A stretch of 28,091 nucleotides of DNA, taken from positions 1 through 28,091 of IMG/VR virus record IMGVR_UViG_3300017951_000090. The stretch is one strand, 5' to 3'. This document shows, piece after piece, positions 1 through 28,091 of this stretch. The position numbers and the translations under genes are program-made. The number at the start of each line of letters is the position of its first letter. Position 1 is the stretch's first letter. The notes under the pieces are model-generated. The model was not told the DNA's origin and searched no databases. It saw only the letters and a list, made by a program, of their open reading frames with translations. The DNA is from a virus.

Positions 1-495
1 ATGCAGAAAGATGCGTCTGACGATTGGACCGTTCAAACACTGGGAGCGTTGGACGGCGTAGGCAAATTTCTGGATTCAACCGAATTTCTTGTTCCAGTAT
101 CGCAATATGGAGCAGCGTCTGGAACATATGTTATATCCAATGCCGGAACTGAACCAACATTTACTACAACTATATTATCATACTATGTAGAACAGTCTGG
201 AACAATACATGCTAATTTTAATGGTGCCTCAGTAAATAATACACCGAGTGGAACAAATGCTCTTCAGTTTATTTTGCCATACGAAAGTGTTCAGACACAA
301 ACGATGAATTTCGCTAATGGGTATCTTGACGATGCAGGAACCCGGCGCCTAGTGTGCTATGCTATTGGAGCCGCCGGAAGTGGAAACGAAGACAGAGTAT
401 TTAATATTGTCGGTCATGCTGGCACAGCTGTATATAACAATGCAACCCTTGCGTCAGGGGATAGCTTTCGATGGGATGTGGTTTATAATACCTAG
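1..495 (+). CDS. Fibre-tip-like virion protein, 5' end outside window
   Basis: The reading frame is open at the first base, so the true start is probably upstream; the ATG at position 1 is more likely an internal codon. The 164 visible residues align by eye with the C-terminal two thirds of the protein at 1804-2523: both share KDASD-x-W near the left end, then DGVG-x-F, a Q-x-GA-SG/A segment and a P-x-FTT strand, followed by beta-rich, glycine/asparagine-rich sequence. A segment LQFILPYESV resembles LYLELPYEV in the protein at 24407-24964. This fits a beta-structured fibre or receptor-contact domain on the virion surface. No enzymatic motif is seen. It is followed after 9 bases by a small gene with a good ribosome site. 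Confidence 0.6.
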   Translation: MQKDASDDWTVQTLGALDGVGKFLDSTEFLVPVSQYGAASGTYVISNAGTEPTFTTTILSYYVEQSGTIHANFNGASVNNTPSGTNALQFILPYESVQTQTMNFANGYLDDAGTRRLVCYAIGAAGSGNEDRVFNIVGHAGTAVYNNATLASGDSFRWDVVYNT

Positions 496-504
496 GAGAA
501 AACT

Positions 505-729
505 ATGGATTATGAAAAAAGAATAGATATTGCTATGGACCCATTGATAGATTTTCCTCACATGGAATGGTGTTACCATCAAGCAATGAGTAATCAGAAA
601 GAACTGGATGCAATTATCACAAAATATCAGGCCATGAAAGCCAAATCCGATGATTACAAGGCTCAATGTGCAGCAGCTAAAGATGAAGCAGCGGTAGAGG
701 CTATCTTAGGAACACTTACTAGGGAGTGA
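505..729 (+). CDS. Small hypothetical protein, helical
   Basis: A 74-residue, charged, mostly helical protein rich in Lys, Asp, Glu and Ala, with a C-terminal half (about residues 30-70) that looks able to form a coiled coil. The ATG is preceded by AGGAGAAAACT, a good ribosome site. It lies between two fibre-type genes, and its stop codon sits inside the GGGAGTGA that also serves as ribosome site of the next gene, so the two are probably co-translated. I do not recognise the family. Position suggests a virion accessory protein or a helper of fibre assembly, which is inference only. Confidence 0.65.
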   Translation: MDYEKRIDIAMDPLIDFPHMEWCYHQAMSNQKELDAIITKYQAMKAKSDDYKAQCAAAKDEAAVEAILGTLTRE

Positions 730-732
730 AAA

Positions 733-1797
733 ATGGCACGCAACAAAGTAGGGGTTCCATACCAAAATCCCACAAGATATGTAGGACCAAACACAGACCT
801 TATTCCCATTATCAAGGTTAGTCGCGAACCTACTACTAATGATGTCCGTTTTCCATTGGGGCAATTTTGGTTAGTTGGCGATAATCCTACCACGGGAACG
901 GTCGGTGATCTTTGGTATCTATGTGACTTTGTTGCTGGAGTGCCTACATGGTGTCAAGTAGACGTAGGTTCTGGAGGTCCTGGCGTCGACCAATTGCGTG
1001 ACCAGGTGGACGCGACTGCATCTCCTGATGCCTCGGGTAATATCGATATTGACGGAACAATTGTAGGCAGTGGCAACAACCCCAGTGGAATTCCGTTGGA
1101 AACGGTTGCCGGAACCAACAAAATCGACATTCAACTTCAGCTAGCTGCGGCGCGTACTGGAGCGCCTGGAGATAGCAACGATGCGGGGGTTTGCTCATTT
1201 GATGACACAGCATTCTCTGTCGATGCGGATGGTTATGTAACCCTAGCTGGTGGAGCGGGTCCGGCTGTAGACACAATTAATGTAGATGGAAACACGGGAC
1301 CTGGAACAGATCCTGTTGTTCCAGATGGAAGTGGAGTAATTGCAGTTGCCGGAAACACCGTCGCCAATGCTACTAATGCTCAGCCAGTATTCACCCACTC
1401 ACGAGCGGCAAACGCATATAACCTAGAGGTGCAGGTGGCCACCGCCATCGCGGCTGCTCCTGGGGACAAGCTCGATGCCGGCCTCTCCTCTTTTGATAGT
1501 GGTGAGTTCAACGTTGACGCGGACGGATTTGTTCAGTTGAGTTCAGGGTTAAAGGCTCCAATGACGGTCAACGGCGGATCAGTCATCAATATTGGGTTTA
1601 CTCTCAGCACCCAGACACTTACGGTTCACGGAGCAGACGGAACCGCGCTTAGCGCCACCAATCCAGGCTATGTCCTAGTTCAAGACCCCGCTAATGCCAA
1701 TCAAATGAAGGTGTTCACCGTCACAGCAAATCAGGCGATGACCAACACCGAGATGAATGGTAATACCCACGGAACTACGGCAAGCACTGCATGGTGA
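733..1797 (+). CDS. Tail-fibre-type protein with internal repeat
   Basis: A 354-residue acidic, Gly/Ala/Asp-rich protein without hydrophobic segments. After an N-terminal region of about 90 residues it carries two copies of a roughly 99-residue unit. Each ends in a PGD-x-x-AG-x-SFD-x-x-x-F-x-VDADG-x-V-x-L motif, at about residues 143-170 and 242-269. The C-terminal 80 residues (QDPANANQMKVFTVTANQAM and onward) are of the kind found at the end of phage fibre proteins. The repeated VDADG-type motif is familiar from fibrous virion proteins. The start ATG follows GGGAGTGAAAA. The role is probably a fibre or appendage on the tail; the specific receptor cannot be seen. Confidence 0.7.
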   Translation: MARNKVGVPYQNPTRYVGPNTDLIPIIKVSREPTTNDVRFPLGQFWLVGDNPTTGTVGDLWYLCDFVAGVPTWCQVDVGSGGPGVDQLRDQVDATASPDASGNIDIDGTIVGSGNNPSGIPLETVAGTNKIDIQLQLAAARTGAPGDSNDAGVCSFDDTAFSVDADGYVTLAGGAGPAVDTINVDGNTGPGTDPVVPDGSGVIAVAGNTVANATNAQPVFTHSRAANAYNLEVQVATAIAAAPGDKLDAGLSSFDSGEFNVDADGFVQLSSGLKAPMTVNGGSVINIGFTLSTQTLTVHGADGTALSATNPGYVLVQDPANANQMKVFTVTANQAMTNTEMNGNTHGTTASTAW

Positions 1798-1803
1798 AGT
1801 GCA

Positions 1804-2523
1804 ATGCCCCTTTTCGTCTACGCCATGACAAATGATGCCAGCGACAGCATTCAGTTCGCTTTAGGGAGACTTCCGCATTTAAAGGTGTCGCCAGCAGCTG
1901 CAAATATTGGTGACCCTTCAGCCGCCAATGCGGACCAAGAATTCTCACTGTATAGCTTCGATGATATTACCGAAGCCGACTGGGACGCCAATCCTGTTAT
2001 TTGTGTTGGAAGTCTTCGTGCTACCAAGGACGCTAGTGATGTATGGACGTTTGCCGCGATGGACGAAGGAGATGGAGTGGGTCAATTCAATGACGGCAGA
2101 AATCATGACTTCCCCACTCTACAATTTGGTGCCTCAGCTGGTCATATGCTTCCCAATGGGGGCACAGCTCCTGCCTTCACCACCGTCGAAGCAGAATATG
2201 TTATTCATCGTAATGGCTGGTTCGATGTTACTTATACTGCTGAGGGAGATGGAGGAACAGATGGTTCGGGTGCGGTAGACTCATATTGGGTGACCCCTTT
2301 CGAAATAGATGACGTTCATACAGCCACCTTTGTCTCAATGGGAACGGGTCGGATTGATTATAATGCTGGGACTTACGTCGGAGTTTTAATAGCTGGAAAC
2401 GGCGGAACTCATAGCTTTCTAGCTAATAATTTTGTCGCCGCTGGAGCTGTACAAAACGCTGCGTTCGTTAACGGTGACAGAAATTATGGTATCTATTGCC
2501 GTTTCCTAGCGAGTACATCCTAA
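1804..2523 (+). CDS. Fibre-tip-like protein, paralogue of gene at 1-495
   Basis: A 239-residue beta-rich protein. Residues from about 74 onward match the visible part of the protein at 1-495 (KDASD-x-W, DGVG-x-F, FGASAG, P-AFTT), so the two are diverged duplicates flanking the repeat-containing fibre gene. The N-terminal 70 residues contain an SFDDITEADWDANP segment not visible in the truncated copy. The ribosome site is weak (GTGAAGTGCA before ATG), and translation is probably helped by the gene 6 bases upstream. No membrane segment or catalytic motif is seen. A surface fibre or receptor-contact subunit is the best guess. Its stop overlaps the next start as TAATG. Confidence 0.65.
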   Translation: MPLFVYAMTNDASDSIQFALGRLPHLKVSPAAANIGDPSAANADQEFSLYSFDDITEADWDANPVICVGSLRATKDASDVWTFAAMDEGDGVGQFNDGRNHDFPTLQFGASAGHMLPNGGTAPAFTTVEAEYVIHRNGWFDVTYTAEGDGGTDGSGAVDSYWVTPFEIDDVHTATFVSMGTGRIDYNAGTYVGVLIAGNGGTHSFLANNFVAAGAVQNAAFVNGDRNYGIYCRFLASTS

Positions 2524-2756
2524 TGGCGAAAGCAGAATTCATCTATAGATTTGACATCCCGGAGGAAACTCAGGACATGAAGCATTTTCTTAGTGCACAG
2601 AATGCAATGAGCGTCCTTTGGGATGTCGACCAAGAGCTGCGCAATAAGCTGAAACATGGTGACCCTGAATGGCTCCGTAATGAAGACGCCAGCGCGTATC
2701 TGGAACATCTTAGGGATATGATTTGGTCACAAGGAGTATTCGAAGATGAATTCTAA
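2523..2756 (+). CDS. Small conserved-type phage protein, hypothetical
   Basis: A 77-residue acidic protein (MAKAEFIYRFDIPEETQDMK at the N-terminus). The chosen ATG overlaps the preceding stop as TAATG, which favours this start over one 27 bases further upstream. Sequence such as DIPEET-x-D, followed by an amphipathic helix with LWDVDQELRNKLKHG, is typical of small phage proteins of unknown function that precede lysis or end-of-late-operon genes. I cannot assign a reaction. It overlaps the next gene by 11 bases, so the two are probably co-translated. Confidence 0.65.
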   Translation: MAKAEFIYRFDIPEETQDMKHFLSAQNAMSVLWDVDQELRNKLKHGDPEWLRNEDASAYLEHLRDMIWSQGVFEDEF

Positions 2757-2958
2757 AGTGGAGCGCCCTGCATGGGTGAAGTGGGTTATGCGTGGTCTTA
2801 TTTGTCTTATCATTTGTGCTGGTATTCTTGGCGGTTGTAGCTATATTAATCGAAAACTTGGAGTGAAGGACGACCATATCCTGGAGGAAATGGCCGAGCG
2901 CTTTATTGAAAGCGAGACAGGTCTGGATATAGATCTCAGTCACGAAACGCCCGAGTAA
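2746..2958 (+). CDS. Small membrane or lipoprotein-like protein
   Basis: A 70-residue protein with a short basic N-terminus, one hydrophobic segment at about residues 14-30, then LGGC (Cys31) that could act as a lipobox, and a soluble acidic tail ending in a DIDLS-x-ETPE motif. Tails of this kind (a tGxDIDLSP-like ending) are familiar from small membrane proteins near the lysis genes of podoviruses, but their function is not something I can state. It may be a single-pass inner-membrane protein or a lipoprotein. It is the last rightward gene of the block; a convergent leftward gene ends 13 bases away. Confidence 0.6.
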   Translation: MNSKVERPAWVKWVMRGLICLIICAGILGGCSYINRKLGVKDDHILEEMAERFIESETGLDIDLSHETPE

Positions 2959-2970
2959 CAGCGATTTGTC

Positions 2971-3153
2971 TTAATAAAAACATTTTCCATCTGATGGTGA
3001 ATACCAAATATCACCACCGAGTTTTTTATAGCTTGAAGAATCGTGAGACATTTGCCGAAGACGTTTATTACACCTCTTCTTCCATGCTTTCATTTCACCA
3101 GCTCTAACAGAGCAAACAGGTCCCTTGTTAGTCTTTTTCCTTGATCGGCTCAT
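2971..3153 (-). CDS. Small basic protein of the MSRSRKK family
   Basis: A 60-residue, strongly basic protein beginning MSRSRKKTNKGPVCSV and ending in a short aromatic tail with KLGGDIWYSPSDGKCF. Small proteins with the MSRSxKKxP start, a central WKKxxNKRxR helix and a SYKKLxxxxDI-like tail occur widely in bacteria and phages and have no established function to my knowledge. This start is preferred because the family begins at MSRS; an ATG two codons upstream is also possible. It overlaps the upstream gene by 26 bases and is the last gene of the leftward operon. Basic charge suggests nucleic-acid or ribosome contact, as inference. Confidence 0.6.
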   Translation of the reverse strand: MSRSRKKTNKGPVCSVRAGEMKAWKKRCNKRLRQMSHDSSSYKKLGGDIWYSPSDGKCFY

Positions 3154-3400
3154 CGTCATACTCGGGGTTGTAGTAGGGTGACCGTCCATCACATTCAAAC
3201 GTGTGATACCATGCATCGTCCATTACGGATTTCAGGTCATTTTTCAAAAATCGCAACGCTTTGTCTAGGCGTTTTGATGTTTTATGGCCTACACCCCACG
3301 CTTTCCATACTTCTTGCTGCCATTGTTCGAGAAGTTTCACCGCGTGGCGAATGTCTTTTGACATTTGCACGTGTTTCTCAGTAGTAAAAGTTTCTTTCAT
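3128..3400 (-). CDS. Small hypothetical protein
   Basis: A 90-residue protein, helical and basic in the first 60 residues (two helices rich in Lys/Arg with WQQEVWKAWG between), then an acidic tail ending EYDDEPIKEKD. The ATG follows AAAGGTAAAAT on the minus strand. It is not a family I recognise. It lies in the distal part of the early leftward operon, downstream of the helicase remnant and 52 bases beyond that gene's stop, and overlaps the next small basic gene. A small early accessory protein, possibly acting on the host, is a reasonable guess but unsupported by any motif. Confidence 0.55.
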   Translation of the reverse strand: MKETFTTEKHVQMSKDIRHAVKLLEQWQQEVWKAWGVGHKTSKRLDKALRFLKNDLKSVMDDAWYHTFECDGRSPYYNPEYDDEPIKEKD

Positions 3401-3452
3401 ATTTTACCTTTAAGTTATGCAACATAATATGTATTATCGGACGATAAGTAAA

Positions 3453-3626
3453 TTATTCAGCTATAAATTCAAAAGCTAACCATTTATCAGATGGGTGAGG
3501 CTTTTCTATAATACTAACCGTTTTTCCGGTGCCCGTAGGCATGCTTATTAACTGAGAGTGACAAGGATCACTTTCGATCGCCGCAAGTACACGTTCCTGA
3601 TAGTCATACAGCTTGATGGTATCCAT
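3453..3626 (-). pseudogene. Remnant of a DExD/H (SF2) helicase, N-terminus only
   Basis: A 57-residue frame reading MDTIKLYDYQERVLAAIESD at its start, then ISMPTGTGKTVSII. This is the start of a superfamily 2 helicase: a Q-motif-like LYDYQ followed about 20 residues later by a Walker A P-loop, PTGTGKT, at residues 30-36. After the P-loop only about 20 residues remain (EKPHPSDKWLAFEFIAE) and they do not continue the fold; motifs II (DExx), III and VI are absent, and no continuation is seen in the 50 bases before the next gene. Its start overlaps the end of the winged-helix gene by 23 bases, so it is still coupled to translation. It could be a decayed helicase or a short protein that kept only an ATP-binding loop. 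Confidence 0.65.
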
Positions 3627-3852
3627 ACACCTGCGCCCATTGTTTTATATAGTCTAGGTTGGCATCAGGCTTTACTCTGTAGCGATATCCTCCAAATGAC
3701 TTTACCCTGAGCAAAAATCCCTCCTTGCACAAATCTAATAGATGCTTTCGAATCGTCCTGATCGCAATAGCGTGCCCTATTAGATCTTCAGATGTGACCC
3801 AGTCGTTAGCCCTGTGCACACCGAAGAAAACCTGTAGTTTATGTGGCGTCAT
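3604..3852 (-). CDS. Winged-helix DNA-binding protein
   Basis: An 82-residue protein. Residues 1-60 read as a winged helix: a first helix (TPHKLQVFFGVH), a second (VTSEDLIGH), a recognition helix (AIRTIRKHLLDLCKEG) and a hairpin wing (FLLRVKSFGGYRYRVKP), then a short C-terminal helix. The start chosen has GGAGGAGTA directly in front; the frame is open 48 bases further upstream with two more ATG codons, but those lack a good ribosome site. It probably binds DNA as an early regulator or a replication-associated protein, similar in role to small phage wHTH proteins. Its end overlaps the helicase remnant. The assignment rests on pattern only. Confidence 0.6.
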   Translation of the reverse strand: MTPHKLQVFFGVHRANDWVTSEDLIGHAIAIRTIRKHLLDLCKEGFLLRVKSFGGYRYRVKPDANLDYIKQWAQVYGYHQAV

Positions 3853-3983
3853 TACTCCTCCATGTTTTGCCATACCATGCCGCGCGCCGTGCGCAACCAT
3901 GCCGTGCCGTCATGCACAGGAAATGTCGATTCCGTATGCATGACGTGCATCTCATGTCTAAAAAACGATGCATTTTGAACATA

Positions 3984-4076
3984 TCACCAGTCCCAGCCCA
4001 TATATTTGAAGAGGGCGCATAGCGCCCATTCTCCGAGAATACAAGCCGTCAGGGACAATCCAATTGCTCCTATCAT
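3984..4076 (-). CDS. Possible 30-residue membrane micro-protein
   Basis: A 30-codon frame starting at an ATG that overlaps the exonuclease stop (ATGA), reading MIGAIGLSLTACILGEWALC and ending FKYMGWDW. Nearly the whole length is hydrophobic with a central Glu, which fits one membrane-spanning helix with an aromatic C-terminal belt. The stop-start overlap makes translation by reinitiation plausible. An inverted repeat GGGCGC-ATA-GCGCCC-like (about 4014-4028) lies within it. There is no homology I can name, and at this length chance cannot be excluded. Confidence 0.35.
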   Translation of the reverse strand: MIGAIGLSLTACILGEWALCALFKYMGWDW

Positions 4077-4900
4077 GACAACCTCCAGCGTTCACTAGGT
4101 GCTTTTCGGTAGCGCTCTAGGTCGACATCCTTCAGCTCTGGGATCGCGCTGTAATCGACGCTTCCTTTGCTTACGCTCTTCCTGAACTTCAGCCCACCAC
4201 CTTTGCACGAACGGTTGTTCGAGAGGGCTATAAGCTGCTGCTTTAGCTCTTTTTCCCTCTGCTTCAACTTTTGGATATGCTGTATCTGCTGCGCGATCGA
4301 TATCCATTCCTCGTCGTCGATTTCTTGAAAATCAGCATCAGATAATGATGGGGCTTCAAAGTTCTGAAGCTGATTCCAGAATTCGCCTTCCTTGGCATAG
4401 AGTTTATTAATGTACTTATCGTCGCGTTCAACCTCCACTAAGTGGAAGCTATCATCCGTGTATGAAAAATAGTGTAGACGATTTACGCCTATTACTGCAA
4501 GCTGATGTTGTAGCTGTGGATAATATTTCTCAGGTACGTTGCCGGAAGCCGCGATGTCATGGTCGCGTTTGCCGGCGCATTTAATCTCTACAACAATGGA
4601 TCTATCCAATGAAATCCCGTCGAGACTTGCCATCATCCATTTCCGTTCTGGATGGATCACAACTTCCGGCTCGGCACAGTTGCCGGTATAGTCGTTGTAG
4701 GCTTGTCTCGCTATCGGCTCGAGTTCATGTCCGCGTCGCATTGCCGCATTCATTTCAGGTTGGGGTGCCAAGTCGAGCTTTTCTTCCCACAGCTGGTAAG
4801 GTGTCTTCCAAGGAGAAACACCCATGATGATCGGGGCATCACTCGCCCCAATCTTGTTCTTACGCATTTCTAGCCACTCAGGCGTATTCTGACTAATCAT
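4073..4900 (-). CDS. YqaJ/lambda-type recombination exonuclease
   Basis: A 275-residue protein of the YqaJ-like viral recombinase family, PD-(D/E)XK nuclease fold. Seen in order: the N-terminal RKNKIGASD signature (residues 13-21), GHELEP (57-62), the catalytic core D94 and E105-x-K107 in VVEIKCAG, and the QLQHQL helix that follows in this family. The C-terminal 75 residues are charged and helical. Such enzymes degrade one strand from double-strand ends so that an annealing protein can pair the exposed strand, and here a RecT-like gene lies two genes upstream in the same operon. Start ATG overlaps the stop of the small gene before it by 8 bases. Length and motifs are intact. Confidence 0.9.
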   Translation of the reverse strand: MISQNTPEWLEMRKNKIGASDAPIIMGVSPWKTPYQLWEEKLDLAPQPEMNAAMRRGHELEPIARQAYNDYTGNCAEPEVVIHPERKWMMASLDGISLDRSIVVEIKCAGKRDHDIAASGNVPEKYYPQLQHQLAVIGVNRLHYFSYTDDSFHLVEVERDDKYINKLYAKEGEFWNQLQNFEAPSLSDADFQEIDDEEWISIAQQIQHIQKLKQREKELKQQLIALSNNRSCKGGGLKFRKSVSKGSVDYSAIPELKDVDLERYRKAPSERWRLS

Positions 4901-5084
4901 TGGTGTCCTCCTCGATCATTTGATTGAAAACATCAAGAAAATAATCAGGTAGTTCTGGTTCACGATAATATTCATATGAAGCGGCTATTATTTCGACCAC
5001 TTCCGAAAGTTGATCGGGGTTTAGTCGTGCAAGAGCCTTTAAATAAATATTAAAGTTCTTCTCGTGATCCATATCCATATCCAT
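4893..5084 (-). CDS. Small acidic protein between recT-like and exonuclease genes
   Basis: A 63-residue acidic, helical protein. It begins with three tandem ATGGAT units (5067-5084), giving MDMDMDHEKN, so there are three in-frame ATG codons; the first has GGAGG seven bases upstream and is preferred. The middle contains LNPDQLSEVVEIIAASYEYY. No known family is recognised. It sits between the two members of the recombination pair and overlaps the exonuclease start by 8 bases, which suggests a role with them, for example as a modulator of recombination, though nothing in its sequence proves this. Confidence 0.65.
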   Translation of the reverse strand: MDMDMDHEKNFNIYLKALARLNPDQLSEVVEIIAASYEYYREPELPDYFLDVFNQMIEEDTND

Positions 5085-5085
5085 G

Positions 5086-5925
5086 CTACGCCTCCATTAC
5101 CTGTAGTTCTTCACCATATGCCTGCTCGGCTTCAGCATGTTGCTGTTTAGCACGAGTAAGCGCATGCTTGTAAATTTCTCGTGGCATTAGCTTAAAGTCA
5201 GTAATGCCGTACTTCTTCTTAAGGTACATGGCGATGTTGCCGCGCAGCTGGTGGTTGTCACCTAGCCAAGCGTCAAGCTCCTCGAACTCCTCAGAAGTTA
5301 TCGAATCTACAGTTTGTGTCTCGATTGTTAACGTTTCTGAGACGCTGTTATCGTTTTGCACATCAGATGATACACAATCATCGTTGTGTACACCGGAAGG
5401 CTCAGGCGGTGTATCCAAAGGTGGAGCATAACCGATCTCGCCCTGTACGTAGCAGCCTTTAATAATGTCGGGGAAAAGCTGCCTAGCTAGACGAGATAAC
5501 GCACGAGCAAACAGCATGTCTTGCGGGTACTTCTGCCACTGATTGCGGTAGATGCCGGCACGCTTGGCTTCTTCGATGCTGAAGCTAGCGACCCAAGTGT
5601 CACCGTTGTCGGCACGCTTGCCATGCAAGATACAAATTTGGTCGTTAGATTTCTTGTCTTTAGTAACACTGTGTTTGTGCATGCGAATCAGTTGATTCAT
5701 CATCGCAGCAGTCATCTCGACCTTGCCTTGTACGAAGTACATGCCGCCATTCAAAGCGTCAATAGGCTGTACACCGACAGACTTGGCTTTTTCGATGATA
5801 GCATAAACACCTTCGGAGCCCATGCGTTTGTAGTGAGGTGCCTGCATCAGCAGTTGGTACATCTTCTGTGTGTTTTGAATCTCTGCGAGCATGTTGTCGT
5901 CAGATTTTACGAGTTCTTGTTTCAT
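5086..5925 (-). CDS. RecT-family single-strand annealing protein
   Basis: A 279-residue protein. Residues 20-165 show the RecT pattern: YQLLMQAPHYKRMG, YAIIEKAKSVGVQPIDALNG, the GKVEMTAAMMNQLIR segment and, further on, SIEEAKRAGIY, QKYPQDMLFARALSRLARQL and GCYVQGEIG, all typical of the RecT/RedB-type annealing superfamily. The C-terminal third is acidic, then helical with Lys/Arg. These proteins coat single strands and anneal them to complementary DNA, working with the exonuclease downstream. The start is chosen at MKQELV, where ACACGGAGAACCAAG gives a good ribosome site and an ATGA overlap with the preceding stop; the frame is open 49 codons further up but that is inside the upstream gene. 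Confidence 0.88.
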   Translation of the reverse strand: MKQELVKSDDNMLAEIQNTQKMYQLLMQAPHYKRMGSEGVYAIIEKAKSVGVQPIDALNGGMYFVQGKVEMTAAMMNQLIRMHKHSVTKDKKSNDQICILHGKRADNGDTWVASFSIEEAKRAGIYRNQWQKYPQDMLFARALSRLARQLFPDIIKGCYVQGEIGYAPPLDTPPEPSGVHNDDCVSSDVQNDNSVSETLTIETQTVDSITSEEFEELDAWLGDNHQLRGNIAMYLKKKYGITDFKLMPREIYKHALTRAKQQHAEAEQAYGEELQVMEA

Positions 5926-6239
5926 CTTGGTTCTCCGTGTAGGTAATCGATAGTAGCGCGCTGGTAACCCAGGTGCCACATCATTAGGTTTCTCTGACCG
6001 CGCTTTTCCATTGCTGGCTGCGCGTTTGGTTTCAATGTCATGCCGAGCGCGTGAAAGCACTCGTCTAGGCAATTCTCTAAAGCGTGAGCATCGCCGGTTT
6101 CGTAGAAGCCTTCAGCGACGCCTTGTAAATGATCGCGCAGATGGTCTAAATCTGGCAGCTCGTCTAGTCGGCAAAGGCCTTGGTCTTCTAATGTTGGTTC
6201 GTAGTCTGATTCATACCAGCTTGCGCGTGGTTCATACAT
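5922..6239 (-). CDS. First gene of early leftward operon, hypothetical
   Basis: A 105-residue acidic protein (MYEPRASWYESDYEPTLEDQ at the start) with a helical middle (LDHLRDHLQGVAEGFYETGD, then ENCLDECFHALGMTLKP) and a basic end. No family is recognised. It is the first gene behind the leftward promoter and its ribosome site is the ACACGGAGAACCACC module that is repeated in front of the RecT-like gene. It ends with an ATGA overlap with that gene, so expression of the two is linked. A helper of recombination or an early host-directed protein are the two simplest ideas. Confidence 0.65.
   Translation of the reverse strand: MYEPRASWYESDYEPTLEDQGLCRLDELPDLDHLRDHLQGVAEGFYETGDAHALENCLDECFHALGMTLKPNAQPAMEKRGQRNLMMWHLGYQRATIDYLHGEPR
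5926..5944 (-). promoter_or_regulatory. Ribosome-site module, copy 1 (RecT-like gene)
   Basis: On the minus strand ACCTACACGGAGAACCA (5928-5944) stands just before the ATG of the RecT-like gene. The same 17 bases occur in front of the first operon gene (6242-6258). Only GGAG is needed for the ribosome, so conservation of the whole module suggests duplication or selection for equal expression. Confidence 0.7.
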
Positions 6240-6258
6240 GGTGGTTCTCCGTGTAGGT
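6240..6258 (-). promoter_or_regulatory. Ribosome-site module, copy 2 (first operon gene)
   Basis: The second exact copy of the 17-base module described at 5926-5944, ending a few bases before the ATG at 6239 on the minus strand. A related form, TACACGCGAGGGAACCACA, precedes the rightward gene at 10936. Confidence 0.7.
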
Positions 6259-6269
6259 TCATCGTGTAG

Positions 6270-6291
6270 TCAACATCGTTTCTCATGTTGA
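6270..6291. promoter_or_regulatory. Inverted repeat at the start of the leftward transcript
   Basis: TCAACAT and ATGTTGA form a perfect 7-base inverted repeat with an 8-base spacer. It lies right where the leftward transcript from the promoter at 6300-6329 should begin, so it is either an operator that blocks this promoter or a hairpin at the 5' end of the mRNA. Confidence 0.5.
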
Positions 6292-6299
6292 TGTATCCC

Positions 6300-6329
6300 A
6301 ATATATCACGGTGTACCAAAATAGTGCAA
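6300..6329 (-). promoter_or_regulatory. Candidate sigma-70 promoter of the early leftward operon
   Basis: On the minus strand TTGCAC (6329-6324) and TATATT (6305-6300) are separated by 18 bases. Each hexamer matches four of six or more consensus positions. It lies 61 bases upstream of the first leftward ATG, with an inverted repeat between, and no other leftward -35/-10 pair of similar quality was seen nearby. Confidence 0.5.
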
Positions 6330-6362
6330 GCAAAATAAGCGGTGCAGTAAATTTAAGAATCG

Positions 6363-6385
6363 GGTATACGTAAGTCCCCTATACC
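6363..6385. promoter_or_regulatory. Operator-like inverted repeat before the HTH gene
   Basis: GGTATA and TATACC are 6-base inverted arms with an 11-base spacer, ending 22 bases before the start of the HTH gene. The GTATAC core recurs at 6795-6800 on the other side of that gene. Autoregulation by the HTH protein is the simplest reading, but it is inference. Confidence 0.4.
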
Positions 6386-6407
6386 ATACCGAATGGAGAT
6401 ATATACA

Positions 6408-6674
6408 ATGGATTTTGACGAGTGGGTCTGGAGACGAAAAATTACGCTGAAAAAAATCGGCGACGAAACCGGAATATGTCCGGCTACCCTAAGCCATATT
6501 AAGAATAGGAAGATCGTACCCAAGCTGGACACAGCTTTGATGCTTAGCGCATACAGTGATGGAGAGATATCGCTAAACGACCTCTTGCCGGACTCCCATC
6601 AGGGTAAGGTTAAGAAAGTGGGTGCGTATAATAAAACAAGATTGTATAAAGATTCGTGTAAGTTGGGCCAGTAA
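6408..6674 (+). CDS. Cro/C1-type helix-turn-helix regulator
   Basis: An 88-residue protein. Residues 12-50 form a helix-turn-helix of the XRE/Cro type (ITLKKIGDETGICPATLSHI, then KNRKIVPKLDTALMLSAYSDG), followed by ISLNDLLP, the usual end of a small XRE domain, and a basic C-terminal tail. The start at MDFDEW is favoured because GGAG lies 9 bases upstream; an ATG five codons earlier overlaps this ribosome site. It lies alone between the leftward early operon and the replication genes, flanked by inverted repeats, as a cro- or cII-like regulator would. No second divergent repressor gene is visible in the window, so whether this controls lysogeny or only early timing is unknown. Confidence 0.75.
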   Translation: MDFDEWVWRRKITLKKIGDETGICPATLSHIKNRKIVPKLDTALMLSAYSDGEISLNDLLPDSHQGKVKKVGAYNKTRLYKDSCKLGQ

Positions 6675-6710
6675 AAAAAAATGACCGGATAGGGAACCAC
6701 TCCCATCCGG
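6673..6710 (-). terminator. Leftward terminator at the 3' end of the HTH gene
   Basis: CCGGAT-a-GGG (6685-6694) pairs with CCC-ATCCGG (6702-6710), a nine-pair stem with one bulged base and a 7-base loop. On the minus strand the stem is followed by TCA and then nine T residues. On the plus strand there is no T tract. So it stops transcription coming from the right, not the HTH transcript. Confidence 0.6.
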
Positions 6711-6726
6711 CCAACCTACACGCGAG

Positions 6727-6749
6727 TCTCACACTTCGTAGATGTGAGA
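6727..6749. promoter_or_regulatory. Operator-like inverted repeat
   Basis: TCTCACA and TGTGAGA are perfect 7-base arms with a 9-base spacer, a 23-base site of the size bound by dimeric phage repressors. It lies downstream of the HTH gene in the non-coding control region. It could also be a hairpin in a transcript crossing the region. Confidence 0.45.
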
Positions 6750-6823
6750 ATCAGAAAGCAGTAAACAGCAACCCTCTCGTTTGATGATAAAAGTGTATAC
6801 TATTTACAGCCTGTTGGATAACC

Positions 6824-6843
6824 AAAAAAAGGGCCGAAGCCCT
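6824..6843 (-). terminator. Leftward terminator with TTCG tetraloop
   Basis: On the minus strand AGGGC-TTCG-GCCCT is followed directly by a run of T residues (6829-6824). A C(UUCG)G loop is an unusually stable tetraloop and the T run is in the right place for a rho-independent terminator. On the plus strand only a weak ATTTT follows, so termination of rightward transcription would be poor. Confidence 0.7.
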
Positions 6844-6876
6844 GATTTTGGACGACTACATCGCAGTAAAGTAGCC

Positions 6877-6908
6877 ATTATACACACACCAAACGTACCT
6901 ATTCACAA
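6877..6908 (-). promoter_or_regulatory. Candidate leftward promoter of a short RNA
   Basis: On the minus strand there is a perfect TATAAT (6882-6877). The best -35-like sequence, TTGTGA (6908-6903), is 20 bases away, which is too long for a strong promoter, and the 17-base position holds only TGAATA. A transcript from here would reach the TTCG terminator after about 45 bases. Weak on its own; the context makes it worth listing. Confidence 0.35.
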
Positions 6909-7017
6909 GGATTTAACGTATGTACAGTCAGGATCATAGCACGCCACTTCTTTTTTCGCACACACTTTTGTCATACAAATTGTCTCTGTGCACCCTCTAT
7001 GTTACGGGAGGTGCCAA

Positions 7018-7779
7018 GTGAGCCTCGAACTTCCCCTATATTCCATTATCCCCCATGAAGTTCTTGTCAATAAGGACGTACCGGCCGCAGCCAAGATATT
7101 TTATGGCGTACTTTCAGGACTCTGTCGTAAGGAAGGCTATTGCTGGGCCAGCGATAACCAGCTAGCAGAAATGATGGAGACCAAAGAACGCACTATGAAA
7201 TCTTGGCTCCTCTCTCTGGAAAAGGAAGGGTTCATCCATCGCCGCACCGAGAACAAGTCTTATCGGGACGAAGAGGGAAAGCTACTCTGGAAAAAGACGC
7301 GGAAAATCTTCCTGGCAGTTTCGTATTCAAATAAAAGTTGCGAAAGGGCAAAAAATGACCCTATCGACGAAAGGGCAGAAAATTGCCCTTCCAACGAAAG
7401 GGCAGAAAATTGCCCTTATAAAGAGGGTATCTCTAAAGAAGGTATTCCTAAAGGGGGTAAGGACACGCCCCCCCCTCCCCCTGATCCTTCTACTTCCTAT
7501 GGGTCGGATGGACTCGTCCAGCTCTCCACCAACGAATATGACAAGCTCGTGGCCGACATCGGCCAAGTAAAGCTCACCGAGCTTATCGAAAGCCTTAACG
7601 ACTACATGGGCAGCACAGGGAAAACCTACAAGTCTCACTACCACACGCTTAAATCCTGGCATCGTAAAGACAAGAAGGAAACGTCGTCACGCAGAGAGAA
7701 AAGCAGCCTCAGCTTTGAAGGGGAGAAAGAAAACGCCGAGTGGACGCCGAAAGTCGCCAAGGTGGAGGACTTTCTATGA
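7018..7779 (+). CDS. Replication initiator, lambda O / DnaD-like role
   Basis: A 253-residue protein starting at GTG, with GGGAGG six bases upstream. Residues 12-75 form a winged-helix of the kind found at the N-terminus of phage replication proteins (LVNKDVPAAAKIFYGVLSGL, then YCWASDNQLAEMMETKERTM and SWLLSLEKEGFIHR). A low-complexity middle contains three ERAENCPSN-like units and KEGIS/KEGIP repeats, encoded by DNA repeats that may be the origin. The C-terminal part (SYGSDGLVQLSTNEYDKLVA, ending with SHYHTLKSWHRKDKKE) resembles the C-terminal domain of such proteins. It would bind the origin and recruit the helicase loader encoded next, with which it overlaps by ATGA. Confidence 0.82.
   Translation: MSLELPLYSIIPHEVLVNKDVPAAAKIFYGVLSGLCRKEGYCWASDNQLAEMMETKERTMKSWLLSLEKEGFIHRRTENKSYRDEEGKLLWKKTRKIFLAVSYSNKSCERAKNDPIDERAENCPSNERAENCPYKEGISKEGIPKGGKDTPPPPPDPSTSYGSDGLVQLSTNEYDKLVADIGQVKLTELIESLNDYMGSTGKTYKSHYHTLKSWHRKDKKETSSRREKSSLSFEGEKENAEWTPKVAKVEDFL
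7341..7417 (+). repeat. Three 27-base iteron-like palindromic repeats
   Basis: Units begin at 7341, 7368 and 7395, exactly 27 bases apart. Units two and three share 23 identical bases, CGAAAGGGCAGAAAATTGCC followed by CTT; the first has diverged (GGGCAAAAAATGACCCT). Each unit is itself a dyad, AAGGGCA-gaaaat-TGCCCTT. They lie inside the initiator gene, as the O-binding iterons of lambda do, and are the best candidate for the replication origin. Confidence 0.75.
7420..7464 (+). repeat. Three 15-base repeats next to the iterons
   Basis: AAAGAGGGTATCTCT, AAAGAAGGTATTCCT and AAAGGGGGTAAGGAC follow each other without gaps and encode KEGIS, KEGIP and KGGKD. They begin just after the 27-base repeats and are followed by a run of C residues (7467-7484 region, CCCCCCCCTCCCCC). 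They may be part of the same origin or simply a protein linker. Confidence 0.6.
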
Positions 7780-8330
7780 GCCAGTGGGAAGAGTTCCAGA
7801 AGATCAACCCCGTCGCGCCGTCACTAGTCCGGGCAAGCTTCGAAGTGACTAAATACATGCCGGCGGAACGCGCCGCCATCGGAGACGCGTGGCTACGCAA
7901 CCCCCGAAAAAGCCTGCTGCTGATAGGACCCACCGGAAGGGGGAAGACCTACTTTATGCACGCTCTGATGCGCGGTCTCCTGCAAAAATACAGGCTCGGC
8001 GCCCTACGCTTCATGAAAAGCAAGCAGATGGATGACCGCATGTACTCCGACTTCAACCAGTACGGCACCGCGTCATACTTCATCGAACAGCTAAAGGAAG
8101 TCCCGTTCTTGTTCATCGACGACCTTGGCAACGAAAGAAGCGGCGAGCGTACAGAGCGAGACTACTACGAAGTCATCGACCACAGAATCGAATGGGAAAA
8201 GCCAATGGTCATCAGCACCAACGCTGAAGACAAGGATATTCTAAACAAGTTCGGCGCCAGAATTCACAGCCGACTAAAAATAGCTTCACGCGTTCCCTTC
8301 GTGGGGCCTGATATCAGGGAGTCACTATGA
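7776..8330 (+). CDS. DnaC-like AAA+ helicase loader
   Basis: A 184-residue AAA+ ATPase. The P-loop GPTGRGKT is at residues 51-58, Walker B FLFIDD at 111-116, and the sensor-1 strand VISTN ends at Asn149; a terminal arginine cluster (ARIHSRL-KIASR) fits the box VII arginine finger. This is the DnaC/phage loader family, which places the host replicative helicase on origin DNA opened by the initiator. It follows the initiator gene with an ATGA overlap and the ribosome site GGAGGACTTTCT, the classic O-P arrangement. The frame is open 12 codons upstream but within the initiator gene. No N-terminal domain beyond about 45 residues is present, so it is a short, minimal loader. Confidence 0.87.
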   Translation: MSQWEEFQKINPVAPSLVRASFEVTKYMPAERAAIGDAWLRNPRKSLLLIGPTGRGKTYFMHALMRGLLQKYRLGALRFMKSKQMDDRMYSDFNQYGTASYFIEQLKEVPFLFIDDLGNERSGERTERDYYEVIDHRIEWEKPMVISTNAEDKDILNKFGARIHSRLKIASRVPFVGPDIRESL

Positions 8331-8683
8331 GAGTATTAAGAGAAAAGATGGACAAGCTCCGCGAGCGTGCACCAGACATGAAGTTCCACGAAATCCTGAG
8401 GGAGTCCAGAGATACCATGGGCTTGATGCAGTATCGAACCGCTGAGTTCCTCGGACTGCAGATAGCACGGCTGAAGAACCTGGAAACGGGATACTTCCGA
8501 CAAGCACTTCCTATCACACAGCTAGACAGAATCTGCGAGTTCTTCGAGCTAGACAAAGAGATGATGTACAAAAAAATGTATCAGCACCTCGACGGAGTCG
8601 AAAAAGCCAAGAAAGTAAGGACGTTACATCGTGGAAAAAGTGAAATGCAGGATATGCCTGCAGATGAAGGATCCGAAGGCTGA
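8327..8683 (+). CDS. XRE-family regulator
   Basis: A 118-residue protein. Residues 19-75 read as an XRE helix-turn-helix: FHEILRESRDTMGLMQYRTA, EFLGLQIARLKNLETGYFR, then LPITQLDRICEFFELDKEMM. The C-terminal 40 residues are basic and unstructured. Its ATG overlaps the loader stop as ATGA, with GGGAG six bases upstream. Position after the initiation genes suggests feedback on early transcription. The 3' end overlaps a small zinc-knuckle gene by 53 bases. It could also be a DNA-binding accessory to replication rather than a repressor. Confidence 0.72.
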   Translation: MRVLREKMDKLRERAPDMKFHEILRESRDTMGLMQYRTAEFLGLQIARLKNLETGYFRQALPITQLDRICEFFELDKEMMYKKMYQHLDGVEKAKKVRTLHRGKSEMQDMPADEGSEG

Positions 8684-8813
8684 GTACTACTACGCCAAAG
8701 GGAAAAGACTGGCTAGGTGCAAGGAGTGTCAGAAGGCTTATGCGGCTGAGTGGCTGAGAATGAATCGTGAGGAAATGAAGGAAAATGCAAGACGTGCTGA
8801 AATTCGAGATTGA
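8631..8813 (+). CDS. Small zinc-knuckle protein
   Basis: A 60-residue protein beginning at GTG with AAGGA nine bases upstream. It has CRIC near residues 6-9 and CKEC near 30-33, a C-x2-C ... C-x2-C arrangement able to bind one zinc ion, followed by a long basic/acidic helix with WLRMNREEMKENARRAEIRD. Such short proteins are common among phage early genes and often resemble the zinc part of HNH-like or ribosome-related proteins, but there is no nuclease motif here. It overlaps its upstream and downstream neighbours (53 and 29 bases). Confidence 0.65.
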   Translation: MEKVKCRICLQMKDPKAEYYYAKGKRLARCKECQKAYAAEWLRMNREEMKENARRAEIRD

Positions 8814-9195
8814 CGGGGACCCGATACCGCTGAAGCGCGCACGCGGCGTCAAAGCACGCGACGGAATCCGCTTTTTCGACCCAAATGCAACGGATAAGGC
8901 TGAAGTACGGAATGAATTGATGCAGCAGATGCGCGATAGACGCGTTTTAAGGCGCCTAGAAGGGCCTATCGCCGTCAAGATGATCTTCCATATGAAAATA
9001 GCTAAAGCACACAGTAAGGAACGAAAGAAAGGCCTTCCGCATTATCACAAGCCCGACATCGATAACCTGGCAAAGTTCTACCTCGATTGCATCAACGAGT
9101 TAATCATCGACGACGATCGCATGATAGCCGAACTATGGTGCAAAAAAGTGTATTCGGATAAAACTAAGACAGAAATATTTTTGAAAGAACTATGA
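8785..9195 (+). CDS. rusA: RusA-family Holliday-junction resolvase
   Basis: A 136-residue protein of the RusA family. The signature KPDIDNLAKFYLDCIN carries D91 and D93, and the third acidic residue D111 in IIDDDRM completes the metal site; K97 corresponds to the conserved lysine after the DxDN motif. The N-terminal FEIDGDPIPLKRAR strand is also typical. RusA cuts four-way junctions made during recombination and replication, which fits the recombination genes of the left operon and the need to resolve branched DNA before packaging. The ribosome site is AAGGA only four bases before ATG. Length is normal for the family. Confidence 0.9.
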   Translation: MQDVLKFEIDGDPIPLKRARGVKARDGIRFFDPNATDKAEVRNELMQQMRDRRVLRRLEGPIAVKMIFHMKIAKAHSKERKKGLPHYHKPDIDNLAKFYLDCINELIIDDDRMIAELWCKKVYSDKTKTEIFLKEL

Positions 9196-9449
9196 GCGAT
9201 CGAGACCTTGTCTGGCTGTATGAAGATGACCTGTGCGCAATTATCACCGTTGACGGAGAGTTTGCCGGCATATGGGCGCACGATGAAGAAATCCACCGGG
9301 AAGCAGACCTGATACAGGAATGGATGACTGCTATTATGAAGAAGCCAGAGAACAGAAAAGGAATCTGGATGTGGAGAGTCAACAAAGACAAGGAAAGAGT
9401 GTACTGCGAGTACATCAAGGACACGCCCGATGGAGATGAAATACTGTGA
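9192..9449 (+). CDS. Small hypothetical protein
   Basis: An 85-residue protein, acidic, with an N-terminal beta-like half (LVWLYEDDLCAIITVDGEFA) and a tryptophan-rich stretch (GIWMWRVNKDKERVYCEYIK). It overlaps RusA by ATGA and the next gene by 20 bases, so it is translated as part of the same run. I do not recognise it. It has neither a membrane segment nor a known catalytic motif. Confidence 0.65.
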   Translation: MSDRDLVWLYEDDLCAIITVDGEFAGIWAHDEEIHREADLIQEWMTAIMKKPENRKGIWMWRVNKDKERVYCEYIKDTPDGDEIL

Positions 9450-9762
9450 GAACTGCGGACGATATCAGAGCAAGCCGAACAGTGCCTTTTGTGGCTGCTG
9501 CGACTCCAGAGAAAAAAGAATGTTCGACCTGGTCAGAAACCCAGAGACGAACTGGATGTCTTGCAATTCCTGCAGGCGTACGGCCATCGCCAACCCAACC
9601 GGTATGTGCCTCAGCTGCCAAGGAGGCTTTGACGACAAGCCCATGGAAGACGACTTCATGTTCCACACCAGATACCACGACCTGAAGGAGAAGAAAGATG
9701 CCATTGAAGAAAGGCTCGAGCAAAGCGACAGTATCGAAGAACATCAAGGAGCTAAAGAGTAG
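9430..9762 (+). CDS. Zinc-ribbon protein with four CxxC knuckles
   Basis: A 110-residue protein. It shows CENC (residues 5-8), CGCC (about 21-24), CNSC (about 45-48) and CLSC (about 60-63): eight cysteines in two pairs of knuckles, enough for two zinc-ribbon sites. The rest is acidic and helical ([20 protein letters not shown]). A zinc ribbon without other domains usually binds nucleic acid or another protein such as RNA polymerase, so a transcription factor role is possible but not shown. The start could be 9430 or the ATG two codons later. It overlaps the following 54-residue gene by 65 bases. Confidence 0.7.
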
Positions 9763-9862
9763 CGGCTATCCTCAGAAGCAAGCTGTCGCAATCGCCTTAG
9801 ACTCAGCACGCTCGAAACGCAAAAAGCATACACCTAAACACAAGAATGCAAAGAAAAAATAG
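9698..9862 (+). CDS. Small basic phage protein, MPLKKGSS family
   Basis: A 54-residue, highly basic protein reading [20 protein letters not shown] then [20 protein letters not shown] and a Lys/His tail. I recognise this as the small, widely distributed phage family that starts MPLKKGSS and has a [11 protein letters not shown] core; to my knowledge its function is not established. The ribosome site AAGGAG lies seven bases before ATG, inside the upstream zinc-ribbon gene (65-base overlap). Being short it is easily missed in annotation. Charge suggests DNA or RNA binding. Confidence 0.82.
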
Positions 9863-10055
9863 AAAACAATTAGAAGTCGAATACGCTAAGTGCAAACTTT
9901 GTGGCTGGATATACTATGTCGCCGGGTTAGGTGTCAACTCGTGTACACACTGCGGAAGAAGTGCCCAGTTCCAGTATCCAGTCGACGCCGGAAAGGTACC
10001 AGTCGGAGCCACATTGTCACCAGTCAACCGAGGAATACTACATGAATCAAGATGA
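9846..10055 (+). CDS. Small zinc-knuckle protein
   Basis: A 69-residue protein with CKLCGWIYY (Cys16, Cys19) and CTHCGRS (Cys33, Cys36): a rubredoxin- or ribbon-like knuckle pair. The C-terminal half is unstructured. Its start lies inside the end of the MPLKKGSS gene and lacks a clear ribosome site, so translation probably depends on the ribosomes leaving that gene. The CxxCGWIY pattern looks like rubredoxin-type knuckles, but the protein is too short to be a full rubredoxin. Nucleic-acid or protein binding is the likely role. Confidence 0.6.
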
Positions 10056-10302
10056 CCTTACTATCTGCGCATTTCGATACTGCCTCGGGCGTAAAACGTA
10101 CGTGGTAGGCCAGATGTGCAACCACCTCCGGGACAACTGGGGCAAGCTATGCGGATCCTACCAAACACTTATTATGAAAGAGATCCATGATGCAATCCAG
10201 AAGGAACGTTGTGGAATGGAGCAAGACTGCGACGCCTGGCGCTGCCTTCTTAACGACCTCCATGAAATGCAAACAGGCAAAAGTGGAGCAACATACGAAT
10301 GA
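10042..10302 (+). CDS. Conserved-type early phage protein
   Basis: An 86-residue, helical, cysteine-containing protein, starting [24 protein letters not shown] stands eight bases before this ATG; a longer open frame upstream lies inside the previous gene. The [17 protein letters not shown] motif followed by NHLRDNWGKL is familiar from small phage and prophage proteins, usually annotated as hypothetical, found among nin-like genes. No function is known to me. It overlaps both neighbours by a few bases. Confidence 0.68.
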   Translation: MNQDDLTICAFRYCLGRKTYVVGQMCNHLRDNWGKLCGSYQTLIMKEIHDAIQKERCGMEQDCDAWRCLLNDLHEMQTGKSGATYE

Positions 10303-10538
10303 ATGGAGAAATACAATGGATAGACCCAGAGATCGCGCTGCCCCCGACAGGGATGGTCGTACTCGCCTGGGCAGAAAAGGAATGCGGGCCAGGTCTTTAC
10401 CTAGCTGGTCTCGATTGCCACGAGGGGTGGATCAATTATCCAGCTCTAGAAAGAATAACGGTAATGAACTGGGCACCTATCTTACCTCCCTCAGGAGAGT
10501 TTGAAACGCTCTATATGGAGGAAAAACACAATGATTGA
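10299..10538 (+). CDS. DUF551-like protein
   Basis: A 79-residue protein that follows the DUF551 outline: WI-x-PE-x-x-LPP-x-G near the start (IQWIDPEIALPPTGMVVLAW), GWINYP in the middle, and a final hydrophobic W-x-P-x-LP segment (VMNWAPILPPSGEFE). DUF551 proteins are short and frequent in phages of Gram-negative bacteria, and their function is unknown. It overlaps the preceding stop by ATGA and the following gene by 8 bases. Confidence 0.7.
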   Translation: MNGEIQWIDPEIALPPTGMVVLAWAEKECGPGLYLAGLDCHEGWINYPALERITVMNWAPILPPSGEFETLYMEEKHND

Positions 10539-10884
10539 ATGTACACGATTTAAGAGCTTTGAAAAGGGCTATCTTCAGGGATTCGCCGACTTCTACATCG
10601 ATAAGTGGGGAGTCGAAATCCAAGGGTGTGCGCTTTACATGAAGGAAGGACGCCGCTGGCTGAACCTTCCCGGCAACGAATATATGAACAAGGAAGGCGA
10701 GAAGAAGTATGCGCCGTTCCTCCGCTTCCGTGAAAAGGAACACTGGAACGCGTTTATGGAATCGGCCAAAGCAGCAATCGACAAGTGGTGCGCTGAGAAT
10801 CCCCAATCAGAGCCTAAACCGTGCAATGACAATGCAATGTCAAGCGGCTTTACATCTGAACCCGAGGAAGGGCTGCCGTTTTAA
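10531..10884 (+). CDS. Probable ssDNA-related protein with SSB-like tip
   Basis: A 117-residue protein. Residues 10-75 form a compact beta-rich domain with GFADFYIDKWGVEIQGCALY, RRWLNLPG-x-EYM, and KKYAPFLRF, recalling the SpoVG-like/phage single-strand-binding fold (GFAD, W-I-x-LP, F). The C-terminus ends in EPEEGLPF, acidic residues and then Pro-Phe, the same kind of tip by which bacterial SSB recruits partner enzymes. The start at MIECTRF is favoured because GGAGG precedes it by 8 bases. A role as single-strand-DNA binder in recombination or replication would fit the RecT, exonuclease and RusA genes. This is inference from shape and tip, not a clear family match. Confidence 0.55.
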   Translation: MIECTRFKSFEKGYLQGFADFYIDKWGVEIQGCALYMKEGRRWLNLPGNEYMNKEGEKKYAPFLRFREKEHWNAFMESAKAAIDKWCAENPQSEPKPCNDNAMSSGFTSEPEEGLPF

Positions 10885-10935
10885 GCAAAATATTAAAAAT
10901 TGACGATTAACCAAAATACACGCGAGGGAACCACA

Positions 10936-11226
10936 ATGGCGTATATCGTATCAATGTTCTACAAAGACGAAAAAAGCATGAATATCAAGATCTTGGATGA
11001 AGAAATCGAGAAGTTCTTCACGGATTTGAACCAATCGCAAGTGTATATCCATCCCCGCACAGAACAGGGCTTTTGGACCAACATTGCCGACATCCGATAC
11101 ATCTTGACTAACAAAGAAGGAGAATCCGATGTCCAGTGTGTCAAAGAAGATCACGACAGCGTTGCTAAAATACCAGGAAACGCGGATGGAGCTGAAGAAG
11201 GCGAGGAAGCAGCTGAGGGAAGCTGA
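10936..11226 (+). CDS. Small hypothetical protein
   Basis: A 96-residue protein starting MAYIVSMFYKDEKSMNIKIL. The first 60 residues look like a small alpha/beta fold; the C-terminal 35 residues, from about residue 65, are acidic, low-complexity (EEGEEAAEGS end) and lie over the start of the next gene in another frame. GAGGGAACCACA precedes the ATG, a variant of the module found twice in the left operon. The conserved part is probably the N-terminal domain. No known family is recognised. Confidence 0.62.
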   Translation: MAYIVSMFYKDEKSMNIKILDEEIEKFFTDLNQSQVYIHPRTEQGFWTNIADIRYILTNKEGESDVQCVKEDHDSVAKIPGNADGAEEGEEAAEGS

Positions 11227-11344
11227 GGAAGACGCCTTTTCAGAATTTATGACCGAATGCGAAGCCGCCTATGCGGAAAGTGACCAGCAGCACGTAAAAG
11301 GCTCCTGGTTGACCGAATATTTACGTTTTTGGAAGGAAAAATAA
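11129..11344 (+). CDS. Small coiled-coil protein
   Basis: A 71-residue protein, mostly one long charged helix (LLKYQETRMELKKARKQLRE and EEDAFSEFMTE), then a short end with GSWLTEYLRFWKEK. It starts inside the previous gene with a strong ribosome site, AAGGAGAATCCG before ATG, and overlaps it by 98 bases. The family is not recognised. The long amphipathic helix suggests dimerisation or binding to a partner protein. Confidence 0.65.
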   Translation: MSSVSKKITTALLKYQETRMELKKARKQLREAEEDAFSEFMTECEAAYAESDQQHVKGSWLTEYLRFWKEK

Positions 11345-11359
11345 TAAGGACCAATCTAC

Positions 11360-12223
11360 ATGCAGATCAAGGAAGCCACGAACCACACGGGAAAACTCCC
11401 GATTGGCGACCTTATCCTCACAGTTACGATCCTGAAAGACGGGACACCTGTAATAGGATACGGAAGCGCAGAGCGATTTTTCGGACTCGAAACCCATCGG
11501 GGAACGTTCTTTCCCCGCCTACGCGGCGAACTGGCCCAACAGGTCGGAGAGCCGATCCATTGGCAAGTGACCGGCGGTAAACGCGTGCATCGCGGCTTTG
11601 ATGCGGCGTCGCTTTACAGGTTTGCAAAGACCATTGTTCGTCAGGCCAAGTTTGACGAGGAGGATCTGTCACCGGCAAAGATGCAGATTATCGAACGCTG
11701 CTGGCAACTTGTTGATGCCTTCGGTGAGGCAGGAGTCCGCGCAGTCTGCTACGATGCCGCCGGATACCTGGAAGAGATCAAGCAAGGAGCGATGGTCGAA
11801 TACTTTAATAGCTTCCTCTGCGATGTCTTTAAGCCTTGGGAAAAGCGCTTCGATTACGAGATTTGGAAGGAGTTCTACCGAGTGTGGGGTAAGCAGATCC
11901 CATATGACCGTCCTATCCACGAAGGCGCGTGGCTTTCTAAGCTGATTGACGTCTATGTTTACGGCGTCATGCCCAAGGAAGTAATCGACGAGATCAAGAC
12001 TCGCAATCCATATGTGAAGGGGACCCGCTTTCGCCAGCGTAAGAATCACCAGCATCTGAGCGAGGACATTGGAGAACAGGCACTGATGTCGACACTAGCG
12101 CAGATCAAGTCTCTGTTAAGACTCACACCGCCTAACAGACCGGATAAGTTCAAGGAACTACACCGCAAAGTATTTCCAAAGAACGACAATCAAATGGAAT
12201 TTGGGTTTGGGGTCGAATTATGA
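11360..12223 (+). CDS. P63C-domain protein
   Basis: A 287-residue protein. The N-terminal 60 residues read LPIGDLILTVTILKDGTPVI, with GYGSAERFFGL-like strands; residues about 130-240 hold the P63C domain pattern: FKPWEKRFDYEIWKEFYRVW, GKQIPYDR, then LIDVYVYGVMPKEVIDEIK, NP, and RFRQRKNHQHLSEDIGEQAL. P63C proteins are common in phages and prophages; no biochemical function is known to me. It stands between the replication block and the terminase genes, and ends with ATGA overlap with a ParB-like gene. A regulator or DNA-associated protein is a guess. Length is typical of the family. Confidence 0.78.
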   Translation: MQIKEATNHTGKLPIGDLILTVTILKDGTPVIGYGSAERFFGLETHRGTFFPRLRGELAQQVGEPIHWQVTGGKRVHRGFDAASLYRFAKTIVRQAKFDEEDLSPAKMQIIERCWQLVDAFGEAGVRAVCYDAAGYLEEIKQGAMVEYFNSFLCDVFKPWEKRFDYEIWKEFYRVWGKQIPYDRPIHEGAWLSKLIDVYVYGVMPKEVIDEIKTRNPYVKGTRFRQRKNHQHLSEDIGEQALMSTLAQIKSLLRLTPPNRPDKFKELHRKVFPKNDNQMEFGFGVEL

Positions 12224-12759
12224 AATGGAAACTTGATAAAAGAAAGATAAAGGATTTAAGGCAGCATGCACGTAATCCACGCAAGCTTGGAAAGCACGAT
12301 GCCGACCATCTTAAGGAGAGCATCAAGAAGTTCGGTCAGTGTGAGCCGATTGTCATCAACGATGACGGCACCGTCATTGGGGGACATCAGCGTTTGCGGA
12401 CGATGCAGAAGCTTGGTTACAAGGAGGTCGTGGTCTATGTACCCGATAGCCCACTCACGGACAGAGAGGTTGACGAGCTTAATATCAGGCTTAATCGAAA
12501 TAATGGCGATTGGGACTTTGATATGCTTGCTAATGCTTGGGAGCTTGACGATCTTTTTAACTGGGGTTTTACAGAAGCTGATATGGGGCTTGCTGTCGAC
12601 GATAAGCCTGATGAAGGAGGCGGCGACGGGGAGGATGGAGAGTTACCAGCGTCGATATTCCGACTGGAGGTACCAGATGATGAAAAGACCTCCTTCGAAA
12701 ACCAGCTGGACGATCTCCTTGTTAGATTTCCTAGTGTTAAAAAGAAGGTGAAAAAATGA
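12220..12759 (+). CDS. ParB/sulfiredoxin-fold domain protein
   Basis: A 179-residue protein. Residues 1-90 show the ParB-N/Srx fold: KIKDLRQHARNPRK, DHLKESIKKFGQCEPIVIND, then the GTVIGGHQRLRTMQKLGY motif (the box resembling the ParB GERR/GHQR nucleotide site) and VVVYVPDSPLTDREVDELNI-like sequence. In many phages this domain is fused to a DNA adenine methylase; here it stands alone, with an acidic tail and a basic end (KKKVKK). It sits directly before the small terminase, as ParB-like genes often do in phages. It might be a DNA-modification specificity or packaging-related factor. It overlaps neighbours on both sides by ATGA. Confidence 0.82.
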   Translation: MKWKLDKRKIKDLRQHARNPRKLGKHDADHLKESIKKFGQCEPIVINDDGTVIGGHQRLRTMQKLGYKEVVVYVPDSPLTDREVDELNIRLNRNNGDWDFDMLANAWELDDLFNWGFTEADMGLAVDDKPDEGGGDGEDGELPASIFRLEVPDDEKTSFENQLDDLLVRFPSVKKKVKK

Positions 12760-13184
12760 AAGAAGCACCAAACATAGACCCGAGAACTGGGCGGACACCG
12801 GCAAAAAACGAGATGAAAGCCAAAACACCTATTGACTGGGAACTGGTCAAGAAGCTTGCGCAGATTCAGTGTACCGGAGAGGAAATCGCCGCGTTTCTTG
12901 ATATTAGTTATGACTGTCTGCGGACAGCTGTGAAAGAAAATTACGATTGTAATGCCAGCGTGCTATTTCGGGAGTGGCGTAAGGGCGGTCACTGCTCGCT
13001 GAGACGCAAGCAATGGAAGCTCGCCGACGCTAATGCTACTATGGCGATCTTTCTTGGTAAGCAGTACCTCGGTCAGGAGGACGACTATGGCATGCGGCAT
13101 TCCGGCAATGTTCCGATCACCGTAACGAACTTTGGCGATGGAGAGGCAGAACCTTGGAAGAGTACGGATGAAGAAAAGAAATAA
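12756..13184 (+). CDS. Terminase small subunit
   Basis: A 142-residue protein just ahead of the large terminase. It has a helix-turn-helix region (CTGEEIAAFLDISYDCLRTA, residues 45-64) followed by a helical middle with WKLADANATMAIFLGKQYLG, a sequence often seen in small terminases where the helix packs into the ring. The tail (VTNFGDGEAEPWKSTDEEKK) is disordered. Small terminases recognise the phage DNA at packaging initiation and hand it to the large subunit. ATGA overlap with the ParB-like gene; overlap of 17 bases with the large subunit. Confidence 0.8.
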   Translation: MKEAPNIDPRTGRTPAKNEMKAKTPIDWELVKKLAQIQCTGEEIAAFLDISYDCLRTAVKENYDCNASVLFREWRKGGHCSLRRKQWKLADANATMAIFLGKQYLGQEDDYGMRHSGNVPITVTNFGDGEAEPWKSTDEEKK

Positions 13185-14505
13185 TGGACAAGGAATCACA
13201 ATCCCCGCATTTGTTCCCCGACCTTACCAGCTTGATTTTCTTCGTGCTATGGACAACGGCCTTAAGCGTGCCGTGCTGGTATGGCATCGTCGTGCTGGCA
13301 AGGAAATTGCATGCTTTAATTGGCTAGTCAAGCAGGCATATTGGCACCGCGTCGGTACTTACGTTTATTTCTTTCCAACTAGTACACTTGGTCGCCGAAT
13401 ATTATGGGATGGGGCTAATAAGGATGGCAAAAGATTCCTTGATTATATCCCAAAAGAGATTATTGATGGTAATATCAATAATAACGAGATGAAAGTGAGG
13501 CTGACAAATGGTAGCGTCATCCAAGTCATCGGCTCTGATCAAATCATCAACGTTGGGATTAACCCTGTTGGATGCGTCTTCTCGGAGTTTTCCCTACAGG
13601 ATCCTAAGTGCTGGAATTTCATACGTCCGATCCTTCGTGAAAACGACGGTTGGGCGGTCTTTAATTTCACACCACGCGGTAAAAACCATGCCTTCGACCT
13701 ATATCTTATGGCGAAGGAGAACCCGGAGTGGTATTGCCAAAAGCTGTCTATTAACGACACGGGTGTGCTCACTGATGCTGATATGGATGCCGAGCGCGCT
13801 GAGGGAATGTCCGAACACCTCCTGCAGCAAGAATATTACTGCAATTTTGATCAAGGTGCCGAGGGTGCTTACTATGCAAAACTCCTAAACCAGGCGGAAC
13901 TTGATGGAAGACTCACGCGGGTACCTTTTGACCCTGCTACTTGTGTGGATACTTACTGGGACCTTGGTGTATCAGACGAAACAGTTATCATCCTCGCTCA
14001 GAATGTTGGCAACGAAATCCACATCATCAACATGTATCGTAACCAGGGAGAGGGACTTAACCACTACGCCCGATGGTTGCAGGAGGAAGGAAACAAGTGG
14101 GGTTACGTTTATGGTACCCACTTTGCTCCTCACGACATCCAGGTTCGAGAGCTAGGCAGCGGAGCGCAAACCAGAAAGCAGATAGCCAAAGACCTCGGTA
14201 TCGACTTCGAGATTGTGCCGAATATACCGATTCAGGAAGGCATCGAGTCGGCACGTGGATTATTTCCCCGGCTATGGGTCGATTCGGATAAGTGCAGCTT
14301 CTTTATTAAGGCTGCGGAAAATTATCATAAACGTTACAATGAAAAGTTGAATGTATACAGCGATAAGCCTGTACATGATTGGTCATCTCACTGCATGGAC
14401 GCATTTCGGTATCTCGCGGTCTCCCAGAATAAAAAGCGACGTGGCCGCATGACGGAAGACGAAGCAAATTTAATGGAGAATATGTACAGCTTTAGGCATG
14501 TATAA
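13168..14505 (+). CDS. Terminase large subunit (packaging ATPase-nuclease)
   Basis: A 445-residue protein with both functions visible. ATPase: adenine-binding Q motif at RPYQ (about 18-21), Walker A variant WHRRAGKE (39-46), and Walker B region VGCVFSEF with catalytic Glu140 (134-141). Nuclease: D261 and D265 in VDTYWDLGVSD, then HDIQVRE, and D411 in the final CMDAFRYLA. Large terminases drive DNA into the procapsid and cut it at the end of a headful. Start at MKKRNN (GGAAGAG upstream) is chosen; another frame start lies 12 codons upstream inside the small subunit. This protein is on the short side for the family but no motif is missing. Confidence 0.93.
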   Translation: MKKRNNGQGITIPAFVPRPYQLDFLRAMDNGLKRAVLVWHRRAGKEIACFNWLVKQAYWHRVGTYVYFFPTSTLGRRILWDGANKDGKRFLDYIPKEIIDGNINNNEMKVRLTNGSVIQVIGSDQIINVGINPVGCVFSEFSLQDPKCWNFIRPILRENDGWAVFNFTPRGKNHAFDLYLMAKENPEWYCQKLSINDTGVLTDADMDAERAEGMSEHLLQQEYYCNFDQGAEGAYYAKLLNQAELDGRLTRVPFDPATCVDTYWDLGVSDETVIILAQNVGNEIHIINMYRNQGEGLNHYARWLQEEGNKWGYVYGTHFAPHDIQVRELGSGAQTRKQIAKDLGIDFEIVPNIPIQEGIESARGLFPRLWVDSDKCSFFIKAAENYHKRYNEKLNVYSDKPVHDWSSHCMDAFRYLAVSQNKKRRGRMTEDEANLMENMYSFRHV

Positions 14506-14528
14506 AATTCTTGCTTGTTGTATAAAAT
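14499..14528 (+). repeat. Direct repeat TGTATAAAAT, 20 bases apart
   Basis: TGTATAAAAT occurs at 14499-14508 and again at 14519-14528, overlapping the end of the terminase gene. Each contains TATAAA, a -10-like hexamer, but no -35 hexamer is visible at the usual distance. It could be part of a phage-specific late promoter or the AT-rich entry to the structured leader that follows. Confidence 0.45.
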
Positions 14529-14583
14529 GAAGCAACGCCCTGAACCACTTTATTGGGCACAACCTATACGCGAGGCGGACTGA
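14527..14583 (+). CDS. Possible 18-codon leader peptide
   Basis: A short frame reading MKQRPEPLYWAQPIREAD ends in TGA at the base of the structured leader. Its codons cover the 5' arm of the first leader stem (GCGAGG), so ribosomes on it would open that stem. No ribosome site is seen before the ATG. At this length it may be chance, but position makes it relevant to control of the portal gene. Confidence 0.25.
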   Translation: MKQRPEPLYWAQPIREAD

Positions 14584-14664
14584 TCATCCTAAGCTATCCC
14601 GCTAGATAGCCCTCGCATCCTTTCCATGGCGGTGGAAGGTTAAATACCGCTTGTTGGGATGCGA
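14570..14664 (+). ncRNA. Structured leader RNA of the portal gene, with pseudoknot
   Basis: By eye the 158-base gap between terminase and portal can fold as follows. Stem A: GCGAGG (14570-14575) with CCTCGC (14611-14616), enclosing a hairpin GCTATC (14593-14598) with GATAGC (14605-14610). Stem B: TCGCATCC (14613-14620) with GGATGCGA (14657-14664), eight pairs, whose last base is the A of the portal ATG. Stems A and B share 14613-14616, so only one can form. Inside B, TTCCA (14622-14626) pairs with TGGAA (14633-14637), and its loop bases GCGG (14629-14632) pair with CCGC (14647-14650): an H-type pseudoknot with an A-rich 9-base third loop. The portal ATG has no ordinary ribosome site. A translational switch or a structured element in late mRNA is the likely reading. 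No known RNA family was recognised. Confidence 0.55.
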
Positions 14665-16739
14665 TGGCTACTGATCAAAACATCATCAAAGACTTCGATT
14701 CGTTCTACAACGAAGCCTACTATGCGTGGGATGCGTTCTACCCCCTCGCGGAACGAGATCTAAGGTTTTATCTTGGTGATCAGTGGGATGAACAAGAAAA
14801 AAGACAGCTCTTCCAAGAGGGTCGATCGACGTTCGTTTTCAACCGTGTTAGGCGAAACATTAACATGGTTACGGGTTATCAGCGAAAGCATCGCCTCTCT
14901 TCTGTAGTCGTTCCACAGGAAGATTCCGACCAACAGACTGCCGACCAGCTTAGCTCCCTCCTGCTTTACACGATGAATGCCGCCGATGGCTATCAGACGG
15001 TTAGCGATTGCTTCGGTGGAGCGCTAAAAACGGGGTGGAACCTTGCTTCGGTATGGGTTGACTACCGCGATGACCCCATCAACGGCGACATCAAGTTCAA
15101 TCGCGAGCCTTACAACTCCTTCATTCTCGATCCCTACTTCACAAAACTCGACTTTTCAGACTGCGGATACATCCTGCGCAGAAAATACCTCAGCGTCGAC
15201 CATGTAGCTAGCCTTCTTCCAGGTCAAGAAAAGGAAGTGTACGACCTTTACAAGATCGGATGGGAACGCGACGACAAGTTTACGTGGCTCCCCTACCAAA
15301 GACAGCCTAACGGCCAAGAAATGATGGCCTATTCCGAGATGTACCAGCAGAAATGGCGCAACGTGCCGATGTTGGTCGACATGGAAACCGGTGAGTCTAT
15401 GGAATTCGAGGTCGAAGGCGACGTGATGGGTGCCTTCCTCGAGCAATACCCTCAGCTTAAGGTCGTCGACAAGCCCAAGCGCTATATCGAAAAGTACGTA
15501 ATCGTCAATGACCAGGCGATGCGCCAAGAAATTAACCCCTACGACCTGGACGAATACCCATTTGTGCCCTTCACGGCAATATTCGAGCCAGAATCTGACC
15601 AGTGGGGCCTAAAGGTGCAGTCCCTCTCGAGGTGCATGATCGATCCTCAGCGAGAGGGGAATCGTCGGCGCAGCCAGATGATCGACCTGCTTGATAGTCA
15701 AATAAATAGTGGATGGATTGCAGAAGAAAATAGCGTCGTTAACCCAAGAAGCCTTTTCCAGACATCACAAGGTAAGGTCATATGGAAGCGCGCCGATGCT
15801 CCTCCTGGCGCATTGGAGAAGATCCCTCCTGCGCAGATTCCGCCTTCCATGTTCCAACTACAGGAACTGTTTGACCGGGATATGATGGAAATCGCTGGAG
15901 TTAACGACGCTGCTTTTGGACAGACAGAGACTGCCGGCGATTCCGGTGTCATGATGATGCTCCGACAAGGCGCGGCGCTCGTCAACCTTCAAGAACTCTT
16001 CGACAACCTCCGTTTCTCTCAGAAGGCTTTAAGCAAAAAGGTCATCAAGCTGATTCAGAAGTGGAGACCGCAGAAGGTTCAACGCATTCTGAATGAAGAG
16101 CCAACGCAGCAATTCTACGACGCCAACTTCACGAAATACGACATCACGGTTCAGGAAGGCATTCTCACCGACACCCAGCGTCAGATGTACTTCCGTCAGC
16201 TCGTCGATCTTCGTCAGCTTGGCGCTCCTGTTACCGGCGAAATGCTGGCAAAAGCCGCGCCTATCCAGGGCAAGTCCGAGTACATCGAGCAGCTTTCCGA
16301 ACTGGAACAGCAACAGGCGCAGCAAGCTCAGCAACAGCAACAGATTCAGGCGCAGGTGCTCGACAGTCAGCGTCAGATGTCCCAGGCAAAAGCAATTTCA
16401 GACATAGCCCTTTCGAAAGAACGCTTTACCAGAGCTGTGGCCAATATGGGCCTAGAAGACGAGCGAGCAAGTGCGGCGGTAGAAAACCGCGCCGACTTTG
16501 CTTTGAAGCGAGCTAAGGCCATGAAAGAACTTCAGTCGTTGGATGATGACCGGCTGCTTAAATATCTGACGATCATTCGCATGATGGAAGAGACCAGTCG
16601 GGTGAAAGAAGAGCAAGTCAAAGCCGACGACGTACAGATTTCTGCGAGGGCTGCAGAGCCTCAGCAGGAAGTCCCTGCGGTAGGCGGTCTATTGCAGGAA
16701 TTACCCGAACAACCCCCCATGGAGGTCGACAATGCGTAA
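14664..16739 (+). CDS. Portal protein, P22-type
   Basis: A 691-residue portal. The N-terminus resembles the P22-like portals: WDAFYPLAERDLRFYLGDQW at about 23-42, then STFVFNRVRRNINMVTGYQR, a region that anchors these portals, and a long middle ending in AALVNLQELFDNLRFSQKAL. From about 545 the tail is glutamine-rich (QQAQQAQQQQQ) and then a long coiled coil, like the barrel of P22 portals. Twelve copies form the ring through which DNA enters and leaves and to which adaptor proteins bind. The ATG at 14664 is preceded by a structured RNA and no clear ribosome site; an upstream ATG at 14659 is in another frame. It overlaps the next gene by 8 bases. Confidence 0.92.
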   Translation: MATDQNIIKDFDSFYNEAYYAWDAFYPLAERDLRFYLGDQWDEQEKRQLFQEGRSTFVFNRVRRNINMVTGYQRKHRLSSVVVPQEDSDQQTADQLSSLLLYTMNAADGYQTVSDCFGGALKTGWNLASVWVDYRDDPINGDIKFNREPYNSFILDPYFTKLDFSDCGYILRRKYLSVDHVASLLPGQEKEVYDLYKIGWERDDKFTWLPYQRQPNGQEMMAYSEMYQQKWRNVPMLVDMETGESMEFEVEGDVMGAFLEQYPQLKVVDKPKRYIEKYVIVNDQAMRQEINPYDLDEYPFVPFTAIFEPESDQWGLKVQSLSRCMIDPQREGNRRRSQMIDLLDSQINSGWIAEENSVVNPRSLFQTSQGKVIWKRADAPPGALEKIPPAQIPPSMFQLQELFDRDMMEIAGVNDAAFGQTETAGDSGVMMMLRQGAALVNLQELFDNLRFSQKALSKKVIKLIQKWRPQKVQRILNEEPTQQFYDANFTKYDITVQEGILTDTQRQMYFRQLVDLRQLGAPVTGEMLAKAAPIQGKSEYIEQLSELEQQQAQQAQQQQQIQAQVLDSQRQMSQAKAISDIALSKERFTRAVANMGLEDERASAAVENRADFALKRAKAMKELQSLDDDRLLKYLTIIRMMEETSRVKEEQVKADDVQISARAAEPQQEVPAVGGLLQELPEQPPMEVDNA

Positions 16740-16956
16740 GCAAGGCTATGCAGACCGTAAGGACGAGTCGCTCGGCATGAAGGACGGCAAAGAAAGCATG
16801 AAAATGCAGTCGTACAAAAGCCGACGTAAGGAGTCTTACGGCATGGACAAAGTGATGGGCCACGATAAGGCACCTAAGAAGTGTGATCCTTTCGCTGCTC
16901 AGAAGAAAGAGATGAACCGCGGTTACCCCGCGCAAGCATACGATTACAAGTACTAG
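16732..16956 (+). CDS. Small basic protein between portal and scaffold
   Basis: A 74-residue, strongly basic protein, rich in Lys, Asp, Tyr and Met (MRKQGYADRKDESLGMKDGK at the start, and a C-terminal CDPFAAQKKEMNRGYPAQAY). It overlaps the portal stop by 8 bases. No family is recognised, but small Lys/Tyr-rich proteins here are frequent in podovirus late operons. It may be a minor capsid or packaging accessory protein that contacts DNA; this is positional inference. Confidence 0.65.
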   Translation: MRKQGYADRKDESLGMKDGKESMKMQSYKSRRKESYGMDKVMGHDKAPKKCDPFAAQKKEMNRGYPAQAYDYKY

Positions 16957-16993
16957 TGTAAAGCCGCTTTACATCTACCGATTTGGTGGATGT
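16957..16993 (+). promoter_or_regulatory. Two overlapping alternative hairpins
   Basis: TGTAAAG-ccg-CTTTACA (16957-16973) is a perfect seven-pair hairpin. ACATC-t-ACC-gattt-GGT-g-GATGT (16971-16993) is a second with one mismatch. They share bases 16971-16973. No T tract follows, so they are probably not a simple terminator, and may adjust mRNA stability or translation of the gene at 17016. Confidence 0.5.
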
Positions 16994-17015
16994 TGGTAGC
17001 AAATTGGTAGGAAAT

Positions 17016-17387
17016 ATGACTCAAGAGACTGGAGAAACCCGCGACGCGATCATTGAAGATGACGAAAAGGTCATTCAGCAGATCGTCGATGCTAACAAAG
17101 ATCGACGTGATCCTTATTGGATCGTGCTGTTTGCCAAACCATCCAAGGTCAACGTGGAAGGGAAACCCACATTGATGAAGCACATCAAGCCTTACTACAC
17201 GAAGCCTGCGCCGCAGGTGGGAATGATTGTAGCTGAGGTCGACAACCAAAAGGGAACCATCCAATGGGACATTAACATGCCCCAGCGGCCTTTTGATTTT
17301 GATGCGCTACAAGCCCTGGGAGCTGAAGCAGATGACGAGGTTGTCGTTGAAACATCCTCGATCCCAGACGCTTACGTAACACAATAG
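17016..17387 (+). CDS. Late structural-region protein, hypothetical
   Basis: A 123-residue protein starting MTQETGETRDAIIED. The start is chosen at 17016 because AGGAAAT precedes the ATG; the open frame reaches back to a TTG at 16983 over the hairpins. The middle has DPYWIVLFAKPSKVNVEGKP and KHIKPYYTKPAPQVG, followed by beta-like and acidic sequence. This segment (WIVLFAKPxxxxxxGxxTLxxxxKxYxxxPxxxVG) looks like a conserved phage protein found between portal and scaffold. Function unknown; a head accessory protein is likely. Confidence 0.68.
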   Translation: MTQETGETRDAIIEDDEKVIQQIVDANKDRRDPYWIVLFAKPSKVNVEGKPTLMKHIKPYYTKPAPQVGMIVAEVDNQKGTIQWDINMPQRPFDFDALQALGAEADDEVVVETSSIPDAYVTQ

Positions 17388-17426
17388 TGCCGCCGACTTA
17401 AGGGCGCAAAAAGGAGCTTACACGCA

Positions 17427-18101
17427 ATGAGCGAAGAACCACAAGTATCGGGCGATCAAATGGAGGCCGCCGCTCCTGAAGACAACCACGCTTCTGAACC
17501 CGCACACGGCCAGGAAGGGGGGGGACATAATGTACCCCTCGATGCACTGCAAGCCGAGCGCGCTGAACGTCAGCGTCTTCAAGACGAACTCAAAATGGTC
17601 AAGGATAACATGCAACTGATGATGGCATCGCAGCAACGCGCTACGCAGCCTCAGCAGGAAAAAGACGAGTTTGACGGTGTTTCTAAGGACGATGTTCTGA
17701 CTTACGGGGATCTCGAGAAGATCCTTAGCAAGAAGGAACAGCAGTACCAGATGAACATCCAAGAACTCCGAATGACGCAGAAGCATCCGGACTATCAAGA
17801 GGTCGTCACTAAGTATTTACCCGAAGTTTTGAAAACAAATCCAAGCCTCCGGGAGACCCTGCAAAAAACCAACGATTACGAGTTGGCTTACCACCTTGCA
17901 AAGAATAGCGAAGCCTACAGAGGCCAGCATAAGACAGCGAAGAAAAACGCCGATGCCGAACGCATAGTTCAGAACTCCAATAGGGCAGGTTCACTTTCTA
18001 GTGTCGGGCAGACATCTCCGCTTAACGAAGCAAAACGGTGGAAAGACATGTCGGATCAGGAGTTTAGGCAGGCGGCTCAGCGGAATCTTGGACACTTTTA
18101 A
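17427..18101 (+). CDS. Capsid scaffold protein
   Basis: A 224-residue protein in the usual scaffold place, before the capsid gene. It is acidic and disordered at the N-terminus, has a long coiled coil at about 45-80 (ALQAERAERQRLQDELKMVK), an acidic middle and a helical C-terminal part. The end (LNEAKRWKDMSDQEFRQAAQ) is a basic amphipathic helix of the type that binds the inside of the coat. Scaffolds guide coat proteins into a procapsid and then leave or are degraded. Start has GGAG ten bases upstream. No protease motif is present, so if it is removed by cleavage another enzyme does it. Confidence 0.8.
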   Translation: MSEEPQVSGDQMEAAAPEDNHASEPAHGQEGGGHNVPLDALQAERAERQRLQDELKMVKDNMQLMMASQQRATQPQQEKDEFDGVSKDDVLTYGDLEKILSKKEQQYQMNIQELRMTQKHPDYQEVVTKYLPEVLKTNPSLRETLQKTNDYELAYHLAKNSEAYRGQHKTAKKNADAERIVQNSNRAGSLSSVGQTSPLNEAKRWKDMSDQEFRQAAQRNLGHF

Positions 18102-18112
18102 GGAGATAGCAA

Positions 18113-19057
18113 ATGGCTAATGTAACAACCGTTGCAGTGCTGCCGCCAGCTGTTCGGGAGTACTATGATCGTCTTTTGTTGATGACTGCTTATCCGCAGC
18201 TTATCCACACAAAATTCGCTCAGAAGAGAGTACTTCCTGAAAAGATGGGCGACACCATTGTGTTCCGTAGGTATGCACGTCTTTCGACTGTACCTGTACC
18301 GCTTACTGATGGCATCACGCCTCCAGGAGCACCCCTATCAGCAACTGATATCAGCGCTCGCGTTGATTTCTACGGAAACTTCGTAACGATCACCAACCAA
18401 GTCGAACTGACTGTTGAAGACCGTGTATTGAACGAGTCTAGTCGTCTGCTTGCGCAGAACCTAGCCCAGACAATGGACGAAGTTACCCGTGATGTGTTGG
18501 CATCCACAAGCTCTGTTCTGCAGTGCGCTAATGGTGTCAATGGTAACACCCCAACAGAACTTACCAAAGCTGACATCGACGCGGCTGTTCAGACTCTTCT
18601 GAATGCCGACGCTGAGATGATCAGTGACGTGGTAGTTGGCAGGGATGCGTTTGGCACAGCGCCCGTACGCCCGGCTTTCTGGGGTTACATTGATTCTGCT
18701 CTTTTGGATGACCTGGAAGCAGTTTCCAACTTCATCCACAGCGCTAACTATCCAAACCAACAGTCAGTCCTCGAGTCTGAGTGGGGAGCTACCGGTAACG
18801 TCCGCTGGCTTTACACCTCTGTTGGCAGCGTAACAGCAGCTAGCCCAGCCGTGTACAACAACTTTATCATCGGTAAAGAAGCTTACGCGGTCGTGCATCT
18901 TGGTTCTGAGAGCGGTGACTTTTATGTCGAACCTCTCGGTTCTGCTGGTTCTGCGGATCCATTGCATCAGCGTGGTTCTGTCGGTTGGCAGCATCCGTTT
19001 GTCGCTCGAATCCTTAACGATGCCTTCATGTTGAATCTTGAAGCAACCCACACTTAA
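18113..19057 (+). CDS. Major capsid protein, N4-gp56 family
   Basis: A 314-residue protein of the N4-gp56-type capsid family (HK97 fold). Seen are the N-terminal YDRLLLMTAYPQLIHTKFAQ, then QKRVLPEKMGDTIVFRRYAR and LTDGITPPG, the FYGNFVTITNQVELTVEDRV segment typical of this family, and a C-terminal region with VRWLYTSVGS, FIIGKEAYAVVHLGS and RGSVGWQHPF. It forms the icosahedral head with the scaffold encoded just upstream. The ribosome site AAGGAGATAGCAA is strong, as expected for the most abundant protein. A hairpin follows the next gene and could help set its relative amount. Confidence 0.9.
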   Translation: MANVTTVAVLPPAVREYYDRLLLMTAYPQLIHTKFAQKRVLPEKMGDTIVFRRYARLSTVPVPLTDGITPPGAPLSATDISARVDFYGNFVTITNQVELTVEDRVLNESSRLLAQNLAQTMDEVTRDVLASTSSVLQCANGVNGNTPTELTKADIDAAVQTLLNADAEMISDVVVGRDAFGTAPVRPAFWGYIDSALLDDLEAVSNFIHSANYPNQQSVLESEWGATGNVRWLYTSVGSVTAASPAVYNNFIIGKEAYAVVHLGSESGDFYVEPLGSAGSADPLHQRGSVGWQHPFVARILNDAFMLNLEATHT

Positions 19058-19070
19058 GGAGGACTGACAA

Positions 19071-19667
19071 ATGGCACAGATCAAAAGAAGAGAGTGGACT
19101 AACCCAGGCACAGCTGTAGCAAGAAACGAGGCTGTTGGCTTTGAAGTAGCCAAAGTCGAAATTTGGGATCTAACGACCCCTAATCGTTTCGAGTGGACTG
19201 CAAACATGGCAGATGCTTCCTACTTCACCCTAGGGACGCTGGCTTATACGACATCAAACGGTGTGACACCGCTTTCGCAAAACGCCGCTTATGGCGCGAG
19301 CATTAGCAATATTACAGCTGCTAACCCAGCTGTCCTCACTGTCGATGACACTGCAACATTTGGCTATGCAGCCGGAGACACTATCAAAGTTACTGGTGTA
19401 GCTGACGATGGTGCGGGCACATCGCTAAATGGCGATTACACAATTGCTTCGATCACGGCAACGACGATCACTACTGCTACCAACACATCTAGCGGATATT
19501 CCGCATATGTGTCTGGCGGTAAAGCAATCCGTGTTTCTGACACCAACGGAAATGCAATCCCTATCGAAAACCAGGCAATTCAGGGCGTAACGCTCGGAAC
19601 TGGTTGCGTTGGCGCTAACAGCGCTTCGATGGTTGCGATCTTCTACGGTGAAGAGCCAGTAGTCTAA
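19071..19667 (+). CDS. Capsid-associated beta protein with FCCH-like module
   Basis: A 198-residue protein, rich in Thr, Ala and Gly. Residues about 77-152 (ISNITAANPAVLTVDDTATF and TYTIASITATTITTATN-like sequence to SGYSAYVSGG) form a module like the E1_FCCH fold seen in phage proteins: ITAA-x-PAV, then a GDTIKVTGV strand, LNGDYTIAS, and G-Y-x-x-Y-x-x-GG. Four related copies occur in the tail protein at 21717-24410. The flanking parts look like a decoration or head-completion protein. Thirteen bases after the capsid gene with GGAGG; it is probably a highly expressed capsid surface protein. Confidence 0.65.
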   Translation: MAQIKRREWTNPGTAVARNEAVGFEVAKVEIWDLTTPNRFEWTANMADASYFTLGTLAYTTSNGVTPLSQNAAYGASISNITAANPAVLTVDDTATFGYAAGDTIKVTGVADDGAGTSLNGDYTIASITATTITTATNTSSGYSAYVSGGKAIRVSDTNGNAIPIENQAIQGVTLGTGCVGANSASMVAIFYGEEPVV

Positions 19668-19676
19668 CCCACCGAG

Positions 19677-19716
19677 GGGAAGGCAGGTTACTCCATTGTC
19701 CTGCCTTCCCTTCATT
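19677..19716 (+). terminator. Strong hairpin after capsid genes
   Basis: GGGAAGGCAGG (19677-19687) and CCTGCCTTCCC (19700-19710) are a perfect 11-base inverted repeat with a 12-base loop, followed by TTCATTG. The stem is very stable but the T tract is short, so it is likely a partial terminator or an mRNA 3'-end stabiliser that separates the abundant head transcript from the tail genes. Confidence 0.65.
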
Positions 19717-19731
19717 GAAAGGAGAAGTGAG

Positions 19732-20106
19732 ATGCAACAAGCAATCCAAGAAAAACAGCAGATGGACCCAAAGCGTCTAGCTCGTCTGCCGATTATTGAT
19801 CCTGTCAACCCAAGTAAGAAGTTCTCCGAGAAGGAAGAAAAGTGGCTTCGTGAAATGAAGACCTACGAATTCTCCAATATTGAAGAGCCTGGGCTGATGC
19901 ACACGTTTTCTTACGGATGTGCTGGCAATAGTATGAAATTTACCTTCTTCCATGGCGGTAAGTATACGATTCCACGCTTCCTAGCTCGGCACGTCGAGTC
20001 AAGATCCACGCCTATCTGGGCATGGCGACCAGACGGAACGGGTTCTATCCGTAAGGAGCAAACGGGACAGAAAAGTCGGTTCCAGATGCGCGAAATGTAC
20101 GAGTAG
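19732..20106 (+). CDS. Small structural-region protein, hypothetical
   Basis: A 124-residue protein starting MQQAIQEKQQMDPKRLARLP, with AAGGAG eight bases before the ATG. The middle has KFSEKEEKWLREMKTYEFSN and GLMHTFSYGCAGNSMKFTFF, then HGGKYTIPRFLARHVESR and a Trp-rich end with WAWRPDGTG. Such proteins are common in podovirus late operons near the capsid and adaptor genes, but I do not know a defined function. It may be a head-completion protein. Confidence 0.68.
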   Translation: MQQAIQEKQQMDPKRLARLPIIDPVNPSKKFSEKEEKWLREMKTYEFSNIEEPGLMHTFSYGCAGNSMKFTFFHGGKYTIPRFLARHVESRSTPIWAWRPDGTGSIRKEQTGQKSRFQMREMYE

Positions 20107-20113
20107 GTGACCG

Positions 20114-21034
20114 ATGGCTAACTGGACTTTAGCAGAGATACGACAGAAGGTACGGCAGGTGTCGGGGAGATATTCCCCTGACGAGTTGTCCAACGAGCAG
20201 TTGGACGAATATATTAATAAATACTATCAGTATACCTTTCCTGCCGAAGTGAAGCTCGAGCGTACCCATACGTTCTACGAGTTTCTCACTTCTGCCAACC
20301 AGAAGGACTATACGCTGCCAGCGGGGTTCACTAACTATGAACCTCCGGCGACTATAGATCGGCTGAGTCTGCTTTGGTATCAGGAGCCGCAGTCATTCTA
20401 CAATCAGAATCCTGAGCAGGTGGGGAGACAGACTATCGGAACTGGTGACGGCGCGACTGTCGCTTTCTCTGGTACCGCTAGTCAGTTTCCCGTCCTTCCA
20501 GGCACAGCTGTAGTAACGGACGGAACGGAAGTCTTCGAAGATACTAGCACGTCTTATAGCACGTCTAACGTGGTTTTGACAGGCAGTCTAGGCGGAAGCG
20601 GTACGTTGAATATGTCCACTGGAGTAGTCAATGTGACGTTTGCTACAGCTCCTGCTGACGGCGACTCGGTACAGTATTCCTACATTCAGTTTGCCAGCGG
20701 ACAGCCAACATCTGTGCTGCTTTACGACAATCAGTTCACCTTCTTCCCTGTTCCGGACACGGCATACCGCTTTAGGGTAAAAGCCTATAGCAACACGCTG
20801 GTCGTAACAGCGGCAGGAGCAACGCTAACGCAGTTCACAAATGCGACAGATAGGCCATATCTAGACGAGTGGGGGCCTGCCATCGCTTATGGAACAGCGA
20901 GAGATATACATGCTGACTTCGGTGAGTCTCAGGCATACGCCGAGGTGACAGCGCTTTACAAGGAGCAACTGGAATACATCCTGAAAAGGACTAACCAGAA
21001 TCTCCTAAATACACGGGCACAACCGAACTTTTAG
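20114..21034 (+). CDS. Head-tail adaptor protein
   Basis: A 306-residue protein. Its N-terminal 70 residues are helical (LAEIRQKVRQVSGRYSPDEL, then EQLDEYINKYYQYTFPAEVK), and its C-terminus returns to helices (AYAEVTALYKEQLEYILKRT). Those helical parts are the usual plan of podovirus adaptor proteins that plug under the portal. Between them, at about residues 110-200, is a beta insertion beginning TIGTGDGATVAFSGT, of the GDGxTxxF kind seen in phage tail proteins. It would form a ring below the portal and receive the tail. The beta insertion may decorate the outside. ATG follows TAGGTGACCG closely. Confidence 0.7.
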   Translation: MANWTLAEIRQKVRQVSGRYSPDELSNEQLDEYINKYYQYTFPAEVKLERTHTFYEFLTSANQKDYTLPAGFTNYEPPATIDRLSLLWYQEPQSFYNQNPEQVGRQTIGTGDGATVAFSGTASQFPVLPGTAVVTDGTEVFEDTSTSYSTSNVVLTGSLGGSGTLNMSTGVVNVTFATAPADGDSVQYSYIQFASGQPTSVLLYDNQFTFFPVPDTAYRFRVKAYSNTLVVTAAGATLTQFTNATDRPYLDEWGPAIAYGTARDIHADFGESQAYAEVTALYKEQLEYILKRTNQNLLNTRAQPNF

Positions 21035-21042
21035 GGGATACC

Positions 21043-21717
21043 ATGGCTTGGGATGACACACTACCTACCAATCAGACGAAGATCAGGAACTATCCTACAG
21101 TCTTGACGGCCAACTTCGCGGCACTGGAACAAGGAGCGTCGACGCTGAAGTATTGGAAATCGAACTACATCGATCGAAGTAGCGACGCTACGATTACTCC
21201 TAATACTCCCGTGCGCATCGACGATACCATGCAGCTTTACAGCCGCGCTAATGATTATAGCGGAGAGACTGATTTCTTTATTCTCGATGATCGCGGTACC
21301 GCAAATGAACTAGCGCTGACAGAAGACGGATATATTGGAGGTCAGGGACAATCTGCCCTATTCCAGGACGTCACCATCGGCACTAATACGTTTGCTAATA
21401 ATCAAAATAATTTTGTGTGGGCATACGGCGTAGTTCCAGCAAATGGAGGGGCCGTATCTGGAGGCGCAGGACTTGGCACAGCCACATATGGAGGTTCAGG
21501 GGTATATACCATCCCTATAACACGAACACCATCAAATACAAATTACCATGTACTTTGCACATCGATCGTTAATACTGGAAGTCAGGCCAATAACAGAGTC
21601 GCAAACTTAGTATCGGGGTCAAAAACTACTGGACAATTCCAGGTTCGGACTCAAAGAGTTGATGGAACTAATATTAATGATGTTCCATTTCAGGTGATCT
21701 TGATAGGAGGCTTTTAA
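21043..21717 (+). CDS. Tail-associated protein with fibre-like C-terminus
   Basis: A 224-residue protein. The N-terminus (MAWDDTLPTNQTKIRNYPTV, then NFAALEQGAS) matches a common motif at the start of phage tail attachment proteins. The C-terminal half is a beta sandwich-like sequence (VYTIPITRTPSNTNYHVLCT, then FQVRTQRVDGTN and FQVILIGGF) of the type found at the tips of fibres. It may be a short tail fibre or an appendage that binds near the adaptor. It lies next to the adaptor and its stop overlaps the next start as TAATG. Confidence 0.65.
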   Translation: MAWDDTLPTNQTKIRNYPTVLTANFAALEQGASTLKYWKSNYIDRSSDATITPNTPVRIDDTMQLYSRANDYSGETDFFILDDRGTANELALTEDGYIGGQGQSALFQDVTIGTNTFANNQNNFVWAYGVVPANGGAVSGGAGLGTATYGGSGVYTIPITRTPSNTNYHVLCTSIVNTGSQANNRVANLVSGSKTTGQFQVRTQRVDGTNINDVPFQVILIGGF

Positions 21718-24410
21718 TGCCGTATGAACCGTTCTTAATCGCTCCTTTTGGCACAGGGCTAGACAGCGATGTCGAACCCTGGATGGCTCCGGTGGATGCA
21801 TTCACTGACATCAAGAACGGTCATATTCATCATGGATACATAGAAAAACGTCAGGGATACCGCTTTTTGGCATGCCTCGTGCATGGTCAGGTCATTACTG
21901 GCATTACTGCCGCGTCTCCTCCTGTCTTTACACCTAATACGATCGTCGGCCTGTATCTTGGCCAAGAAGTAAGCCTCCATTATCTGGCTGAAAGTGCGGG
22001 AAATGAGTTTTCTGCACTAAACGCACAGAAATACCTTGTATCCGATGTAGATCAGGGTGCCGGTACATTTGAATTGACTGATCTTGATGGAAACGCTCTC
22101 GATACTTCAGCCTCGACATATACGGCCAGTAGCGGGAGACTAGGCACGTGCTCTCAGTTAGTAGAAACACAGACAGCCGCTAGCGCCACGGCTGCCGATC
22201 CCGCAGTTTTCACAGTTTCTTCTATTGGAACTATTGTAGAGGGCGACTTTCTTGTACTTCGTTCGCTTACTGGCGGAACATGGAGCACGCTTAATGCGGT
22301 AGGTGGCACAGCTACCAATGTTAGCGGCGCGACCTTCTCCATCACTAAAGAAAACGGCGATTTAGTCGACGGAACGGGCCTGGGCACCTTGACAGGTGGC
22401 TCGGTCGATAAGATTGCTCCCAGCAGAGTGATGGGCCTTCCTCGCTATATTGCCGCAGATAACAGCCGCGATCTTCTAGCTGGCGATAAAGAACGGATGT
22501 GCATCTACAACTCAGCAGCCAACCTCTTCGAGCCACTCGATCTAGATCAGGGCGGTACCACCTATCCAAACGGCGATCACTTTGCCGGAACCGATAACGA
22601 CTATCTGTGGTGGGCTAACTGGCAACATGCTGGCGCTGTAAATCGGGTTTACATCACAAATGGCAAAGCATGGACGACGGGAACACCAGGCACCGACGGG
22701 ATCCTATATTACGATGCTACCACCTCTGGATCCCCGGCAACCCCTTCAGTCTATCAATTCAATCCATCCACGGGCGGAAGCGACTTCTTGTATGGAACAA
22801 AGCTAATATTTAGCATTCGCCAACGTCTCGTATGTCTGCATACCTTTGAATTCATCAACTCCAGCGGCGCAACCGAAACATTCCCTCAGCGAGCCAGATG
22901 GTGTGCGGCGCAAGATCCATCTAACTGGGATGATACAGTAGCCGGGGGCGGCGGTTTCGTCGATGCTCCGACAGGTGAGCAAATTATCAGTGCGAGGCAG
23001 CTACAAGATGTTATCATTGTCCATTTCACAGACTCCGTATGGACGCTCCGTCCAGTATCCGACCCCGCACTTCCTTTTCGATGGGACCAAATTAACTCTT
23101 TTCGCGCTTGTGACGGAAAAATGGCAAGCGTGGCCTTCGACCGATACTCCCTGGGAGTCGGAATCCGAGGAATTACTGCTACTGATGGGGTTGAAACTCG
23201 AAGAGTAGATGATCGAGTAGAAGACTTTGTTACCGACGACGTAAATGACTCTGAGTTCAACAAGCTCTACGTGGCGCGAAGCTATGGAAATCGCCGCACT
23301 TGGATTCTTTATCCTGACACCGAAAGCGACGATGCGAATTCCTCTCTGATCTATGACGATGAAAGCGGCGCTTATTCCAAGTACGAAATCAACATGAACG
23401 TCCTTGGTCAGGGCGGCGTACCGATTGACTACGCAGCTCAGGATTTCACTGTCACGAACGATCTCGATATCTCTGCTCGCGACCTCGATGATGAAACGGC
23501 ACTCAGTTTCTATTGGTCAAAGAATGCCGAGATCTTTTTAGGTGGAGACAGACAAGGACAGGTTCATATTCTGGAAACCGGTCTTTCTGATGACGGAACA
23601 TCGATTGATTTCAGCGTTACCAGTGCTGCATGGAATCCGTACAAGGAACAGAGTCTTGACTGCCAGTTTGGATATATCGATCTGTTCGTCGATTCCGACC
23701 AGGATACCCAGCTTACAGTGTCTTTCTACAAAGACAATAACGAGTTCGCTTACGAAACGCAGACGCTAGACTGCCTGCCAAACCTGAACTACAGGTCAAG
23801 CATTGCTAACATCGTAATGAATGCTGATCCGACAGTTGGAGTGACGGTCACATCGCAGTCACACGGCTTATCTGCCGGAGAAACATTTTATGCTTACGGA
23901 GTAGAAGGGGCGAAGTTCTATAACGACCTTCAATGGACTGTCGGGGCTACAGTGGATGAAGATACCTTCACCATTGACACGGATATGACGAGCTACGGGG
24001 CAGCGATTACGGCGATCACCGCTGCCGAACCACCCGTAGTTACGGCAGCTGCGCACGGATTCTCCGATGGAGACATAATCTATATCGTAGACGTAGGCGG
24101 GATGATCGAAGTCAATGATCTCACCTTTGAAGTTGCGAATTCCACGACCAATACCTTCGAACTGAAAGGGATAGATGGAAGCGGATACACCGCTTATACC
24201 ACTGGTGGATACGCATTCTACAAGTACCTCAGTGGTGGTAAGATCGTAGAACGGAAGTTCTACCGTACCAAGTGTTGGAAGCGCGCTTATGCTGGCGGCA
24301 TGGGTTATCAGCACCATGTAAAAATAGCAAACGCAGCTACAACTCAGCCTCTTCAAATTCATGCCTTAAAACCTTGGTTTCAGCCTCGCGGTAGGAGGAT
24401 TCTAGGATGA
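21717..24410 (+). CDS. Large tail protein (P22 gp10-like position) with FCCH-like modules
   Basis: An 897-residue protein, the largest in the window. It begins FLIAPFGTGLDSDVEPWMAP and EKRQGYRFLACL, familiar from podovirus tail hub or needle-adjacent proteins. The body (about residues 240-690) is beta-propeller-like, with repeated aromatic strands such as RDLLAGDKERMCIYN, TFEFINSSGATE and VPIDYAAQDF. Four FCCH-like modules are seen: about 60-145, 150-225, 694-762 and 763-840, each with an ITAA-x-PPV-type strand and a G-Y-x-x-Y or similar end. The position after the adaptor gene suggests a stabilisation or tail-tube component. The modules are probably inserted as exposed domains. Confidence 0.75.
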   Translation: MPYEPFLIAPFGTGLDSDVEPWMAPVDAFTDIKNGHIHHGYIEKRQGYRFLACLVHGQVITGITAASPPVFTPNTIVGLYLGQEVSLHYLAESAGNEFSALNAQKYLVSDVDQGAGTFELTDLDGNALDTSASTYTASSGRLGTCSQLVETQTAASATAADPAVFTVSSIGTIVEGDFLVLRSLTGGTWSTLNAVGGTATNVSGATFSITKENGDLVDGTGLGTLTGGSVDKIAPSRVMGLPRYIAADNSRDLLAGDKERMCIYNSAANLFEPLDLDQGGTTYPNGDHFAGTDNDYLWWANWQHAGAVNRVYITNGKAWTTGTPGTDGILYYDATTSGSPATPSVYQFNPSTGGSDFLYGTKLIFSIRQRLVCLHTFEFINSSGATETFPQRARWCAAQDPSNWDDTVAGGGGFVDAPTGEQIISARQLQDVIIVHFTDSVWTLRPVSDPALPFRWDQINSFRACDGKMASVAFDRYSLGVGIRGITATDGVETRRVDDRVEDFVTDDVNDSEFNKLYVARSYGNRRTWILYPDTESDDANSSLIYDDESGAYSKYEINMNVLGQGGVPIDYAAQDFTVTNDLDISARDLDDETALSFYWSKNAEIFLGGDRQGQVHILETGLSDDGTSIDFSVTSAAWNPYKEQSLDCQFGYIDLFVDSDQDTQLTVSFYKDNNEFAYETQTLDCLPNLNYRSSIANIVMNADPTVGVTVTSQSHGLSAGETFYAYGVEGAKFYNDLQWTVGATVDEDTFTIDTDMTSYGAAITAITAAEPPVVTAAAHGFSDGDIIYIVDVGGMIEVNDLTFEVANSTTNTFELKGIDGSGYTAYTTGGYAFYKYLSGGKIVERKFYRTKCWKRAYAGGMGYQHHVKIANAATTQPLQIHALKPWFQPRGRRILG

Positions 24411-24964
24411 CGGTACCAGAGAACTGGAATTTTCCTTTGCATGCAGAGCGGATACTTTCGCTAGCTAAAGAAGAGCAGGAGCGCTACTGGCGTGAAATGA
24501 TCTTTGACCTGCAAAGAATGTATGCCCAGTTGGCGGATGGTATCAATGGCGATATTAGGTCGTACGCATCGGAATCGCCAAAGACATGGACACCAACACT
24601 GAACACCTCTGCGTCGGAGACATTCACCTACGATCATCAGGTTGGGTGGATCTGGAGGCAAGGAAATTTTGTCGAACTATGGTTCGACGTTAAATGGTCG
24701 GCAGCTAGCGGAACTACGGGAACGTTGTATCTGGAGTTACCCTACGAAGTGGCTACCACCGCACAAAAACCGTTTGTTGGCGTAGTACAGCCGTCTAGTG
24801 TGACATACACTGGAGGGGCCGACTTAGTGATTAATGCCATTACAGACACTCGCAAGGGTGAATTCTGGTACACCGGAACTGGTGTAGCATCGGCAAATCA
24901 GTTAGCCGTATCGTCAGGCCAACTAGCGGGTCACCTCCGATACATAGGAAAGACCAATGACTGA
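24407..24964 (+). CDS. Fibre-type protein with N-terminal helix
   Basis: A 185-residue protein. Residues 1-50 are helical (HAERILSLAKEEQERYWREM and FDLQRMYAQLADG), probably for attachment to the virion. From about 55 the sequence is beta (WTPTLNTSASETFTYDHQVG, then YRQGNFV-like WRQGNFVELWFDVKWSA, SGTTGTLYLELPYEV). The last segment resembles LPYESV in the gene at 1-495, so it may share a fold with those fibre-tip proteins. A small tail fibre or adhesin is likely. The start has AGGAGG eight bases upstream and overlaps the previous stop as ATGA. Confidence 0.68.
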   Translation: MTVPENWNFPLHAERILSLAKEEQERYWREMIFDLQRMYAQLADGINGDIRSYASESPKTWTPTLNTSASETFTYDHQVGWIWRQGNFVELWFDVKWSAASGTTGTLYLELPYEVATTAQKPFVGVVQPSSVTYTGGADLVINAITDTRKGEFWYTGTGVASANQLAVSSGQLAGHLRYIGKTND

Positions 24965-25574
24965 CAAAAGTGAACAAATTGACGAGCTAAGATGGGTGAG
25001 GCTGTTTAACCCAATCCACATACCGAAATACTTAGTGGAACAGGTGAGAGATCGCGATTATACGGTGGAGGATTTCTTCAAATATCAGGAAATCAACTGC
25101 ATGGTCCCTGGTAAAGAAGGGCAGACACTTAATCCGTTTAGTCACTTATATGCTTTGGTAGATCCCGATAACGTAGTCAAAGGATTTCTTTGGTTTGTAG
25201 TCGATGCACTATCAAAGGACATGATCATAAATACCTTTTCTGTCGATAAAGCCTACTGGGGGAAAGGAAAAGCCGTCCAGAGGTTAAGTGATCATGTAAA
25301 AGAAATCATGAAAAAGTTAAAAATAAAGAAAGCTTTTTGGTTGACCAATTATCCGAAGCACAGCGAACGCCACGGATTTCGTAGGTCTAAAAGCGTTCTA
25401 ATGGAATACGAGGAGACGTCCGATGGGAAAGACGATGATGGGCAGCACCACCCACAAGGGCAACATAAGCATGTTGACCCCGGAGCAACAACAGCTCTTC
25501 AGCTCGACCCTTCAGCAGCTGGGTCCGGACTTCATGCAGAGCATGTCGGGATTCCTGCAACCGCAGGGGCCTGA
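24957..25574 (+). CDS. GNAT-like acetyltransferase with overprinted C-terminus
   Basis: A 205-residue protein. Residues 50-155 have a GNAT-type fold: a strand HLYALVDPDNVVKGFLWFVV, then INTFSVDKAYWGKGKAVQRL with the acetyl-CoA-binding pattern (V-x-x-x-YWGKGKA), and KAFWLTNYPKHSERHGFRRS, which ends as GNAT domains do. The domain seems complete at about residue 155. The following 50 residues (GKDDDGQHHPQGQHK and Ala/Pro-rich sequence) are encoded over the first 152 bases of the next gene in another frame and look unselected. GNAT proteins in tail operons are known in phages; the substrate cannot be told. Its N-terminus overlaps the previous stop. Confidence 0.72.
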   Translation: MTDKSEQIDELRWVRLFNPIHIPKYLVEQVRDRDYTVEDFFKYQEINCMVPGKEGQTLNPFSHLYALVDPDNVVKGFLWFVVDALSKDMIINTFSVDKAYWGKGKAVQRLSDHVKEIMKKLKIKKAFWLTNYPKHSERHGFRRSKSVLMEYEETSDGKDDDGQHHPQGQHKHVDPGATTALQLDPSAAGSGLHAEHVGIPATAGA

Positions 25575-26193
25575 AGGCTATGAAGAGATGTTCCAGCAGT
25601 ATTATGTCGATCCTGCTATGCAATCTTTCAATCAGCAGGTCATGCCCGCCATTCAGCAGCGGTTTGCGGATGCGAACGCAGGAAGCTCATCGGCGCTTAA
25701 TCAGGCCCTTGCGCAGAGCGCGTCCGATCTTTCGACGTCCTTGGGATCACAGTTCGGCCAGTTCATGCAGGGACAGCAAGCCAACCAGTTAACAGCGATG
25801 AGTCAGTTCCTTCCTCTCCTAACCGGTCAGACCTTTTCCCCGATGATACAACAGCGACAAGGTCTAGCCGGACCTTTAGCCCAGGGATTAGGACAAGCAG
25901 CAGGAAAGGCGGGAATGGCGATGATGTCGTCGAAATCAGTAAAGGAAAACATTCGAGACTACAAAAAGTCGCTTGGTGAGCTTAAACAGCTTGCGGTCAA
26001 GCAGTATGACTACATTGAAGAAGTTGGCGGTCAGAAAGATCGCGTTGGCCTAATTGCCGAGGATGTTCCCGAAGAACTCACAGCAGTCAAAGAAGGAATC
26101 CTTCACGTCGATCTTTATGGGGTGATGGGACTCCTAATTAACTCGATAAAAATGCTTGCTGCCAAAGTGGAACAGCTTGAAGGGGGTAAATAA
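25423..26193 (+). CDS. Virion protein with S74-type chaperone end
   Basis: A 256-residue protein. The N-terminal 165 residues are Gln/Ala/Met-rich and helical (MLTPEQQQLFSSTLQQLG, then FNQQVMPAIQQRFADANAGS), of the kind found in ejection or tail-internal proteins. Residues 169-256 match the intramolecular chaperone domain (peptidase S74): SSKSVKENIRDYKKSLGELK, the family's S-x-x-x-K-x-x-I start with S170/S172 and K174, then KQYDYIE and DRVGLIAEDVPEEL, finally GVMGLLINSIKML and a coiled-coil end. These domains help fibres to trimerise and then cut themselves off. Here the domain is attached to a non-fibre-like head. Start with GGAG seven bases upstream; TAATG overlap with the next gene. Confidence 0.75.
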   Translation: MGKTMMGSTTHKGNISMLTPEQQQLFSSTLQQLGPDFMQSMSGFLQPQGPEGYEEMFQQYYVDPAMQSFNQQVMPAIQQRFADANAGSSSALNQALAQSASDLSTSLGSQFGQFMQGQQANQLTAMSQFLPLLTGQTFSPMIQQRQGLAGPLAQGLGQAAGKAGMAMMSSKSVKENIRDYKKSLGELKQLAVKQYDYIEEVGGQKDRVGLIAEDVPEELTAVKEGILHVDLYGVMGLLINSIKMLAAKVEQLEGGK

Positions 26194-27254
26194 TGCCAAC
26201 TCCAATTATCCTAGGAGACACGTCAGGTCTGGCAGAGGGCCTTTCATCTGGACTCAGCGCTTTTAACCAAGCCATTGGTCAAGGTCTCCAACAACGCAGA
26301 CAGGCTCAGGGATTGTCTGCCTTCAACGAAGCTCTTATAGGAGCAGAAGGTGACCCACAGGCAATAGCTACCGCGTACCAGCAAGCTCTCTCTGCCGATG
26401 CTGATCCACAGCAGCTTAACGCTCTCGGTCAAGCCTACCAGCAGGCACGCCAACAGAATGCGTTTAAATCAGCATTCGATGCAGCCATGGAAGCTGGCGG
26501 AATGGACAGTGTGGAAGGACAAAACGCATTTGTACTGGAATACGGAAAGTCTGGCGGCGATCCTTTCAAGGCCATGCAGATGTTTAAGAAAGATCAAAAG
26601 GGACAAACCGTCTTCGACAAGAAGATCGATGAATTTAAGGCTGAGTCGGTCATTAACTACATTCAGGGTGGAGACCAAAAAAACCAAACATTTATTGAAA
26701 ATTTAGATTATTTGGAAAAAAACTTAGAGAATGTCGGTAGAATGGCAGCCTTAACTGGCGGCAAAGCCGGACTAATATTCGGCGGAGAATACGGTCCACT
26801 TCAATCGGCAGAATTTGCCGAGTACGAGCGCCGCGGTAAGCTGGTTCTTGATGGGGTCATCAAGGTTTTCAACAAAGCCGGTGTTCTTCCTGAAAAGAAA
26901 CTGAAATGGATCCGCGACACTTTCGCCGTTAGCCCATACGACACGCAAGAACAAATTAAAGGTCGAATTGCAGCATTAAGATCACTTGCTAAAGATGCTG
27001 GAAGCTTCAATGAAGGCATGGGAGCACTGATCGATCGCTACGGACAGAATATCCCTACATCAGAGTTTCTTAAGCTACAAAAAAGCGCCGCATCGGTGCT
27101 GGATAAATATGACCAAGCTGTCCGGTCCCCTCAGCCAGAGCGGGTATACGAAAAACCTCCCACTAAAGGCCTTAAAAAGGGCCAACCGATGATGAATACA
27201 GAGACTGGGGAAAAGTTTCGTTGGAATGGAACACGCTGGGTAAAACAGAAATAG
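26193..27254 (+). CDS. DNA ejection-type internal virion protein
   Basis: A 353-residue protein. It is Gln/Ala-rich at the start (GLSSGLSAFNQAIGQGLQQR, then QAQGLSAFNEALIGAEGDPQ and ALGQAYQQARQQNAFKS) and helical for most of its length, with a middle part FDKKIDEFKAESVINYIQGG and RKGKLVLDGV-like helices. The C-terminus is basic and ends in KFRWNGTRWVKQK, a motif common in virion-associated ends. Position late in the operon, low complexity and helix content fit the internal proteins that podoviruses inject ahead of DNA to extend the tail. No lytic transglycosylase motif is seen here. Confidence 0.7.
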   Translation: MPTPIILGDTSGLAEGLSSGLSAFNQAIGQGLQQRRQAQGLSAFNEALIGAEGDPQAIATAYQQALSADADPQQLNALGQAYQQARQQNAFKSAFDAAMEAGGMDSVEGQNAFVLEYGKSGGDPFKAMQMFKKDQKGQTVFDKKIDEFKAESVINYIQGGDQKNQTFIENLDYLEKNLENVGRMAALTGGKAGLIFGGEYGPLQSAEFAEYERRGKLVLDGVIKVFNKAGVLPEKKLKWIRDTFAVSPYDTQEQIKGRIAALRSLAKDAGSFNEGMGALIDRYGQNIPTSEFLKLQKSAASVLDKYDQAVRSPQPERVYEKPPTKGLKKGQPMMNTETGEKFRWNGTRWVKQK

Positions 27255-27261
27255 GTGACAT

Positions 27262-28091
27262 ATGCCGTACATTTTGACAGAAATGGATGAAGAAGAAGAG
27301 GTAACGACCCCTAATCAGGGATTTGTCCTGACTAATCCAGAAGAAGAAGATTCTGGATTCAGCTTTATGCGCGATATCTTAGGTCCCGTCAAAGAATTCG
27401 GAATGGGCGCGATGGACCTGGGAATGCGTGCGTTTGGAGGCGGTCCCGACAGCATGATGGCACAAGAAGAAGAGTATAGACGGCGCCAGCCCCAGGCTAT
27501 GTATGATCTTCAGGCCCAATTGATGCAGGGTGAAGGAGTATCCGAGGAAGAAATTGTTGCGAAACTTGGCCAGCGTCCAGAAGTACAAGAATCACTAAGT
27601 CTTTCTGATTTCATTGACGAGACGACTAGCGGCGCTATGCTCCCGCAAAATGCCAGACAGCGGATGTTGCAGAAGTCGGCCCAGGAAAGCGGTGAATTCG
27701 TTGCTGCTGAAGCTCTTTTACCGGGAGCATCATCGGCTAAAGCCCTTGCAAAGTGGGCCGGCATCGGCGGTTTATTTGGTCTCGGAGAGCAGATGGCCGA
27801 GGAGGCCGGTGGAGAGGAAGGCGCCAAGCTTGGCACAGGACTTGCATTGGCAGCAGCTCCATTCCTGTTAAAGAAAGGGGCTCAAGGAGTCAACCGCATT
27901 CTCGAGTTTGGTCGGGGTCTGATGCGCAAGCCGGCACTGGAATCAACGCCTAAGTTCCTGACAGAAGCAGCGACCCCACAGGCGGCAGCTGATCTACAGC
28001 TATCATCGAAGGATCTAACCGGTCGCGTAGCTAAAACTAGCAACGAGATGGTCGAATCGCTAGATCAGAGTCTAAAGAACGTGGCAGAGCC
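27262..28091 (+). CDS. Internal virion/ejection protein, 3' end outside window
   Basis: The frame starts at an ATG preceded by AGGTGACAT and runs open to the last base, 276 codons. It begins MPYILTEMDEEEEVTTPNQG, then acidic and helical sequence, and from about residue 150 a hydrophobic, glycine/alanine-rich stretch (GEFVAAEALLPGASSAKALA, then WAGIGGLFGLGEQ and TGLALAAAPFLLKKGAQGV) that could enter a membrane. This resembles ejection proteins that form a channel through the host envelope. It is the next gene after the other ejection-type protein. The remaining length cannot be judged. Confidence 0.72.
   Translation, partial: MPYILTEMDEEEEVTTPNQGFVLTNPEEEDSGFSFMRDILGPVKEFGMGAMDLGMRAFGGGPDSMMAQEEEYRRRQPQAMYDLQAQLMQGEGVSEEEIVAKLGQRPEVQESLSLSDFIDETTSGAMLPQNARQRMLQKSAQESGEFVAAEALLPGASSAKALAKWAGIGGLFGLGEQMAEEAGGEEGAKLGTGLALAAAPFLLKKGAQGVNRILEFGRGLMRKPALESTPKFLTEAATPQAAADLQLSSKDLTGRVAKTSNEMVESLDQSLKNVAE

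Follow-up and report, generated by a model that had tools for sequence, protein, structure and literature searches.

A conserved RNA family with two competing foldings in front of portal genes of uncultured phages

Introduction

Cobalamin riboswitches have a kissing contact (L5-L13) in which a loop from the upstream domain pairs with that of a hairpin further downstream, close to the translation start, and loops with a UNR U-turn are typical of those that initiate RNA-RNA pairing. A particle of phage MS2 requires very few copies of its maturation (A) protein. In the leader for this protein a transient structure permits translation before the stable fold is reached (cited in PMC6733600). Hairpin loops can also join two RNA molecules: palindromic loop dimers are formed by the HIV-1 DIS, MoMuSV SL2 and the hatchet ribozyme, the last of these through four bases, and the palindromes at such interfaces are known to span two to six bases (PMC7357161).

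The window analysed here, a stretch of 28,091 nucleotides of viral DNA, contains a gap between a terminase ORF, which ends at 14505, and a portal gene that starts at 14664. An earlier note on this DNA proposed that two stems, A and B, compete in the gap for a common strand and thereby open or hide the portal start. Here we compare the leader with its homologues and describe a kissing helix and a self-complementary loop within it. The leader represents an RNA family absent from Rfam 15, and by comparison of the homologues both the family and its two foldings are well supported.

Results

A structure of the kind proposed should be more stable than shuffled sequence. This holds for positions 14506-14690 (185 nt, z -3.0), and the 99-nt core alone is only modestly more stable (z -1.6; homologues -1.2 to -4.1). 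Because folding energy alone would not decide the matter, relatives were collected. Searching viral contigs for portals yielded about 80 distinct ones, and pattern scans contributed a few more. The RNA was located by eye and then with a covariance model, R1, built from 12 seed copies. R1 gave 37 matches in 82 sources (518 kb), corresponding to 36 places, one per genome, as contigs L013 and L075 are one and the same. Counting the window and one copy clipped by its contig end, 36 viral contigs carry the same RNA ahead of a start codon. The window core scores 95.7 bits against the covariance model (E 2.6e-19), the window itself being among the seeds. Model R2 returned nothing more from 569 kb of other loci at E < 0.3 except the window itself. 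One copy, L173, is a blind member of the family, found after the model was fixed (77 bits with R2). It carries stem A, hairpin 2a with the loop CUGAUCA, the kissing pair CCGAAU/AUUCGG and stem B, and its tail CCGAGU complements the same hairpin 3 loop, a new combination that fits every helix and agrees with the predictions.

Family members are all found on uncultured contigs. A DNA search of cultured phages gave no match, and the nearest cultured-phage portals in a protein search share only ~22% identity. Some related phages do without the RNA. On the portal tree its presence changes 14 times, at least seven of these changes being forced by supported branches, which indicates that it is often lost or gained. 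The earlier note recognised no known RNA family here, and this is borne out by Rfam 15: the window and nine relatives gave no match at the gathering threshold, and a relaxed search of 14480-14700 returned only a chance microRNA match (E 1.4). No earlier description was found in the literature; the catalogue of Fremin and Kyrpides, reportedly a large published set of structured RNAs predicted from phage contigs, lay outside this search and may already list the RNA.

The features of the leader and its surroundings are collected in Table 1. Stem A encloses hairpins 2a and 2b. Both stems of the earlier note are present in the sequence, stem B with all eight pairs up to the A of the ATG, as are its hairpin 14622-14626/14633-14637 and the 4-bp pairing 14629-14632/14647-14650. 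Alignments were made with a covariance model, MAFFT alone having misplaced hairpin 3, and pairs were counted from structure-aware alignments and hand-checked segments of copies that are related to each other. In alignment A4, which holds 36 homologues and counts the kissing helix, 97.6% of cells are paired over 30 pairs, against 76.5% in shuffled and 37-51% in slid controls, and 28 of the 30 pairs change on both sides. This comparison excludes chance. In stem B 91.6% of cells are paired and six of the seven counted pairs change on both sides; its outer three pairs lie outside the aligning model. The covariation in relatives that the earlier note looked to is therefore present in stem A, stem B and the structure as a whole. 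Departures from Watson-Crick pairing in the stems are G-U in 27 cases and A-C in 4, which points to an RNA of the + strand.

Table 1 Features of the portal leader, related elements and neighbouring genes. Coordinates are those of the window unless a contig is named.
Feature	Position	Strand	Remarks
RNA family core	14568..14666	+	stem A through portal AUG; 36 distinct homologues
Stem A, 5' strand GCGAGG	14570..14575	+	partner 14611-14616; 100% of cells paired, 5/6 pairs change on both sides
Stem A, 3' strand CCTCGC	14611..14616	+	14613-14616 common to stem B
Hairpin 2a GGA-CTGATCA-TCC	14577..14589	+	95.2% paired; both-side changes in 3/3 pairs
Hairpin 2a loop, N-U-N-R	14580..14586	+	central four bases self-complementary; candidate dimer contact
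Hairpin 2b GCTATC-CCGCTA-GATAGC	14593..14610	+	99.4% paired; both-side changes in 5/5 pairs
Hairpin 2b loop, kissing strand CCGCTA	14599..14604	+	partner 14627-14632
Hairpin 3 CTTTCCA-TGGCGG-TGGAAGG	14620..14639	+	99.5% paired; both-side changes in 6/6 pairs
Hairpin 3 loop TGGCGG	14627..14632	+	partner 14599-14604 (state K) or 14647-14651 (state L)
Downstream competitor CCGCT	14647..14651	+	mimic of 2b loop; p 0.01 against shuffled tails in the window
Stem B, 5' strand	14613..14620	+	partner 14657-14664
Stem B, 3' strand GGATGCG + A of AUG	14657..14664	+	sole (weak) ribosome-site-like bases here
Upstream hairpin H1, GCCC-TGAACCACTTTATT-GGGC	14537..14558	+	conserved loop GAACCAC; also before portals without the switch
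Leader module copies	14537-14558 with 14566-14575; 6684-6709 with 6718-6727; 10917-10937; L113 ~195-225		
Second structured-looking RNA	upstream of portal in L113, L116, L134, L145, L152, L153		
Portal gene	14664..16739	+	691 aa, P22-like; PF16510 271.6 bits, phrog_156
Winged-helix genes	L023:2183-2482, L137:2197-2502		~100 aa; two separate clades
HNH-like gene	L013:2321-2950	-	inserted antisense in the gap, directly behind the RNA and first codons

The central contact of the structure, overlooked by the earlier note, is a 6-bp kissing helix between the loops of hairpins 2b (CCGCUA) and 3 (UGGCGG), found in nearly every copy. It is 97.0% paired and five of its six pairs change on both sides; as the aligning model contained no kissing pairs, this count was not fitted. 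Sequence variants include CCGUAU/AUACGG, CUGCGU/GCGCAG, CUACCA/UGGUAG, CCAGCA/UGCUGG and CCACCA/UGGUGG. The hairpin 3 loop has two rival partners, this upstream loop and the downstream CCGCU. Over the family the loop-to-tail complementarity sums to 225 against a null of 158 (sd 6.2), a difference inflated by the kinship of the copies. No more than about half of the copies show the downstream pairing of state L clearly, and it is missing in L008, L100-L102, L111, L115, L125, L126 and L132. The H-type pseudoknot of the earlier note thus stands in part: its downstream pairing exceeds chance over the set, but it is far from general, and it may form a plain extension of the hairpin instead. Judged from the aligned copies, the upstream kissing partner of the hairpin 3 loop is better conserved than the downstream one.

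Two states can be defined from these pairings. State K combines stem A with the kissing helix and leaves the start freer; in state L stem B forms and the hairpin 3 loop is paired downstream. Having the strand 14613-14616 and the loop 14627-14632 in common, K and L are mutually exclusive conserved foldings, as expected of a two-state cis translation switch, and the start-hiding fold of such a switch is predicted in stem B, which spans 14657-14664. Three-way changes keep both pairings (GAG/CTC/GAG in L004/L010 and L101; GCA/TGC/GCA in L018). L126 lacks stem B, and in L102, L105, L132, L142 and L144 this stem is shifted. Energy models that leave out kissing favour a long hairpin for the window and for several of the relatives, with stem B and the loop-to-tail helix stacked on each other. 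When an approximate kissing term is added, itself rough, K and L lie a median of ~0.7 kcal/mol apart in 26 copies (range -9.5 to +13). Folding at growing length, computed at equilibrium without kinetics or pseudoknots for the window and 12 copies, kept the stem A probability at ~1.0 up to the final bases ahead of the AUG, and a few bases further on it was stem B that stood at ~1.0. This pattern holds in the window and most of the 12 copies, the exceptions being L105, where stem B never forms, and L014, L117 and L098, which are mixed. With K enforced, bases -6 to +3 were unpaired with a mean probability of 0.44 instead of 0.20, the value rising in 31 of 34 copies; for the window start, the predicted accessibility is 0.11 in the free fold and 0.47 with K enforced. 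These predictions suggest that K would be the ON and L the OFF state. The proposal that stem A frees and stem B hides the start is accordingly strengthened as to its two states, by covariation in both folds, the three-way changes, the near-equal energies and the passage from A to B with length; the control is not strictly one of portal, as set out below.

The portal start has only a weak ribosome site, GGGAT, which lies inside stem B and pairs with the anti-SD at -4.0 kcal/mol, compared with about -6 to -12 for many other genes of the window. The earlier remark that the portal ATG lacks a normal ribosome site is therefore roughly right. In L132, L142 and L143 the AUG lies within GGAUG, complementary to the stem B 5' strand. 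We considered whether the RNA merely substitutes for a missing ribosome site; portals with and without it did not differ significantly in ribosome-site strength (p 0.10). The GCGAGG of stem A was likewise rejected as a ribosome site delivered by the fold, GAGG being lost in L102, L105, L117, L127, L132, L142 and L144.

A second feature overlooked by the earlier note is the self-complementary loop of hairpin 2a. This loop has seven bases in all copies, and its U and the purine two bases further are invariant. The centre is GATC in 27 copies, AATT in 4 and AGCT in 4 and never a non-palindrome, so that it is self-complementary in 100%, against 86% in shuffles. On the portal tree the loop word switches six times, and every switch took two or four substitutions made in concert; self-complementarity is thus kept through coordinated changes, as would be expected of a palindromic kissing dimer. 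No consistent second site for the loop word was found nearby. Pairing with portal codons 4-5 (GATC) was rejected, since the site is absent in several copies, including all those with AGCT. As adjacent bases cannot pair within the hairpin and no consistent second site lies nearby, the simplest interpretation is that two RNAs join, and loop 2a probably lets two such RNAs dimerise. Dimerisation may in turn stabilise K. In some copies the loop centre has only A-T pairs, and there the dimer contact would be weak.

A start codon adjoins every full copy of the RNA or lies a few bases off, L110 and L126 being the least regular. Pattern scans for the RNA in other settings gave true matches only behind a terminase or before a portal; the remaining matches lacked the fold and were rejected. 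The next gene is usually portal, but L023 and L137 have a winged-helix gene of ~100 codons that separates the RNA from portal and overlaps the start of the latter. In L013 the RNA is parted from portal by an inserted HNH-like gene, assigned from reading its sequence and without a Pfam match, and the portal there has a new strong ribosome site (-9.6). An HNH-like gene is likewise inserted antisense upstream of portal in L060 (JAAKFB010000001.1, 36,464 bases). This related contig is of phage size and is placed in a metagenome-assembled genome of Chlamydiae, which reflects either a host link or a binning error; no copy of the switch RNA was found in that genome.

Two further elements were observed in this phage group. 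A leader module is repeated in front of several genes; it consists of a hairpin with the loop GAACCAC (H1 in the window) and, after it, the sequence ACACGYGAG(G). Where a portal has no switch, the module closes with a GAGG that is spaced from the AUG as a ribosome site would be; phages that carry the switch have it between this GAGG and the AUG. In a sister clade the terminase-portal gap holds a second, different structured-looking RNA, GAGGGAATC...GTAGGRAG...GCTAGCRCTYCCG.CCCTC, for which no Rfam match was found in L113, L134 and L152, the three scanned.

Discussion

On balance we favour, with some reserve, a reading of the leader as a cis-acting limiter of translation of the next gene, normally portal, that works by switching between two folds. 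Because stem A is transcribed first, the nascent RNA should open first. It would enter K, in which stem A closes around hairpins 2a and 2b, the 2b loop kisses the hairpin 3 loop and the start codon is comparatively free. Later K would relax to L, in which part of the stem A strand pairs instead with the AUG region, up to the start codon itself, and hides the start. We infer this open-then-closed order, and with it a timing role for the kissing contact, which would set the duration of the open state. The purpose may be a low portal dosage. There is one portal vertex per head, and how portal supply is kept low is an open practical question that this RNA makes directly testable.

Protein-mediated control is the main rival. 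Here a phage protein, which might be portal, terminase or some other head protein, would bind one of the two folds and repress or activate translation, as in autogenous control; the leader would be its operator, and the folds the bound and unbound forms. The conserved structure, in which unpaired sequence is scarce apart from loop 2a, and the position before a structural gene would suit an operator, and the upstream hairpin with its invariant GAACCAC loop resembles a second binding site. We nevertheless think an operator unlikely, if worth serious consideration: the sequence indicates no protein partner, the binding of one protein leaves the self-complementarity of loop 2a unexplained, and the RNA also stands before the winged-helix gene in L023 and L137. 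That self-complementarity would find a use in a dimerisation-sensitive mRNA switch, in which loop 2a joins two leaders and locks the kissing fold, so that portal output follows the concentration or age of the messenger. We know of no dsDNA phage in which such a dosage control of the head vertex operates; we offer this idea tentatively and regard it as rather doubtful.

We give little credence to a trans-acting structural RNA that is merely encoded before portal, for example a self-associating packaging RNA like phi29 pRNA, even though it would account for loop 2a and for the location between terminase and portal. The start codon always adjoins the RNA and the last helix includes the start region, and the phage has a large terminase of ordinary type (phrog_2 match). 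Only a single loop is self-complementary; the complementary pair 14599-14604/14627-14632, which a phi29-type ring would need, exists but is near enough to form within one molecule. A small-molecule riboswitch or self-cleaving ribozyme, which the compact fold and the pseudoknot-like tertiary contact beside the start codon might suggest, is very improbable because no unpaired core is conserved, the linkers outside loop 2a varying freely, and Rfam gave no match even at the relaxed threshold. Equally improbable is a DNA element, such as a packaging or replication site with inverted repeats as protein sites: palindromic tetranucleotides and the adjacent terminase gene would fit it, but the G-U excess over A-C is the asymmetry expected of an RNA of this strand, and the competing non-nested pairings and the constantly adjoining start codon speak against it.

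Beyond the switching role that we favour, the co-varying kissing loops and palindromic loops of the family form a natural series on which RNA switching and RNA dimers can usefully be studied. Among known systems, GOLLD and ROOL RNAs (PMC12286853) are also phage-encoded and have kissing loops, which serve self-association there; they are large free RNAs near tRNA genes, whereas the leader is ~100 nt long and adjoins a start codon. Like phi29 pRNA (PMC7357161), it is a phage RNA tied by location to portal and packaging and has loop-loop contacts, but pRNA is a free molecule whose two complementary loops differ from each other, and the leader has one palindrome and lies against a start codon. Loop 2a shares with HIV-1 DIS, MoMuSV SL2 and the hatchet ribozyme a self-complementary hairpin loop as a candidate dimer interface; unlike theirs, its dimer is only putative and in some copies would rely on A-T pairs. 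In comparison with cobalamin riboswitches, the leader has no conserved ligand pocket and no Rfam similarity and is much smaller, yet it has the same kissing arrangement as the L5-L13 platform. The MS2 maturation leader belongs to an RNA phage, has a different fold and lacks both kissing helix and palindromic loop. The logic of the proposed switch, here drawn from equilibrium folding, nevertheless resembles that of MS2: in both, translation would be possible before a stable, start-hiding fold is formed.
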